A stretch of 64,000 nucleotides of DNA, from the NCBI RefSeq assembly GCF_013009075.1, contig NZ_CP053108.1:2870517-2934516 (forward strand), given 5' to 3'. Each line of letters starts with the position of its first letter. Positions within the stretch are counted from its first letter, which is position 1. The translations under genes and the position numbers were made by a program. The DNA comes from Halomonas sp. TA22. GTDB taxonomy: Bacteria; Pseudomonadota; Gammaproteobacteria; Pseudomonadales; Halomonadaceae. Below the pieces are notes generated by a model. It was given only the letters and a program-made list of their open reading frames with translations. It had not been told where the DNA came from and did not search any database. This document shows, piece after piece, positions 1 to 64,000 of this stretch.

Positions 1-11
1 AGTGAATCTCC

Positions 12-1007
12 TCACAAAGGGCGAATGCCGATCGCCTCGTGCTGGGCTTCGAAACGCAGCGGATTGCGCAGTGGCCGTCCGAACTCGGGCAGGCTGATCT
101 CGAAACGGTCGCCTGGGCGGGTCTGGATGCCATCGGCGAAGCTCAGTGTCGCGGTACCGAAGAAGTGCAGATGGACATCGCCAGGTCGTCGGAAACCGGG
201 ATACTTGAAGTGGTGATGCTCCAGGTTGGCGAGACTGTGCGCCATGTTGGCCTCGCCGGTGAGAAACGCTCTCTCCCATAGCGTCTTGCCGTCGCGCACG
301 ATGCGGCTGCTGCCCTGTAGGTGAGAGGGCAGCCCGCCGATGAGCAGCTCCGGCCCGACGCTGCAGGCCCGCAACTTTGAGTGGGCAAGCCACAAGTAGT
401 TGAAGCGTTCGGTGACGTGATCCGAGAACTCGTTGCCGATCGCGTAGCCGATGCGCCAAGGGGAGCTATCGGGCCCGATCACATAGAGTCCGACAAGCTC
501 CGGCTCTTCGCCGGCATCCTCGGCGAAGGCGGGAACGGGTAGCTCCGCCTCTGGCGCTACCACACAGCTGCCGTCACCCTTGTAGAACCACTCCGGCTGG
601 GCGCCCACCGTGCCATCGGCCGGCTTGCCGCCCTCCACGCCGAGCTTGAACATGCGCATGGAGTCAGTGAGCTGGCTCTCGTCATCCATCAGCTGCTTGG
701 CATGCATGGCCGAGCGGGTATCGGCACTGCCCAGGTGTGTCAGCCCGGTACCAGTCACCAGACAGTGGGCAGGATCGGGGTGAGTCAGTGGTGGCAGCAG
801 GCGGCGCTCATCGATCAGGGGCTGGTAGTGCTCGGTCACCGTTCCCAGGCGTCGTTCGAGGGCCTGTTGCAGGGAGTGGTTTTCATCGATGGCGGCCTGG
901 GCCAGGGCGTAGGTGCCACCCACGATGTCGATCGGGCGTACCCGCGTGTCGCTTTCCACCAGCGCAACGCGTAGCTGTCCCTGATCGAGATACTGTATCA
1001 GACGCAT
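12..1007 (-). CDS. GguC/AraD1 family protein (FAH-like fold)
   Basis: A 331-residue protein that resembles the GguC/AraD1 family, which belongs to the fumarylacetoacetate-hydrolase-like superfamily and is usually found beside sugar or sugar-acid transporters. Visible hallmarks are the TGTGLTHLGSADTRSAMH stretch near residue 85 and the C-terminal RPGDRFEISLPEFGRPLRNP segment. The exact reaction of this family is not settled. The name reflects a proposed role in L-arabinose-type 2-keto-3-deoxy acid breakdown. It lies 42 bases downstream of the TRAP large permease, on the same strand, so it is probably the last gene of that transporter operon. The ATG has a GAGG six bases upstream. Confidence 0.75.
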   Translation of the reverse strand: MRLIQYLDQGQLRVALVESDTRVRPIDIVGGTYALAQAAIDENHSLQQALERRLGTVTEHYQPLIDERRLLPPLTHPDPAHCLVTGTGLTHLGSADTRSAMHAKQLMDDESQLTDSMRMFKLGVEGGKPADGTVGAQPEWFYKGDGSCVVAPEAELPVPAFAEDAGEEPELVGLYVIGPDSSPWRIGYAIGNEFSDHVTERFNYLWLAHSKLRACSVGPELLIGGLPSHLQGSSRIVRDGKTLWERAFLTGEANMAHSLANLEHHHFKYPGFRRPGDVHLHFFGTATLSFADGIQTRPGDRFEISLPEFGRPLRNPLRFEAQHEAIGIRPL

Positions 1008-1049
1008 GCGGTGCCTCGCTTGTCGTTGTTGTCGTAATCGTGCCGTAGC

Positions 1050-2333
1050 TTAATTGCCGCGAACGGCGGTCAAATCGGGCAACCAGGTTACGATTCCGGG
1101 GAAGGCGATCAGGATCACCAGCACTACCAGCAGTGCGGCGTAATAGGGCAGCATGGCGCGCACTAGTGACTCCATCGACACCTTGCCCACTCCGCAGCCC
1201 ACATAGAGACAGGTGCCGACCGGCGGGGTCAGCAGCCCGATGCCCAGGATGAAGGCCATCAGCACACCGAAATAGGCCGCATCGACACCCGCCGAGGTAA
1301 CGATCGGCGTCAGCATCGGGGCCATGATGACCATCGCCGGAGTCAGGTCCATCACGAAGCCTACCAGGAGCAGCAGTGCAGCGACGATCAACAGCAGCAT
1401 GAACGGGTCGCTGGTCAGTGCCTGGACCTGGCGCACCAGGGTCTGCGGCACCATATTGATGGTCAGGAACCAGGCGATTACCGTGGCGAACGCCAGTAGC
1501 AGCAGCACCATGCCAGTCAGACGGGCGGTGCGTATCAGCATGCCCCATAGATCGCGCACACTGATTTCACGGTAGAACATCAGCGAGATGAGCAGCGAGT
1601 AGAGCAGCGCGGCCACCGCCGCCTCGGTGGCGGTGAATACGCCACCGATGATGCCACCGATCACGATCACCGGCAGGACCAGGGCCAGCCAGGCGGCCTT
1701 GAAGGTCTGCCACAGCACGTCCAGGCGGAATTTGCGGGTCTGCCCCGAATGCTCGATGCTGGCCATGATGAAGGTGGTGACCATCAGGCCGAAGCCGATC
1801 AACAGCCCCGGCACGATGCCGGCAATGAATAGACGGCTGATCGAGGTCTCGGTGACGATACCGAACAGGATCAGCGGGATCGATGGGGGAATGATGATCC
1901 CGATGACCGAGGAGACGGTATTGATCGCGGTGGCATGAGGCGCCGAGTAACCCTGCTGCTTCATCGACGGGATCATCATCGCGCCGGTGGCGGCGGTATC
2001 GGCCACGGCCGAGCCGCTGATGCCGCCGAAGAACATCGAGCCGGTGATGGCCACCTGGCCGAGTCCACCGCGGATGAAACCGACCAGCGCGCCGGCCAGG
2101 TCCATCAGGCGACGCGCGATGCCGCCGGTGCTCATTACCTCGCCGACCAGGATGAAGAAGGGGATGGCAAGCAGTGGAAAGCTGTTGACGCCGCGTATCG
2201 ACTGCTCGATGAGTATCGACAAAGGAATATCGGAGAGAACCGCCATCACCACCGCCGCGATGCCAAGCCCGAAGGCGATCGGCAGACCAAGCGCGATGGT
2301 GGCGAACAGGATACCCAGGAAGATCCATAGCAT
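1050..2333 (-). CDS. dctM: TRAP transporter large permease (DctM type)
   Basis: A 427-residue, strongly hydrophobic inner-membrane protein of the DctM family, the ion-coupled channel subunit of TRAP transporters. Family features are the early FPLLAIPFFILVGEVMSTGG segment, the GGISGSAVADTAATG motif, IIPPSIPLILFG, and the C-terminal GLLTPPVGTCLYV motif. About twelve membrane segments can be traced. It starts four bases after the dctQ stop, with GAGGAG seven bases before the ATG, so the two genes are translationally linked. It works with the DctQ and DctP subunits encoded upstream. The substrate cannot be read from sequence, but the neighbours suggest a sugar acid. Confidence 0.95.
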   Translation of the reverse strand: MLWIFLGILFATIALGLPIAFGLGIAAVVMAVLSDIPLSILIEQSIRGVNSFPLLAIPFFILVGEVMSTGGIARRLMDLAGALVGFIRGGLGQVAITGSMFFGGISGSAVADTAATGAMMIPSMKQQGYSAPHATAINTVSSVIGIIIPPSIPLILFGIVTETSISRLFIAGIVPGLLIGFGLMVTTFIMASIEHSGQTRKFRLDVLWQTFKAAWLALVLPVIVIGGIIGGVFTATEAAVAALLYSLLISLMFYREISVRDLWGMLIRTARLTGMVLLLLAFATVIAWFLTINMVPQTLVRQVQALTSDPFMLLLIVAALLLLVGFVMDLTPAMVIMAPMLTPIVTSAGVDAAYFGVLMAFILGIGLLTPPVGTCLYVGCGVGKVSMESLVRAMLPYYAALLVVLVILIAFPGIVTWLPDLTAVRGN

Positions 2334-2336
2334 GGA

Positions 2337-2915
2337 CTAGCTCCTCGATCCGACAATGATGGCCAGGCTTTGCCAGGCGCGCCACAGTGCCACGGCGGCG
2401 ATGAATACCGCGCAGATCACCAGCGAGACGTTGATCAGGTTCCACGGCACCCCGAGGATGGCGGTGCGTCCGGTCGAGCGGGAGATCACCACATAGCCGC
2501 CCCAGATGATTACCCCCATGAGTGCGGTGATGATCAGGTGCTGGATCAGATAGAGCGCATGGGCACCTCGTGGCGACAGCTTGCGCACCAGGAAATCCAC
2601 GGCGATATGTTCGTAACGCGCAAAGGCCGCCGCCGCGCCGATGAAGATCAGCCAGATGAACAGCATGCGCGCCAGCTCGTCGGCCCAGGGCAGAGAGCGA
2701 TTGAAAAAGGAACGTCCAAGCACGTTGGCCGAGACCGACAGGATCAGTGCCACGAGGATGGCCGCGATCAGCTGCTCCATGGCGAGGGTTATCCAGCGAA
2801 ACAGCGCGGGTCCCTTGCGTGCCTCGAAGTCGAACTCGAGGGGCTCGCGGTTGGGGTCCTCGAGATAGGCGGTCGGGTCGTCGGGCGGTATTGACCGCAT
2901 GGGTGAATTGTCCAT
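2337..2915 (-). CDS. dctQ: TRAP transporter small permease (DctQ type)
   Basis: The small membrane subunit of a TRAP transporter, about 192 residues, with four hydrophobic segments and the typical NVLGRSFFNRSLPWADELARMLFIWL motif region after the first membrane helix. I chose the ATG at 2915 because GGAG lies six bases upstream. An ATG 24 bases further upstream (2939) has no comparable site and overlaps the foot of a strong hairpin. The gene sits between dctP and dctM in one leftward operon. DctQ forms the membrane complex with DctM and interacts with the periplasmic binding protein. The N-terminal cytoplasmic tail of about 50 residues is long and acidic. Confidence 0.9.
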   Translation of the reverse strand: MDNSPMRSIPPDDPTAYLEDPNREPLEFDFEARKGPALFRWITLAMEQLIAAILVALILSVSANVLGRSFFNRSLPWADELARMLFIWLIFIGAAAAFARYEHIAVDFLVRKLSPRGAHALYLIQHLIITALMGVIIWGGYVVISRSTGRTAILGVPWNLINVSLVICAVFIAAVALWRAWQSLAIIVGSRS

Positions 2916-2937
2916 AAGCGACTCCGAAAGAGTGGTC

Positions 2938-2964
2938 ATGTCACCGGAGGGGCTCCGGTGACAT
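2938..2964 (-). promoter_or_regulatory. Perfect hairpin between dctP and dctQ
   Basis: A perfect 12-bp inverted repeat (ATGTCACCGGAG and its complement) around a GGG loop lies 29 bases after the dctP stop and just upstream of the dctQ start. There is no T-run, so it is more likely an mRNA-stabilising or processing hairpin than a terminator. In TRAP operons such a structure could keep the binding-protein message more abundant than the permease message. That function is inferred. Confidence 0.65.
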
Positions 2965-2993
2965 ATGGCGACAAGTGTGGCTCGGCTATTCGA

Positions 2994-4070
2994 TTACTGG
3001 CCCATCGCCTCTTCGGCAATACGCTGGATATCGGCAATCAGCTCTTCGCCGATACGCGGTGCCCATTCGTCATAGACAGGCTGCACAGCCTCTTGAAAAG
3101 CGGCGATCTGCTCATCGTTGAGCCGGGTGATTTGCATGCCACGCTCCTCGAGTTGATCGCGGGCCCAGTCGTCGTACTCGGTCGCCAACTGGATCTCGTA
3201 CTCCGCGGATTGGCGTGCGGCCTCCTGGACCAGTTCCTGATAGGTCGGATCGAGACGGTTCCAGGTGCGTTCGGAGATCATCAGAATGAATGGCGTGTAG
3301 ACGTGGCGCGTCTCGGAACCGTAGTCCTGAACTTCATGGAAATTGGAGGTGAGAATCGTGCTCCACGGGTTCTCCTGTCCATCGACCACGCCTTGCTCCA
3401 TTGCCGAGAAGAGCTCGCCGAAGGCCATCGGGGTGGGGTTGGCGCCCAGTGTCCGCCAGATCGCCAGGTGGACGGGATTCTCCATGGTTCGCACGCTCAA
3501 GCCGCGCACCCCGAGACCGGCGACATCATCGGGCGACTCGATCGGGCGCGCACTATTGGTGAGCTGACGGTAGCCGTTCTCGGAGAAGGCCAGCGCCTTG
3601 ATGCCCGAGCCTTCAAAGGCGTCGAGCATTCCCTGAGCGACGTCGCTGCGCATCACTTCGATGGCGGCTTCGCGGGTGGGGAGCAGGAAGGGTAGATCGA
3701 ATGCCGCCAACTCGGGCACGTAGGTGGTGGCCGGGGAGGAGGAGGGGTAGGTCATGTCGAGCGTGCCGGTCTGCAGCATCTCCATCATCTGTACGTCATC
3801 GCCCAGCTGGCTGTTGGGGAAGATATTGACGGTCAGCCGCCCTTCGCTGCGCTGCTCCAGGATCTCGGCGAAGTACCGGCTGGAGAGGTACTGTGGCGAG
3901 GTCTCGGCAAGGCCGATACCCATGCGGATGTTATGGCTGCCGTGATCCCCGACGGTATCGCCCTCGATGGCGGGAGGGTCCGACAGATCGGGAGTCTGGG
4001 CGTGGACGATGCCCATGCCGAGAGCGACGGCACCGGCTAGAGTGAACGTGCTGCGCCAGAAAGGTGTCAT
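2994..4070 (-). CDS. dctP: TRAP transporter substrate-binding protein (DctP type)
   Basis: A 358-residue periplasmic solute-binding protein. It begins with a Sec signal peptide (basic start, hydrophobic core, likely cleavage after VHA near residue 24). The DctP/YiaO fold is shown by GLGVRGLSVRTMENPVHL and the diagnostic GANPTPMAFGELFSAMEQGVVDGQENP region, whose equivalent arginine normally contacts the substrate carboxylate. AAGGAG lies eight bases before the ATG. The gene heads a dctP-dctQ-dctM-gguC order. The 160 bases upstream separate it from the flavoprotein gene and probably hold its own promoter. The ligand is unknown; an aldonic or other sugar acid is likely from context. Confidence 0.93.
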   Translation of the reverse strand: MTPFWRSTFTLAGAVALGMGIVHAQTPDLSDPPAIEGDTVGDHGSHNIRMGIGLAETSPQYLSSRYFAEILEQRSEGRLTVNIFPNSQLGDDVQMMEMLQTGTLDMTYPSSSPATTYVPELAAFDLPFLLPTREAAIEVMRSDVAQGMLDAFEGSGIKALAFSENGYRQLTNSARPIESPDDVAGLGVRGLSVRTMENPVHLAIWRTLGANPTPMAFGELFSAMEQGVVDGQENPWSTILTSNFHEVQDYGSETRHVYTPFILMISERTWNRLDPTYQELVQEAARQSAEYEIQLATEYDDWARDQLEERGMQITRLNDEQIAAFQEAVQPVYDEWAPRIGEELIADIQRIAEEAMGQ

Positions 4071-4175
4071 GGCGTGATCTCCTTGAGTGGCGAATTATGG
4101 GTTGTTCCACTGCTGTGCCTCGGCCTGAGGCGTCTTTGCTTGCCAAACGAGGGGCGATGCCCGGGGTTGTGACAA

Positions 4176-4216
4176 TTGGTACTATGATTGAGCGTGTGCT
4201 TGTATGACTATTATCC
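4176..4216. promoter_or_regulatory. Possible weak NanR-like operator upstream of dctP
   Basis: The interval between the flavoprotein gene and dctP contains GGTACTATG and, 23 bases on, TGTATGACTATTATC. Both resemble the GGTATG half-sites seen at stronger positions in this island, but neither gives a clean 9-bp repeat. The placement just upstream of dctP is suitable for an operator. I regard this as a weak candidate only. Confidence 0.2.
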
Positions 4217-4230
4217 AATAGGGTTAGGCG

Positions 4231-5655
4231 TCAGCGCTGAGCCGGCAGGATTCGACCGGAATTCATCAGGCCATTGGGATCGAACATCGCCTTGAGCCCT
4301 TCGGCAAGTTCACGCTCGACCGGCGAGAGACGGGATAGATAGGCGGTCTGCTTGGTACGCCCGATCCCATGCTCGGCGCTGATACTGCCGCCGAACTCAT
4401 CGAGCACGTCGAAGATCAATTCTTCAAGCTCATGCAGATGCTGGCGCTTGGCTCCGTCGTCAAGCAGTGGCGGCGGCAGAATGTTGAAGTGCAGGTTGCC
4501 ATCCCCGACGTGCCCATAGGCGATGATCTCGGCCTCGGGTGAGGCCTGGGTTACTGCCTGCGCGGCACGCTCCATGAAGGCACCTATCGCCGTGATCGGT
4601 ACCGAGATGTCGGTACGCAGATGCACGCCGCGGCGGCGCTGCCCCTCCAGCATGCTCTCGCGGAACTGCCATAAGTGTCGTGACTGCGTCTCGCTGCTCG
4701 CCAATGCCCCATCGAGGATCAGCTCCTTCTCCATGCCCTGCTCGAGCAGCTGCTCGAGCATTGCGCCCAGATTGACAGGCCCGGTGGCGGCCACTTCCAT
4801 GAGAACATACCAGGGATAGGCCTCATCCATGGGATCGCTCAACTGGGGAGAGGCCTCGAGGGCCAGCTCGATGCAGCGTCTGGGAATCAGCTCGAAGGCG
4901 GTGAGCAGATCGCTGCAGTCGCGTCTGGCAAGGCCATAGAGGGCGATGACCGCATCGGCAGAGGGGGCGGCAAGCATTGCGGTGCGTGTCTGGTCCGGCA
5001 GGGGAGTGAGCTTGAGTACCGCAGCGGTGACGATGCCCAGGGTACCTTCGCTGCCCAGGAACAGCTGACGCAGCGGGAAACCGCGGTTGTCCTTGTGCAG
5101 GGTATGCAGGCCATTCCAGATGCGTCCGTCGGGCAGCACCACCTCGAGTCCCAGGACGAGTCCGCGCATCATGCCGTGACGCAGCACATTGAGCCCGCCG
5201 GCATTGGTGGCGACGTTGCCGCCGATCTGGCAGCTTCCCTGAGCGCCCAGGGAGAGGGGGAAGTCGCAATCATGCTCGGCGGCGGCCTGCTTGACGCTCT
5301 CCAAGATGCAGCCGGCATCCACGGTCATGGTGAAGCCGAAGGCGTCGATCGCACGAATCCGGTTCATGCGCTCCAGGCTGATCACCAGCTCCCCGCCATC
5401 GTGGTCCGGCAGCGCCCCTTCGACCAACCCGGTATGGCCCCCTTGCGGCACCATGCGGATGGCGTGCGTCTGGCACAGGCATACCACCTCTGCTACCTCC
5501 TCGGTCGAGGCGGGGCGAACCACGGCGAGTGGCATGCCCCGCCGGTCGCCGGCCCAGTCGCTAATGTAGCGTGCTTGCTCGTTCGGGTCGCGGATCACGG
5601 CACGCTCGCCGAGTCGCTGGATCAATCGGTCGATGGCATCTGCTGCTGCGTTCAC
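4231..5655 (-). CDS. FAD-binding 2-hydroxyacid oxidoreductase (GlcD/D2HGDH-like)
   Basis: A 474-residue flavoprotein of the VAO/PCMH family. The FAD-binding domain shows VPQGGHTGLVEG near residue 70, the SLGAQGSCQIGGNVATNAGG loop, and GSEGTLGIVT. The C-terminal domain has the GHVGDGNLHFN metal or substrate site and SAEHGIG. This pattern fits D-2-hydroxyglutarate or D-lactate dehydrogenases and the GlcD subunit of glycolate oxidase. The start is GTG with AGGA seven bases upstream. It is 45 bases downstream of the XylX-like gene and probably co-transcribed with it. In this setting it may oxidise a 2-hydroxy acid by-product or substrate of the pathway; the substrate is not determined. Confidence 0.85.
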   Translation of the reverse strand: MNAAADAIDRLIQRLGERAVIRDPNEQARYISDWAGDRRGMPLAVVRPASTEEVAEVVCLCQTHAIRMVPQGGHTGLVEGALPDHDGGELVISLERMNRIRAIDAFGFTMTVDAGCILESVKQAAAEHDCDFPLSLGAQGSCQIGGNVATNAGGLNVLRHGMMRGLVLGLEVVLPDGRIWNGLHTLHKDNRGFPLRQLFLGSEGTLGIVTAAVLKLTPLPDQTRTAMLAAPSADAVIALYGLARRDCSDLLTAFELIPRRCIELALEASPQLSDPMDEAYPWYVLMEVAATGPVNLGAMLEQLLEQGMEKELILDGALASSETQSRHLWQFRESMLEGQRRRGVHLRTDISVPITAIGAFMERAAQAVTQASPEAEIIAYGHVGDGNLHFNILPPPLLDDGAKRQHLHELEELIFDVLDEFGGSISAEHGIGRTKQTAYLSRLSPVERELAEGLKAMFDPNGLMNSGRILPAQR

Positions 5656-5700
5656 GTTGGATTCCTGTTGTCCGGTCCTGGCGGTACTGTGGCTCAGCCC

Positions 5701-6864
5701 TTACCTTTGTGCCAGATGCTGCATGAGCTGGCGAATTCCGAAGGTCCAAGGCGGCAGCTGGTCGCTGCGGCCGACATCGTTGACCAGGGCGCCGAGCGCG
5801 GGGGTGGCGATGGTGACGCGATCGCCCAGGTGATGAGTGAAGCCTTGGCCCTGAGTGTCTCGATCCTTGATGGGGGAGAACATGGTGCCCAGAAACAGCA
5901 TGAACCCATCGGGATACTGATGATGGGAGCCGATGGTCTGAGCGACCAGATTGAGCGGGTCGCGGCTGATCTCGCGCATGTCGCTCGAGCCCTCAAGCAG
6001 AAAGTCGTCATCGCCCCCCTCTATCCTGAGCGAGACTTCACACTCGCGCAGTGTATCGAGGGTGAATCGAGCGTCGAGAAGTCGGATGAAGGGGCCGATC
6101 GAGCACGAGGCGTTGTTGTCCTTGGCCTTGCCCAGCAGCAGTGCGCTGCGCCCTTCCACGTCGCGCAGGTTGACGTCGTTGCCAAGGGTCGCACCGCGCA
6201 CCTGGCCATGGGAGTCCACCGCCAGCACGATCTCCGGTTCGGGGTTGTTCCATTGCGATGCCGGATGCAACCCGACGCTTGCCCCGAGCCCCACCGCCGA
6301 GAGTGGCTGGGCCTTGGTGAACACCTCGGCATCCGGGCCGATGCCGACCTCCATGTATTGCGACCAAGCGCCCCGCGCCTGCAGCGCCTGCTTGAGTGAC
6401 ATCGCCTCGGGCGAACCCGGGGCAATACGTGACAGATCGGTACCGATCACCTCCTGAAGTTCGCCGCGAAGCGCGGTTGCCCTGGCCGGGTCGCCGCCAG
6501 CCTGCTCCTCGATGACACGCTCGAGCAGGCTGACCGCGAAGGTGACGCCGCATGCCTTGATCGCCTGTACGTCGCAGGGCGCCAGAAAATAGGGGGCCTG
6601 CTGAGGGTGCTGCAGTGAATTGGCGAGCAGCGTCTCGACCGCCCCAAGCGACTCTCCTTCAACGTGACGCACGCACTCGACCAGGTCTTCACGCTCCAGC
6701 AGGTCGGCCATGGTCGGGCCGGCATGGGTGATATCTATTACCTTGCCATTGCGCACCGCCACCAGGGCCGGGCCAGGAGTGGCGCTCTCCCGCCAGACGC
6801 GCCCCACCAGCAGCGCGTTTTCATGATCCTCGGGCAGTAGCGTTCGTGGCGAAGGGGGTGTCAT
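5701..6864 (-). CDS. xylX: XylX-like 2-keto-3-deoxy-pentonate dehydratase (FAH family)
   Basis: A 387-residue fumarylacetoacetate-hydrolase-family enzyme that closely resembles Caulobacter XylX, which converts 2-keto-3-deoxy-D-xylonate to 2-oxoglutarate semialdehyde in the Weimberg pathway. Shared signatures are CGVTFAVSLLERVIEE, WNNPEPEIVLAVDS, GNDVNLRDVEGRSALLL, AKDNNASCSIGPF and HQYPDGFMLFLGTMFSPI. The EPE and following acidic residues are the expected metal ligands. The ATG follows GGGAGA by seven bases. It is the first gene of the leftward block, divergent from the SDR at 7062, and shares a promoter region containing a NanR-like operator. Substrate stereochemistry (xylonate, arabinonate or related) is inferred. 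Confidence 0.82.
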   Translation of the reverse strand: MTPPSPRTLLPEDHENALLVGRVWRESATPGPALVAVRNGKVIDITHAGPTMADLLEREDLVECVRHVEGESLGAVETLLANSLQHPQQAPYFLAPCDVQAIKACGVTFAVSLLERVIEEQAGGDPARATALRGELQEVIGTDLSRIAPGSPEAMSLKQALQARGAWSQYMEVGIGPDAEVFTKAQPLSAVGLGASVGLHPASQWNNPEPEIVLAVDSHGQVRGATLGNDVNLRDVEGRSALLLGKAKDNNASCSIGPFIRLLDARFTLDTLRECEVSLRIEGGDDDFLLEGSSDMREISRDPLNLVAQTIGSHHQYPDGFMLFLGTMFSPIKDRDTQGQGFTHHLGDRVTIATPALGALVNDVGRSDQLPPWTFGIRQLMQHLAQR

Positions 6865-6933
6865 GGATTCGTCTCCCTGAAACGGTGCGAGGCGAAGCTG
6901 GTGCCTGGTCAGGGTTCGCCTATAGTGGTGATT

Positions 6934-6957
6934 ACCTGTCTTGGTATGACAGGTATG
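6934..6957. promoter_or_regulatory. Candidate operator with GGTATG direct repeats
   Basis: Between the divergent xylX-like gene and the SDR gene lie two GGTATG repeats at 6943 and 6952, spaced by 9 bases. The same stretch is also an inverted repeat, ACCTGTC (6934-6940) with GACAGGT (6948-6954). E. coli NanR binds tandem GGTATA repeats in a similar TGGTATAACAGGTATA arrangement, and a NanR-like regulator is encoded at 14338. This is therefore a likely operator for both divergent transcripts. Confidence 0.55.
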
Positions 6958-7061
6958 CTATCAACAAGACTATAGCAAGGGGCTTCTGCCTTGCTAGCCA
7001 TAACACTCAATAAATCGGGCCGGGCCGGGCCGGTTCTCGTGTAGAGCACAGGAGCGTAAGC

Positions 7062-7826
7062 ATGTTCGAGGAACTCAAGGGCAAGCGGGTATTGATCACC
7101 GGCGCGAGCAGGGGGATCGGAGCGGCGGTGGCACGCCGTCTAGGCGCGCTGGGGTGCCATGTCGCGGTGCACTATCACGCCAGTGAAATGGCGGCCAGTC
7201 AGGTGGTCGAGGAGATTCGCTCGGCGGGCAGCGAGGCGTTTGTCCTCAAGGGCGATGTCAGCCGTTCGCAGCAGGCCGTGGCCGTCGTCGACGGGGCTGC
7301 CGAGCGTCTGGGTGGACTGGATCTGCTGATCAACAATGCTGGCGACATGCTGGGACGCGTAGCGCTTGGCGATATCGATGATGCGCACTACGACAGGGTC
7401 ATGGATCTCAATGCCCGCTCGGTGGTGATGGCCAGCCGTGCGGCACTGGCTCACTTCAAGCGTCAGGGCGTGGGTAACATCATTCACACCACCTCGATCG
7501 CAGCGCGTAACGGCGGTGGCTTCGGTGCGGGCCTCTACGCCTCGTCGAAGGGGTTCGTCAGCACGCTGACGCGCTCCATGGCCAAGGAGCTGGCGGCGGA
7601 CAACGTGCGCGTCAACGCCGTGGCGCCGGGCACCATTGCCACGGATTTTCATGAGCGCCACTCCAACGCAGCGCATCTCGATGCCGCGCGCGTCTCGATC
7701 CCCCAAGGGCGCCTCGGCAGTGCCGAAGAGTGTGTCGGTGCCTACCTGTTCCTGGCGACCGATGCCTTGAGCGGCTATGTCACGGGGCAGGTCATCGAGG
7801 TCAATGGCGGGCAGCTGATGCCATGA
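7062..7826 (+). CDS. SDR-family NAD(P)-dependent oxidoreductase
   Basis: A 254-residue classical short-chain dehydrogenase. It has the TGASRGIG nucleotide-binding motif at residues 13-20, NNAG at 91-94, catalytic Ser145, Tyr159 and Lys163, and the C-terminal [10 protein letters not shown] signature. A close AGGAGC site precedes the ATG. It is the first gene of a rightward block and overlaps the pdxA2 start by four bases (ATGA), so it is likely part of the same four-carbon or sugar-acid pathway. It could interconvert a hydroxyl and keto group on the transported acid. SDR substrate specificity cannot be deduced from these motifs alone. Confidence 0.88.
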
Positions 7827-8815
7827 ACGAGCCGACCTTCGAGCTTGTCGTCACCATGGGCGACCCGGCCGGGGTAGGGCCGGAGATCATCTGCCGGGCG
7901 GTGACGAAGATGGACGACGACGCTCGCGCCTCGACCCTGTTGGTGGGCGACCAGGCGACCTTTCGTCGTGCCGCGGAGCTCATCGACAGCGAACTCGTCA
8001 TGCAGCCGTGGGTGCCTGGCGATGCATTGCCAGCGCCAGGCGGCGTGGCGGTATTTCCCGTCGAGCGCGCCGACAGTGGTGAGGTGCCCGATGGGCAGAT
8101 CAGTGCCGGCGGTGGCGACATGGCCTTTCGCTTCGTCAAGGCGGCCGTGGCGCTGGTCGAGTCGAAGCACGCCGGCGTGATCGTCACCGCGCCGCTCAAC
8201 AAGGCAGCCTTGCATGCTGCCGGCCATCACTACGACGGCCATACCGGGATGCTTGCTTCACTGACCGGCGCGCCATCCTCGTTCATGCTGCTGGCCTCCG
8301 AGACGCTCTCGACCCTGCACGTGTCGACCCACGTTTCGCTGCGCGATGCCATCGACAGAGTGTCGTCCGAGCGCATCGACGCCACCGTGCGCGCCGGTCA
8401 TGCCCATCTCGTCTCGCTGGGATTGGCGCAGCCGCGCATCGCGGTGGCGGGGCTCAATCCGCACTGTGGCGAGGGGGGCATCTTCGGTGATGAGGATGAG
8501 CACATCATCGCACCGGCTGTCGAGGCGCTTCGAAGCCAGGGGTTGGACGTTCACGGGCCCATCTCGGCCGACACAGTGTTCTATCGTGCCTCGAGAGGTG
8601 AGTTCGATCTCGTGGTGGCGCAGTATCACGACCAGGGGCACATCCCGGTGAAGCTGATCGCCTTCGATACCACCGTCAACGTCAGCCTAGGGCTTCCGGT
8701 CATGCGCACCTCGGTGGATCACGGCACCGCCTTCGATATCGCCTGGAAGGGTGTGGCGGATGCCACCAACATGGGGGCGGCCATCGCTTACGCTCGCCGC
8801 CTGGCGATACGGTGA
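7823..8815 (+). CDS. pdxA2: 4-phospho-D-threonate 3-dehydrogenase-like (PdxA2)
   Basis: A 330-residue PdxA-family dehydrogenase. The N-terminus has [12 protein letters not shown], and the family's metal-binding histidines lie in [19 protein letters not shown] and QYHDQGHIP. True PdxA makes the pyridoxal precursor. The paralog PdxA2, encoded next to a four-carbon acid sugar kinase as here, oxidatively decarboxylates 4-phospho-D-threonate (or D-erythronate) to dihydroxyacetone phosphate. It overlaps the upstream SDR by four bases and the downstream kinase by four bases, a tight operon. The ATG at 7823 is preferred over a longer reading frame that would run back into the SDR gene. Confidence 0.88.
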
Positions 8816-9978
8816 ACGCGCCGCGCTGTCGGTTGGCCATCGTGGCCGATGACCTGACCGGCGCACTGGACGGCGCGGCTCCCTTTGCGGTGCGCGGGGC
8901 CAGCACTCGCGTCGTGGTGTCGCTCGAGCGACTCGAGGCTGCCCTGGCAAGCTGGCGGAATGCCTTGCCGCAGGTGATCGCCGTCAATCTCGAGTCGCGC
9001 CATCTTGAGGCGCAAGAGGCGGCATCGCGGGTGCGGCGAGCGGTCGAGCTTCTCGCCGAGATTGAGCCCGCGCAGTGGTTCAAGAAAATCGACTCGACCC
9101 TGCGCGGTCAGGTAGTCGCCGAATGCCTGGCGATGCGTGAGGCCTGCGCCCTCCCTCTGCTGCTGGCCCCGGCGGTGCCCGCCCAGGCGCGCACGGTTAA
9201 AGATGCTCAGGTCTATGTCGATGGCCTGCCGCTGGCAAGCACCGTCTATGGTCGCGATGCTCGCTCGGTACCGCCAACCGAGCCCCTCGATGAACTCTTT
9301 GCACCACATGGCGTGGCGCTGTTGCGGCATGCTCCATGCTCGCAGGCCAAGCTGCCATTGAGCGATTGCGTGGTCGATTCGACAAGCGATGCCGACCTGG
9401 CACAGCTCTACGATGCGATGGCCGATGATCCGGGCAAATGGTTGCTGGCGGGCGCCTCGGGCCTGGCCTCGGCCATGGCACAGCGCATGTTCGGCAGGAT
9501 TCGGGCCAGCCGTCGGTATTTCGATGCCTCCATCGAGCGACTTTATGTGGTGGGGTCGCGGTGCCCGCATGCGCTGGAACAGCTCGACGCGCTCATGTCG
9601 AGCTGCGATGAGCTACAGATCATCGAGGCGCTGGCGCCTCCTTCCAGTGTCGAGCATGCGCAATGCGTGGTGGTGATTCCCGGTGGAAACGCCACCCATC
9701 GTGATGCCGACGAGGTTGCCCAGACACTGGCCGAGCGAGTCGCTGACGCCGTCGAACATTGGCCGCTGGGGCAGGGGCTGCTGTTCGTGACCGGTGGCGA
9801 TACTGCGCTTGCCGTGTTGCGACGCCTGGGAGTTGCCTCGATCACGGTCGAGGGGGAGTGGGCGCCGGGAGTGGTGCTTGGCTATCTTGATGGCGACCGG
9901 GAGCGTGCAGTGATTACCAAGGCGGGCGGATTTGGTGAAGCCGACCTGCTGGTCCGTCTCGAAGCCAGCCTGAAGTAA
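8812..9978 (+). CDS. dtnK: Four-carbon acid sugar kinase (DtnK-like)
   Basis: A 388-residue DUF1537-type kinase. The N-terminal domain carries [12 protein letters not shown] (residues 10-21) and the [10 protein letters not shown] motif near residue 90. The C-terminal domain has [17 protein letters not shown], the nucleotide-binding part. It starts at GTG, overlapping the pdxA2 stop by GTGA. The family includes DtnK, DenK and OtnK, which phosphorylate D-threonate, D-erythronate and 3-oxo-tetronates. The PdxA2 partner points to D-threonate 4-kinase or a close relative, and the absence of OtnC/OtnI here argues against the 3-oxo-tetronate route. The product would feed PdxA2. Confidence 0.85.
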
Positions 9979-10058
9979 CGCTGGCGATGTGAGGAATGCG
10001 ACCAAAGATAATCTCGTCCCGGTTGCGCCTCTTTCAGCCACGGGCTAATTTTTCATAG

Positions 10059-10076
10059 TTGGTATGATACGTATAC
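10059..10076. promoter_or_regulatory. Candidate NanR-like operator upstream of second TRAP operon
   Basis: TTGGTATGATACGTATAC lies 76 bases before the dctP ATG, in the 173-base interval after dtnK. GGTATG at 10061 and CGTATA at 10070 are spaced by 9 bases, as at 6943/6952. The site resembles GGTATA-type NanR boxes, and the spacing to the gene is suitable for repression of a promoter here. Confidence 0.5.
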
Positions 10077-10151
10077 AGCACGACAAAATAACAGGCTTCG
10101 CATCTCGTCATGCCAGATCACAAGACGTCCGAAACAAAGGAGAACAACAAT

Positions 10152-11147
10152 ATGCAACTGATGAGTCAATGCCAGATCGCTCGCTGGGTATCCGCCACGC
10201 TATTGGTGGCGGGGGTGGGGCTCGCAGGCGGCGCAGCCGCCGCGGAAAACCTGCGTTTCGCGCACGTCTATGAAACTTCCGAGCCCTTCCATCAATGGGC
10301 GCTGTGGGCAGCCGACGAGATCGAGGAGCGCACCGATGGGCGTTACACCATGCAGGTGTATGCCGCCTCCTCGCTAGGCAAGGAGGAGGATATCAACGAA
10401 GGCCTGCAGCTGGGCACGGTGGATATCATCTACACTGGTACCCAGTTCGCCGGGCGCTTCTACGGCCCGATCGGGATTGCTGGCGCCGCCTACATGTTCC
10501 GCAATTTCGACCACTGGCAGGCCTATGCCGACAGTGAACTGTTCGAGGAGATCTCGCAGGGGTACCAGGGCGCGACCGGTAACGTCCCCCTCGCGCTCAA
10601 CTACTACGGAGAGCGCCACGTCACAGCCAACAAGGCGATCAATACCCCGGAGGACATGAGTAATCTGCGCATTCGCGTTCCCAATGCGCCGCTCTACATG
10701 ATGTTCCCTCGCGCGGCGGGCGCCAACCCGACACCGATCGCCTTCGATGAGGTCTATCTGGCCCTGCAGCAAGGTGTCGTCGATGCCCAGGAAAACCCGC
10801 TGCCGACGATTCGTGCCAAGGCGTTCCATGAGGTGCAGGAGCACATCAACCTCACCGGCCACATCACCGACTCACTGATCACCATCGTTGGCGGGCCACG
10901 CTGGAATCAGCTCTCCGAAGAGGACCGCGAGATATTCCGCGAGGTCTTCCAGGAAGCCGCTCGCAACAATACCCAGGAGATCGTCCAGGCCGAGCAGGAG
11001 TTGATCGCCTGGTTCGAGGAGCAGGGCAATACCGTCAATCAGGTCGATCGCGCCCCGTTCCGCGAGGTCGTCGAGCCGCAGCACCTGGGCGATGCGGCCA
11101 CCTGGGACGAGGAAACCTACGATCGGCTGCAGGCCATCGGTCAGTAA
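10152..11147 (+). CDS. dctP: TRAP transporter substrate-binding protein (DctP type)
   Basis: A 331-residue periplasmic binding protein of a second TRAP system. A signal peptide (basic QIARW, hydrophobic LLVAGVGLAGG) probably ends after AAAA near residue 30. Family signatures are LRFAHVYETSEPFHQWA, EDMSNLRIRVPNAPLY and GANPTPIAFDEVYLALQQGVVDAQENP. I chose ATG 10152 because AGGAG lies about nine bases upstream; an ATG 42 bases earlier has no such site and would add an unusual hydrophilic leader. The gene heads the dctP-dctQ-dctM-ldh-nanR-like run, downstream of the D-threonate pair, which suggests a four-carbon or longer aldonate as ligand. Confidence 0.92.
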   Translation: MQLMSQCQIARWVSATLLVAGVGLAGGAAAAENLRFAHVYETSEPFHQWALWAADEIEERTDGRYTMQVYAASSLGKEEDINEGLQLGTVDIIYTGTQFAGRFYGPIGIAGAAYMFRNFDHWQAYADSELFEEISQGYQGATGNVPLALNYYGERHVTANKAINTPEDMSNLRIRVPNAPLYMMFPRAAGANPTPIAFDEVYLALQQGVVDAQENPLPTIRAKAFHEVQEHINLTGHITDSLITIVGGPRWNQLSEEDREIFREVFQEAARNNTQEIVQAEQELIAWFEEQGNTVNQVDRAPFREVVEPQHLGDAATWDEETYDRLQAIGQ

Positions 11148-11168
11148 CGTTTCCTCCATGAGTGAATC

Positions 11169-11196
11169 CTTCCCGCCTGCCATGTCAGGCGGGAAG
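11169..11196 (+). promoter_or_regulatory. Strong hairpin between dctP and dctQ
   Basis: CTTCCCGCCTG and its exact complement flank a 6-base loop in the interval between the dctP stop (11147) and the dctQ start (11210). No T-run follows. It sits at the same place as the hairpin in the first TRAP operon but has an unrelated sequence, so the structure rather than the sequence seems to matter. It probably sets the dctP to dctQM message ratio. Confidence 0.6.
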
Positions 11197-11209
11197 AGGG
11201 AGTCCTGCC

Positions 11210-11758
11210 ATGTCGGACAAGCATCCAAGCGCTCATTCGCAACCACAATCCCAGGTCCTCGATCCCATGACCGATTTCGGCAGCATCTTCGAGGAGGAGG
11301 AGTTCCGTTTCCGCGACTACTGCATCGAGGATTACCTATCGCTGGTGATCTTCTGGGTATTGATCCTGGTGGTTTTTCTGCAGTTCTTCACGCGTTACGT
11401 CATGGGCGATTCCACGACCTGGACGGAGGAGATCGCTCGCTATCTGCTGATCGGCGTGGGCTTCGTGGGTAGCGTCATGGCAGTGCGCAAGGGCTCGCAC
11501 ATCATGGTGGAGTTCTTCTACCACTACATGCCCGATTGGCTGGCCCGGCTATTGACCCATGCGGTGGCGGCAGTGAGCCTGATCTTCTATGTCGCCATGG
11601 CGTGGGTCGCCTTTCGCCTCGCGGGTAGGACCGGCGGCATGATGATCTCGGTGGATCTACCCAAGAGCATCATCTACTACACCGTGTCCGCTGCCTTCCT
11701 GCTGATGGCGGTGCGCTGCCTGCAGCATGCCATTCGACGTTATCGCCATAACGAATAG
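11210..11758 (+). CDS. dctQ: TRAP transporter small permease (DctQ type)
   Basis: A 182-residue protein with an acidic cytoplasmic start and four hydrophobic segments. The DctQ signature is visible as FFTRYVMGDSTTWTEEIARYLLIG, followed by GSHIMVEFFYHYMP. I preferred ATG 11210 to the GTG at 11162, because the earlier start would place the intergenic hairpin inside the coding sequence, and GAGGGAG lies shortly upstream of 11210. It forms the membrane part of the transporter with the following dctM gene, 12 bases downstream. Confidence 0.9.
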   Translation: MSDKHPSAHSQPQSQVLDPMTDFGSIFEEEEFRFRDYCIEDYLSLVIFWVLILVVFLQFFTRYVMGDSTTWTEEIARYLLIGVGFVGSVMAVRKGSHIMVEFFYHYMPDWLARLLTHAVAAVSLIFYVAMAWVAFRLAGRTGGMMISVDLPKSIIYYTVSAAFLLMAVRCLQHAIRRYRHNE

Positions 11759-11770
11759 GGGCCTTATCGC

Positions 11771-13150
11771 ATGTCTCAGCTCTCCCTGGTACGTTGGCAC
11801 AAGCCCATCGTGACGCCCCTGCTGTCGGTGCTCGCCATCCTCGGATGCGTGATCCTCGCGGTGATGGGCTACTACGTCTCCTTCCTGTTCTTCTCGCTGT
11901 TCACCATGCTGGTACTGGGGGTGCCGATCGCCATCAGCCTGGCCGGCTCCTGCCTGCTGTTCGTAACGATCAGTGGCCAGGTGCCGGACATCGTGGTAGC
12001 GCACCGCATGATCAACGGTATCGACAGCTTTCCGCTGCTGGCCATTCCGTTCTTCATCTTCGCCGGCAGCCTCATGAACAATGCCGGCATCACCGAGCGC
12101 ATCTTCGACTTCGCCAAGGCGTTGATGGGCTGGATGCGTGGTGGGCTTGGTCATGTCAACGTCGGCGCGAGCATCGTCTTCTCCGGCATGTCGGGCGCAG
12201 CGGTAGCCGATGCCGGCGGGCTAGGCATGATCGAGATCAAGGCGATGAAGGATGCCGGCTACGACGAGGAGTTCGCGGTAGGCATCACCGCCGCCTCATC
12301 GACCATCGGCCCGATCATTCCGCCCAGCCTGCCGATGGTGATCTATGGCGTGATGGCCTCGGCATCGGTCGGTCAGCTGTTCGCCGCGGGGCTGGTGCCG
12401 GGCCTGCTGATGGGGGTCATCCTGATGCTGATGATCTTCTTCCTGGCCCGCCGGCGCGGCTATCAGCGCGATGCGACGTTCTCCATGGGTGTGTTGGGCA
12501 AGACCTTCGCTGCTGCGTTCCTGTCGCTGATGACACCGGTCATCATCGTGGGGGGCATCATCACCGGGGCCTTCACGCCAACCGAAGCCGCCGTGGCCGC
12601 GGTCTTCTATGCGCTGCTGCTCGGCGTGGCTGTCTACCGAACCCTGACATGGCGCAAGCTGCTCAAGGTAAGTATGGAGACCATCGAGACCACCGCGGTC
12701 ATCCTGTTCATCGTCGCCTCCGCCTCGATCTTCGCCTGGATACTCACCAGCAATCAGGTCACCCAGAACGTGGTCGCCCTGATGGGACCCTTTGCCGACA
12801 ACAAGGTGGCGGTACTGCTGATCACCAATCTGGTCCTGATCGTGGTTGGCTGCTTCATGGAAACCATCGCCGCCATCACCATCCTGGTCCCCGTGCTGCT
12901 GCCACTAGTGGTAGCCGTAGGGGTGGATCCGGTGCATTTCGGCGTGATCATGGTGCTCAACCTGATGATCGGCCTGCTGACGCCACCCGTGGGTATGGTG
13001 CTCTATGTGTTGTCGCGGGTGTCGAACATCTCGTTCGAGCGCTGCATGCGCGGCACCCTGCCGTTTCTGATTCCGCTGTTCATCACGCTGCTGTTGGTGA
13101 CCTTCATTCCGGCCATCTCCATGTGGCTTCCCACACTGGTCTACCGATAA
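11771..13150 (+). CDS. dctM: TRAP transporter large permease (DctM type)
   Basis: A 459-residue inner-membrane protein of the DctM family. Signatures are FPLLAIPFFIFAGSLMNNAG, FSGMSGAAVADAGG, IGPIIPPSLPMVIYG and GLLTPPVGMVLYV. It has an extra N-terminal membrane segment compared with the first DctM in the window (459 against 427 residues), and the two are clearly different paralogs. It is the third gene of the second TRAP operon and is followed after 14 bases by the Ldh-family reductase. Confidence 0.95.
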   Translation: MSQLSLVRWHKPIVTPLLSVLAILGCVILAVMGYYVSFLFFSLFTMLVLGVPIAISLAGSCLLFVTISGQVPDIVVAHRMINGIDSFPLLAIPFFIFAGSLMNNAGITERIFDFAKALMGWMRGGLGHVNVGASIVFSGMSGAAVADAGGLGMIEIKAMKDAGYDEEFAVGITAASSTIGPIIPPSLPMVIYGVMASASVGQLFAAGLVPGLLMGVILMLMIFFLARRRGYQRDATFSMGVLGKTFAAAFLSLMTPVIIVGGIITGAFTPTEAAVAAVFYALLLGVAVYRTLTWRKLLKVSMETIETTAVILFIVASASIFAWILTSNQVTQNVVALMGPFADNKVAVLLITNLVLIVVGCFMETIAAITILVPVLLPLVVAVGVDPVHFGVIMVLNLMIGLLTPPVGMVLYVLSRVSNISFERCMRGTLPFLIPLFITLLLVTFIPAISMWLPTLVYR

Positions 13151-13164
13151 GCGAGAAGCGAACG

Positions 13165-14241
13165 ATGCCTGACCTGAACAGGGAGTTCCGTGTTGCCGTC
13201 GATGACCTCACGCGATTCATGAGTAAGGTGCTCGAGGCGTCCGGTGCCGATGAACCATCGACTCAGGCGGTCACCAGGGCGCTGGTCACCGCCTCGCGAA
13301 TGGGCACCGACAGTCATGGCTTGCGCCTGTTGCCGCATTATGTCGCGGCTTTGCAGGGGGGCAGGATCAACCCGCATCCCGAGATGCGCTTTGCCAGGCG
13401 GCTGGCGGCCACCGGTTATCTCGATGCCGACGACGGCCTTGGCCATCTGGCCGGTTATGCCGCCATCGACCATGCCATTGCCATGGCGGGGGAGGTGGGC
13501 ATCGGTGCGGTGGCAGTGGGCCGCTCCTCGCACTTCGGGGCCGCCGGATGCTACTCCCTGGCCGCCGCCGAGCGCGGCTACATTGCTCTGAGCGTATGCA
13601 ATTCCGATCCGTTCGTGCTGCTCCATGAGGGGCGACAGCCCTTCCATGGCACCAATCCGCTGGCCTTCGCCGCTCCGGTCGATGGGCAGGTACCTTACCT
13701 GCTGGACATGGCCACCAGCGCGATCCCCTGGAATCGCGTGCAGCAGTATGGCGCAATCGGTCGTGGCTTGCCTTCCGAGGTGGCCGCCGATGCCGAGGGC
13801 AACGTGACATGCTGGCCCCACGACGTCTCCGCGCTGCTGCCGCTGGGGGGCAGTGCCTTCGGCTTCAAGGGGGCGGGACTGGGTGGCATGGTGGAGATAT
13901 TGAGCTCGACGCTCTCGGGAATGCTCAACGGCTTTCGCCTGTTGCCGATGAATGGCGACGACATGGCGACGCCCCGAGGGGTCGCCCACTTCTTCCTGGT
14001 CATGAAGCCCGATGCCTTTGCCGAGCGCGATAGCTTTCAGGCCTGCATGACTGCCTATCTCGACGACCTGCGTTCGCAGCCGGCCCTTCCCGGTGCGGAA
14101 GTGCTGGCCCCGGGTGATCGCGAATGGCGATGCCAGGCGCAGCGCGACGCCCATGGCATTCCCCTGGATAGTGCCAATCAGCGAGCGTATGCAGAACTGG
14201 CAGAGCGTTTCGGCATCGAGCCGGTGAAAAGCGTGGCGTAA
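13165..14241 (+). CDS. Ldh-family (malate/lactate/diketogulonate) oxidoreductase
   Basis: A 358-residue NAD(P)-dependent dehydrogenase of the Ldh_2 family, which includes YiaK (2,3-diketo-L-gulonate reductase), ureidoglycolate dehydrogenase and sulfolactate dehydrogenase. The family's catalytic histidine lies in SRMGTDSHGLRLLPHY near residue 50. VGRSSHFGAAGCY, GTNPLAFAAPV and GFKGAGLGGMVEIL are other hallmarks. The ATG at 13165 follows the dctM stop by 14 bases; a much longer open frame upstream is only a shadow of dctM. The pairing with a TRAP transporter mirrors the YiaK-YiaMNO arrangement, so reduction of a keto sugar acid is plausible. Confidence 0.85.
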   Translation: MPDLNREFRVAVDDLTRFMSKVLEASGADEPSTQAVTRALVTASRMGTDSHGLRLLPHYVAALQGGRINPHPEMRFARRLAATGYLDADDGLGHLAGYAAIDHAIAMAGEVGIGAVAVGRSSHFGAAGCYSLAAAERGYIALSVCNSDPFVLLHEGRQPFHGTNPLAFAAPVDGQVPYLLDMATSAIPWNRVQQYGAIGRGLPSEVAADAEGNVTCWPHDVSALLPLGGSAFGFKGAGLGGMVEILSSTLSGMLNGFRLLPMNGDDMATPRGVAHFFLVMKPDAFAERDSFQACMTAYLDDLRSQPALPGAEVLAPGDREWRCQAQRDAHGIPLDSANQRAYAELAERFGIEPVKSVA

Positions 14242-14337
14242 ACGCCGAGGGCAAGCGTGATGCGGTAAGATGGGCGCAACGAATCGAGGTGCGCCTTGAC
14301 AGGGTGCCTGCCAGCTAGCAAGAGAAGAGGTTGATCG

Positions 14338-15060
14338 ATGAGCAGATACCGGGTGGAGCGCAAGACGCTTTCCGAGCAAGTGGCCGAACAGCTCGAGGCG
14401 GAGATTCTCGAGGGGCGACTGAGCGAGAACGACCAACTCCCCTCCGAGCGGGAACTCATGGAGCAGTTCGGTGTCGGCCGGCCCGCGGTGCGCGAGGCGC
14501 TCTTCCACCTTCAACAGCTCGGACTGATCGCGATCAACAGCGGTACCCGTGCGCGTGTCATCCGTCCGACCGCCGAAGCCGTGATGGCAAGGCTGTCGGG
14601 GGTGACGCGTCAGCTGCTGACGAAGCCGGAAGGGCAGCAGTACTTCCAGGAAGCTCGCGCCATGTTCGAAATCTCCCTGGCCCGTTATGCTGCGCGCCAC
14701 GCCAGTGACGAGGATCTCGACCGCCTGCGCTCAGCACTGCAGGAGAATCGCGATGCGATCGGCGACGAGGCGCGTTTCAAGCGCTCCGACAACGACTTCC
14801 ATGGCGTGCTGGCCAGCATCGGGCGCAACCCCATCTTCGACGCGATCCATGTGGCGCTCTCCGAATGGCTCGACGATCGGCGCGCTCAGGTACTCCAGCA
14901 GAAGGACGAGGACAAGGCGGCACTGGCCGCTCATGGCGAGATCATAGAGGCCATCGAGTCGAGGGATCCTGATGCCGCCGAGGCGGCGATGCGTCGCCAT
15001 CTCGATCGCCACTACGGTACCTACATGAAGCTCAAGAAGCGTCTCAACAAGGCCTCCTGA
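14338..15060 (+). CDS. NanR-like GntR/FadR-family transcriptional regulator
   Basis: A 240-residue regulator with an N-terminal winged helix-turn-helix (PSERELMEQFGVGRPAVREAL, roughly residues 37-57) and a C-terminal FCD ligand domain. Likely metal ligands lie in DNDFH, AHGEII and RRHLDRHY. The protein resembles E. coli NanR along its length, including the segments LIAINSGTRARVIRP and NPIFDAIHVALSEWL. No sialic acid genes are nearby, so the ligand is probably a sugar acid of this island. GGTATG-type repeats matching the NanR recognition pattern occur at 6943, 10061, 18515 and 18620. It ends the rightward operon. Confidence 0.85.
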   Translation: MSRYRVERKTLSEQVAEQLEAEILEGRLSENDQLPSERELMEQFGVGRPAVREALFHLQQLGLIAINSGTRARVIRPTAEAVMARLSGVTRQLLTKPEGQQYFQEARAMFEISLARYAARHASDEDLDRLRSALQENRDAIGDEARFKRSDNDFHGVLASIGRNPIFDAIHVALSEWLDDRRAQVLQQKDEDKAALAAHGEIIEAIESRDPDAAEAAMRRHLDRHYGTYMKLKKRLNKAS

Positions 15061-15128
15061 ACTGTCGTCGTCTGAAGGACTGCTTGCCCTGCCACCCATG
15101 CTACGCCGACCTCCCTGTCGGCGACTCG

Positions 15129-16769
15129 TTACAGCGATACGCCACGTTTCCATGGTATGAAGTCGTACTGGGCAAGCCGCACCGCACGCGGCTGGTAGCG
15201 CCCCGAGGCGGTGTCGATGCACAACTTGAGCAGTTCGTCGGCCAGCTCGTCGATCTGCGCCTCGCCAAGGATGATCGGCCCCGCGTCGAAATCGATGATG
15301 TCCGCCATGCGTCTGGCAAGCTCGCTGTTGCTGGAGATCTTGAGCACCGGCGCGACGGGATTGCCGGTGGGCGTGCCAAGGCCGGTCGTGAACATGATCA
15401 GGTTAGCGCCCGAACCGGTGAGGGCGGTGGTGGACTCCACATCATTGCCCGGCGTGCAGAGCAGGTTGAGCCCCTTGCGCAGCATCGGCTCTGTGTAGTC
15501 GAGCACGTCGACCACGGGGCTGTCGCCGCCTTTCTTGGCTGCACCCGCCGACTTCATGGCATCGGTGACCAGCCCGTCGCGGACGTTGCCCGGCGAGGGG
15601 TTCATCGAGAAGTCGGCGCCCACCGTGGCGGCATGCCGCTGGTAGGCGGCCATCAAAGTGCTGAAACGCTCGGCCACCGCATCGCTGCGGCAGCGAGCGA
15701 TCAACTCATGCTCCACGCCGCACAGTTCAGGGAACTCACTGAGGATTCCGCTGCCGCCCAGTGCCACCAGGCGATCGGTGACGGCGCCGACGAGCGGGTT
15801 GGCCGAGAGGCCGGAGAACCCATCGGAGCCGCCGCACTCCAGACCGATGGTGAGCTCGGAGAGCGGCGCCGGCGTGCGCGCGACTCGATTGGCCTCGGCC
15901 AGGCCGTCGAAGATGGTGGTTAGCGCCTGGCGGATCAGCTGCTCCTCGCTGCCGGTTGCCTGTTGGTCGAGGTAGTGAACGGGCCTGAGCCCCTCGGGGT
16001 CGCGCTCGGCGACTGCCTTGGCGAGCATCTTGATCTGCGCCTTCTGGCAGCCGAGGCTCAGTACCGTGGCACCGGCAACGTTGGGGTGACAGATGTAGCC
16101 GGCGAGCAACCGGCACAGCGCCTCGGCGTCATCGTCGGTACCGCCGCAACCCAGGGTATGAGTCAGAAAGCGCACCCCATCGATGTTGGGAAACAGCCTC
16201 TCCTGTACCGGCGGCGCTTCTGGCGCCGAGCTAGCGCCGTGCAGCAGGTCACGTGCCATGCGCTTGTAGTCTCGGTAGGGATCGTCGCCCAGGGCCTCGG
16301 CTACGCACTGTCGCAGTACCTCGATATTGCGGTTCTCGCAGAACACCAGCGGCACCACCAGCCAGATATTGGCGGTACCCACACGGCCATCGGGGCGCTG
16401 ATAGCCGTCGAAGGTGACCCCCTGGAAGGCGCTCACATCAGGTGCTTTCCAATGGTCGCGCTGGCCCAGAGGGCGGCTGTTGTCGGTGGAGTGCTCGATA
16501 TTGTCGGTGGTGATGGCGCCACCTTCGGCGATCGGCCGGGTGGCGCGGCCTACCGTGACGCCGTACATGATCACCGTGTCGCCTGCTTCCAGCGCCCGAA
16601 GGGCGAATTTGTGCTTGTGACGGATGCTCTCAGCGAGGCGAATGACGCGACCGTCATCCTCGATCTCAGTGCCTGCCGACAGATCCTGAAGAGCGACTCG
16701 CACGTTGTCTGCGCCGTGCACACGCAGGCTGGGCAGTCGCAGGGCATCGCTGGCGATGGTCTGGCTCAT
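15129..16769 (-). CDS. UxaA-family sugar-acid dehydratase (altronate/L-fuconate type)
   Basis: A 546-residue iron-dependent dehydratase of the UxaA family. It fuses an N-terminal SAF domain (about residues 15-100) to the altronate/galactarate dehydratase core. Core features are GYQRPDGRVGTANIW, CENRN, GCGGTDDDAEAL, GLECGGSDGFSGLSANP, NPSPGNVRDG and the TSSGR-like end. Altronate dehydratase is the usual call, but Campylobacter uses a split UxaA-type protein as L-fuconate dehydratase. Here the upstream neighbours are the two enzymes that follow L-fuconate dehydration, so L-fuconate or a similar 6-deoxy aldonate is the better guess. It is the last gene of a three-gene leftward block. Confidence 0.8.
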   Translation of the reverse strand: MSQTIASDALRLPSLRVHGADNVRVALQDLSAGTEIEDDGRVIRLAESIRHKHKFALRALEAGDTVIMYGVTVGRATRPIAEGGAITTDNIEHSTDNSRPLGQRDHWKAPDVSAFQGVTFDGYQRPDGRVGTANIWLVVPLVFCENRNIEVLRQCVAEALGDDPYRDYKRMARDLLHGASSAPEAPPVQERLFPNIDGVRFLTHTLGCGGTDDDAEALCRLLAGYICHPNVAGATVLSLGCQKAQIKMLAKAVAERDPEGLRPVHYLDQQATGSEEQLIRQALTTIFDGLAEANRVARTPAPLSELTIGLECGGSDGFSGLSANPLVGAVTDRLVALGGSGILSEFPELCGVEHELIARCRSDAVAERFSTLMAAYQRHAATVGADFSMNPSPGNVRDGLVTDAMKSAGAAKKGGDSPVVDVLDYTEPMLRKGLNLLCTPGNDVESTTALTGSGANLIMFTTGLGTPTGNPVAPVLKISSNSELARRMADIIDFDAGPIILGEAQIDELADELLKLCIDTASGRYQPRAVRLAQYDFIPWKRGVSL

Positions 16770-16796
16770 GGCATCTTCCCTCCGGTTGCGTGCGAT

Positions 16797-17642
16797 TCAC
16801 TCATCGGCCACGACATGTTGCTGTTGCTCGCCAAGCCCTTCGATTCCCAGACGCATGCGCTGTCCCGGGGCGAGATAGCGGGGCGGCTTCTGGCCCATGC
16901 CTACCCCGGGCGGGGTGCCGGTCGAGATCACGTCACCCGGTTGCAGACTCATGAAGCGACTGAGATAGCTGATCAGGAACGGCACCTTGTAGACCATGGT
17001 GCGGGTATTGCCGTCCTGGTAACGCTGGCCATCGACCTCGAGCCACATGTCGAGCTGATGCGGATCGTCAATCTCGTCGGGGGTGACCAGCCATGGCCCC
17101 ATCGGGCCGAAGGTATCGCACCCCTTGCCCTTGTCCCAGGTGCCGCTGCGCTCGAGCTGGAACTCACGCTCCGAGACATCGTTGATCACGCAGAAACCGG
17201 CGACATGCGAAATGGCATCGGCCTCCTCGATATGGCGTCCGCCCTTGCCGATCACTACTCCGAGTTCCACTTCCCAATCGGTCTTCTTCGAGCCCCGGGG
17301 GATGATGACCTCATCATTGGGGCCACAGATGGCGCTGGTCCACTTGTTGAAGATCACCGGCTCGGGCGGTACTTCGGCACCCGTCTCCGCGGCGTGGTCG
17401 GAGTAGTTCAGGCCAATGCAGATGAACTTGCCCACCCGCCCCACGCAGGGGCCGATACGCGTATCGTTAAGTACCTTCGGCAGTGTGTCGGGATCGAGGC
17501 GAGCCAGTGATGCAAGGGCGTGCGGATCGAGGTGCTCGCCCGCCAGGTCGTCGATAAGTTCGGAGAGGTCGCGAAGCGTGCCATCACGGTCGAGCAGAGC
17601 GGGGCGTTCCTGTCCCGCGGGGCCATAGCGAAGCAATTTCAT
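16797..17642 (-). CDS. FAH-family hydrolase, 2,4-diketo-3-deoxy-L-fuconate hydrolase-like
   Basis: A 281-residue fumarylacetoacetate-hydrolase-family protein. The metal site is formed by the DWEVELGVVIGKGG segment and the later acidic residues. FICIGLNYSDHAAETG, KGCDTFGPMGPWLVT and VISTGTPPGVGMGQKPPRYL match the subgroup that cleaves 2,4-diketo-3-deoxy-L-fuconate or L-rhamnonate to pyruvate and lactate. It lies 27 bases upstream of the UxaA gene and 50 bases downstream of the SDR, in one operon. Together the three would turn a 6-deoxy aldonate into pyruvate and L-lactate. Other FAH substrates such as ureidoglycolate are less likely in this context. Confidence 0.82.
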   Translation of the reverse strand: MKLLRYGPAGQERPALLDRDGTLRDLSELIDDLAGEHLDPHALASLARLDPDTLPKVLNDTRIGPCVGRVGKFICIGLNYSDHAAETGAEVPPEPVIFNKWTSAICGPNDEVIIPRGSKKTDWEVELGVVIGKGGRHIEEADAISHVAGFCVINDVSEREFQLERSGTWDKGKGCDTFGPMGPWLVTPDEIDDPHQLDMWLEVDGQRYQDGNTRTMVYKVPFLISYLSRFMSLQPGDVISTGTPPGVGMGQKPPRYLAPGQRMRLGIEGLGEQQQHVVADE

Positions 17643-17692
17643 TAATGCGGTTTCCTTCTTGTCTGGGTTTTCGAGCCGGCATGGGTCTGTTG

Positions 17693-18481
<789 letters not shown>

Positions 18482-18513
18482 TCACCGCCTGCAGTCTTGC
18501 ACAAGACATCATG

Positions 18514-18637
18514 CTGTATGATAGGCTGATGGCGTGACGATCATTCCGAGTATGAAGCACTTTTCACGCTTTGCAACTCGGCAATAAGGAGGGGGCGTTG
18601 CTTAGCCGGAGGTGACATGCTACCTATCATATGATCC
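18514..18637. promoter_or_regulatory. Divergent promoter region with two NanR-like operator candidates
   Basis: The 252-base interval between the leftward SDR gene and the rightward xylD-like gene has CTGTATGATAGGC at 18514 and CTACCTATCATATGATC at 18620. Read on the minus strand, the second gives CATATG-ATA-GGTAGC. Both share the TATGATAGG core with the operator at 10061 (GGTATGATAC). One site lies near each gene, as expected if each divergent promoter has its own operator. Confidence 0.4.
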
Positions 18638-18694
18638 TGCCATCCTGCCTTGAGCAGGAGCGCCTTGCTTCCATTGTACGGACAGGATGATCCC

Positions 18695-20503
18695 ATGACA
18701 CAAAGACAACAACGCCTCACGCCCCAGCAACTCCGATCGCGCTGGTGGTTCGACAACCCTGAGCATCCTGGCACCACGGCGATCTGCATAGAACGCTACA
18801 TGAATTACGGGGTGGCGTTGGAGGAGCTGCGTAGCGGCAAGCCGATCATCGGCATCGCCCAGTCGGGCTCCGACCTCACCCCTTGCAACCGCCACCATAT
18901 CGAGCTGGTCAAGCGGGTGAAGGATGGCATTCGTGCTGCCGGAGGCGTGCCCTTCGAGTTCCCCATGCATCCGATTCACGAAAACGTGCGGCGCCCCACC
19001 GCGGCGCTGGATCGCAACCTCGCCTATCTGGGCCTGGTCGAGATCATGCACGGCTACCCACTCGATGGCGTAGTGCTGACAACGGGGTGTGACAAGACCA
19101 CGCCGGCCTGCCTGATGGCGGCGGCCACGGTCAATATTCCTGCCATCGTGCTCTCCGGTGGACCGATGCTCAACGGTTGGCGGGGCAGCAGCGAGCGCGT
19201 CGGCTCCGGCACCATCATCTGGGAGCTTCGCAAGCGTCTTGCCGCCGGTGATATCGGATACGAGGAGTTCCTAGCGCGGGCCACGGACTCGGCACCCTCC
19301 GTGGGGCACTGCAATACCATGGGCACTGCCTCGACCATGAACTCCATGGCCGAGTGCCTGGGCATGAGCCTGCCGGGCTCGGCGATCATTCCCGCGCCTT
19401 ACAAGGAGCGCTCGTCCGTCGCCTATTACACCGGGGAGCGGATCGTCGAGATGGTCTGGGAGGATTTGCGGCCTCTGGAAATACTGACCCGCGAGGCGTT
19501 CGAGAACGCCATCATGGCCTGCTCGGCATTGGGCGGTTCCAGCAACGCCCCCATCCACGTCATTGGCATTGCTCGACATGCCGGCATTGAACTCACCAAT
19601 GACGATTGGCAGCGCCTGGGGCATTCGATTCCGCTATTGAGCAACGTCATGCCCGCCGGCGCTTATCTGTGCGAAGAGTTCTATCGCGCGGGTGGCGTGC
19701 CTGCGGTTCTGCGTGAACTGCAACGTGCCGGCCACTTGCATGACAATATGTTGACCGTCAATGGTCGTACCCTGGGAGAGAACATCGAAGGGTGCGACAC
19801 CCAGGATGAGGAGATCATCCGGCGCTACGAGAACCCGTTGGTCGAGCATGCAGGGTTCATCAACTTGAAGGGCAACCTGTTCGACTCCGCATTGATGAAG
19901 ACCAGCGTGATTTCGGCGGAGTTCCGTCAGCGCTACTTGAGCAACCCTGATGACCCCGAGGCCTTCGAGGGGCCGGTCGCGGTCTTCGATGGCTCCGAGG
20001 ATTACCATGCGCGAATCGATGATCCTGCGCTTGGCATCGACGAGAACACCATTCTGGTCATGCGTGGCGCAGGCCCGGTAGGCCACCCCGGTGGGGCGGA
20101 GGTGGTCAACATGCAACCGCCCGAGGCGCTGATCAAACGCGGTATCGAGTCGCTGCCGTGCCTGGGCGATGGGCGCCAGTCCGGTACCTCCGGGTCGCCC
20201 TCGATTCTCAATGCCGCGCCGGAAGCCGCAGTCGGTGGCGGGTTGGCACTGCTTGAGAGTGGCGACAGGGTGCGAATCGACCTGCGTAAAGGGGAAGCAA
20301 ATCTTCTGATCAGCGAAGAGGAGTTGACTCAACGTCGTGAACGGTTGGCATCCGAGGGAGGCTATCGCTATCCGCCCCATCAGACACCCTGGCAGGAGAT
20401 ACAACGCAGCCTGGTCGAGCAGCACGATCGCGGCATGACGCTGATACCTGCCACACAGTATCGCGACGTGGCGCGTACCAGCACGCCACGAGACAACCAT
20501 TGA
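18695..20503 (+). CDS. xylD: XylD-like pentonate (xylonate) dehydratase, IlvD/Edd family
   Basis: A 602-residue dehydratase of the IlvD/Edd family, close to Caulobacter XylD throughout, including the [19 protein letters not shown] start and the PRDNH tail. The three iron-sulfur cysteines are Cys64, Cys132 ([11 protein letters not shown]) and Cys206 (GHCNTMG). It would dehydrate a pentonate to the 2-keto-3-deoxy acid, which the xylX-like product at 5701-6864 can convert to 2-oxoglutarate semialdehyde. I chose ATG 18695 because AGGA lies seven bases upstream; a frame opening 45 bases earlier lacks such a site. It is transcribed alone, divergent from the SDR-FAH-UxaA block. Other pentonates such as L-arabinonate are possible. 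Confidence 0.85.
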
Positions 20504-20667
20504 CGCTGATGATCGATACCATATCGCCACAGGAGATGTTCCGCTGACGGTTTTTGACGTTGAACTGATAAGCTTTTGTTTTTATTGGAGCAGACTCAAC
20601 CCAGGTTAAGGGAATTGTCATAAAGGCTTGTTAGAGTGCAGGTGCGTAAACAAGGCAGGAGGCCTTT

Positions 20668-20928
20668 ATGCTTAATATCTCAAGGAAAGTTACGTGCCCC
20701 GAATGCAGTGGAAGCAATTTCTGGAAGGGGGATCCCAAGCCCACGGACGATCTTCACTGCCGTTACTGCAGTGCGTTCATCGCCAAATACGATGATTACA
20801 TCTCCAATCTCGTTCGAGACGAAGCCGCGCGCATGCTGGCGCAATTCGTCGAGTCCGATTCCGAGCAGGATCTCGCCACGCTCAAGTATGCGCTGTCGCA
20901 TCCCGAGCATCGCAGGGCCAGTGTCTGA
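20668..20928 (+). CDS. Small zinc-ribbon protein of unknown function
   Basis: An 86-residue protein with a strong AGGAGG site five bases before the ATG. It carries two CxxC knuckles, Cys10-Pro-Glu-Cys13 and Cys31-Arg-Tyr-Cys34, spaced like a zinc ribbon. The acidic C-terminal half (VRDEAARMLAQFVESDSEQDL) is probably helical. I do not recognise a named family. It stands alone between the xylD-like gene and the tRNA region and may be a stress or regulatory protein. Confidence 0.65.
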   Translation: MLNISRKVTCPECSGSNFWKGDPKPTDDLHCRYCSAFIAKYDDYISNLVRDEAARMLAQFVESDSEQDLATLKYALSHPEHRRASV

Positions 20929-20952
20929 GCCTGATTGCATGGCCTAGCATGA

Positions 20953-20989
20953 CGATACTATCTGCCTAGAAGCAGAACGGGTAGTATCG
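20953..20989. other. Two-stem hairpin downstream of the zinc-ribbon gene
   Basis: CGATACTA pairs with TAGTATCG, and inside it TCTGC pairs with GCAGA around a CTAGAA loop. It begins 24 bases after the zinc-ribbon stop. There is no T-run, so it may protect the 3' end of the message rather than terminate transcription efficiently. Confidence 0.4.
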
Positions 20990-21005
20990 CGCAGAGCCGA
21001 CAACG

Positions 21006-21047
21006 AAAACCGCCGCTAACGGATCATGCCGAGGTGACGGTTTCTTT
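21006..21047. repeat. Diverged inverted copy of the tRNA-Pro terminator
   Basis: AAAACCGCCGCTAACGGATC and the following bases through CGGTTTCTTT match, with a few changes, the minus-strand sequence of the terminator at 21325-21366. The two copies lie about 280 bases apart in opposite orientation. The mismatches fall mostly in the right stem arm (GTGACGG here, TGGCGG there), so this copy would fold less well. The bases between the copies (21048-21324) contain no gene I can support. Confidence 0.55.
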
Positions 21048-21324
21048 AGGAAAAGAGTAAAAGCCGTAGAGCAGACACTGTGGCTAGGCTTCATTCCTCA
21101 CCGCTGCCTTCTGGCGCGAGACGTTGATCGATGTCTCGATTTTTCGTGAGTGGCTACTCAACACTGCTCAGCGCGAGGCCTATAACCGAATGGCCCATCT
21201 TTTCTGAGTTTCTGTTACGAGGCGCAGCGCAGCTTGAGCCTCAAGGCGGGAGGAGATCGTTTGATCGGCTGTTGGCATGGAGTGGGCTGGCAGACGAGAG
21301 GTGTTTGCCGAGATTCCAACAATG

Positions 21325-21366
21325 AAAAACCGCCACTCGGCCTGATCCGTTAGTGGCGGTTTTTTT
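21325..21366 (-). terminator. Bidirectional Rho-independent terminator after tRNA-Pro
   Basis: ACCGCCACT (21329-21337) pairs with AGTGGCGGT (21352-21360), with A-rich flank on the left and six T on the right, so it can stop transcription from both sides. It ends 8 bases before the tRNA 3' CCA on the minus strand and is its natural terminator. The loop has its own CGG/CCG pairing. Confidence 0.85.
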
Positions 21367-21373
21367 GATGTCT

Positions 21374-21450
21374 TGGTCGGAGCGACAGGATTCGAACCTG
21401 CGACCTCTGCAACCCCATTGCAGCGCGCTACCAAGCTGCGCCACGCTCCG
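21374..21450 (-). tRNA. tRNA-Pro (anticodon GGG)
   Basis: A 77-base gene on the minus strand with an encoded 3' CCA. The acceptor arm is CGGAGCG/CGCTCCG with discriminator A. The anticodon stem CTGCA/TGCAG encloses loop ATGGGGT, giving anticodon GGG, which reads CCC and CCU proline codons. The T loop is GTTCGAATC. It resembles E. coli proL in having the same anticodon loop. Confidence 0.95.
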
Positions 21451-21620
21451 ACTATCTCGTTGCCACGCTCGTTTAACCTGACCGTGCCGTGAAGACGAGG
21501 CATATACTAGCGTGGCTCGATAAAAATGGAAAGACTCTTTGCGCTTTTCTTTCAAATGCTTGTCGCCTTCCGGGCTGGCTCCTGTAATCTTGGAAGCGGA
21601 TTGCATCAAGGAGAGGGGAG

Positions 21621-21986
21621 ATGCCACTGATCGCTGGGATGTGCATTTTGCTGGGTTGCCAATTCGTGGGCGAGTCGCTGGCGCGTGGCCTTGGCGTACC
21701 TGTGCCTGGACCGGTGCTGGGAATGGTGTTTCTACTGCTGATATTGATCATCCATGGACGTGTGCCCACCGGGCTGAGAATGATGGGTGAGGGCCTGCTT
21801 CGCTACCTGACGTTGCTCTTCGTGCCGGCTGGTGTCGGTATGATGGTGCATTTCGACCTGATTCGCTCTGACTTCTGGACGCTGGCCATCACCTTGGTGG
21901 TATCCACTGCGATCACGCTTGCGGTAACCGCCAAGGTGATGACATGGCTCAATGGCCGTCTGGTAGATGAAGGAAAGCGCAGGTGA
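21621..21986 (+). CDS. CidA/LrgA-family holin-like membrane protein
   Basis: A 121-residue protein with four predicted membrane helices and the LrgA signature PVPGPVLGMVFLLLIL followed by FVPAGVGMM. CidA/LrgA proteins are holin-like and act with CidB/LrgB partners in the control of murein hydrolase activity, or in export of small metabolites such as pyruvate or glycolate. AAGGAGAGG precedes the ATG. It overlaps the LrgB gene by four bases, which is the usual arrangement. Confidence 0.9.
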   Translation: MPLIAGMCILLGCQFVGESLARGLGVPVPGPVLGMVFLLLILIIHGRVPTGLRMMGEGLLRYLTLLFVPAGVGMMVHFDLIRSDFWTLAITLVVSTAITLAVTAKVMTWLNGRLVDEGKRR

Positions 21987-22711
21987 ATGTCGTCGCGCTG
22001 GACCAATTGTGGGTCTATCTCTCGGGCAATCCTCTGCTATCCCTGCTGGCGACACTGGTCGCCTTCTTTGCGGCTGGGCATATCAATCGCTGGCTAGGAG
22101 GAACGACACTGCTGCATCCGGTCGTGTTGAGCATCCTGCTGCTGATTGGCTTTCTGCAATTGACCGGGGTGGATTACGCCACCTACTTCGAGGGGGCGCA
22201 ATTCATTCATTTTCTTCTCGGCCCGGCAACAGTGGCATTGGCCATTCCTCTCTACGACCATCGCGAGCGAGTGCGGCGCTTGTTGGCTCCCGTGCTCCTT
22301 TCCTGCGTGGTGGGTATCACGGTGGCCGTGAGCTCGACTCTTGGCATTGCCTCTTTGATGGGCGCTGACTCGGCTACGCTATTTAGCCTGGCGCCGAAAT
22401 CGGTCACTTCACCCATCGCCATGGGCATTGCCGAACAGCTCGGAGGAATTCCCTCATTGGCGGCCGGCTTGGTGCTGCTCACAGGGTCGGTCGGCTGTGC
22501 GTTAGCCCCTTGGATCTTTCGTGCCCTGAAAGTAACCGATCCCACTGTGCAGGGGTTCACCATGGGGCTCGCTGCGCACGGTTTTGGTACCGCGCATAGT
22601 TTTGCGTCACTGGGAGCAGTGGCAGGGGCTTTTGCCGGCCTATCGATGGGCCTGACCGGACTATTGACGGCATTCCTTCTCCCGTTGATCGCACGTCTCG
22701 CAGGTTTGTAG
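21983..22711 (+). CDS. LrgB/CidB-family membrane protein
   Basis: A 242-residue membrane protein of the LrgB family. Signatures are GPATVALAIPLYDH near residue 75, SLAPKSVTSPIAMGIAEQLGG, and GLAAHGFGTAHSF in the C-terminal half. It starts at a GTG that overlaps the cidA/lrgA stop (GTGA), so the two are translationally coupled. The pair is thought to modulate autolysis or small-acid transport across the inner membrane. No LysR-type CidR regulator is adjacent. Confidence 0.92.
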   Translation: MNVVALDQLWVYLSGNPLLSLLATLVAFFAAGHINRWLGGTTLLHPVVLSILLLIGFLQLTGVDYATYFEGAQFIHFLLGPATVALAIPLYDHRERVRRLLAPVLLSCVVGITVAVSSTLGIASLMGADSATLFSLAPKSVTSPIAMGIAEQLGGIPSLAAGLVLLTGSVGCALAPWIFRALKVTDPTVQGFTMGLAAHGFGTAHSFASLGAVAGAFAGLSMGLTGLLTAFLLPLIARLAGL

Positions 22712-22719
22712 CTCGGGCA

Positions 22720-23085
22720 TCACACTTCTTCCCAGAGCTGCTGGCGAAACTCCTCTGATAAGCTGGCGACTCGGTTCATTCTCGTCACCGATGCCTCGTG
22801 CATCTCGCCGAGGATATCTTGGTAGCAGGTTGTCAGTCCGGCGGAACTCGATTGTATCGGTGACATGAAACATTCGGCCAATCTCATGTTGGCCGAAAAA
22901 CAGGCAAGCATGAACTCGGTTTCACCTTCGATGATTTTGGCGACCGTGTTGAGCATGGCGTCATGAAACTTTAGTAGAGGCATTGCGTCGTTTGGCCATT
23001 CGGGTACCCAGTACGCCAGCATGTTACCGCTGGGCAGGGGGGCTGCAGGAAATAGAGGAAATTGAGCTGCGGTCATTTTTTCCAT
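22720..23085 (-). CDS. Small helical protein, possibly phasin-like
   Basis: A 121-residue protein convergent with the LrgB gene. After a Pro-rich start (FPLFPAAPLPSGN), the rest is predicted to be helical and amphipathic: KFHDAMLNTVAKIIEGE, then SVTRMNRVASLSEEFRQQLW. Length and helix pattern are similar to phasins, which coat polyhydroxyalkanoate granules and are common in halomonads, but I see no decisive motif. An ATG nine bases further in (23076) follows a GGA-rich stretch and could be the real start. No PHA synthesis gene is close by. Confidence 0.5.
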   Translation of the reverse strand: MEKMTAAQFPLFPAAPLPSGNMLAYWVPEWPNDAMPLLKFHDAMLNTVAKIIEGETEFMLACFSANMRLAECFMSPIQSSSAGLTTCYQDILGEMHEASVTRMNRVASLSEEFRQQLWEEV

Positions 23086-23230
23086 AAATCAATCACAATA
23101 GTTTAACGATCAAATCCAATTTTAGTATAGAACATGGTGCGAAGGAGCAATGAATTGTTGCTTGGATAGGTGAGTGGCGATATGAGCGTGCACTCTTCTT
23201 GTCTCAGACATTGGTCTTAAGGGGTTGGGT

Positions 23231-23404
23231 ATGTGGTCAGTGGTCAAGTCCGTACTAGCAGCTTTTTTCGGAGTGCAGAAAGAGAGCCAGCGGCGCCATG
23301 ATTTTGAGCATGGAAAGCCTATGCACTTTATTATCATGGGTTTAGTGATGGGGTTGGTGCTTGTCATTTTGGTTGCGGGGGTTGCAATGCTCGCGGCGCG
23401 ATGA
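23231..23404 (+). CDS. DUF2970 small membrane protein
   Basis: A 57-residue protein with one C-terminal membrane helix (IIMGLVMGLVLVILVAGVAML) after a basic and polar N-terminus. The WSVVKSVLAAFFGVQ start followed by RRHDFEHGKP fits the DUF2970 family, whose short members often lie upstream of cytochrome oxidase genes in gammaproteobacteria, as here. Function is unknown; a role beside the oxidase is suggested only by position. There is a GGGG-rich stretch upstream but no classic ribosome binding site. Confidence 0.65.
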   Translation: MWSVVKSVLAAFFGVQKESQRRHDFEHGKPMHFIIMGLVMGLVLVILVAGVAMLAAR

Positions 23405-23442
23405 AGTCCAGCATGTGCCGCTGCGAGCAAGGGCGATTAAAT

Positions 23443-23482
23443 AGGGAGTACATGCAAAGCAAATAATCTTTCTATACTCCCT
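23443..23482. other. Inverted repeat in the coxB leader
   Basis: AGGGAGTA (23443-23450) and TACTCCCT (23475-23482) form a perfect 8-bp inverted repeat separated by an AT-rich 24-base loop, about 55 bases upstream of the coxB start. It could be an mRNA hairpin or a binding site for a regulator of the oxidase operon. No known regulator consensus was matched. Confidence 0.3.
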
Positions 23483-23535
23483 CTAAAGCGCCAGTATTGC
23501 GCGATGGACACAATCACAATAATTAGGAGGTGCAG

Positions 23536-24654
23536 ATGCGCAAGACGCTCGCTTTTAGCAAGGGTGGGTTAGCGCTCTTGGGACTGATGACTGCTGCACA
23601 TGCTCAAGCCTGGAATATGCCTGTCGGGGTGACGGACCTTAGTGCTGATATCTATAGGCTGCATATGACCATTTTCTGGATATGCGCAGTCATCGGCATT
23701 CTGGTCTTTGGGGTGATGTTCTACTCGCTGTTCAAGTTCAGGCGCTCCAAGGGCGCCAAATCCTCCAATTTTCATGAGAATACCATCGTCGAAGTTCTCT
23801 GGACTGCCGTGCCGCTGCTGATTTTGGTAGGCATGGCAGTGCCTGCAACGGCGACGCTGCGCCAGATGTATGACACCTCCGATGCCGATCTGGATGTCAT
23901 GATCACCGGTCAGCAGTGGCGTTGGCGCTATGAATATCTTGGCGAGGATATTGCGTTCAACTCCAGTATGAGTACGCCCAGAGAGCAGATAGCGGGCGCT
24001 GAGGAACGGGGAGAGCACTACCTGCTTGAGGTAGATGAGCCCCTGGTTCTGCCGATCGACCGAAAGATACGCTTCCTGATGACGGCGGATGACGTGATCC
24101 ACTCTTGGTGGGTGCCTGACTTTGCCGTCAAGCAGGACACTATTCCCGGCTTTGTTAACGAGAACTGGGTACGTATCAACGAACCCGGCATCTATCGAGG
24201 CCAGTGCGCGGAATTGTGCGGCCGCGACCATGCCTTCATGCCGATCGTGGTGCATGCCGTCGAGCAGGACGAGTTCGACAGCTGGCTGGAGGAGCGCCGT
24301 GAGGCCAGCGCTCAGGAGGCGGGTGCGGTCGATCGTGAGTGGGAGCTTGCCGAATTGATGGAGCGTGGAGAGGCGGTCTACCGCTCGATCTGCGCGTCAT
24401 GCCACCAGCAGGAAGGACAGGGCATGCCCCCGGCATTTCCGGCCTTGGCTGGAAACGATCACATCCTCGAAGACACCGAATGGCATATCGAAACCGTGCT
24501 CAATGGGGTGTCGGGCACTGCCATGCCGGCATTTCGCAGCAATCTCAACCCGGTCGAATTGGCAGCAGTCATTACCTACACTCGTAATGCCTGGGGTAAC
24601 GACACGGGCGATGAGATACAGCCATTGGCCATCGCCGAACAGCTAGCGCAATAG
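23536..24654 (+). CDS. coxB: Cytochrome c oxidase subunit II with fused cytochrome c domain
   Basis: A 372-residue caa3-type subunit II. A signal peptide ends near AHAQA (residue 25). Two membrane helices follow, then a periplasmic cupredoxin domain whose CuA ligands are in CAELCGRDHAFM (Cys224, Cys228, His232, Met235). A C-terminal c-type cytochrome domain has the heme-attachment motif CASCH at 286-290. It passes electrons from cytochrome c, or directly through its own heme, to subunit I. I chose ATG 23536, five bases after AGGAGG, rather than a GTG six bases earlier that overlaps this site. It is the first gene of the oxidase cluster. Confidence 0.96.
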   Translation: MRKTLAFSKGGLALLGLMTAAHAQAWNMPVGVTDLSADIYRLHMTIFWICAVIGILVFGVMFYSLFKFRRSKGAKSSNFHENTIVEVLWTAVPLLILVGMAVPATATLRQMYDTSDADLDVMITGQQWRWRYEYLGEDIAFNSSMSTPREQIAGAEERGEHYLLEVDEPLVLPIDRKIRFLMTADDVIHSWWVPDFAVKQDTIPGFVNENWVRINEPGIYRGQCAELCGRDHAFMPIVVHAVEQDEFDSWLEERREASAQEAGAVDREWELAELMERGEAVYRSICASCHQQEGQGMPPAFPALAGNDHILEDTEWHIETVLNGVSGTAMPAFRSNLNPVELAAVITYTRNAWGNDTGDEIQPLAIAEQLAQ

Positions 24655-24710
24655 CACCGCGGTGACGCGTTCTTCTCTCTGCCCTACGACAATGACAATG
24701 GAGATGTGCG

Positions 24711-26345
24711 ATGGCTCCTAAACTGCCGCCCAACCCTAGCTTGCAACACGCCAGTACTGCCGCTGCCGGTGGTCATGCTCATCAGGAGCATTCTCCGCCG
24801 CATGGCATCGTGCGCTGGCTGCTCACGACCAATCACAAGGAGATCGGCACACTCTATCTGATCTTCTCGCTGGTAATGTTCTTCATCGGTGGCATCTTTG
24901 CGCTGGTAGTACGTGCCGAACTCTTCCAGCCTGGCCTGCAGCTGGTGCAGCCGGAATTCTTCAATCAGATGACCACCATGCATGGGCTGATCATGGTCTT
25001 CGCAGCGGTGATGCCGGCCTTTACCGGCCTGGCCAACTGGATGATTCCACTGCAGATCGGCGCACCCGACATGGCTTTGCCGCGCCTCAATAACTTCAGC
25101 TTCTGGCTCTTGCCAATCGCCTTCACGTTGCTTCTGTCTACGCTGTTCATGCCTGGAGGTGGCCCCAACTTCGGCTGGACCTTCTACGCGCCATTGTCCA
25201 CCACCTACGCACCACCCTCGACCACTTTCTTTATCCTGGCGCTGCACATTGCCGGGATCAGCTCGATTCTGGGCGCCATCAATATCGTCGCCACCATCCT
25301 CAACATGCGCACTCCGGGGATGCGCATGATGGATATGCCGCTGTTCGTCTGGACCTGGCTGATCACCGGGTTCCTGCTGATAGCCGTGATGCCGGTGCTG
25401 GCGGGGGTGATCACGATGATGTTGATGGACATCAACTTCAACACCAGTTTCTTCAATGCCGCAGGCGGCGGCGATCCAGTGTTGTTCCAGCATCTCTTCT
25501 GGTTCTTCGGCCACCCCGAAGTCTACATCATGATCCTGCCGGCTTTCGGTATCGTCTCGGCAGTCATCCCCACCTTCGCGCGCAAGCGCCTGTTCGGCTA
25601 CGCCTCGATGGTCTATGCCACGGCCTCGATCGCGATCCTCTCGTTCCTGGTTTGGGCGCATCACATGTTCGTGGTCGGGCTGCCGCTCGTCGCGGAGCTG
25701 TTCTTCATGTACTCCACCATGCTGATCGCCGTGCCTACCGGGGTGAAGATCTTCAACTGGCTCACCACGCTGTTCCGGGGGTCGATCACGTTCGAGACGC
25801 CGATGCTGTTCTCCTTGGCGTTCGTGGTGCTGTTCACCATCGGCGGCTTCTCGGGGTTGATGCTGGCAATCGCCCCGGCGGATTTCCAATACCACGATAC
25901 CTACTTCGTGGTGGCCCACTTCCATTACGTGCTGGTCCCCGGTGCCATCTTCGCGATTATCTCCGGGGTCTACTACTGGTTGCCGAAGTGGACCGGTCAT
26001 TACCCTAGCGAGAAACTGGGGCACTGGCACTTCTGGCTATCTGTGATCGGGGTCAATCTCACCTTCTTTCCCATGCACTTTGCCGGGCTTGCTGGCATGC
26101 CGCGCCGCATCCCGGATTACGCGCTTCAGTTTGCCGATTTCAACATGATCTCGAGCCTCGGCGCCTTCCTGTTCGGTGTCTCCCAACTGCTGTTCGTGCT
26201 GGTGATCATCAAGTGCGCTCGCGGCGGCATCAAGGCGCCAGCCAGGGCTTGGGATGGTGCTGGGGATCTGGAGTGGACAGTACCGAGCCCGGCGCCGCTG
26301 CACACCTTCGAAACGCCACCGAATTTCAAGCCGGCGGAACATTGA
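24711..26345 (+). CDS. coxA: Cytochrome c oxidase subunit I
   Basis: A 544-residue membrane protein with twelve helices, the heme a/a3-CuB catalytic subunit of an aa3/caa3 oxidase. Landmarks are [11 protein letters not shown] (heme a His), [17 protein letters not shown] (CuB His and cross-linked Tyr), [10 protein letters not shown] (two CuB His), and [15 protein letters not shown] (heme a3 and heme a His). The GHPEVY glutamate is present, so this is an A1-type enzyme with a D channel. GGAG lies seven bases before the ATG. It is 56 bases downstream of coxB. Confidence 0.97.
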
Positions 26346-26392
26346 AGCGCTGCGTGGCGCTGACGTTTCAAGGTCGCGTAAGGAGAGGTAAC

Positions 26393-26962
26393 ATGATGAA
26401 TCCGGTTCAGCGTACCGTATTTCGCTCGGTACTCATTCTTATGGGCATGTTCGCCTTCGCCTTCGCCCTGGTGCCGCTATATGACGTCTTCTGTCGTATG
26501 ACGGGCATCAACGGCAAGGTGGATGAGCGGGCACAATCCCTGGTCAGCGAAGAGGTGGATACCTCACGCTATGTGATGGTGCAGTTCATCACCCGCTCCG
26601 GCAGTGGCTTGCCATGGCGATTGGAGGTGGAGCATCGACAGGTGCGCGTTCACCCCGGCCAGCCTACGGAGATCTATTTCGCCTTCAGCAACCAGAGCGA
26701 CGTGGCGCAGTCGGGACGGGCCGTACCAAGCGTGTCGCCGTCGATTGCCTCGCGCCATCTGCGCAAGGTGAACTGTTTCTGTTTCGATGAGCAACGCCTG
26801 GAAGCCGGTGAAAGGGTAGAGATGCCGATGGTATTCCAGCTCGCTCGGGATCTTCCTCCGGAGGTGAACACGGTGACACTCGTCTATACGCTCTATCCCG
26901 TTTCGAAAGAGGAATCTCAGCTACAGGCGCGCATGGTGCCTGAATCAGGAGGTGACGCATGA
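26393..26962 (+). CDS. ctaG: Cytochrome c oxidase assembly protein CtaG (Cox11)
   Basis: A 189-residue protein that inserts copper into the CuB site of subunit I. One N-terminal membrane helix (SVLILMGMFAFAFALVPLYD) anchors a periplasmic domain. The copper-binding motif is KVNCFCFDEQRLEAGE, with the paired cysteines CFC. AGGAG is seven bases before the ATG at 26393. A longer open frame extends upstream across the coxA end but only as a shadow. It overlaps coxC by four bases. Confidence 0.94.
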   Translation: MMNPVQRTVFRSVLILMGMFAFAFALVPLYDVFCRMTGINGKVDERAQSLVSEEVDTSRYVMVQFITRSGSGLPWRLEVEHRQVRVHPGQPTEIYFAFSNQSDVAQSGRAVPSVSPSIASRHLRKVNCFCFDEQRLEAGERVEMPMVFQLARDLPPEVNTVTLVYTLYPVSKEESQLQARMVPESGGDA

Positions 26963-27819
26963 GCGGTGGCAGCTACTATGTTCCGGCAACCAGCAAGTGG
27001 CCTGTGCTCGGCTCCGTTGCCCTGGGCATCATGATGATCGGTACCGGCATGACGCTGGTCTACGGCAATGGCATGCCGGTCATGGCTCTGGGGTTGATCG
27101 CCGTTCTAGCCGTCATGGGGCTGTGGTTTAGGGATGTCGTGCTGGAGTCCCGCCAAGGACTTTACGACACCCAGATGGACCGCTCGTTTCGCTGGGGCAT
27201 GGGGTGGTTCATCTTTTCTGAAGTGATGTTCTTCGCGGCCTTCTTCGGTGCATTGTTCTACATCCGTATGTTCGCCTTGCCCTGGCTGGATGGCGAAGGG
27301 GCGAAAGGGGTGGCAGCATTGCTGTGGCCGGACTTCTCAGCAACCTGGCCGTTGATGGCTCCTCCCGATACGGCCATCAGTGGTCCGCGGGAAGTGATGA
27401 ATCCCTGGCAGTTACCACTCGTCAATACGCTGATTCTCGTCGCCTCGAGCATTACCCTGACGATCGCACATGAGGGCCTGAAGGAGGGGCATCGCGAGAC
27501 GTGCCGCAACTGGCTCTTCGGCACCCTCATGCTGGGTTTTGCCTTTATCGTCATCCAGGGCGTCGAGTACTACCAGGCCGTGACTCACTACGGCATCACG
27601 CTACAGGCGGGTATCTATGGCGCCACGTTCTTCCTGCTTACCGGCTTTCATGGCCTGCACGTCACGATCGGGGCGATCATTCTTTCGGTGATGTTGGTGC
27701 GCATAGTGCAGGGTCATTTCTCGAACGATAACCATTTTGCCTTCGAGGCTTCCTGTTGGTACTGGCACTTCGTCGATGCGGTGTGGATCGGACTCTTTCT
27801 GTTCGTTTATGTCTTCTGA
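26959..27819 (+). CDS. coxC: Cytochrome c oxidase subunit III
   Basis: A 286-residue membrane protein with seven helices. Family features are GWFIFSEVMFFAAFFGALFY, where the helix III glutamate lies in SEVMFF, then NTLILVASS, GFHGLHVTIGAI and the C-terminal WYWHFVDAVWIGLFLFVYVF. It stabilises the catalytic core and proton uptake. The start overlaps the ctaG stop (ATGA). The order coxB-coxA-ctaG-coxC is the standard one for proteobacteria. Confidence 0.96.
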   Translation: MSGGSYYVPATSKWPVLGSVALGIMMIGTGMTLVYGNGMPVMALGLIAVLAVMGLWFRDVVLESRQGLYDTQMDRSFRWGMGWFIFSEVMFFAAFFGALFYIRMFALPWLDGEGAKGVAALLWPDFSATWPLMAPPDTAISGPREVMNPWQLPLVNTLILVASSITLTIAHEGLKEGHRETCRNWLFGTLMLGFAFIVIQGVEYYQAVTHYGITLQAGIYGATFFLLTGFHGLHVTIGAIILSVMLVRIVQGHFSNDNHFAFEASCWYWHFVDAVWIGLFLFVYVF

Positions 27820-27828
27820 GGTGCAACG

Positions 27829-28020
27829 TCACGTCGCCAGATCGCCAAAATAGAACCCATAGATCAACAGGACAACGAGAAGCACCGCCATGGCGACACG
27901 CAGCTTGAGTGAAGCCAGTACGCGGCGTGACGCATGGTGATCACGAAGCAGAAAGCCGGCGCCAGCGGCAAGGCTTGCCAGCATGACCATAAAGGCAGCG
28001 GCTATCAGGACTTTGAGCAT
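27829..28020 (-). CDS. DUF2909 twin-transmembrane protein
   Basis: A 63-residue protein with two membrane helices (LIAAAFMVMLASLAAGAGFLL and VAMAVLLVVLLIYGFYFG) joined by a basic RDHHASRRVLASLKLR loop. It fits DUF2909, which is often found beside SURF1 in pseudomonads and halomonads. I chose the ATG at 28020, with GGAG six bases upstream, over a frame opening 60 bases earlier. It runs opposite to the oxidase operon, and its start codon overlaps that of SURF1, so its promoter must lie inside the surf1 gene. Function unknown. Confidence 0.75.
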   Translation of the reverse strand: MLKVLIAAAFMVMLASLAAGAGFLLRDHHASRRVLASLKLRVAMAVLLVVLLIYGFYFGDLAT

Positions 28021-28783
28021 GAAGCACTCCATCAGTGAGCAGGGGAATCGTTGTTCAGGCAAGTGGCCGCGCAATATCAAGCGGCAAGTCGCTTGGTGGA
28101 TATTATGGTTGTTTCTGGTGATTCTGGGAGCAATGCTCGGTATTTGGCAATGGGAAAGGGCTGTCGATAAACGCGACTATCTCTCTCGGCTCGAGGCTGC
28201 ACCGGAACTGCAAGCACCCCATGCCACCCCTCCCGAAGGGGCCCGGATACACGTAAGCGGCGTATATTTGCCTGAGCAAACTCGCTTTCTCGACAATCGC
28301 GTGCTCAACGGCCAGGTGGGCGTTGCGGTCTTGACGCCGCTGCTGAGTGGCGATGGCAGGCTCTGGCTGATTCAACGAGGTTTCATGCAGACCGGTCCGG
28401 TTAGGACGACGCCCATGGTCACGACGCCCGAAGGCGAGGTTGAGCTTGTAGGGCAGTGGCAAGCCGCTACCCCAACCACCATGTTGTTCGGACCCAACGA
28501 GGAGGGTGTGCGTCTTCAGCAGCTGGCGCTGGCACCCTGGCAGTCGCTGGGTGAGTTTGCACACGATGGCTGGCTGCATCTCGACGAGGGCGCCGGACTG
28601 CTTGCGCCCTGGTGGAAGCCCAATGTAATGCCGCCCAGTCGCCATATTGGCTATGCCATTCAGTGGTGGGGACTGGCCTTGGCCGCACTTGCGATCATGT
28701 TGATCGGCGGACGCCGCCTGAACCTCGATGCCAGACACGCTGATGCATGTTCCTCTTCAACGCTACCTGAGTCTCGGCCATGA
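28019..28783 (+). CDS. SURF1-family cytochrome oxidase assembly protein
   Basis: A 254-residue inner-membrane protein with membrane helices near residues 25-45 and 215-235 flanking a periplasmic domain. SURF1 signatures are LGIWQWERAVDKRDYL, VSGVYLPEQTRFLDNRV, GVAVLTPL, WLIQRGFMQTG and HIGYAIQWWGLALAAL. SURF1 helps deliver heme a to subunit I. The ATG at 28019 has AGGA eight bases upstream and shares bases with the start codon of the opposite DUF2909 gene. It overlaps the next gene by four bases. Confidence 0.88.
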   Translation: MKHSISEQGNRCSGKWPRNIKRQVAWWILWLFLVILGAMLGIWQWERAVDKRDYLSRLEAAPELQAPHATPPEGARIHVSGVYLPEQTRFLDNRVLNGQVGVAVLTPLLSGDGRLWLIQRGFMQTGPVRTTPMVTTPEGEVELVGQWQAATPTTMLFGPNEEGVRLQQLALAPWQSLGEFAHDGWLHLDEGAGLLAPWWKPNVMPPSRHIGYAIQWWGLALAALAIMLIGGRRLNLDARHADACSSSTLPESRP

Positions 28784-29304
28784 CATCATTGAATCGACAA
28801 CGTCTTAAGCTGGCGGCGCTCATTGCCCTGTTTGCTGCTCCGATGCTCGCAGCATGGGCCATGGTGGAGTGGCGTGTCGGCATTCCCGAGCAGCGCTTGG
28901 CTCATGGCGAACTGCAGCCCGACATCCCGCCTCTCGCGGAGTGGCCTCTCGCCGAACCGCCGGTACAGGAAACGGGGGACTGGCTGATGGTCTTCGACTG
29001 CTCGGTGCCTTGTGATGCTCATGCCGACCAGTGGTGGCGCTTGCATCGTGCGCTGGGTCGTGAGGCGCCCCGGATAAGTAGACTTCGGATCGACGCAGAT
29101 GAGGAGGCGTCGAAAGAGACGTTGCCGGGCGAAAGCAATGCATTATGGTCGGCGCGCCCTGCCTGGCTCGATGCAGGGCAACTGTGGGTGTTCGATCCCC
29201 ATGGCCAGCCGGTGCTGAGCTATGCCGCAAATACTGATCCACGTGACATATTGAGAGATATCGGGCGTCTATTGAAGATGAACCCTGACTCGAGAGCGAA
29301 CTGA
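28780..29304 (+). CDS. Sco-like membrane-anchored thioredoxin-fold protein
   Basis: A 174-residue protein with an N-terminal membrane helix (LAALIALFAAPMLAAWAMVEW) and a periplasmic domain. The motif FDCSVPCDAHADQWW holds a CxxxC pair in the position of the copper-binding CxxxC of Sco1, and the end (WVFDPHGQPVLSYAANTDPRDILRDIGRLLK) resembles the Sco C-terminus. The Sco histidine is not obvious. It probably assists copper delivery to CuA or redox control. Overlapping the SURF1 gene and preceding ctaA, it is clearly part of the oxidase assembly set. Confidence 0.65.
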   Translation: MTSLNRQRLKLAALIALFAAPMLAAWAMVEWRVGIPEQRLAHGELQPDIPPLAEWPLAEPPVQETGDWLMVFDCSVPCDAHADQWWRLHRALGREAPRISRLRIDADEEASKETLPGESNALWSARPAWLDAGQLWVFDPHGQPVLSYAANTDPRDILRDIGRLLKMNPDSRAN

Positions 29305-29421
29305 ACTGCCTGGCTATTATTGCTAAGTTATTGTTGAGGCTTGTGGAATTGCCAAATACGCTTTAGCGTTGCGTTGTGCAAATAGCTTCATGCGGGCTCA
29401 GGGAAAGGGTGAAAGAGGAGA

Positions 29422-30477
29422 ATGGCCATGGAGAAAGTCGAGGCCAGGCTCACGCTGTTGAAACGGCTGAGCCTTGCAGGGGTTGTGTTCACTGTCATGG
29501 TGATTCTCGTGGGGGTATGGACACGTCTCGTCGATGCGGGGCTTGGGTGTCCCGACTGGCCCGGCTGTTATGGGCGCCTGGTGGTGCCCGACGCGACGCG
29601 AGCCGAGCTGCATTCGCCGGATGCACCACTGGATAGCTTCAAGGCCTGGGTGGAGATGATCCATCGCTATATCGCCTCCGGCCTTGGCTTGCTCGTGCTG
29701 GCGTTGGTCGCCCTGGGAGCCAAGCTTCGCCATTACCGAGGTTTTCCCTGGACACTCAGTTTGGCGCTGCTGGGAATGATCCTGCTGCAGGGGGCCTTTG
29801 GTGCCTTTACCGTGACACTGAAGTTGTGGCCTCAGGTAGTGACGCTTCACTTGTTGGGCGGGTTGAGCGTCATGTTGCTGTTTCTCTGGCTGCACTTACG
29901 CTTGCGCAGCATTTCCCCTCTGTACAAAGGTGGGCAGGTCGGGCGGCGGTTGACGCCGCTGTGGGTTGCGGCGCTGCTGCTTTTGCTTTTCCAGCTGGCG
30001 CTGGGGGGATGGACCTCGAGCAATTATGCCGGCATTGCCTGCCAGGGGTTTCCGACCTGCAATGGTCAGTGGTGGCCCGAGATGGATTGGAGCGAAGGGT
30101 TTCATCTCACTCAGACGGTAGGCCCCAATTACCTGCATGGGCAGCTGCATGCCGATGCGAGAACGGCAATCCACGTTGCTCATCGCCTGGGCGCCCTGGG
30201 CCTTGGGCTGGTTCTGCTGCTGTTGGCCTGGCGTCATTGGCACCTGCCTCATATGCGGCCCTGGATGGTCGGCTTATTGGCCGGTTATGGGCTACAGGTG
30301 GCCTTGGGAATCGCCAACGTGCTGTTCTGGTTGCCATTGAGTCTCGCCATGGCGCATACCGCCGGGGCGGTATTGCTGGTGGTAGTGATGGCGCTGGCCG
30401 TATGGCATTGGCGCAGGCCGGAGTCGCTGTCGACCAGTGATAGTAAAGAAACACATAAGGAGTGGGCCCATGCGTAA
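29422..30477 (+). CDS. ctaA: Heme A synthase (COX15/CtaA)
   Basis: A 351-residue membrane protein with about eight helices that oxidises the C8 methyl of heme O to give heme A. Visible features are TRLVDAGLGCPDWPGCYG (a cysteine pair in the first periplasmic loop), EMIHRYIASGLGLLV (heme His), VVTLHLLGGLSVMLLF, a second cysteine pair in AGIACQGFPTCNGQWWP, and VAHRLGALGLGLV. The ATG at 29422 is chosen by alignment with the usual KRLSLAGVV start and because GGAGAATG precedes it. Its stop overlaps ctaB by eight bases. Confidence 0.92.
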   Translation: MAMEKVEARLTLLKRLSLAGVVFTVMVILVGVWTRLVDAGLGCPDWPGCYGRLVVPDATRAELHSPDAPLDSFKAWVEMIHRYIASGLGLLVLALVALGAKLRHYRGFPWTLSLALLGMILLQGAFGAFTVTLKLWPQVVTLHLLGGLSVMLLFLWLHLRLRSISPLYKGGQVGRRLTPLWVAALLLLLFQLALGGWTSSNYAGIACQGFPTCNGQWWPEMDWSEGFHLTQTVGPNYLHGQLHADARTAIHVAHRLGALGLGLVLLLLAWRHWHLPHMRPWMVGLLAGYGLQVALGIANVLFWLPLSLAMAHTAGAVLLVVVMALAVWHWRRPESLSTSDSKETHKEWAHA

Positions 30478-31390
30478 TGCCGTGATCAACCAAACCGAGA
30501 GCGTATGCATGCAGGCGAACTGGGAATGGCGTGACCTGATCACGCTCTGCAAGCCTCGCGTTGTCGTCGTGATGCTAGCCTGCGTGCTGGTCGGCATGGC
30601 GCTTGCAACGCCGACACTGCCAGACCTGGATGTCGTCATATTCGGCCTGCTAGGCATCGCGCTTGCGGCAAGCGGGGCTGCAGCCTACAACCATGTGCTT
30701 GATCGCCGGCTCGACGCCATGATGGTGCGAACGTCGCGACGTCCCCTGGCAACCCGCAGGCTGCCCACTGTCTATGCGCTGAGCTGGGCAACGCTGTTGT
30801 CAGTCTCTGGCGTCGGCCTGCTGCTGTGGCAGGTCAACGCCTTGACTGCTTGGCTGACCCTGGCCTCGCTGATTGGCTACGCCTTGATCTACACCGCCTT
30901 CCTCAAGCGCTCAACGCCGCAGAACATCGTCATAGGTGGTGTCGCCGGTGCGACGCCTCCCTTGCTGGGTTGGACTGCCGTCTCAGGGCAGGTCGGTGCC
31001 GAGCCACTGCTTTTGCTGCTGATCGTGTTCGCCTGGACGCCCCCGCATTTCTGGGCGCTGGCCATCCATAAGCGTGACGAGTACGCCAACGCGGGAATCC
31101 CCATGCTGCCTGTCACTCACGGGGTGGCATTCACGCGTCTGCAGATCTGGCTCTATGGTTGGCTGACCGTGGCGGCAACGCTGCTGCCGTTCGTGATCGG
31201 CATGAGCGGAGCGATCTATCTGGTAGGGGTGATGGCGCTCAATTTGCGCTTCATGCACTGGAACTGGAAAGTATGGCGTGACCTCGACCCCTTGGCACCG
31301 ATCAACGCCTTCTGGTTCTCCATTCGCTATATTCTCGGTGTCTTTGCCGTGCTCCTGCTCGATCACTATGCAGGCTATTGGATACTCTGA
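30470..31390 (+). CDS. ctaB: Protoheme IX farnesyltransferase (heme O synthase)
   Basis: A 306-residue UbiA-family prenyltransferase that makes heme O for CtaA. It has the N-terminal LITLCKPRVVVVML, the NHVLDRRLDAMMVRTSRRPL region with the conserved Asp-rich motif, and the second site in the cytoplasmic loop HKRDEYANAGIPMLPV. About nine membrane helices are seen. AAGGAG is seven bases before the ATG at 30470. It is the last gene of the oxidase cluster, closed by a strong terminator. Confidence 0.93.
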   Translation: MRNAVINQTESVCMQANWEWRDLITLCKPRVVVVMLACVLVGMALATPTLPDLDVVIFGLLGIALAASGAAAYNHVLDRRLDAMMVRTSRRPLATRRLPTVYALSWATLLSVSGVGLLLWQVNALTAWLTLASLIGYALIYTAFLKRSTPQNIVIGGVAGATPPLLGWTAVSGQVGAEPLLLLLIVFAWTPPHFWALAIHKRDEYANAGIPMLPVTHGVAFTRLQIWLYGWLTVAATLLPFVIGMSGAIYLVGVMALNLRFMHWNWKVWRDLDPLAPINAFWFSIRYILGVFAVLLLDHYAGYWIL

Positions 31391-31411
31391 ATGGTGCGGT
31401 GTTAGGACGAT

Positions 31412-31438
31412 AAAAAGGTCGGCACTGCCGACCTTTTT
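31412..31438. terminator. Bidirectional terminator between ctaB and the anion transporter
   Basis: AAAAAGGTCGGC and its exact complement flank an ACT loop, giving A- and T-runs on the two sides. It closes the oxidase operon and the convergent SLC13-type gene at the same time. Confidence 0.93.
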
Positions 31439-31452
31439 AGTACGTTGTCATT

Positions 31453-32916
31453 TCACCAGAGCAGATCTATCAGCAAATAAGCCATTAGCGTAACGATGAT
31501 CGTGCTCATGATGTTCAAGGCAAACCCCGCCTTGATCATGGACTGGATCTTCATATGCCCCGTGGCGAATACGATCGCATTGGGAGGCGTTGCTACAGGC
31601 ATCATGAAGGCACAGCTTGCCGCAATCGCGGCAGGTACCGTGATCAGCAACGGCGACATGTCCATCGAAAGCGCCAGGGCGCCCAGCAGCGGAAGGAACG
31701 CGGCCGCGGTTGCGGTATTCGAGGTCACCTCGGTGAGGAAGATGATCACTAGCACTACCAGCGCCACCATGAGCAGTATCGGCAATGCGCCAAATAGGCC
31801 CAGTTGCTCGGCAATCCATTCGGCCAGTCCCGAACTGCTGATTGCACCAGCAAGCGCAAGGCCGCCACCGAATAGCAGAAGAATGCCCCAAGGAACATTC
31901 TTGGTGTCGTCCCATACCAGAATGCGCTCACCGGGCTGATTGCCGCTCGGAAGCAGGAACAGGCTCAAGCCGGCGGCGATGGCGATGGTGGTATCCGACA
32001 ACCAGTCGAGTCCCGCATCGTTGATCAATGGCCGAAAGACCCACGCCAGGGCGGCTAGCAGGAAAACGGCACCGACGCGCTTCTCGGCCGAGGTCATGGG
32101 ACCCAGTTTATTCAGCTCTTCGTTGATCATGTCGCCGCCATTGCTGCCGGCATCGAGCGAGAAGCCGGTTCTGGTCAGCCACCACCAGGCAGCGAGCATC
32201 ATCACCGCACTGATGGGAAGTCCTACCAGCATCCACTGAGCAAAGCCGATGTCGATGCCGCGGCTATCGCTCAAATACCCCGCCAGCAGTGCATTGGGAG
32301 GCGTGCCGATGAGTGTCGCCACACCGCCGATACTGGCCGAGTAGGCGATGGCCAGCAGCAGTGCCGTGGCATAGCGCGAAAGCTCCCGTGGGTCGTTGTC
32401 TCCCAGCAGATTGACCACCGAAATGCCGATCGGAAGCATCATGATCGCGGTGGCGGTATTGGAGACCCACATGCTCAAAAAACCCGTGGCCAGCATGAAA
32501 CCAGCGATCTGTCGCCTCGGCTGATATCCCACGAGCTTGAGAACAATCAATGCAATACGGCGGTGCAACTCCCAACGCTGCATGGCGATGCCGAGCAGAA
32601 AGCCGCCGAGGAAGAGATAGATGATGGGGTTGGCATAGTGGCCTGTGGCAGTGCCTATACTGCCGATACCGAGAGCCGGTATCAGTACCATGGGCAGCAG
32701 CGAGGTCGCCGGAATGGGAATGGCTTCCGTCGACCACCATGTCGCCATGAGCAGGCCCAACCCGGCACATAGCCAGGCCGTTTCCGACATGCCTGCCGGC
32801 GCTGGTAACACGATTGTCAGTAGTAGCCATGCCGGGCCGAGCCATAAACCTATGCGCGCGGCCATGGCAGCATTGTTGGGGGGAGGAGCGTTCGTTTGCG
32901 ATGTAGGGGATGACAT
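31453..32916 (-). CDS. SLC13/DASS-family sodium:anion symporter
   Basis: A 487-residue inner-membrane transporter of the divalent anion:sodium symporter family (dicarboxylates, tricarboxylates or sulfate). Signatures are the two SNT motifs, FLSMWVSNTATAIMMLPIG and LTEVTSNTATAAAFLPLLGAL, which form the sodium and carboxylate sites. IGTPPNALLAGYL and ATPPNAIVFATGHM are also typical. GGGAG precedes the ATG. SNT motifs in both repeats suggest a dicarboxylate such as succinate or malate; the exact anion is not certain. It stands alone. Confidence 0.9.
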   Translation of the reverse strand: MSSPTSQTNAPPPNNAAMAARIGLWLGPAWLLLTIVLPAPAGMSETAWLCAGLGLLMATWWSTEAIPIPATSLLPMVLIPALGIGSIGTATGHYANPIIYLFLGGFLLGIAMQRWELHRRIALIVLKLVGYQPRRQIAGFMLATGFLSMWVSNTATAIMMLPIGISVVNLLGDNDPRELSRYATALLLAIAYSASIGGVATLIGTPPNALLAGYLSDSRGIDIGFAQWMLVGLPISAVMMLAAWWWLTRTGFSLDAGSNGGDMINEELNKLGPMTSAEKRVGAVFLLAALAWVFRPLINDAGLDWLSDTTIAIAAGLSLFLLPSGNQPGERILVWDDTKNVPWGILLLFGGGLALAGAISSSGLAEWIAEQLGLFGALPILLMVALVVLVIIFLTEVTSNTATAAAFLPLLGALALSMDMSPLLITVPAAIAASCAFMMPVATPPNAIVFATGHMKIQSMIKAGFALNIMSTIIVTLMAYLLIDLLW

Positions 32917-33614
32917 TGAATCTCCCTAGCGTAGCTAGCGGTGAGGGTGACTGATATCGTAGTGCTTTTATTATCTAGTTGGTCTATCTCGATGGCCTAG
33001 GCTGAACGGACAAAAGTTAGTCTAGCATCTGCCATGAGCAGCATATTTTCTTGCAGACGGTCATTGTCATTCGGCAGGGGATATTGATGGAATCTCTCCT
33101 TTCGCGCAATGCGTTACGCAGACTTTGGCTAGCCGCACGCGCGATCATGACTACTTGGGGTGGGAGGGGCAAAAGTAGACGCTTGATGCCATTGACATGG
33201 CCAGTGGTCGCCGATAGCGGTGGATGCCCGCTGTTCTCCCCGTGTGCTGGTCAGCCGCTCACATCTCGATGCAGTGACGCAACGCTGGCTCTTACGTCTG
33301 CCCTATGCATAGTGCACTGCCGGAAGTGCACTCAATTGTTGGGTTGCCGAAGGAAGAGGGTGATATTTATCCACGCTTTTCTCCGATGGCCGAATGGGAG
33401 AGTGCTGCGGGACAGGCGGTGCTGGAGCGGGTTGGTAGTGCGATATTGCATGTCAGACGCTTGACATGCCTCGATACAAGCGCAAGGCGTCGAACCTTTC
33501 CTTTGTCGCCTGTGCCTCGCTCGGGAGAGTGGCACAAGGCGCATGAGAATAGCCTCGTTGGGAGGGACGATTGAGGCGCGTATACTGCAACGACGTTTCT
33601 TGTGGATTATTGAT
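32917..33614. other. Gene-poor interval of about 700 bases
   Basis: I see no supported gene here. Two open frames (33087-33464 and 33305-33574 on the plus strand) are possible but show no recognisable family or typical composition; the first is rich in Arg, Cys and Trp, as shadows and junk frames often are. The stretch 33280-33450 reads in one frame as a plausible short protein segment (VHSIVGLPKEEGDIYPRFSP) and could be the remnant of a decayed gene or a small unknown gene. Confidence 0.4.
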
Positions 33615-34082
33615 ATGAATTCGACGCTATTGATCGTCATTACAGTTGTGGCCGTCGCCACCATCATTGCCCTTGCCGTCTATGCCTGGACGTTGTGGAA
33701 GGAAGTGAGGCGTCGCGATGCGTTTAGAGAGGATGAAGTGCGTCGTGCCCACGAGCAGTGTCTAATGAGCCTGGATGCGATAGCCGATGGGATGTTGAAG
33801 GATCAACTCAATCTCACCGAAGGTGCGTTGCGATGTAAGGTATTGCTTGAAATCATCGACCCCGTCCTGCTTGAGCGAGAGCATTTTCAGGTTTTCGCTC
33901 AAGTGCATGAGTTGACGCAACATCTTCATACTCATTCGTCACGCAAGGCATTAACGCCTCGAGAACGCTTCAAGGAGGATCGTGAGCGTCTAAATGTCGA
34001 GTCCGAGCATGAGGAATCCTTGAAGAAGGCTGCTAAGGCGGTGCGGGACTTCACGTTACACTGGCCTAAAAGCAAGTATTGA
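33615..34082 (+). CDS. DUF2489 membrane-anchored protein
   Basis: A 155-residue protein with one N-terminal membrane helix (LLIVITVVAVATIIALAVYAW) and a charged cytoplasmic domain. The pattern YAWTLWKEVRRRDAFREDEV followed by CLMSLDAIADGMLKDQLNLTEGALRCKVLLEIID fits the DUF2489 family of gammaproteobacteria, whose role is unknown. I start it at 33615, just before the membrane helix; a frame opening 72 bases earlier adds a segment without family character. No close partner gene. Confidence 0.7.
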   Translation: MNSTLLIVITVVAVATIIALAVYAWTLWKEVRRRDAFREDEVRRAHEQCLMSLDAIADGMLKDQLNLTEGALRCKVLLEIIDPVLLEREHFQVFAQVHELTQHLHTHSSRKALTPRERFKEDRERLNVESEHEESLKKAAKAVRDFTLHWPKSKY

Positions 34083-34410
34083 CATTGCAGATTGGCTCTG
34101 TGACGTACTTGACTTCGAGTGCGGAACCTTCTCTCAATGCTATACAAGGGTTAATTTCTCTTTCCATGTTGTATAATTTACTTGAGTGTGGCATTAAATA
34201 GAGGCTGAATTGGCATGTGCTGGGGAGAGTCTTTGCATCTAATGTGACCAAGCCTCACAGCATATGAGCACTAGCCGAAATGGCGTAAATGTGCTTTCCT
34301 TTTTTTAGCAGGGCCAGCTACGATTGGTCTGCTTTCGGGGTTCTGTTGGATAGGGACCTGCTGTGTAACTAATTCGTTACGACTAGCGTTGTGTTAAGAA
34401 GGAGTCTTAC
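34083..34410. other. AT-rich intergenic interval upstream of the OmpA-type lipoprotein
   Basis: A 328-base stretch of lower GC content than its surroundings and without a gene. TATAAT at 34172 is a perfect -10-like hexamer, but the best -35 candidate (TTAATT) has too short a spacing. The promoter for the abundant lipoprotein gene is expected in this interval. An AAGGAG site lies just before the ATG at 34411. Confidence 0.4.
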
Positions 34411-35112
34411 ATGAAAAAATCAACGACTGGCTTTCTACTCGGTTCCGCCCTGGTAATCGGGTTGTCCGGCTGTGCGGCATCTGGCCCTACCGGTGGTCAG
34501 CCTGCGGGCCAGACAGCTAACACTACTACCACTGGAGGTGGCGCCTGGTATCAGCATCCAGCTGTCTGTGGTCTGGCTGGCGGTCTGATCGGCGGCAGCA
34601 TCGGTTATGCCACAAGCGGTAGCTCCGATGAAGAGACCGGGGCGGCTGTAGGTGGCGCTGCAGGTGCTGCCATTGGCGCTCTGCTGTGTGCCGATCGCAC
34701 CCCTGAACCGACTCCGCCGCCTCCGGCACCGGCTCCCGAGCCGATGCCTGAACCTGCGCCAGAGCCCGAGTTCGAGCCTGTTGTGCTGAGCAGCGAAGTC
34801 AACTTCGAGTTCGACTCTGCTGACCTGCGTCCCGAGGCCAGCATGATGCTGGACGAAGTGGCTCATCGTCTGCGTGAAAACCCCGAATTGCGTGTCAGCA
34901 TCGAAGGCCATACCGACTCCGTTGGTAACCCGCAGTACAACGTTGGGTTGTCTCAGCGCCGTGCGGATTCCGTCAAGGCTTACCTTGTCAACCAAGGCAT
35001 CGATCCGAACCGTATGAATACTACGGGCTATGGTGAAGAGCGTCCGGTTGCCAGCAACGATACGCCGGAAGGCCGTGCAGAAAACCGTCGCGTCGAAATC
35101 GATCGTCAATAA
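34411..35112 (+). CDS. OmpA-family outer-membrane lipoprotein
   Basis: A 233-residue lipoprotein. The signal peptide ends in a lipobox LSGC (Cys21). A glycine-zipper region (GGLIGGSIGYATSG, then GAAVGGAAGAAIGALLC) follows, probably membrane-associated. A Pro/Glu/Ala-rich linker comes next, and residues 125-233 form an OmpA-C domain that binds peptidoglycan through the diaminopimelate site (NFEFDSADLRPEA, EGHTDSVGNPQYN, LSQRRADSVKAYL, ENRRVEI). It probably links the outer membrane to the cell wall, like Pal or YiaD. It is a single-gene unit closed by a strong terminator. Confidence 0.92.
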   Translation: MKKSTTGFLLGSALVIGLSGCAASGPTGGQPAGQTANTTTTGGGAWYQHPAVCGLAGGLIGGSIGYATSGSSDEETGAAVGGAAGAAIGALLCADRTPEPTPPPPAPAPEPMPEPAPEPEFEPVVLSSEVNFEFDSADLRPEASMMLDEVAHRLRENPELRVSIEGHTDSVGNPQYNVGLSQRRADSVKAYLVNQGIDPNRMNTTGYGEERPVASNDTPEGRAENRRVEIDRQ

Positions 35113-35141
35113 CTATCGCCGCTCTTCGAGCAGCGATGCCT

Positions 35142-35178
35142 AGCAGGGGCGCCATATGGCGCCCCTGCTGGTTTTGGG
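35142..35178 (+). terminator. Terminator after the OmpA-type lipoprotein
   Basis: A perfect 28-base palindrome, AGCAGGGGCGCCAT with its complement (35142-35169), followed closely by GGTTTT. The GC-rich stem and short T-run fit a Rho-independent terminator separating this gene from thrS. Confidence 0.85.
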
Positions 35179-35265
35179 GTGTGGCGAAGCGTCGTGTGCT
35201 TCTGTTACGCTGCCCCGCTGGATGCAACCCGCTATTTGCTGTTTTTCATATACCCATTGCAACAT

Positions 35266-35286
35266 GTGATCCCTGGTATGGATCAC
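35266..35286 (+). promoter_or_regulatory. thrS leader hairpin that mimics the tRNA-Thr anticodon arm
   Basis: GTGATCC and GGATCAC form a 7-bp stem around a 7-base loop CTGGTAT, 21 bases before the thrS start codon. The loop has the layout of an anticodon loop: pyrimidine, U33, GGU at positions 34-36, A37. GGU is the anticodon of tRNA-Thr(GGU). In E. coli, threonyl-tRNA synthetase binds an anticodon-like hairpin at this place in its own mRNA and blocks ribosome binding. The same translational autoregulation is likely here. Confidence 0.7.
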
Positions 35287-35307
35287 CACTGTGCTTAAGG
35301 ATTTTTA

Positions 35308-37206
35308 ATGCCCATCGTCACTTTGCCTGACGGCACTCAGAAAACCTTCGACTCTCCACTCAGTATCATGCAGCTGGCCGAATCCATAGGACCGGGCTTG
35401 GCCAAGGCCTGCGTGGCGGGGAAGATCGATGGCATGCTGGTCGATGCCGCCGACACGATAGATCACGATGCCCAGGTGGCGATCATTACCAGCCGTGACG
35501 AGGAGGGGCTCGAGATCATTCGCCACTCCTGCGCTCACCTGATCGGGCACGCGGTCAAGCAGCTCTATCCTGATGCCAAGATGGCGATCGGACCGGTCAT
35601 CGACGATGGCTTCTATTACGATATCGATTTCGGCCATTCGGTGACGCCAGAGGACTTGGGTGCCATCGAGAAGCGCATGCAGGAGCTGATCTCGCAAGAG
35701 TATGACGTCGTGCGTGAATACGTTCAGCGAGGCAAGGCGCTGGAGACGTTCAGCCAGCGCGATGAACCCTATAAGCAGGAGATCGTGAGTGAGATACCCG
35801 AGGGGGAGACGATTCGCCTCTATCACCATGAAGAGTATACTGACATGTGCCGGGGGCCCCATGTGCCCAACACTCGCCATCTCAAGTCCTTCAAGCTGAC
35901 CAAGCTTGCCGGCGCCTACTGGCGCGGTGACTCCAGCAAGCCGATGCTGACACGTATCTATGGCACCGCTTGGGGCGACAAGAAGCAGCTCAAGGCCTAT
36001 CTGCATCGTCTCGAGGAGGCGGAGAAGCGTGATCACCGCAAGCTGGCGCGCAAGCTCGACTTTTTCCATATGCAGGAGGAAGCGCCTGGCATGGTGTTCT
36101 GGCACCCCAAGGGCTGGACGCTATGGCAGGCCGTCGAACAGTACATGCGTAACGTCTACAAGGAGAGTGGATACCAGGAGATTCGCTGTCCTCAGATCAT
36201 GGATGTGTCGCTGTGGAAGAAGTCCGGTCACTGGGACAATTACGCCGAGAACATGTTCTTCACTGAATCGGAGAAGCGAGAATATGCGCTGAAGCCGATG
36301 AACTGCCCGGGGCATGTGCAGGTCTTCAACTCCGGGTTGCGCAGCTATCGGGAGCTGCCGGTCCGTTACGGCGAATTCGGCGGTTGTCACCGTAACGAGC
36401 CGTCCGGCGCGCTGCATGGTATCATGCGAGTGCGTGCTTTCACCCAAGACGACGGTCACGTCTTCTGTACCGAGGCGCAGATCGAGTCTGAGGTCACTGC
36501 CTTCCATCGCCAGGCATTGAAGGTGTATGGCGATTTCGGTTTTGACGACATCGCGGTGAAGATCGCGCTGCGTCCCGAGAAACGCCTTGGTAGCGACGAT
36601 GTCTGGGATCGTGCCGAGGAGGCACTGCGTGCAGCGCTGGCCGCGTGCGATGTCACGTGGCAGGAGCTGCCGGGTGAGGGCGCCTTCTATGGTCCCAAGA
36701 TCGAATATCACATGAAGGATTGCCTGGGTCGCGAATGGCAGGTCGGCACCATGCAGGTCGACTTCATGATGCCGACTCGGCTCGGGGCGCAGTACGTCAC
36801 CGAGGAGGGCGATCGCAAGGCGCCGGTGATGCTCCATCGCGCCATCGTTGGCTCCATGGAGCGCTTCATCGGTATTCTCATCGAACATTACGCAGGAGCG
36901 ATGCCGCTATGGCTGGCGCCGTCCCAGGCCGTGGTGCTCAATATCACCGATTCGCAGCGCGAATATGCCCATAATCTGGAACAGCGGCTGCAGAAAATCG
37001 GCTTGCGCGTCAAGGCGGACTTGAGGAACGAGAAGATCGGCTTTAAAATCCGGGAGCATACGTTGCAGAAAGTTCCTTATCTCCTGGTAGTGGGTGACAA
37101 GGAAGTCGAGTCCGATGCTGTTGCCGTGCGCACTCGCAGCGGTGAGGATCTCGGCACGATGAAGGTCGAAGACCTCATGTCCCGGCTCATTGCCGAGCGC
37201 GTGTAA
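35308..37206 (+). CDS. thrS: Threonyl-tRNA synthetase
   Basis: A 632-residue class II synthetase that charges tRNA-Thr. Domains in order are TGS (1-60), the editing domain (about 65-225, with [16 protein letters not shown] and the CRGPHVPNT site), the catalytic core (245-530) and the anticodon-binding domain (535-632). The zinc-binding cysteine is Cys333 in MNCPGHVQ, equivalent to Cys334 of E. coli, and [11 protein letters not shown] is the motif 2 region. The length is close to the E. coli enzyme (642). It heads the thrS-infC-rpmI-rplT-pheST-ihfA block, and its leader has an operator-like hairpin. Confidence 0.98.
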
Positions 37207-37236
37207 TACAACGTCAACCAATACGGAGATGTAACG

Positions 37237-37776
37237 ATCAAGCGGAATACTCAACGCGGGCGTCCCCAAGACAAGCGCCCCCCAATGAACGAGCGTATCA
37301 GCGAAGACGAAGTCCGTCTTATTGGCGCCGAGGGTGAGCAGTTGGGTGTCGTGCCCACCAGTGAAGCCCTCGAGCAGGCGGAAGCCGCTGGTATGGACCT
37401 CGTACAGATATCCAACGCCGATCCGATCGTCTGCAAGATCATGGATTACGGCAAATTCGTCTTCGAGCAGAAGAAGCAGAAGTCTGCTCAGAAGAAGAAG
37501 ACCAAGCAGATCCAGGTCAAGGAAGTCAAATTCCGTCCTGGCACCGACGAGGGCGATTATCAGGTCAAGTTGAAGAACCTGATTCGTTTCCTGGAAGGTG
37601 GCGACAAGGGCAAGGTTACGCTACGCTTTCGCGGTCGTGAGATGGCACACCAGGATATCGGCCGCAAGCTGATGGAGCGTGTTGCCGCCGATCTCGACGA
37701 GCTGGCGAATGTGGAGTCCTTCCCCAAGATGGAAGGGCGCCAGATGATCATGATTCTTGCCCCCAAGAAGAAGTGA
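37237..37776 (+). CDS. infC: Translation initiation factor IF-3, starting at AUC
   Basis: IF-3 binds the 30S subunit, prevents premature joining of 50S and checks the start codon. The ATG at 37285 would give only 163 residues, lacks a ribosome binding site (it follows a run of C) and removes the conserved basic N-terminus. The codon ATC at 37237 has GGAG eight bases upstream and gives 179 residues, beginning with [15 protein letters not shown], against 180 in E. coli. E. coli infC uses the rare start AUU, which lets IF-3 repress its own translation. AUC would serve the same purpose here. The linker region is lysine-rich, as usual. Confidence 0.93.
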
Positions 37777-37794
37777 CCCGCGGGCAGGTTAACG

Positions 37795-37830
37795 GGTAAG
37801 CGAGCCTACCTAGCGCAGGCTTGGCTTACC
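37795..37830 (+). promoter_or_regulatory. Long hairpin in the infC-rpmI interval
   Basis: GGTAAGC pairs with GCTTACC, and inside it AGCCT pairs with AGGCT, giving a 12-bp interrupted stem between infC and rpmI. A short T-containing stretch (GGGTTTTCTG) follows. In E. coli, ribosomal protein L20 represses rpmI-rplT by binding structured RNA upstream of rpmI. This hairpin is a candidate for that role, or for partial termination. Confidence 0.5.
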
Positions 37831-37870
37831 GGCCTTGGGTTTTCTGAAAATATCGAGCGGAGTTTTTCTC

Positions 37871-38065
37871 GTGCCGAAAATCAAGAGTAACAGTGGCGCT
37901 GCAAAGCGCTTCAAGAAGACCGCTAATGGCTTCAAGCACAAGCAGTCTTTCCGTAGCCACATCCTGACCAAGAAGTCCACCAAGCGGAAGCGTCACCTGC
38001 GTGGAATGAAACAGGTACACGAAGCTGACAAGGCACTGATTCAGCGCATGCTGCCGAATCTGTAA
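37871..38065 (+). CDS. rpmI: 50S ribosomal protein L35
   Basis: A 64-residue basic protein of the large ribosomal subunit: [20 protein letters not shown] at the start and [21 protein letters not shown] at the end. It starts at GTG, with GGAG eight bases upstream. A longer frame upstream lacks L35 character. It is placed between infC and rplT as in E. coli, and a regulatory hairpin precedes it. Confidence 0.97.
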
Positions 38066-38099
38066 GCTGGTCGACTACTAATCACGTCAGGAGAAAGCT

Positions 38100-39616
<1,517 letters not shown>

Positions 39617-39653
39617 GCGTCGCTTTGTCCGCTATCAGGAGACAGGATCTTTC

Positions 39654-42032
39654 ATGAAATTTTCCGAACAGTGGCTGCGTCAGTGGGTTGATCCTGACAT
39701 GACGACCCAGGTGTTGGCCGATCAGATCACCATGGCAGGCCTTGAGGTCGATGCTGTGGAGCGTGTGGCGGCAGCGTTCAGCGGCGTGGTGGTGGCCGAG
39801 GTGAGGGAGAAGCGGCCACACCCCGATGCCGACAAGCTAAATGTTTGTCTTGTCGACGATGGCAGTGACGAGCCTGTCCAGGTCGTGTGTGGTGCGCCAA
39901 ATGTCGAAGTGGGCCAGAAGGTGCCTTTTGCACGCGTCGGCGCGCTGTTGCCTGGCGACTTCGCGATCAGGCAGGCCAAGCTGCGTGGTGTCGAGTCGCG
40001 GGGCATGATCTGCTCGGCCTCCGAGCTTGGCATGGCCGAAGAGACCTCCGAGGGTATTCTCGAGCTGCCCTTCACCGCGCCGGTGGGTGATGATTTTCGT
40101 CGCTGGATGGGCCTCGAGGACAGCACCATCGAGGTCGACCTGACCCCCAACCGAGGGGATTGTCTGAGCGTCATGGGGATGGCGCGTGAGGTCGGCGTAC
40201 TCAACCGCCTGGCACTGACCGGGCTCGAGATCGAGGCCGTGCCAGCGACACACGAGCGTACGCTGCCCGTGCAGGTGTTGGATGCCGAGCGTTGTCCGCG
40301 CTATGTTGGCCGCGTGATCACGGGTGTCGACGTCACGGCTGAGACACCATTGTGGATGGTCGAGCGGCTGCGCCGAAGTGGTGTGCGCGCCATCGATCCG
40401 GTCGTGGATGTGACCAATTATGTGATGCTCGAGCTTGGGCAGCCGCTGCACGCCTTTGACCTGGCCAACATTCATGAACGCATCGAGGTGCGCCTGGCAA
40501 CACCTGGCGAACGCCTGGTACTGCTCGATGGCCAGGAGATCGCGCTGCGTGACGATACCCTGGTGATTGCCGATGCGCGTGGCGCCTTGGCCATGGCTGG
40601 TGTCATGGGGGGCGAGCACTCGGGGGTCAATGCCGAGACGCACGATATTTTCCTCGAGTCAGCGTTTTTCTCACCGCTGGCGATCGCTGGCCAGGGACGC
40701 CATTACGGGTTGCATACAGACGCCTCGCACCGCTTCGAGCGTGGTGTCGATCCGCTGCTGGCTCGCCAGGCGGCGGAGCGTGCCACCCAGCTGCTGCTTG
40801 AGATCACCGGTGGGGAGGTTGGCCCGCTGATAGAGGTGGCAAGTGAAGAGCATCTGCCCAAGACGCGCCGTGTCTCGTTGCGCGCGGAGCGCCTGAAGCA
40901 GGCGCTTGGGATGACCATGAGTCCCGCCGATGTGGAGGATATCTTTACGCGTCTTGGGATGCAGGTAGAAGGGCATGCCAAGGGCTGGAACGTGATCGCC
41001 CCGAGCTGGCGCTTCGATATCTCCATCGAGGAGGATCTCATCGAGGAGCTGGCACGTATTCACGGCTACAACCGCTTGCCGGTCCGCCGTCCGGCAGCAC
41101 GACTTGGCCTGCGTGCCGATGACGAAACTCGTCAGCCCTTGGCGCGCATCCGCCGCCAACTGGTGGCGCTTGGGTATCAGGAGGCGATCACCTACAGCTT
41201 CGTGGCACCGGATTTGCAGAAGGCGTTGCATCCCGAGGTGGTATCGCCGACTCTCGCCAACCCTATCTCAAGCGATATGGCGGTGATGCGCTACAGTCTG
41301 TTTCCTGGGCTGATCAAGGCGCTCGAGCACAATCTCAATCGTCAGCAGAGTCGTGTGCGCCTGTTCGAGACGGGATTGGTGTTTCGCGGTGATCTCGATC
41401 AGCTCGAACAGACCGCGATGCTGGGTGCCTTGGTGTGCGGAAGCCGAGACCCCGAAGGGTGGACGGCGAGTCGTGCCAGTGTCGATTTCTTCGATCTGAA
41501 AGGTGATCTCGAGAGCCTGCTGGCTCTGGGCGATGCGTCGGCATGGCGCTTCGAGCCGGCGCAGCACTCGGCGCTACATCCAGGCCAAACGGCACGGCTG
41601 CTCTATCGCGGCGAAGAGGCGGGCTGGATCGGTACCCTGCATCCCGCAGTGCGTAGCCAGCTAGGGCTAAGGCATGATGCGGTATTGTTCGAAGTGCGCC
41701 TAGATGCACTGAGACAGGGTATCTTACCGGTATTCCAGGCGCTGTCGCGTTACCCGGAAGTGCGTCGCGATCTCGCCATGCTGGTGGATGAGGATCAACC
41801 GGTCCAGGCACTGCTCGATTGCCTGCATGAGCAAGCCGGCGAATGGCTGTCCGAACTCAATCTCTTCGATGTCTATCAGGGGCAGGGGGTCGCCGATGGT
41901 CGTAAGAGTGTCGCCTTGGGCTTGACCTGGCAGCATCCTTCGCGCACGCTCAATGACGACGAAATCAATCAGTTAGTTGATGCAATCGTCACCGAGTCTC
42001 GACAACGTCTAGGCGCGGAACTACGAGGGTAG
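39654..42032 (+). CDS. pheT: Phenylalanyl-tRNA synthetase beta subunit
   Basis: A 792-residue subunit with the usual modular layout: an N-terminal EMAP/tRNA-binding domain (about 40-150, GVVVAEVREKRPHPDADKLNVC), B3/B4 editing domain (about 210-370), B5 domain (about 400-475), a catalytic-like core (485-680) and a C-terminal FDX-ACB anticodon-binding domain (700-792, FQALSRYPEVRRDLAMLVDE). It recognises tRNA-Phe and edits mischarged tyrosine. The ATG at 39654 follows AGGAGACAGGATC. Length matches the E. coli protein (795). Confidence 0.97.
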   Translation: MKFSEQWLRQWVDPDMTTQVLADQITMAGLEVDAVERVAAAFSGVVVAEVREKRPHPDADKLNVCLVDDGSDEPVQVVCGAPNVEVGQKVPFARVGALLPGDFAIRQAKLRGVESRGMICSASELGMAEETSEGILELPFTAPVGDDFRRWMGLEDSTIEVDLTPNRGDCLSVMGMAREVGVLNRLALTGLEIEAVPATHERTLPVQVLDAERCPRYVGRVITGVDVTAETPLWMVERLRRSGVRAIDPVVDVTNYVMLELGQPLHAFDLANIHERIEVRLATPGERLVLLDGQEIALRDDTLVIADARGALAMAGVMGGEHSGVNAETHDIFLESAFFSPLAIAGQGRHYGLHTDASHRFERGVDPLLARQAAERATQLLLEITGGEVGPLIEVASEEHLPKTRRVSLRAERLKQALGMTMSPADVEDIFTRLGMQVEGHAKGWNVIAPSWRFDISIEEDLIEELARIHGYNRLPVRRPAARLGLRADDETRQPLARIRRQLVALGYQEAITYSFVAPDLQKALHPEVVSPTLANPISSDMAVMRYSLFPGLIKALEHNLNRQQSRVRLFETGLVFRGDLDQLEQTAMLGALVCGSRDPEGWTASRASVDFFDLKGDLESLLALGDASAWRFEPAQHSALHPGQTARLLYRGEEAGWIGTLHPAVRSQLGLRHDAVLFEVRLDALRQGILPVFQALSRYPEVRRDLAMLVDEDQPVQALLDCLHEQAGEWLSELNLFDVYQGQGVADGRKSVALGLTWQHPSRTLNDDEINQLVDAIVTESRQRLGAELRG

Positions 42033-42080
42033 CGTCATTCGACGCTTGGGATTGCGACTGTCCACCACGAGGGGAACATC

Positions 42081-42386
42081 ATGGGGGCGTTGACCAAGGC
42101 AGAATTGGCAGAGCACCTGCACGTTGAACTAGGCCTATCCAAGCGTGAGGCCAAGACGATGGTAGAGGCTTTTTTCGAGGAAATCCGCGGCTGCCTGCGT
42201 GAAAACGAACAGGTCAAGTTGTCCGGTTTCGGCAACTTCGATCTGCGCGACAAGCGCGAGCGGCCGGGGCGCAATCCCAAAACGGGGGAAGAGATTCCCA
42301 TTTCTGCCAGGCGAGTCGTCACCTTTCGTCCCGGACAGAAGCTCAAGAGTCGGGTCGAAGGCTTCGAGGGGACACCCGATATCTGA
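42081..42386 (+). CDS. ihfA: Integration host factor alpha subunit
   Basis: A 101-residue HU/IHF-family DNA-bending protein. It has [22 protein letters not shown], the beta-arm with [23 protein letters not shown] including the intercalating proline, and [18 protein letters not shown]. It forms a heterodimer with IhfB, encoded elsewhere. Position directly after pheT is conserved in gammaproteobacteria. A clear terminator follows. Confidence 0.97.
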
Positions 42387-42419
42387 GCCTTCAACCCTTG
42401 AAGGCTGGTGTTGAAATGA

Positions 42420-42452
42420 CGATACCCCGCCCTGGCGGGGTATCGTTTTTTT
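42420..42452 (+). terminator. Terminator after ihfA
   Basis: CGATACCCCGCC pairs with GGCGGGGTATCG across a minimal loop and is followed by seven T. It closes the thrS-ihfA block. Confidence 0.93.
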
Positions 42453-42472
42453 GCTTGCCGCTTGTCACATGG

Positions 42473-42682
42473 CTAGACGCCGCCAGCGCTCTCCATCAGG
42501 TAGGTGATCACTACCTTGAAGAGGTAGCCCAGCATGCCGGCGCCAAGCACCAGGAACAGCATCAGTGTGCCGAACTTGCCGGCTTTTGACTTGCGGGCCA
42601 GGTCGAAAATGATGAAACACATGAAAAGCATCAGACCGCCGATGAGTAGCGGGGTGACCCATCCGTCAATGATCTCCTGCAT
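42473..42682 (-). CDS. DUF2788 small membrane protein
   Basis: A 69-residue protein with two membrane helices, LLIGGLMLFMCFIIFDLA and LMLFLVLGAGMLGYLFKVVI, separated by RKSKAGKFG. It fits the DUF2788 family of small inner-membrane proteins, function unknown. The ATG at 42682 has GGGAG five bases upstream; a frame opening 75 bases earlier lacks one. It is convergent with ihfA. Confidence 0.75.
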   Translation of the reverse strand: MQEIIDGWVTPLLIGGLMLFMCFIIFDLARKSKAGKFGTLMLFLVLGAGMLGYLFKVVITYLMESAGGV

Positions 42683-42851
42683 GGCTGCTCCCTGAGGCCA
42701 AAGCGCCATTATAACCGTCGTGTGTCGACAGTGCAGCGCTTCGAGACTAGATGGCACATGCTCTTAGGAGAGAAGAACTTGCTGCTCACTGATACGGCAA
42801 GCGCACGGGTTATGCTAGTATCCGACTAAATTTCCCAAGCAAAGCAAGGCC

Positions 42852-43316
42852 ATGTCTAAACTCAAGATATTCGTAGGCACCATGTATGGCGGCGCACTGG
42901 ATGTCGCCGATCAGGTCAAGCCGCTATTCGAGCAGGCGGGCTATCAGGTCGAGATACTGGAGCAGCCGACACTGGATGATCTGATCGATGACGCCCCCGA
43001 TCTGGCACTGTTCTGCGTCTCCACGACGGGAAGCGGTGACTACCCGGGGGGGCTCGTGCCGCTGACGCGGGCGCTGAATGATCGAAGCCCTTCGCTTGCA
43101 TCGCTTCGCTATGGCGTGATTGCCTTGGGCGATAGTTCCTATGGCGATACCTTTTGCGGTGCTGGGCGTAGTCTGGATGCGCTTCTTCATGAGTTGGGTG
43201 CCCAGCGGCTTGGCGAGCGCCTGGAAGTGGACGCCATGGAGACCTTCATGGCCGATGATGCCGCGTTGCCGTGGGCCGAGGCGTGGATCGAAGAACAACG
43301 GTTGAAGGTCGATTGA
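42852..43316 (+). CDS. Flavodoxin-domain protein (MioC-like)
   Basis: A 154-residue FMN-binding flavodoxin. The phosphate loop is VGTMYGGALDVAD (residues 8-20), and the flavin-flanking loops are STTGSGDYPGG and GDSSYGDTFCGAGRSLD. This short form resembles MioC, or a stand-alone version of the sulfite reductase or nitric-oxide-synthase-type flavodoxin domain, and would carry electrons between a reductase and an unknown partner. It is followed two bases after its stop by a membrane protein gene, probably co-transcribed. Confidence 0.88.
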   Translation: MSKLKIFVGTMYGGALDVADQVKPLFEQAGYQVEILEQPTLDDLIDDAPDLALFCVSTTGSGDYPGGLVPLTRALNDRSPSLASLRYGVIALGDSSYGDTFCGAGRSLDALLHELGAQRLGERLEVDAMETFMADDAALPWAEAWIEEQRLKVD

Positions 43317-43317
43317 C

Positions 43318-43683
43318 GTGGCGACAGCGAATCCGCAACGCCTGAGTGTGATGCTTGGCCTGCTGGCGGTGTTTCTGGCCTCCTTGCCTCGCTACCTGGC
43401 AGGCGGGCATGAGACCCGACTATCGCTGATACTGATGATGGCCGCAGTGGTGACGGCAGTGGTCATCGTTCATTGGCGCCTGCTCTCTTCCGAGGGCAAG
43501 CGACGCACGCCCGGTCTGTTGAAGCGCTTGGGATTGTCTCTTCTGGCCGGCCTTGCGGCCATGAGCCTCTGGCACGCCTTGTTCAGTGCCTGGGTGGGGT
43601 GGGAGATCGCTCTCTCGCATGGCGCGACCCTTGGGCTTCTCCTGCATGTCATGGTGCTGTGGTGGCGGCGCGAGCCTGAATGA
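43318..43683 (+). CDS. Small four-helix membrane protein of unknown function
   Basis: A 121-residue protein with about four hydrophobic segments (MLGLLAVFLASLPRYLAG, LILMMAAVVTAVVIVHW, LGLSLLAGLAAMSLWHALF, ATLGLLLHVMVLWW). It starts at GTG next to the flavodoxin stop, so translation is probably coupled. I do not recognise a family. It may be a membrane partner of the flavodoxin, which is only a guess from position. Confidence 0.65.
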   Translation: MATANPQRLSVMLGLLAVFLASLPRYLAGGHETRLSLILMMAAVVTAVVIVHWRLLSSEGKRRTPGLLKRLGLSLLAGLAAMSLWHALFSAWVGWEIALSHGATLGLLLHVMVLWWRREPE

Positions 43684-43690
43684 AATCGAA

Positions 43691-43716
43691 AAAAACGCCC
43701 CGAAAGGGGCGTTTTT
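43691..43716. terminator. Bidirectional terminator between the membrane protein gene and ppnN
   Basis: AAAAACGCCCC pairs with GGGGCGTTTTT around a GAAA tetraloop. It serves the flavodoxin operon on the plus strand and ppnN on the minus strand. Confidence 0.95.
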
Positions 43717-43728
43717 GGCGTAAGGCGG

Positions 43729-45093
43729 CTACTGCAGTACGTAGCAAGGGATGTAGCGGGTGCCCGGCAGTTTCATCCGCCCCTGGGCGACGAAGGAGTT
43801 GAGCAGGTCATCAAGGCGAGTCATCAGCTCTGGCTCGGCATGCAAGCGGAAAGGGCCGTGCGCCTCAATGGCGAGAATGCCCGGCTCCTTGACGTTGCCC
43901 GCGACGATCCCGGAGAAGGCGCGCCTGAGATTGGCGGCCAGCTCGTGTACCGGCTGGCCGTGATGTAGCGCAAGTCCGGCCATCGCTTCGTGGGTCGGTT
44001 CGAAGGGTTCCTGGAAGTTGCGCTGGATATTCAGGCGCCAGTTATAGTAGAAGGCGTCGTGATGCGTGCGCCGGAAGGTGGTGACCTCATCGATCCCGTA
44101 ACGCATGGTACGAGCGACGCCCTCGGGATCGTCGATATGGACGCGATAGAGCTCCCGGACCTCCTCGCCAAGGGTATAGACGAGAAATTCATCGATGCGC
44201 TTGAAGTAGTCGGCCGAGCTGGCCGGGCCAGTGAACACCACCGGGAAGGGCATCTCCCGGTTGTCGGGATGCAGCAGGATGCCGAGCAGGTAGAGAATCT
44301 CTTCGGCGGTTCCTACGCCACCGGGGAAGACGATGATGCCGTGAGCGACGCGCACGAAGGCCTCCAGGCGCTTCTCGATGTCGGGCATGATCACCAGTTC
44401 GTTGACGATCGGGTTGGGCGATTCGGCGGCAATAATTCCAGGCTCGGAGATGCCAAGATAGCGCCCATGCCTGCGGCGCTGCTTGGCATGGGCCACGTTG
44501 GCTCCCTTCATTGGCCCCTTCATGGCCCCAGGCCCGCAGCCGGTGCAGATATCCATTTCGCGTAGCCCGAGGTGATAGCCAACGTCCTTGGTATATTCAT
44601 ACTCCTCGCGGGAGATCGAGTGTCCTCCCCAGCAGACCACTAGGCTGGGGTCGCGGGAGGGCTGCAGGGCGCCGGCCTTGCGCAGGATATGGAAAATGGC
44701 ATTGGTGGTCCCCTCGCCAGTGTCCAAATCGAAACGCTTCTGGGTCTGGATCTCGTTGTAGACGTAGACGATATCGCGCAGTACCGACGAGAGCAGCTCG
44801 CGTATGCCGCGGATCATCTTGCCATCCACGAAGGCATCGACGGGAGCATTGGTCAGCTTGAGGCGAATGCCGCGATCCTGCTGGATCACTTCGATATCGA
44901 AGTCATGGTAAGTTTCCATGACCTCGCGACCATCGTCGGTGGGATTACCGCAATTGAGCACGGCCAGGGCGCAGCGTCTGAGCAGTTCATGCAGACCGCT
45001 GGTCGACGTGTCGCGCAGCCGGTTGACCTCATGTTGGGAGAGGACTTCCAGGCTGCCCTCCGGCGAGATGATGGTGGAGATGGTTTCTGGCAT
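43729..45093 (-). CDS. ppnN: Nucleotide 5'-monophosphate nucleosidase PpnN (YgdH, LOG family)
   Basis: A 454-residue protein, exactly the length of E. coli PpnN, which cleaves purine and pyrimidine monophosphates to base plus ribose 5-phosphate and is stimulated by (p)ppGpp. The central LOG domain shows WGGHSISREEYEYTKDVGYHLGLREMDI, GCGPGAMKGPMKGA and the catalytic PGGVGTAEEILYLLGI motif. The N- and C-terminal extensions are those of the long PpnN type. The ATG at 45093 is chosen for AGGA eight bases upstream, over one 18 bases earlier. Confidence 0.93.
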   Translation of the reverse strand: MPETISTIISPEGSLEVLSQHEVNRLRDTSTSGLHELLRRCALAVLNCGNPTDDGREVMETYHDFDIEVIQQDRGIRLKLTNAPVDAFVDGKMIRGIRELLSSVLRDIVYVYNEIQTQKRFDLDTGEGTTNAIFHILRKAGALQPSRDPSLVVCWGGHSISREEYEYTKDVGYHLGLREMDICTGCGPGAMKGPMKGANVAHAKQRRRHGRYLGISEPGIIAAESPNPIVNELVIMPDIEKRLEAFVRVAHGIIVFPGGVGTAEEILYLLGILLHPDNREMPFPVVFTGPASSADYFKRIDEFLVYTLGEEVRELYRVHIDDPEGVARTMRYGIDEVTTFRRTHHDAFYYNWRLNIQRNFQEPFEPTHEAMAGLALHHGQPVHELAANLRRAFSGIVAGNVKEPGILAIEAHGPFRLHAEPELMTRLDDLLNSFVAQGRMKLPGTRYIPCYVLQ

Positions 45094-45258
45094 GGAGGCT
45101 TTCCTTGTCATGCTGCGTCGTGTCTATTGAGGGCGATGCTAACATCTAACATGGTTGCCGGTAATGCCGTAGCGCTGCGTAACTGGCTGAAATCTGTTAG
45201 AATCGCAGACATGTGATTCGACACTTCTTTCCATCGCCAGTGAGCCAGCCGCTGCGCC

Positions 45259-46182
45259 ATGTTCAACGCTCAGTACTTTCGTACCTTTATCACGCTGGTC
45301 GAAACCGGCAGCTTTACGCAGACGGCGCGTCGCCTCGACATGACGCAGCCCGGGGTCAGCCAGCATATTCGCAAGCTCGAGCAGTATCTCGATAAATCAC
45401 TGCTCAACCGCTTCGGCCGGAAGTTCACCTTGACCGAGGAGGGCCGGCGTACCCATGAGTATGCAATCAAGCTCTTTGCGGAGCACGAGCACTTCCGCCA
45501 CTCCCTGGATAACGACTCCCTCGACTCCGGCGAGTGCCGAATCGCCTCGCCCGGAAGTGTGGGCGGGATGTTCTACCCCTTTCTGCTCAGCTATCAGCAG
45601 ATGTATTCCGGGCTTACGGTGAGCTACAGCTTTGCCTTCAATCATGAGATCGTTCAGGGCCTGCTAGCCGGTCATTACGATCTGGGAATCGTGACCGAAC
45701 TCTCCAAGCATCCCGATCTACGCTTCGAGCCCTGGCATCAGGAGCCGTTGTGCTTATTGGTGCCTGCGGACTTTACCGGCACCACGCTCAATGATCTGAC
45801 CGGGCTTGGCTTTATGAACTACTCTGACGGCATCCATCACGCCAGTCTGGTGCTACGGGCCAATTTCCCCGATGAATTCCGCGGCATGAACCGCTTGCCG
45901 CTGCAGGGCTTTACCAATGAGGTCTCGCTGGTACTCGACGCCGTGGCGCGTGGCTTGGGTTTTACCGTGGTGCCTCGTCTGGTGCTTGAGACTTCGCCTT
46001 GGCAGCGCCAAGTCAAGGAGTTGATGCTGCCGCATACGGTGCATGAGACGTTGCACGTGGTCACCCAGGCTGGCAAGGAGACGCCGCGGCGTTATGCCAA
46101 GCTGCTCGAGGATTTCCGCGAACAGCGTCGCCAGACGCTCTATGGCTACGCTCAGGAGCCTGATTTCGACCCCGAGCGGTAA
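45259..46182 (+). CDS. LysR-family transcriptional regulator
   Basis: A 307-residue LysR regulator. The N-terminal winged helix (FRTFITLVETGSFTQTARRLDMTQPGVSQHIRKLEQYL) is followed by a periplasmic-binding-protein-like effector domain from about residue 90. The gene faces away from ppnN and is convergent with gcvP. It is not a close match to GcvA in the parts I can judge. Target and ligand are unknown. No strong ribosome binding site precedes the ATG. Confidence 0.9.
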   Translation: MFNAQYFRTFITLVETGSFTQTARRLDMTQPGVSQHIRKLEQYLDKSLLNRFGRKFTLTEEGRRTHEYAIKLFAEHEHFRHSLDNDSLDSGECRIASPGSVGGMFYPFLLSYQQMYSGLTVSYSFAFNHEIVQGLLAGHYDLGIVTELSKHPDLRFEPWHQEPLCLLVPADFTGTTLNDLTGLGFMNYSDGIHHASLVLRANFPDEFRGMNRLPLQGFTNEVSLVLDAVARGLGFTVVPRLVLETSPWQRQVKELMLPHTVHETLHVVTQAGKETPRRYAKLLEDFREQRRQTLYGYAQEPDFDPER

Positions 46183-46199
46183 CGAATGAGACAGCCAAC

Positions 46200-46227
46200 A
46201 AAAGCCCCGGCATCTGCCGGGGCTTTT
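46200..46227. terminator. Bidirectional terminator between lysR and gcvP
   Basis: AAAAGCCCCGGCA and its exact complement flank a TC loop, giving a 13-bp stem ending in A- and T-runs. It serves both convergent genes. Confidence 0.93.
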
Positions 46228-46260
46228 CGTTGCTTTGTCGTGTGACTTCGACTCGCAATT

Positions 46261-49155
46261 TCAGTCGCGATAGGCGTCGATACTTGGACAGGAGCAGATC
46301 AGTTGCCGATCGCCATGCACGTTATCGACACGATTGACCGCCGGCCAGTACTTGGCTGCCTTGACGGCGTCCGAGGGAAAGACGCCGGTTTCGCGGGAAT
46401 AGGGGCGCTTCCACGGCTCATCCATCAGGTCGGCCATGGTGTGAGGGGCATGAATCAGCGGGTTGTTGTCCGCTGGCCAGTCGCCGCGCTCCACCCGGGC
46501 AATCTCCTCGCGAATGCTGATCATGGCATCGCAGAAGCGGTCGATCTCGTAACGGGACTCCGACTCGGTCGGTTCCACCATCAACGTGCCGGGTACCGGG
46601 AAGGACATGGTAGGCGCATGGAAGCCATAGTCCATCAGACGCTTGGCGATATCCTCCTCGCTGATCCCGGAAGCAGCCTTGAGAGGACGGATGTCGATGA
46701 TGCATTCATGGGCGACGGTGCCGTTGATGCCGCGGTAGAGCACCGGAAAGTGAGACTCGAGGCGACGTGCGATGTAGTTGGCGTTGAGGATCGCAAGCTC
46801 GGTTGCTTCGCGCAAACCGCGTGCCCCCATCATCTTGATGTAGGCCCAGGAGATCGGCAGGATCGAGGCGCTGCCAAAGGCCGCCGCCGAGACCGCGCCG
46901 CACTCTTCGTTGACGCCGGCAATCGGTGTCACCACGTGGTTGGAGACGTAGGGCGCCAGATGCGCCTTGACGCCGATCGGGCCCATGCCTGGCCCGCCGC
47001 CGCCATGGGGAATGCAGAAAGTCTTATGCAGGTTGAGGTGGGAAACGTCGCCGCCGAAGTCACCGGGGCGGCATAGGCCGACCTGGGCATTCATATTGGC
47101 TCCATCGATGTAGACTTGGCCGCCATGCTCATGAACGATCTCGCACGCCTCGCGCACTTCCTCTTCGAACACCCCATGGGTGGAGGGGTAGGTGAGCATG
47201 ATCGCCGTGAGCTGGGAGCTGTACTGCTGTGCCTTGGCCCGCAGATCATTCAGATCGATGTTGCCGTTATCGTCGCACTCGACCACCACTACCTTCATCT
47301 GCGCCATTGCCGCGGAAGCCGGGTTGGTGCCATGTGCGGAACTGGGGATCAGGCAGATGTCGCGATGGCCCTGTCCCTCGGCTGCCTGGAATCGACGAAT
47401 GGCAACCAGGCCGGCGTATTCGCCCTGAGCGCCGGAATTGGGCTGCATCGAGATATGGTCGTAGCCTGTTATCTCGACCAAAAATGCCGCCAGTTCATCG
47501 ATCATCTGCCGATAGCCGGCGACCTGTTCCTGGGGAGCGAATGGGTGGATTTGGGCGAACTCAGGCCAGGTGATCGGCACCATCTCACTGGTGGCGTTGA
47601 GCTTCATGGTGCATGAGCCGAGCGGAATCATCGCCTGGGTCAGTGACAGATCCTTGTTCTCGAGCCGCTTGAGGTAGCGCAGCATTTCGGTTTCGCTGCG
47701 GTAGCGCCGGAAGGTGGGATGTGTCAGGAAATCCGATTCGCGGCGGCATGGGCCGGGAATGCCGCTAATGGCACCGGCGAGAATCTCTTCGTCAAGCGTC
47801 GCGACCGAAAGCCCGTGCTCCTCACCGAGCAGCACGTCGAACAGCGCATCGAGATCGTGGGAGGTGGTGGTCTCGTCGAGGCTCACGCCGATATCGCCGC
47901 CCTCAAAGTAGTGCAGGTTGATCTCCCGGGTCATGGCTCGACCATGAATCTTGCCGGCATCGACGCCGGTCAGACGAAGGGTATCGAACCAGCTGTCGAA
48001 GGCGAGCGGGACGCCTTTACGCTTGAGGCCTTCGGCAAGAAGCGTCGTCAGGCGATGGATGCGCGAGGCGATGATACGCAGCCCTTCGGCGCCATGGTAG
48101 ACGGCATAGAAGCCGGCGATGTTGGCCAGCAATGCCTGAGCGGTACAGATGTTGGAGGTGGCCTTCTCACGGCGAATGTGCTGTTCGCGGGTCTGCATGG
48201 CCATGCGCAGCGCCTGGTTGCCTCGGGCATCCTTGGAGACACCGATGATCCTGCCCGGAATCGAGCGCTTGAGGGAGTCGGTGGTGGCGAAGAAGGCCGC
48301 GTGCGGGCCGCCGTACCCCATCGGTACGCCGAAGCGCTGGCTATTGCCGACGACGATGTCGGCACCCATGGAACCGGGCTCACGGAGCATTACCAGGGCC
48401 ATGATGTCGGCGGCCACGCATGTCATGATGCCGTTATCGCGCGCCTTAGCGAGCAGCGGTGCGAGATCGTGTACCTGGCCGCTTGCGCCCGGATACTGTA
48501 GCAGTGCGCCGAACACTTCCTGCTCACCGAGGCTTGCCATTGGCGCGACGATCAGCTCGAAACCGAAGTAGTGTGCTCGGGTGCGTACCACGTCGAGCGT
48601 CTGCGGCAGCACGTCGTCGGCGACGAAGAAGGCGTCGCTCTTCGACTTCTTGTTGGCCCGCTTGCACAGCGCCATGGCCTCCGCGGCGGCGGTGGCTTCG
48701 TCGAGCAGCGACGCATTGGCAAGCTCCATGCCGGTGAGATCCATTACCATCTGCTGGAAATTGAGCAGACCCTCCAGACGCCCCTGGGCGATCTCAGGCT
48801 GGTAGGGAGTGTAAGCGGTATACCAACCGGGATTTTCCAACACGTTTCGCTGGATGACCGCTGGCAGATGAGTGTTGTAGTAGCCTTGACCGATGTATGT
48901 CTTGAAGACCTTGTTCTGCCGTGCCAATCGCTTGAGGTAGTCCAGCGCCTCGGCTTCGGTGCGGGGTCCGTCTAGGTTGAGCTCGCGCCCCAGGCGGATG
49001 CTGCGGGGTATGGTCTGCTCGATCAGTGAGGCGAGACTGTCGATATTCAACTCGGCCAGCATGGGCGCGACATCATCGGCGCCAGGCCCGTTGTGGCGAT
49101 GGATAAAGGCGTCGTGTCCGGCCAGTTCGGCCAGGCGTCGAGTGTCATAAGCCAT
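46261..49155 (-). CDS. gcvP: Glycine dehydrogenase (decarboxylating), P protein
   Basis: A 964-residue PLP enzyme of the glycine cleavage system: it decarboxylates glycine and passes the aminomethyl group to lipoyl-H protein. The homodimer-type protein has two related halves. The PLP lysine is in the second half, in [23 protein letters not shown]. The N-terminus FIHRHNGP and the [11 protein letters not shown] motif match the family. I start at ATG 49155 ([17 protein letters not shown]), typical of the family; an ATG 30 bases earlier is possible. It lies downstream of gcvH on the same strand. Confidence 0.96.
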
Positions 49156-49204
49156 GAAGCACCTGTGGTATAGAGGGGCGGTCATCCCCAGGTAGTAAAA
49201 GAGA

Positions 49205-49229
49205 CGACGAGCGAGAGGATCGCTCGTCG
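49205..49229 (-). promoter_or_regulatory. Hairpin between gcvH and gcvP
   Basis: CGACGAGCGA and its complement form a perfect 10-bp stem around GAGGA in the 81-base gcvH-gcvP interval. No T-run follows, so an mRNA processing or stabilising role is likelier than termination. It could raise gcvH over gcvP. Confidence 0.5.
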
Positions 49230-49236
49230 CAGAGCA

Positions 49237-49629
49237 TCACTCTTCGGCTTCGACGAGCGAAGTGTAGGTCTCGGCATCAAGCAGGGCATCGAGTTCACTG
49301 CTATCGCTGATGCGCACCTTGACGATCCAGCCATCCTCATAGGGTGATTCATTGACTGTCTCGGGGGCCTCTTCCAGTGATTTGTTGACTTCGACGACGT
49401 CGCCGGTCACTGGGGAGTAGAGATCCGAGGCGGCCTTGACCGACTCGATCACACCAAATTCATCACCTCCCGCAAGGGACTGGCCGACCTCGGGAAGTTC
49501 CACGAACACCACATCGCCCAGCGCTTGCTGCGCATGGTCGGTAATGCCCAGGGTCACGGTGCCGTCACCGTTATCCAGTACCCACTCGTGGCTATCGGTA
49601 TAGCGTAGGTTCGAAGGGATGGAGCTCAT
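49237..49629 (-). CDS. gcvH: Glycine cleavage system H protein
   Basis: A 130-residue lipoyl carrier protein that shuttles the aminomethyl group between P, T and L proteins. The lipoylation lysine is Lys65 in [13 protein letters not shown]. The N-terminal YTDSHEWV and the C-terminal WIVKVRISD are typical. It is the first gene of the leftward gcvH-gcvP unit. The T protein is encoded separately on the other strand at 51636. Confidence 0.96.
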
Positions 49630-50175
49630 GATGTTTTCCTATGCGAAAAGATTTTCTGTATTGGGGAATCGTACCCGGATTCTCGTTGTTTGGCGAGTTG
49701 TCGCACGCACTACAAGATCGCCAACAATGACCACCCGCCTAAGGTTGGCTATCTTTTGGAACATCGTCCAGCCCTTGGTCTATCGGCATGGCCTTTTTTA
49801 CATGACCGCTTGTCGATACTTCTTGTCGATGTCGCATGGCAGCTAGGCTTATCGCGATCCAAGCCTCGAAAACGCGTCTACCACACGCTTTTGACTTGTC
49901 TTCGCTATGCCAGATATAAGCGAAAGGCGTGCTTTATTCTTGCTGAGTTTCCTATAAGATAATTTTTTCTTATTTTGTCTTGAGAAAAACCTTAGCCAAG
50001 AATTCCAATCGGTGGAGTGTGGTTGGATAGTTATCCGTTATGTGCAGTTTTTATTATCGACTACTAGAGCGCTTGCGGAGCATTCCGCTATGGTAGGCGG
50101 GTTCGGTTCGGCACGCCGGCAAGCGCCATGTAGAGATGTCGGTGGCAAAAACAATCAAGACAGGAGTAAAGAACA
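49630..50175. other. 546-base divergent interval between gcvH and the symporter gene
   Basis: AT-rich compared with its surroundings and without a supported gene. It must hold the promoters for gcvH (left) and the symporter gene (right). I looked for a glycine riboswitch, expected for glycine genes, and did not find its conserved core. The right end (50069-50126) can fold into a closed RNA domain, listed separately. Confidence 0.45.
50069..50126 (+). ncRNA. Candidate structured leader of the sodium:alanine/glycine symporter gene
   Basis: GCGCTTGC (50069-50076) pairs perfectly with GCAAGCGC (50119-50126), closing a 42-base domain. Inside it, GGA-GCAT-TCC can form a small hairpin and GGCG (50097-50100) pairs with CGCC (50114-50117) as a second one. 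The domain ends 50 bases before the symporter start. It could be a cis-regulatory RNA. No match to a known riboswitch class was recognised. Confidence 0.3.
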
Positions 50176-51567
50176 ATGGAAACCTTGACCAGTCTCTTCA
50201 GCGCGGTCAATGCCGTGGTGTGGGGACCACTGATGCTGGTATTGCTGCTTGGCGTGGGGGTTTACCTCCAGCTAGGCCTGAAACTGTTGCCCATTCGTAA
50301 GTTGGGCATGGGGTTCAGATTGCTGTGGCAGGGGCGAGACAGCAAGGCTCAGGCCGGCGGCAAGTCTGATCAGGATGGAGAGATATCCCCCTTCAACGCG
50401 TTGATGACGGCACTCTCTGCCACCATCGGCACGGGGAATATCGCCGGTGTCGCAACCGCCATTGCACTGGGTGGCCCTGGTGCAGTGTTCTGGATGTGGA
50501 TTACCGCGCTGGTCGGCATGGCCACTAAATTCGCCGAGGCGGTGCTGGCGGTGCGTTACCGCGAAACGGACGATACCGGCAACCACGTCGGTGGCCCGAT
50601 GTTCTACATCAAGAATGGTCTGGGCCATAAATGGATGTGGTTGGGTAGCGCCTTTGCCTTTTTCGGCGCAGTGGCGGCGTTCGGCATCGGCAATACCGTG
50701 CAGTCCAACTCCGTGGCCGATGCGCTGGACTCGAGCTTCGGCATTCCACACTGGCTAACTGGTGTCGTGATCATGGTCTTGGCAGGGGCGGTCATTTTGG
50801 GAGGGATCAAGCGCATCGCCAAGGTGGCGGGAAAGCTGGTGCCGTTGATGGCCTTCGCTTACATTGCCGCAGGGCTCGTGGTGCTGATCATCAATGCCGG
50901 GCAGATCGGCGAGGCGTTCCGCCTGATCTTCTATTACGCCTTCAACCCTATTGCGGCCGCCGGCGGTTTCGCAGGGGCCGCGGTGATGGCAGCGATTCGG
51001 TTCGGCGTTGCCCGCGGGATATTTTCCAACGAAGCGGGGCTTGGTAGCGCCCCCATTGCGCATGCCGCAGCGCGGACACGCAATCCGGTGCGCCAGGGGC
51101 TGATCGCGATGCTCGGCACCTTCATCGATACGATCATCGTCTGCACCATCACTGCGCTTGTCATTCTCACCTCGACTGCATGGATCGCCGGTGAAGAGGG
51201 GGCCTCGCTGACGGCGCTCTCCTTCGAGGCGGCACTGCCGGGAGTCGGCAACCATATCGTGGCGATCGCCTTGGCCGTATTTGCCTTCACGACGATTCTG
51301 GGCTGGTCCTTCTATGGCGAAAAGTGCTTCCAGTTCCTGTTCGGCACCCGCTCGATCATGCTCTATCGTGTATTGTTCGTGCTGGCGATTCCGTTGGGTG
51401 CCATGGCGCAGCTTGGCTTCATCTGGCTGATGGCCGATACCTTCAATGCTCTGATGGCAATCCCCAATTTGATCGCTCTGGCCTTGCTCTCGCCAGTGGT
51501 CTTCAAGCTCACTCGCGACTTCCTCGACGGCAAGACGATTCTGCCGGGCGAAGAACTCAAGCACTAG
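50176..51567 (+). CDS. Sodium:alanine/glycine symporter (AGCS family)
   Basis: A 463-residue inner-membrane transporter. Signatures are ALSATIGTGNIAGVATAIALGGPGAVFWMW, FAEAVLAVRYRETDD, GGPMFYIKNGL, RGIFSNEAGLGSAPIAHAAA, and FAFTTILGWSFYGEKCFQFLFG. It imports alanine or glycine with sodium, which suits a halophile. AGGAG precedes the ATG. It lies 68 bases upstream of gcvT on the same strand, so glycine uptake and cleavage may be co-expressed. Confidence 0.93.
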   Translation: METLTSLFSAVNAVVWGPLMLVLLLGVGVYLQLGLKLLPIRKLGMGFRLLWQGRDSKAQAGGKSDQDGEISPFNALMTALSATIGTGNIAGVATAIALGGPGAVFWMWITALVGMATKFAEAVLAVRYRETDDTGNHVGGPMFYIKNGLGHKWMWLGSAFAFFGAVAAFGIGNTVQSNSVADALDSSFGIPHWLTGVVIMVLAGAVILGGIKRIAKVAGKLVPLMAFAYIAAGLVVLIINAGQIGEAFRLIFYYAFNPIAAAGGFAGAAVMAAIRFGVARGIFSNEAGLGSAPIAHAAARTRNPVRQGLIAMLGTFIDTIIVCTITALVILTSTAWIAGEEGASLTALSFEAALPGVGNHIVAIALAVFAFTTILGWSFYGEKCFQFLFGTRSIMLYRVLFVLAIPLGAMAQLGFIWLMADTFNALMAIPNLIALALLSPVVFKLTRDFLDGKTILPGEELKH

Positions 51568-51635
51568 CCAGCCCGTGCTGCTCGCGTTTCTCTACGGGCA
51601 GCACGCTTCTTGTAACCGCGTAATGGACCGATGCC

Positions 51636-52748
51636 ATGACACAACTCAACAAGACGCCGCTTCATGACCTTCACCAGGAGCTGGGCGGCAAGATGGTGCC
51701 CTTTGCCGGGCATGAGATGCCGGTACAGTATCCATTGGGTGTCAAGAAGGAGCATGAGCACACCCGCCAGGCGTGTGGCCTATTCGATGTTTCCCACATG
51801 GGGCAGCTATTGATTCATGGCCCGTCACCTGCCGAGGCGCTGGAGACCCTGGTGCCGGCGGATATTCTCGGGCTGCCCGAGGGAATGCAGCGCTATGCGC
51901 TGTTCACCGGCGAGGAGGGCGGGATACTAGACGATCTGATGGTGGTCAATGCGGGTGACCATCTCTACCTGGTGGTCAATGCCGCTTGCAAGGATCAGGA
52001 TATTGCGCACTTGCGCATTGGCTTGGGACATAACCATGAGCTGGAAGTGCTGGAGAGGGGCTTGCTGGCCCTGCAGGGACCTGACGCGGCCAAGGTGATG
52101 CAGCGCCTCTGCCCGGCCGCCTGTGAGATGCGATTCATGCAGCATGGACGTTTCAAGATCGATGGCATCCCTGTGTGGATCAGCCGCAGCGGCTATACCG
52201 GCGAGGATGGTTTCGAGATATCGATTGCCGCGGAGCAGACCGAAGCGGTGGCGCGCCGTATGCTTGCCGAGCCCGAGGTCGAAGCGATCGGTCTGGGTGC
52301 GCGCGACTCACTGCGCCTCGAGGCGGGTCTATGCCTCTATGGGCATGATATCGATGCCACTACCACGCCGGTAGAGGCGGGTCTGATCTGGGCCATCGGT
52401 AAGCCTAGGCGTCACGGCGGCGAGCGTCCCGCCGGTTTCCCGGGTGCCGACATCATACTTCACCAGGTGGATGCCAAGAGCCATCAGCGCAAGCGAGTGG
52501 GGCTTTTAGGAGAGGGGCGCGCGCCGGTACGTGAGGGCGCCGAGCTGTTCGACGGCGATGGTCAGCGTATCGGTGAGGTGACGTCAGGCGGCTTTGGCCC
52601 AAGCGTCGGCAAGCCAGTGGCGATGGGTTACGTTGAGTTGACACATGCAGAACCCGGCAATGTGATCTATGCCGAGGTGCGTGGCAAACGCCTGGCGATG
52701 GTGGTAAGCAAGATGCCCTTTGTTACTCCCGGTTATTACCGCGGTTGA
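51636..52748 (+). CDS. gcvT: Glycine cleavage system T protein (aminomethyltransferase)
   Basis: A 370-residue folate-dependent enzyme that releases ammonia from the aminomethyl-H protein and forms methylene-tetrahydrofolate. Family features are LHDLHQELGGKMVPFAGHEMPVQYP at the start, GLFDVSHMGQLLIHG, SRSGYTGEDGFEI and GLGARDSLRLEAGLCLYGHDID, with the conserved aspartate in the last segment. The gene is downstream of the symporter. gcvT usually precedes gcvH and gcvP in one operon; here it is on the other strand. Confidence 0.94.
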   Translation: MTQLNKTPLHDLHQELGGKMVPFAGHEMPVQYPLGVKKEHEHTRQACGLFDVSHMGQLLIHGPSPAEALETLVPADILGLPEGMQRYALFTGEEGGILDDLMVVNAGDHLYLVVNAACKDQDIAHLRIGLGHNHELEVLERGLLALQGPDAAKVMQRLCPAACEMRFMQHGRFKIDGIPVWISRSGYTGEDGFEISIAAEQTEAVARRMLAEPEVEAIGLGARDSLRLEAGLCLYGHDIDATTTPVEAGLIWAIGKPRRHGGERPAGFPGADIILHQVDAKSHQRKRVGLLGEGRAPVREGAELFDGDGQRIGEVTSGGFGPSVGKPVAMGYVELTHAEPGNVIYAEVRGKRLAMVVSKMPFVTPGYYRG

Positions 52749-52877
52749 GAGTGGTATCTCTCTTTTATACCGTTATCTTGTAGCAGCCACCACTGGCGTA
52801 GATGTAGCGGTGGTATGTCGAGCAAGATTTCCCAATCGAAACGCTGGCACAGAGGCCACTCCAGCAGGTCGAGGTGC

Positions 52878-54035
52878 TCAAAGACGGCAGGCGTTCGTGA
52901 CACTCTCATGTTGGCTCTCCTGAGCTGCGTTCAGTACATCGAGGAATCCGTCGGCAACCTTTTCCCAGCGCCTGCTGGTGGCGCGAAGACGTGCCGAGCG
53001 ACCTAGTTGGCCATACTGAGCCGGGGATTGGCAGAGCGTGACGGCGGATACGATGAAGGCAGCATCGTCACCTAGTGGCACTGTAATGCCGTGGCGATTG
53101 GACTCGATCAGTTCGGCGGCCGCGGCATGCTTGAAGGCGACGACCCCAAGCCCGCTGGCCATGGCTTCGGCGACGACATTGCCATAGGTTTCGGAGCAGG
53201 AGGGGAACAGGAACATGTCGGCACTGGCGTAGTGGCGCGCCAGTGTATCGTTGTCTATGAAACCGGTGAAATGTGTATTGGGAAGCCGCCGCTGCAGTGA
53301 AGCACGCAGGGGACCATCGCCCACCACGACGCTGACCATATCCGGCCGGGCGAGATGCATCACCAGCAGGGTGTCGACCAGCAGATCGAGATTCTTCTCT
53401 TTGGCCAGGCGGCCCACATGCAGCACGACGGGCTGATGCTCACTTGCCCCCCAGCTTTTTCGCAACGCCTGTTCGCGTTTGGCGGGGGTGAAGTGATCGC
53501 CATCGATGCCGCGTCCCATCACCTGAACATTGTCGAAACCCTGCTTGGCCATCGCTTCTGATTGGGCAAGGGTAGGCACCAGCGTCGCGTGGGTGCGGTT
53601 ATGAAAATGACGTAACGCACGCCGTACCGGACCCTTTAGCCAACCAAGGCCGTAGTCGCCCATGTAATGGTCGAAGTTGGTGTGAAAACCGCTTACCACG
53701 GGAATCGACAACTGTTTGGCCACTTTCAATGCCGACCAGCCCAGTGGTCCTTCGGTCGCGATGTAGATCACATCGGGGCGCTGTTCGTGGCAGAACGTGA
53801 TCAGTGCCGAGGTGCTGGGATAGCCGAACTGAACGGCGGAGTAGCGCGGCAGGTGAAAGCCGCGCACCTGCAACTCAGCGTCGACTCCTGGGGCCTTGGT
53901 GTCATTCTCGGGACGTGGCCGCACCAGCAGCAGCTCCACCTGTCGGTGGCGCAACTCCCGGCTCAAATGTCCCAGGGTATGGGCTACACCATTGATATCC
54001 GGCGACCATGTTTCACTGACCAGGCAGAGGCGCAT
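52878..54035 (-). CDS. Glycosyltransferase (GT4 type)
   Basis: A 385-residue GT-B fold glycosyltransferase. The N-terminal domain begins RLCLVSETWSPDINGVAHTLGHL. The C-terminal nucleotide-sugar domain has VVLHVGRLAKEKNLDLLV, GDGPLRASL and the ESLFPS-like ADMFLFPSCSETYGNVVAEAMASGLGVV with the EX7E motif. It resembles the GT4 mannosyltransferases that act on diacylglycerol or phosphatidyl lipids (as in MgtA or the SQDG synthase group), so a glycolipid product is possible. AAGGAG precedes the ATG. Acceptor and sugar are not known. Confidence 0.87.
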   Translation of the reverse strand: MRLCLVSETWSPDINGVAHTLGHLSRELRHRQVELLLVRPRPENDTKAPGVDAELQVRGFHLPRYSAVQFGYPSTSALITFCHEQRPDVIYIATEGPLGWSALKVAKQLSIPVVSGFHTNFDHYMGDYGLGWLKGPVRRALRHFHNRTHATLVPTLAQSEAMAKQGFDNVQVMGRGIDGDHFTPAKREQALRKSWGASEHQPVVLHVGRLAKEKNLDLLVDTLLVMHLARPDMVSVVVGDGPLRASLQRRLPNTHFTGFIDNDTLARHYASADMFLFPSCSETYGNVVAEAMASGLGVVAFKHAAAAELIESNRHGITVPLGDDAAFIVSAVTLCQSPAQYGQLGRSARLRATSRRWEKVADGFLDVLNAAQESQHESVTNACRL

Positions 54036-54139
54036 GGCGCTCTCCTTGTGCGATTTGAGTCAGTGTCGGTTCTCAAGATGACAACGCGCTTAATGCTGCG
54101 TGACGTTTGCATGACGCTTAGAGCGAAAGGGCGCATCGG

Positions 54140-55063
54140 CTATCGCAGCACCCGGCGCGGGTCGATGGGCTTTCCACCCTGGCGTAGATCGAACAGCAGG
54201 TCGTGGCGCTCCGTTGCATTGCTCAAGGCCACCCTGCACAGCGCCGTACCCTGGCGGATGCGCTGTCCCGCCTCGACCATCACGTTGTCGCAAAGCGCAT
54301 AGACGCTTTGCAGATCGCCCTCATGATGGATGATCACCACCTCACCGAGTTGGCGCATGCTGCCGGCGAAGCGCACCTCGCCCTCGGCGACGGCCTTGGC
54401 CTGCTGTCCGCTACCGGTGGTTAGAAGCATTGGCTGAAGCGTACCTCGACTGTCGGGACCGAACTGGCGCGTCACACGATAATCGTCCAGCGGCCAGGGC
54501 CAGTTGCGAGCACTGCTTGGCAGATTGGCCGGTGCTGGCGCCGGGCGAGGAGCCGAGGCTTGAGCGGGGCGGCTTGTACCTGAGCTGCTCGAACCACTGC
54601 TGGCAGCGACGGCGCTACCCCCGAGCGGCACCGAGACGACCTGGCCAACACGCAGGCGGTCAGGCGACTGTCCCGGATTGGCGGACTGGATGCGCTGTGG
54701 GGTGGTGCCGAAACGTCGGGCAATGGCCGAGTAGGTGTCCCCAGGACGAATCTGATAGCGGTAAGGACCGCCTGCTGGTGCCCGCTCCTGCTGAGTGGGC
54801 ACCAGCAGGCGCTGGCCCACGGCAAGGCGTTGTGGGTCGACCCCGGGATTGAAGCGCGTCAAGCGCTCGAGCGGTACGTTGGCGCGTGTCGCAATGGCGC
54901 CCAGTGTGTCGCCACGCTGGACGGTAACCCAATCGCCACTGATGCCTTCGAGCCGCTGAGGGGCGGAGGGCGCGCTGGAGCAACCGGAAAGCAGCATCAA
55001 CAGCACGATCAGGAATAGGTGTCCAGCGTGCGGTCCTTCTCCAGCCACAGGGCGTTGAGCCAT
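54140..55063 (-). CDS. LysM and degenerate M23 (LytM) domain lipoprotein
   Basis: A 307-residue lipoprotein with lipobox LSGC (Cys28). Two LysM domains follow (about 45-90 and 100-147, VTVQRGDTLGAIATRANVPLERL and YQIRPGDTYSAIARRFGTTPQRI), then a Ser/Ala/Pro linker, then a C-terminal M23-type domain from about residue 190. The M23 zinc-binding histidine of the first motif is replaced (GTLQPMLL), as in NlpD and EnvC, so it is likely a regulator of amidases in cell separation rather than a protease. The gene starts inside the end of the acyltransferase gene (55-base overlap). Confidence 0.85.
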   Translation of the reverse strand: MAQRPVAGEGPHAGHLFLIVLLMLLSGCSSAPSAPQRLEGISGDWVTVQRGDTLGAIATRANVPLERLTRFNPGVDPQRLAVGQRLLVPTQQERAPAGGPYRYQIRPGDTYSAIARRFGTTPQRIQSANPGQSPDRLRVGQVVSVPLGGSAVAASSGSSSSGTSRPAQASAPRPAPAPANLPSSARNWPWPLDDYRVTRQFGPDSRGTLQPMLLTTGSGQQAKAVAEGEVRFAGSMRQLGEVVIIHHEGDLQSVYALCDNVMVEAGQRIRQGTALCRVALSNATERHDLLFDLRQGGKPIDPRRVLR

Positions 55064-55881
55064 TTCTGAAAGCGTTCCTTATAATGCGGATCCTGATGGT
55101 AGTCGCCCCCAGGCATCCAGCCGGGGACATCGAGGCAGCGAATATGGCAGCGTATCAGGCGTTCCTTGCCGCACAGATAACCCCAGAAAGTGGGGCGCGG
55201 GTTGGTATAGCTGAGCGTGGCATCGAGAATGCCGCTAAGCCGATCTCCCATTAGGCTTACTACCTGTGCCGTTCCGCCAGCACGCGGGCGTAGCAGGTGG
55301 CGATAGGGGCTCTCCTGCGTTTCGCGCTTTGCTGGTGTGAAGCGGGTGCCCTCGACGAAATTGTAAACCGCGGTAGGCATTTCCTGGGCACGCTTGCACA
55401 TACGCTCGGTCGCTTCCCTGTCTCGCTTGGCGAGAGCGGGGTTGCGCGCCATCTGTTTACGGCTGTAGCGGCCCATGAACGGGAATTCCAGTGCCCACCA
55501 GGCCAGGCCGACCACAGGGACCCAGATCAGCTCTCGCTTGAGAAAGAAGCGTGGCATGGGAATGCGCCGATGCAGTGCCATCTGTAGCACGAAGATATCG
55601 GTCCAGCTGCGGTGATTGGAGATCACCAGCCACCATTGCTGAGGTGAGAGCCCTTCGGGCAGACTCAGCTCGAGCTGGGGTTTGAGCCAGTGGCGCATCC
55701 ACCATAAATTGGCGCCGATCCAGTTGAGCGCCACGGCATTGAGCCCTTTGAGCACCCACAGGCTCAACCGACGGGTCGGCGCGATCAGCTTGAACAAGAT
55801 CAGAACGAAGAGCGGTATCGTCCAAATCAACGTACAGAGTACCAGCAATACTGCGCTGACGAGCCCCTTCAGGGTCGACAT
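55009..55881 (-). CDS. 1-acylglycerol-3-phosphate acyltransferase-like protein (YihG type)
   Basis: A 290-residue membrane acyltransferase of the PlsC superfamily. An N-terminal membrane segment is followed by the catalytic HX4D motif NHRSWTD (His90, Asp95) and the substrate motif FVEGTRF. Length and layout, with FLKRELIWVPVVGLAWWALEFPFMGRYSR, fit the YihG group, which makes phosphatidic acid with distinct acyl specificity. The ATG at 55881 has GGAG close upstream; a longer frame opening at 55965 has not. The end overlaps the lipoprotein gene, so both are probably expressed together. Confidence 0.88.
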   Translation of the reverse strand: MSTLKGLVSAVLLVLCTLIWTIPLFVLILFKLIAPTRRLSLWVLKGLNAVALNWIGANLWWMRHWLKPQLELSLPEGLSPQQWWLVISNHRSWTDIFVLQMALHRRIPMPRFFLKRELIWVPVVGLAWWALEFPFMGRYSRKQMARNPALAKRDREATERMCKRAQEMPTAVYNFVEGTRFTPAKRETQESPYRHLLRPRAGGTAQVVSLMGDRLSGILDATLSYTNPRPTFWGYLCGKERLIRCHIRCLDVPGWMPGGDYHQDPHYKERFQKWLNALWLEKDRTLDTYS

Positions 55882-55965
55882 GCCCTCTCCTCGGTGATGC
55901 AAAAAAGCTAATGCTACTGCAAGTTTGCCAAGCTGCCCAGCGTGGCTGAGCAGCCTGTGTTGCAC

Positions 55966-57531
55966 TCATGGCTGCGAATGAAGGATCACGCCATCCTGCG
56001 GGGTGATCTCAGCCTGGGTGCCCTGAGACCAGGTCCCTGGAAAGCGCTCGAAAAAAGCCCTGACGAACTGTTCGCCCTGCGGGTCGCCCCAATAGCCGGT
56101 GGGCATCGATGGGAAGGGCCGCGTGCAAACCAATTCGCCCGGCTCACCCCGCAGGGGATGGCCCGCGTCATCGAATACCTCCACGGCCATCCCTAGTCCC
56201 CGGCCCTGAATTTCGCCACGATGAACCGGTCGCATCGGGCAGCCCAGCGCAAGGCTCGCGCCAGCAGCACTATCGGCCGACAAAGTGGCGAAGTGCAGCT
56301 CTTTCTTGATATTGCGATAGACATAGTCGAAGGAGTCGGCAGAATACGGCCCCGTCGCGAGCAGAAGCCGTAGCGGGGAGAGGTCGCGTTCATGACATGG
56401 ATGCAGCTTCGCCTCTTCCCACTCGATGAGCTGGCAAGCTTCGATGGCGAGAACCGTGACCCCTTCGTTAGCGACGATATCCCACACGGCATGCCGTGCG
56501 CTTGACGTTGTACCATCTTCGAAGGAGTCGAAAAGCACCAGACTTGCACCACTCGCCAGGGCGGAGAGCTGCCAATGCCATGTCATCGAGCCGCAGGGGG
56601 TGTAAGCGAATAGTCTGTCCCGTTGCTGAAGGTCGTGATGAAGTCGTTGCTCCTTGAGGTGTTGCAGCAAGGTGCCCCCGGCGCTGTGAATCAGGGTACG
56701 GTTTATGCCCGTGCTGTCGGTAAGGCACTCGAGGCGGTAAGGATGATCGAAAGGGTGGGGGGCGAAGGAGAGCTCCTCCGCGGGATTGTTGAGATAGTCG
56801 ATCCAAGCCACTGCCTTTGCGATGCCATGCGTGTCGGGTTCGCTACCTGAACGAGAAAAAAGCACCATCTGATTGAGCGATTCGACATGCTCGCAGATTG
56901 ACAGCAGCTGCGACCAAGCAGTGTGGGTCTCGTTACCTGGAGACTGACCATCGCTTGCGAACAGGACCTTGGGCTCGATCTCGTTGAGCCACTCGATGAG
57001 CGGCTCCGTATGAAGATCTAGTGGGCAGGAGCACCAGATGGCGCCGATGCTCGCTGTGGCGAGTAGCCCAATGACTGCGTGTTCGCTCGTGGGCGTCATG
57101 CCGACCACACGATCGCCAGGCTCCACGCCCCCTTGCAGCAGGGAGTGAGCGGCGCGAGCTACCTGTGAATAGAGCTCGGCATAGCTGATCTGGTACCGGT
57201 TCAATCTGTGGTCGTAGAGGATCAACGCGGGATGCTCATCGCATCGCCATAGTAGATTGGCCGTCATGTTGAGACGTGCCTGGGGGAGCCAGCGTGCACC
57301 GGGCATGTCGTCGGGGTGCTCGAGGATCGTCTCGCCCTTGGCCTCGGCGATGATATTGGCCTCATCCCAGAATAGCGACCAGAAACGTTCCAGGTTCGCC
57401 ACACTCCACTCATGAAGTTCCGAGTAGTGCTCAAGCGACAGCGCGTATCGCTCATTGACACGTTGCATCAACGCATTCATCTGGCTCGACTCGATGGCGG
57501 TTTGGCTGGGATGCCAGAGTGCCTCGGGCAT
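55966..57531 (-). CDS. Degenerate, C-terminally truncated acetoacetyl-CoA synthetase-like protein
   Basis: A 521-residue member of the acyl-CoA synthetase (ANL) superfamily most similar to acetoacetate-CoA ligase, which normally has about 650 residues. The N-terminal part is intact in outline (LSLEHYSELHEWSVANLERFWSLFWD). The ATP-binding loop, normally SSGTTGLPK, reads TDSTGINRT, so the glycines and lysine are lost. The later GGTD motif reads ADSA. The reading stops at VILHSQP, before the C-terminal domain that carries the catalytic lysine. It cannot be a normal ligase. The ATG at 57531 follows GGAGGAG. It may be a decaying gene or a repurposed protein. Confidence 0.75.
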   Translation of the reverse strand: MPEALWHPSQTAIESSQMNALMQRVNERYALSLEHYSELHEWSVANLERFWSLFWDEANIIAEAKGETILEHPDDMPGARWLPQARLNMTANLLWRCDEHPALILYDHRLNRYQISYAELYSQVARAAHSLLQGGVEPGDRVVGMTPTSEHAVIGLLATASIGAIWCSCPLDLHTEPLIEWLNEIEPKVLFASDGQSPGNETHTAWSQLLSICEHVESLNQMVLFSRSGSEPDTHGIAKAVAWIDYLNNPAEELSFAPHPFDHPYRLECLTDSTGINRTLIHSAGGTLLQHLKEQRLHHDLQQRDRLFAYTPCGSMTWHWQLSALASGASLVLFDSFEDGTTSSARHAVWDIVANEGVTVLAIEACQLIEWEEAKLHPCHERDLSPLRLLLATGPYSADSFDYVYRNIKKELHFATLSADSAAGASLALGCPMRPVHRGEIQGRGLGMAVEVFDDAGHPLRGEPGELVCTRPFPSMPTGYWGDPQGEQFVRAFFERFPGTWSQGTQAEITPQDGVILHSQP

Positions 57532-57579
57532 ACCGTCTCCTCCCTGGTGTGTCTTGCCTTGATTCATGCCAAGCGGTCT

Positions 57580-58506
57580 CTAGAGAGTAGCAGTGCTTGG
57601 CCGACGCCGTGCCGTTTCCCCAGCCCCAGCTGCCGTATCGCTCAGCACTTCCTGCAGCGCCTGGGCAGCGACGGATAGTTTGTGATGCCATGGCGTCACC
57701 ACCCCTATCGGACACTCTACGATGGGCTGCTCCAGCGCCACGCACCGAGCGCCCAGCTGCATCATCTGGGCAGCGCACAGGGCCGGCACCGCACTCACGC
57801 CAAGTCCGCTTGCCACCATGTTGCCCACGGTGACCAGCTGGTGGCTCTCGAATGCTACCGGTAGGGGATCTCCCTGGGCCGCCAGCTGCTGCTCCAGCAG
57901 ATGTCGTACCATCGAGGGGCGCTGCAGGGTGATGAAGTCATGCTCGAGCAACGTCGACCAGGCGATGCGCTTGCACTCCGCCAGGGGGGAATCCTTCGCG
58001 ACCAGCGCGACGAAGCGCTCGGTGAACAGTGGGGTGAAGTGCAGCCCGCTCTCCTCGTCAGGTTCGAAGGCGATGCCGAGCTCCACCTGCTGGCGATGCA
58101 CCATGTCGATGACGTGTTCGTTGATGACATCGTGAACGGTCACATTGATGCGCGGATAGCGTTCTCGGAATGCCATCAACACACCGGGAAGAAGATTGCA
58201 GGCAAAGGAGGGCATGGCGGCTATCGCTACGCGACCCAGCTGCAGTGTGAAACGTTGACGCATCGCCTCCTCGGTGTCTTCCCAGTCGGCCAGCAGGCGT
58301 TTGGCGAGGGGCAATAAGGACTCACCCTCGGGCGTCAGGTTCACGCTGCGCGTGGTGCGCATCAGCAGACGCCCTCCCAGCGACTCCTCCAGACCCTTGA
58401 TGGCCAGGCTCAGTGCCGGTTGGGAGAGATGCAGGCGTTCGCACGCCTGTGTGAAACTCAAGGTCTGCGCCACGGCGAGAAAGGCTCTAAGCTGTTTGAC
58501 AGTCAA
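57580..58506 (-). CDS. LysR-family transcriptional regulator, divergent from scoAB
   Basis: A 308-residue LysR regulator. The N-terminal helix-turn-helix (LRAFLAVAQTLSFTQACERLHLSQPALSLAIKGLEESLG) precedes an effector domain from about residue 90. I start it at TTG 58506, with GGAGG eight bases upstream; an ATG 39 bases earlier lies in an AT-rich stretch without a binding site. It is divergent from the scoAB operon and upstream of the degenerate synthetase, so acetoacetate or 3-hydroxybutyrate metabolism is the likely target. Confidence 0.85.
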   Translation of the reverse strand: MTVKQLRAFLAVAQTLSFTQACERLHLSQPALSLAIKGLEESLGGRLLMRTTRSVNLTPEGESLLPLAKRLLADWEDTEEAMRQRFTLQLGRVAIAAMPSFACNLLPGVLMAFRERYPRINVTVHDVINEHVIDMVHRQQVELGIAFEPDEESGLHFTPLFTERFVALVAKDSPLAECKRIAWSTLLEHDFITLQRPSMVRHLLEQQLAAQGDPLPVAFESHQLVTVGNMVASGLGVSAVPALCAAQMMQLGARCVALEQPIVECPIGVVTPWHHKLSVAAQALQEVLSDTAAGAGETARRRPSTATL

Positions 58507-58537
58507 GACGGTTGCCTCCAAGCATGGAAATCTTTTA

Positions 58538-58571
58538 TTTGTCATTATAATTAATTGATAAGAATAACAAA
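58538..58571. promoter_or_regulatory. AT-rich inverted repeat in the lysR-scoA promoter region
   Basis: TTTGTCATT (58538-58546) and AATAACAAA (58563-58571) form an inverted repeat with one mismatch in a very AT-rich stretch. It lies between the divergent LysR and scoA starts and is a candidate binding site for the LysR protein. Confidence 0.4.
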
Positions 58572-58658
58572 CTTAACAAATAGATTAAGACGAACAAGAC
58601 TGGACGATGACCACACACGCATCACACAAGCCATTCACAACACGTCGAGGCGGATGAC

Positions 58659-59357
58659 ATGTCGGGATTCGATAAGCGAGTGAGTACCTACGAAGAGGCC
58701 ATGGAGGGAATCGAGAGCGGTATGACCGTTCTTGCCGGCGGGTTCGGCCTGTGCGGTATCCCTGAAAACTTGATTGCCGAGATCAAGCGGCGCGGGGTCA
58801 AGGACCTCACCGTGGTCTCCAACAACTGTGGCGTCGATGGCTTCGGTCTGGGACTGCTGCTGGAGGATCGCCAGATCAAGAAGATCCTGGCCTCCTACGT
58901 TGGCGAAAACGCCCTGTTCGAGCGTCAGATGCTGGATGACGAAATCGAAGTGGTACTGACGCCACAGGGTACCCTGGCCGAGAAGATGCGTGCTGGCGGC
59001 GCTGGCATCCCGGCCTTCTACACCGCCACCGGCTACGGCACGCCGATTGGAGAGGGCAAGGAGGTGCGTGAGTTCAATGGCCGCCATTATATCCTGGAAG
59101 AGGCGATCACCGGGGACTTCGCCATCGTCAAGGGGTGGAAAGCCGACCGCTACGGCAATGTGGTCTATCGCCATACCGCCCAGAACTTCAACCCCATCGT
59201 CGCCACGGCGGGGCGTATCACGGTGGTCGAGGTGGAAGAGATCGTCGAGCCGGGCGAACTCGAACCGAGCCAAATCCATACGCCCGGCATCTATGTCGAT
59301 CGCATCATCCAGGGCAATTTCGAGAAGCGTATCGAAAAGCGCACGGTTCACAGCTGA
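58659..59357 (+). CDS. scoA: Succinyl-CoA:3-ketoacid CoA transferase subunit A
   Basis: A 232-residue alpha subunit of a family I CoA transferase, which moves CoA from succinyl-CoA to acetoacetate or a similar ketoacid. Features are the start [18 protein letters not shown] near residue 24, [36 protein letters not shown] and the [12 protein letters not shown] region. GAGG lies eight bases before the ATG. It forms an operon with scoB 29 bases downstream. Confidence 0.94.
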
Positions 59358-59386
59358 AAGACACCGATGACAAGAGGCAATCGATA

Positions 59387-60043
59387 ATGGCACTTTCCCG
59401 CGAACAGATGGCTCAGCGCGTCGCGCGCGAGCTGAAGGATGGTTTCTACGTCAACTTGGGCATCGGTATTCCCACACTGGTGGCCAACTACGTGCCCGAT
59501 GGGATAGATGTGATGCTCCAGTCCGAGAATGGCCTGCTTGGGATGGGGCGCTTTCCGACCGAGGAGGAGGTCGATGCGGACATGATCAACGCCGGCAAGC
59601 AGACCGTGACGGCGCGACCCGGTGCAGCGATCTTCTCCTCCGCGGAGTCCTTCGCGATGATCCGAGGCGGTCATGTGGACCTGACCGTGCTTGGCGCCTT
59701 CGAAGTCGATCAGCAGGGCAACATCGCGTCCTGGATGGTACCGGGCAAGCTGATCAAGGGCATGGGCGGCGCCATGGACCTGGTGGCAGGCGCCGACAAT
59801 ATCATCTGCACCATGACCCATGCCTCCAAGCATGGTGAGTCGAAGCTGCTGGAGAAGTGCACGCTGCCATTGACCGGTGCGGGGTGCATCAATCGTGTAT
59901 TGACCGATCTTGCCTATCTCGAGATCGAGAATGGCGCCTTCGTGCTCAAGGAGCGTGCGCCGGGAGTCAGTGTCGACGAGATCATCGCCAAGACGGCGGG
60001 AAAGTTGATCGTCCCGAACCATGTCCCCGAAATCGTCTTCTGA
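59387..60043 (+). CDS. scoB: Succinyl-CoA:3-ketoacid CoA transferase subunit B
   Basis: A 218-residue beta subunit. The catalytic glutamate, which forms the CoA thioester, is Glu47 in the QSENGLLGMG motif. NLGIGIPTLVANYVP at the start and GGAMDLVAGADNIICTMTH are typical. Together with scoA it would activate acetoacetate for thiolysis to acetyl-CoA, for example when 3-hydroxybutyrate or stored polyhydroxybutyrate is consumed. A longer frame upstream is a shadow of scoA. Confidence 0.95.
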   Translation: MALSREQMAQRVARELKDGFYVNLGIGIPTLVANYVPDGIDVMLQSENGLLGMGRFPTEEEVDADMINAGKQTVTARPGAAIFSSAESFAMIRGGHVDLTVLGAFEVDQQGNIASWMVPGKLIKGMGGAMDLVAGADNIICTMTHASKHGESKLLEKCTLPLTGAGCINRVLTDLAYLEIENGAFVLKERAPGVSVDEIIAKTAGKLIVPNHVPEIVF

Positions 60044-60058
60044 AATTGACGATCGACC

Positions 60059-60093
60059 CAAGGGTCTCGCTCAAATGAGAGAGGCCCTTTTAG
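60059..60093 (+). terminator. Probable terminator after scoB
   Basis: AAGGG-CTC-CTC and GAG-GAG-CCCTT form an interrupted stem around AAAT, followed by TTTT. It is imperfect but well placed 16 bases after the scoB stop. Confidence 0.6.
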
Positions 60094-60193
60094 TAGCATC
60101 TGAATTCCCGCGATTGATGAAAAACTGACCATTGTGAGAAGTCACTTGTGCTTCTCAGGCAAGGGCGAGGTTGTGCAGGCGCTTTGCACAGGA

Positions 60194-60216
60194 TTATCCA
60201 CAAGATTTGTGAATAA
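60194..60216. promoter_or_regulatory. Pair of inverted DnaA-box-like sequences
   Basis: TTATCCACA at 60194-60202 is an exact consensus DnaA box, and TGTGAATAA at 60208-60216 is, on the other strand, TTATTCACA, one base from consensus. They face each other with a 5-base spacer in the interval between scoB and the MFS gene. They may be a DnaA-dependent regulatory site. No other origin features are present. Confidence 0.45.
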
Positions 60217-60332
60217 CTTGGAGCCTCTTGAATGACTGTAAATCTCTCATCGGTCAGCTAGTGTGCCGGCTAGACTCATGACGCATCATTCGGGCCAGGG
60301 AGATGCTCCGATGCCACCAAAAAGGAGACTTC

Positions 60333-61634
60333 GTGCGCAGCTTGCCGGCGACTCTTCCCATACTTTTTCTCTGCGAAATCAGCTTTCTGCTTGGGCATGG
60401 CCTGATCATGACCCTGCTTGGTGTGCGCATGTCGCTGGAGGGCTTCCCCTCTCAGATGGCGGGCCTGTTGATGTCGAGCTTCTCGCTGGGGTTCGTGCTG
60501 GGCAGCTATCTGCTCGAGAAGCATATCCGTGCGGTGGGTCATATCCGTGTCTTTGCCGCCTGTGCGGCGCTGCTTGCGGTTACCGCCATGCTGCATGGGT
60601 TATGGGTCAACCCCTGGGCCTGGCTGATATGGCGACTTTTTGGCGGGGTCGCGACGGCTGGCCTACTGATGGTGATGGAGTCGTGGGTATCGGGGGAGTC
60701 AACTAACGACAATCGTGGTCGGGTGCTCGCCTGGTACATGGTGATCTCGACGCTATCGCTGGCCGGCGGGCAGTGGATGCTCAATCTTGCCGACCCCGGC
60801 ACCGCCGTGCTCTTTTCGGTGGCGGGTATCCTGTTTGCGTTGTCGTTGGTGCCACTTTCGATTCATCGCATCCATGGCCCCAGCCGGGCAAGCGATGTCA
60901 CGCCGCAGAAGATCAAGCTGGGTGAACTCTTCAAGCGTGCCCCGGTGGGGTTGGTGGGGGCGTTCACCGCTGGCCTGATGGTGCAGTCGTTTTTCGCCAT
61001 GACGCCTTTCTACGGCCAGGAGATCGGCCTGAGCACCGCTCAGACCGCGCAGTTCATGGCCATTACCACGCTGGTGGCCTTGGCCGCGCAGTGGGGGCTG
61101 GGGCGGCTTTCCGATCACTTCGATCGGCGTAAGGTGATCCTATGCATGGCTGCTACCATGGCAATTTCAGGTGCATTTATCTCGGTGGCGGCGCGGGTCG
61201 ACTTCACGATGCTGATCGTCGTGGCCTGCTTTCATACCGCCATGCTGCATACGCTCTACTCGCTGAGCCTTGCGCATACCAATGACTGGCTGGCGCCCGG
61301 CGAAATCGTCGCCGCTAACGCCAAATTGATGATCTGGTACGGTATCGGCTCGATCATCGGCCCCTTCAGCGCCTCGCTGGTGATGCAGATGGTTGGGCCT
61401 GATGGCCTGTGGCTATTCCTCGGTGCGGCGGCCTTGATGTTGGCGATCTTCGTGCTGATTCGCTTGCGTGGGCATTACGAGGTGCCCGATGAGATAGAGC
61501 AGGAGCCGTTCGTGGCGGTACCGGTAATGGAGACGCCGCACTATCTCAGCGAACTCGACCCGCGCCATGAACCGCAACAGTATGAGCTCGACCTGCAGCT
61601 CGAGCCGTTGGCTTATATCGATAGCGAAGCATGA
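60333..61634 (+). CDS. MFS transporter (YcaD-like)
   Basis: A 433-residue major facilitator with twelve membrane helices. The family segment between helices 2 and 3 reads SFSLGFVLGSYLLEKHIRAVGHIR, and MVMESWVSGESTNDNRGRVLAWYMV is typical of the YcaD group. A cytoplasmic tail of about 45 acidic residues follows. The GTG start at 60333 has AGGAG five bases upstream, better than an ATG 30 bases earlier. Substrate unknown. The upstream region holds two DnaA-box-like sites. Confidence 0.88.
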   Translation: MRSLPATLPILFLCEISFLLGHGLIMTLLGVRMSLEGFPSQMAGLLMSSFSLGFVLGSYLLEKHIRAVGHIRVFAACAALLAVTAMLHGLWVNPWAWLIWRLFGGVATAGLLMVMESWVSGESTNDNRGRVLAWYMVISTLSLAGGQWMLNLADPGTAVLFSVAGILFALSLVPLSIHRIHGPSRASDVTPQKIKLGELFKRAPVGLVGAFTAGLMVQSFFAMTPFYGQEIGLSTAQTAQFMAITTLVALAAQWGLGRLSDHFDRRKVILCMAATMAISGAFISVAARVDFTMLIVVACFHTAMLHTLYSLSLAHTNDWLAPGEIVAANAKLMIWYGIGSIIGPFSASLVMQMVGPDGLWLFLGAAALMLAIFVLIRLRGHYEVPDEIEQEPFVAVPVMETPHYLSELDPRHEPQQYELDLQLEPLAYIDSEA

Positions 61635-61669
61635 GCTTCGCGCTAACCATTCGACCCGAACGGGCTCGT

Positions 61670-62437
61670 TCATGCGATCTTGCAGCGTGTGTGCTGAGGC
61701 AGCAGCAACTCGGCGGCGCGCTCCTGGCTTCCCGGCAGGCAGCGTTGAATCAAGGCCAGACCGCCCAGGTCGATGCGGTGCTCATCGCCATCGGCAAAGA
61801 CATGGCGCTGGGGGCAGGTGGGGTAGTAACGATAGTCGAGTAGATGCGATATGGGAAAGATGCCCTGCTGACGCATATTGTTGCTAAACAAGCCGGCTTG
61901 CTGCAGTCGTTCGTCGAGCTCGGCCATTGCATGTCCCAGCCCCATGCAATCGAAGCCGGCATGGTGCAGCCGTGGCCCCGCAACGGCAAGCCAAGCGGCC
62001 AACGGGTGGGCACGCTCAAGCAATCGATAGGTCTCCCAATCGGGCATTGGCCAGGGGCGACCGCGACACAGCAAATTCTGCCCGCGACAATCCTCGGGAT
62101 GTGCCTGGTTCACCAGCGCCGTGAGACGCTCGAGAGGCGTACGGGTCAGGGTGCCGAGTTGCAGTTCACAGAGCACCAGCCAACTGCCATCGTCGGGAGG
62201 GGAGAGAAGTGTGATCAGCAGGCCGCGGTCGGCCATGGCATGGCGGTCCACACAGCGGTAGCCGAAGTGCTGCAGTGCTGGCAGCAGGGCCGATGTGGAG
62301 AATCGCTCGTGGTTGAGTGTCAGCAGGGCAAGATACTCGGGTGTGCTCTCTACGGGCCAAACCCGCAAGGCACCCAATTCGGGATGCAGATGAATATAGT
62401 CGAGCCATAACTGCTGGAGAAATTCCTGGCGTTGCAT
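61670..62437 (-). CDS. DUF1338-like protein (2-oxoadipate dioxygenase fold), uncertain
   Basis: A 255-residue protein. The start QRQEFLQQLWLDYIHLHPE and the mid-part RPWPMPDWETYRLLERAHPLAAWLAVAG resemble DUF1338 proteins, some of which (HglS) are iron-dependent 2-oxoadipate dioxygenase/decarboxylases of the VOC fold. The usual DHxAxRT metal-binding segment reads LNHERFST here, so the metal site may differ. I take ATG 62437, with GGGAG seven bases upstream, rather than one 69 bases earlier. It is convergent with the MFS gene. The family call is tentative. Confidence 0.45.
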   Translation of the reverse strand: MQRQEFLQQLWLDYIHLHPELGALRVWPVESTPEYLALLTLNHERFSTSALLPALQHFGYRCVDRHAMADRGLLITLLSPPDDGSWLVLCELQLGTLTRTPLERLTALVNQAHPEDCRGQNLLCRGRPWPMPDWETYRLLERAHPLAAWLAVAGPRLHHAGFDCMGLGHAMAELDERLQQAGLFSNNMRQQGIFPISHLLDYRYYPTCPQRHVFADGDEHRIDLGGLALIQRCLPGSQERAAELLLPQHTRCKIA

Positions 62438-62544
62438 GAGCGTGCTCCCCTCGCTATCTACTGCAAGCGTAGTGCGAGGAAATGAGTCGTGCAGGAGAGC
62501 TTTCAACGCCAGAGGAACGCTTGTGACGCTAGCTCAAGGTAGTG

Positions 62545-63369
62545 TCACATTGGCGTCCAGTGACGGTCCTCGTCGGCACGCTTGAGCAGGGAGGCGAGCT
62601 CACCATGGATGTCAGGAGCGCTGGCAATGATGTTCTCGCCATAAAGGTCAACCGGAATGCCCTTGGGGCAGGGGTAAAGATGTCCGGTCCGGGCACCGGC
62701 TTCGCGGGCGATCAGCAACCCAGCGGCGAAATCCCAGGGCGAGACGCTTTCGTAGTAGGCATCGAGACGCCCACAGGCGACGTTGCATAGATCCAGCGCC
62801 GCCGAACCGTTGCGGCGGATATCCTGACAGTGCGCCAGTACCGCTGCCACGCGGCGCATCAATGGGGCGCGCCCATCGCGGCGATAAGGGAAACCAGTCG
62901 CAACCAGGCTACGCGCCAGGCTCTCCGCCTGAGCGACGCGAATTCGCTCGCCATTGAGATAGGCCCCTTCGCCGCGAATCGCGGTAAAGGTTTCGTTCAG
63001 GAAAGGGGCATGCACCACGCCAAGTTGCGTTTTGCCGTTCTCGACCCAGGCGATCGAGACGGCAACATGCGGCAGACCGTGGGCGAAGTTGACGGTACCG
63101 TCGATGGGGTCGATTACCCAGAGCGGTCCTGGCTGGTCGAGAACCTCGCGCTCGGGGGAGAGCTCCTCGGTCAAGCGCGCCTCGCCAGCAAAATGCTCAT
63201 CCAGTTGCTCGGCAATCATGGTGTCGACGGCGACATCGACATCGGTGACGAGCTCACTGCCATGCTTGTAGCGCTGTGAAAAGCGTCGGTCCTGTCGCGC
63301 TTCGACGATATGTTGGCCGGCCTGCTGGGCGATACGCACGGCTATCTCAAGACGATGGGTGAGTTGCAT
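62545..63369 (-). CDS. Inositol-monophosphatase family protein
   Basis: A 274-residue Mg-dependent phosphatase of the IMPase/SuhB/CysQ superfamily. The metal-binding motif WVIDPIDGTVNF has Asp87 and Asp90, preceded by Glu68/Glu69 in LTEELSPE. The second site is SVSPWDFAAGLLIAREAGA. The ATG at 63369 follows AGGAGA. Likely substrates are inositol monophosphate or a related phosphate sugar. SuhB itself is also a ribosome-biogenesis factor; this copy cannot be assigned to one function by sequence alone. Confidence 0.9.
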   Translation of the reverse strand: MQLTHRLEIAVRIAQQAGQHIVEARQDRRFSQRYKHGSELVTDVDVAVDTMIAEQLDEHFAGEARLTEELSPEREVLDQPGPLWVIDPIDGTVNFAHGLPHVAVSIAWVENGKTQLGVVHAPFLNETFTAIRGEGAYLNGERIRVAQAESLARSLVATGFPYRRDGRAPLMRRVAAVLAHCQDIRRNGSAALDLCNVACGRLDAYYESVSPWDFAAGLLIAREAGARTGHLYPCPKGIPVDLYGENIIASAPDIHGELASLLKRADEDRHWTPM

Positions 63370-63503
63370 TGCCTCTCCTTGTCGTTCATCACGCGGGTCA
63401 TGTTGCTTCGCAATAAGCATCAGTCTAACAGGCCATACGGTAACTGACGTCCCGCGGCGAGATTCGTATACTCCCCCTTCACCCACCATAGGATAACCAC
63501 GCC

Positions 63504-63971
63504 ATGCAGGTCTTGAGCGCCGAGCACTACGCCCGCCTTCAACGGCTGGCGCGCCTCTACCAGCAGCGCCATGCCAAGGAGATCAAGCGCCATCCGCGCC
63601 GCAATCCCCATCTGACGGTCGATATGCTCTGCTTTCAGCCGCTGCCCGATGGCCGGCCCGAAAAGGGCGAGCTGGTGGGGGCCTTGCTGACCCCGGTATC
63701 GCTGTCGCTTGCGGTGGTGACGGCCCAGCCCAGGCCGATCCCCTTCCCAGAGCATGAAGGGAGCGAGTGGCTGGTCGGGCTTGCCAATGGCCGTTACCCT
63801 TTCATTCTGGAAACCCTCGGTGAGAGCGAGTGGCTATGGCACTGCTCGCTGCTCGACGATGTGAGCGATATCGACACGCTTCAGGAGGCCAATCGCCTCG
63901 CCCAGCAATTGATCGAGCGTGTCATGAGCGAGCCTGGCCCGTCACCGACCCAGTCCTCGACCGGTCGCTAG
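63504..63971 (+). CDS. HybE-like protein ([NiFe]-hydrogenase assembly chaperone fold)
   Basis: A 155-residue soluble protein. The pattern NPHLTVDMLCFQPLPDG, then GALLTPVSLSLAVV, then LANGRYPFILETLGESEWLWHCSLLDDVSDIDTLQEANRLAQQLIERVM resembles HybE, a chaperone for hydrogenase small subunits, especially the ITPW-like strand and the C-terminal helix. There are no hydrogenase genes in the window, so another role is possible. The ATG at 63504 follows a GGATAACCACGCC stretch. It is divergent from the IMPase gene. Confidence 0.5.
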   Translation: MQVLSAEHYARLQRLARLYQQRHAKEIKRHPRRNPHLTVDMLCFQPLPDGRPEKGELVGALLTPVSLSLAVVTAQPRPIPFPEHEGSEWLVGLANGRYPFILETLGESEWLWHCSLLDDVSDIDTLQEANRLAQQLIERVMSEPGPSPTQSSTGR

Positions 63972-64000
63972 GGCACTGCTGGCCGAGCCAGTGCGTAAGG

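Follow-up and report, generated by a model that had tools for sequence, protein, structure and literature searches.

Directly upstream of thrS, the gene for threonyl-tRNA synthetase (ThrRS), the genome of Halomonas sp. TA22 contains a small hairpin that resembles the anticodon arm of tRNA-Thr. Is this hairpin an operator at which ThrRS represses its own synthesis, and does the loop mimic one particular tRNA-Thr or a signal common to the threonine anticodons? According to passages of three papers (PMC11088916, PMC9976931, PMC3858243), E. coli ThrRS binds two anticodon-like hairpins in its mRNA leader and blocks the 30S subunit, and a change of the anticodon-like letters to a Met version shifts the control to MetRS. 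We addressed the question in a stretch of 64,000 nucleotides around thrS (hereafter, the window), where the leader and its gene comprise the following features:

35142-35169, forward strand: inverted repeat, a possible terminator of the upstream ORF, recognized by reading the sequence
35186-35202, forward strand: GAAGC-GUCGUGU-GCUUC, with U33-C-G-U in the loop; possibly a second anticodon-like hairpin, a weak candidate of low confidence
35263-35265, forward strand: CAT, the 5' part of a lower motif; C and A are able to pair with TG at 35290-35291, and the third base is part of an internal loop
35266-35286, forward strand: anticodon-arm-like hairpin with a 7-bp stem and a 7-nt loop, very probably domain 2 of the thrS operator
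35273-35279, forward strand: the loop, CUGGUAU (CTGGTAT in the DNA), with U33 at 35274, N34 at 35275, G35 at 35276, U36 at 35277 and A37 at 35278
35287-35291, forward strand: conserved CACTG in the 3' flank of the stem (CACCACUG when the last stem bases are included)
35297-35301, forward strand: Shine-Dalgarno sequence AAGGA, 6 nt 5' of the AUG
35308-37206, forward strand: thrS, encoding ThrRS of 632 amino acids, identified as an ORF and by homology

The stem arms GTGATCC (35266-35272) and GGATCAC (35280-35286) form all 7 bp, and exactly 21 nt (35287-35307) separate the end of the stem from the ATG at 35308; the initial annotation, which had given the stem length, the loop CTGGTAT and this distance, is exact to the base. 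The preceding ORF (34411-35112) is OmpA-like by sequence and is followed by the inverted repeat, which is absent from the output of a terminator scan. A pattern scan of 35080-35400 yielded no match to a sigma-70 promoter, and no tRNA gene was found in the window directly 5' of thrS. Elsewhere, a tRNA gene in this position seems to be common, because tRNA-like 3' ends had to be trimmed from 59 leaders; for example, a tRNA-Val(GAC) gene lies just upstream of thrS in L156 (1145-1222) and L147 (1181-1255).

The folding energy of the hairpin is unremarkable. In the local piece, the hairpin is the minimum free energy (MFE) structure at -9.1 kcal/mol, with z of -1.13, and the whole 151-nt leader folds with z of +0.44. 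Moreover, 21 of 200 shuffled sequences fold as well as the hairpin, as would be expected of a chance structure with an anticodon-like loop. That the hairpin goes beyond chance follows from the comparison among leaders and genomes and not from folding energy.

For this comparison, we collected 173 thrS leaders, including those of the window and E. coli. The sources were relatives, a sample of Gammaproteobacteria and a named Halomonas/Xanthomonas set. A scan requiring U33, G35 and U36 detected the hairpin followed by CACTG in 83 of these leaders, which represent 62 distinct sequences and align without gaps. In this alignment, 95.7% of the cells are paired, compared to 28-56% in slid controls, and double-sided changes occur in 6 of the 9 pairs. 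Double-change cells number 53 against 11.0 ± 4.2 in shuffles, and the covariation score is 0.373 against 0.175 ± 0.011; the loop-closing pair is broken in 13 of the 62 leaders. When the window's family is excluded, the remaining 29 leaders retain 95.4% paired cells, 14 double-change cells (2.3 ± 1.3 in shuffles) and a covariation score of 0.286 (0.182 ± 0.016); of the five measures, the number of further pair types is unremarkable in this set (equalled by 39 of 500 shuffles). The stem is kept by compensatory changes in the relatives, the check that had been suggested along with the initial annotation. The candidate CA/TG pairing below the stem is a different matter: 96% of its cells are paired in the 62 leaders, the MFE structure leaves it open, and it shows zero double-sided changes despite these 96%, so that this pairing is unproved.

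From the 29 leaders outside the window's family (alignment A2, E. coli and 28 others) we built a covariance model, R2. In the window, R2 matches the hairpin with 43.5 bits and an E-value of 4.5e-13, against 13.8 bits for the next-best place, and a second model, R1, whose training leaders include that of the window, finds a single strong match in the whole genome, the thrS leader, with 47 bits, followed by 14.5 bits; E-values of both models, here and below, are rough, given that the models were calibrated on short runs. Altogether, 142 of the 151 genomes of the window's family match R2 at E <= 0.01, and the conservation among relatives that had been proposed as another check is thus seen with a model built without the family. 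For the 37 genomes G000-G036, the set compared for nearness to thrS, the top-scoring place is no more than about 300 nt upstream of the thrS match in 31. Six of the nine genomes missed by R2 were inspected: in G016 and G036 (leaders L133 and L134), stem and loop are perfect when the sequence is read directly, G017 (L130) keeps 6 of the 7 stem pairs, G020 (L015) has an intact loop and CACCACTG with a broken stem, and G004 and G027 (L007 and L009) have diverged leaders. The combination of an intact loop and CACCACTG with a broken stem recurs in another halomonad leader, L043, and in both cases might reflect natural loss of the operator. The match to a model that omits the family, the covariation and the conservation in the family jointly refute the chance hairpin, to which we attach a negligible probability.

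Outside the family, 149 of 377 gammaproteobacterial genomes match R1 at E <= 0.05, some of these matches being false, and 69 of 299 genomes in a phylum sample match at E <= 0.001; the six phylum-sample matches outside the class (24-28 bits) are all away from thrS. Among the 60 loci L051-L110, which are the next-best matches to the window ThrRS and come mostly from Xanthomonadales, the element is present only in L105, which comes from a metagenome-assembled genome titled Proteobacteria bacterium, and the four second copies of thrS that were read (L137-L140) are without it. Leaders L145, L158 and L163 are variants: their anticodon-like loop sits on a stem rich in GC, and the CACCACUG motif is missing. 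The tRNA mimicry known from E. coli is widespread in Gammaproteobacteria, yet no Rfam family covers the element: in Rfam 15, no family reaches its gathering score on the hairpin, and the sub-threshold matches in 35100-35330 all lie outside it.

The initial annotation described the loop as a copy of the tRNA-Thr(GGU) anticodon loop and singled out GGU as a genuine threonine anticodon. The genome encodes a tRNA-Thr(GGU), with the anticodon arm CACCC-UUGGUAA-GGGUG, and the operator loop is identical to it at positions 33-37 and different at positions 32 and 38. This agreement stands, but the specificity for GGU does not. A scan with the loop left unconstrained (at least 6 of 7 stem pairs and at least 4 of 5 letters of CACTG) retrieved 85 leaders, 64 of them distinct and one of these (L084) a chance hairpin; the 64 have U33 in 61 cases, G35 in 63, U36 in 64 and A37 in 54, and position 34 is G in 39, C in 18, A in 5 and U in 2. 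A larger set (199 of 291 leaders, 161 distinct), biased in that it was collected partly with model R1, has C in 76, G in 63, U in 13 and A in 9 at this position. Because position 34 varies, being G, C, A or U, the loop is not isoacceptor-specific, and the copy of a single isoacceptor, tRNA-Thr(GGU), is ruled out. Judging from the sequences, the loop carries what all threonine anticodons share (U33-N-G35-U36) and is no replica of a single tRNA; the letters that matter in the loop statistics from many genomes are U33, G35 and U36, all nearly fixed, with position 34 free. GGU certainly is a threonine anticodon, but CGU, the version in the E. coli leader, is equally genuine. The window's genome also encodes tRNA-Thr(UGU), and a tRNA-Thr(CGU) gene may exist as well, because typing covered 30 of the 49 tRNA matches.

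The hairpin lies upstream of the Shine-Dalgarno sequence and AUG of thrS, combines a 7-nt loop carrying U33 and G35-U36 with the flanking CA / CACCACUG motif, and matches a model that includes E. coli and excludes the window's family. Its structure, covariation, conservation and position, as well as its uniqueness in the genome, are direct observations. We conclude with high confidence that the hairpin represents domain 2 of the translational operator of thrS, where ThrRS would repress its own synthesis. A stable hairpin just 5' of the Shine-Dalgarno sequence could, alternatively, serve solely as a standby site or an mRNA stability element, without binding ThrRS. Near-invariant U33, G35 and U36 would be unexpected for such an element while the stem bases and N34 change, and so would its restriction to thrS; this role by itself appears very improbable.

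The mode of action of the operator can be modelled on E. coli, from which the binding of ThrRS, the competition with tRNA and the exclusion of the ribosome are carried over. ThrRS free of tRNA-Thr would use its C-terminal anticodon-binding domain to dock on U33-N-G35-U36 of the loop, in the same way as on tRNA-Thr. Its placement would depend on the conserved CA.../CACCACUG motif flanking the stem, presumably the one described as characteristic in the crystal structure. The bound enzyme would cover the ribosome entry site (Shine-Dalgarno sequence at 35297-35301, AUG at 35308) and exclude the 30S subunit. With more tRNA-Thr, ThrRS would be competed off and repression relieved. On the side of the enzyme, we probed seven positions that we assume to be the anticodon contacts of E. 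coli ThrRS (502, 547, 549, 575, 583, 600 and 609): six are kept, position 502 is G as opposed to N in E. coli, and the six kept ones are also conserved in the operator-less Xanthomonadales.

No equivalent of E. coli domain 4, the second ThrRS-binding hairpin, is recognizable in the window leader. In principle, the ThrRS dimer could contact the domain 2 hairpin with one subunit and the upstream candidate at 35186-35202 with the other, as with domains 2 and 4 in E. coli. The candidate has a 5-bp stem and the loop GUCGUGU, and in 173 leader pieces, upstream U33-N-GU hairpins number 14 against 2.0 ± 1.35 (maximum 5) in 100 shuffles; of these 14, one is a copy from the tandem operator of L251, L010 and the window (L174) contribute two hairpins each, one of the window's lying in the inverted-repeat region, and close relatives account for two pairs. 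Other upstream U33 loop classes are equally frequent in the 173 pieces (GA 16, AC 11), and we regard them as remnants of tRNA arms. The candidate is not found in the same place in 46 other leaders, the MFE structure shrinks its loop to 5 nt via a G-U pair, and it may lie upstream of the transcription start. Tandem complete hairpins in three other leaders agree with a bipartite arrangement in general; for the window, we nevertheless consider it unlikely and keep to the single domain 2 hairpin.

These tandem operators before thrS consist of near-identical copies in L251 (590-658) and of different copies in L252, with a spacing of 37-38 nt in both; the third case is L025. The two hairpins of a tandem may be there for the two subunits of a ThrRS dimer.

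We also looked for ThrRS targets other than thrS. In the window's own genome, nothing besides thrS scores above 14.5 bits. Twenty places from the searches (suspects, tandems and weak matches) were fetched, of which 8 lie beside thrS and 12 away from it. The place in L237 (1494-1524) is a near-copy of the thrS leader of the same genome, intergenic and with no gene in register; it could be a relic or an ectopic operator. L239 lies inside a coding ORF, L244, L247, L253 and L254 look, by eye, like antisense sequence of the IF2 gene, and L238, L240, L241, L242, L245 and L246 are away from thrS and were read as sequence only. Fifteen further matches off thrS, including the six outside the class, look like chance because all are inside open frames of at least 143 codons and none is near thrS. 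Among the matches inspected, no second ThrRS target is supported.

The more surprising result concerns the enzyme itself. The window ThrRS looks chimeric, with a Xanthomonadales-like catalytic domain embedded between a halomonad N-terminus and a halomonad anticodon-binding domain, the two parts of interest being:

36109-36858, forward strand: apparent chimeric segment, thrS codons ~268-517, catalytic domain, Xanthomonadales-like by identities and trees
36910-37203, forward strand: anticodon-binding domain (presumably about residues 535-632), of halomonad type by identities and trees, which would read the operator loop

The window ThrRS scores 1068 bits against chain 6vu9, which we assume to come from Stenotrophomonas, and 932 bits against E. 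coli. We compared eight halomonads of core type A (the window and seven others), 14 halomonads of core type B and 10 Xanthomonadales. Identity of the 14 type B sequences to the window is 75-87% over residues 1-60, 82-87% over 61-240, 71-74% over 241-400, 58-63% over 401-530 and 74-86% over 531-632; for the 10 Xanthomonadales, the values over the same segments are 52-65, 52-68, 79-86, 75-80 and 61-66%, and the seven other type A halomonads are 84-96 and 82-92% identical to the window over the core. A set of 101 diagnostic columns separates type B from Xanthomonadales. Over these columns, the eight type A sequences agree with type B in 239 of 272 cells at residues 1-270, with Xanthomonadales in 320 of 440 cells at residues 291-530, and with type B again in 56 of 64 cells after 530. 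In the window, the switch points fall between residues 262 and 268 and between residues 517 and 528.

Phylogenetic trees of the core and of the flanks disagree accordingly. In the core tree (residues 281-530), type A groups with Xanthomonadales (SH-aLRT 100), and a single halomonad clade is rejected with p-AU of 7e-5; in the flank tree, all 22 halomonads are united (100), and a grouping of type A with Xanthomonadales is rejected with p-AU of 3e-5. These p values are only indicative because both trees were built quickly and lack bootstrap values, and the groups were defined once the identities were known. In the flank tree, types A and B are intermingled within the halomonads, with at least three forced changes, a pattern pointing to repeated intragenic recombination in halomonad thrS. 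Within this tree set, the hairpin is present in 8 of 8 type A and 14 of 14 type B leaders and in 0 of 10 Xanthomonadales leaders. We see an even chance that halomonads exchange the catalytic core as a module while the operator and its reading domain stay constant, the swaps perhaps being driven by natural ThrRS inhibitors and limited to pieces that spare autoregulation. If the chimera is real, a synthetase catalytic domain has crossed from one bacterial order to another, leaving in place the parts that read RNA and their target in the mRNA, and a link between enzyme evolution and autoregulation becomes testable.

As a possible mark of drug resistance, we considered M489 in the type A core. Passages of the respective papers report that L489 mutations confer borrelidin resistance in E. 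coli (PMC4389257) and that M489 gives no protection against obafluorin (PMC11252418). M489 is also common elsewhere, in 14 of 23 other rows, and was dropped as a resistance mark. Homeoalleles of archaeal ThrRS are treated in PMC3191353.

Downstream of thrS, infC appears to start at AUC (37237-37239), in frame with an ATG at 37285 and preceded by GGAGA at 37225-37229. This apparent start resembles the rare AUU start of infC in E. coli.

The closest known counterpart of the window hairpin is E. coli operator domain 2. The K-12 leader (NC_000913.3) reads GTGATCT-TTCGTGT-GGGTCAC-CACTG and shares with the window the position before thrS, the 7-bp stem, the 7-nt U33-N-G35-U36 loop, the CACTG 3' flank and the 21 nt from the stem to the AUG, which bears out the earlier statement that the hairpin is placed as in E. 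coli. The window differs in having GGU instead of CGU, A37 instead of G37 and a fully Watson-Crick stem, and the large upstream stem-loop predicted in the E. coli leader (z -3.7) has no counterpart in the window's 151-nt leader. The ThrRS structure entry 1KOG is presumably the operator complex, and Torres-Larios et al. (2002, Nat Struct Biol) reportedly generalized the thrS operator motif to other Gram-negative bacteria; these operators appear to have the same motif, and the halomonad element falls into the same series. Passages on yeast HisRS and AspRS describe the same principle, recognition by a synthetase of an anticodon mimic in the mRNA that encodes it (PMC6542539, PMC9976931), although these cases are eukaryotic, involve other synthetases and are likened here by description, not by sequence. 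Among the titles listed in our search for thrS operators or leaders and mosaic ThrRS, none deals with halomonad thrS leaders or chimeric bacterial ThrRS. The operator type is already known from E. coli, and the halomonad element is a further case; what is added to the Gram-negative series is the genome counts, the freedom at position 34 and the tandem copies.
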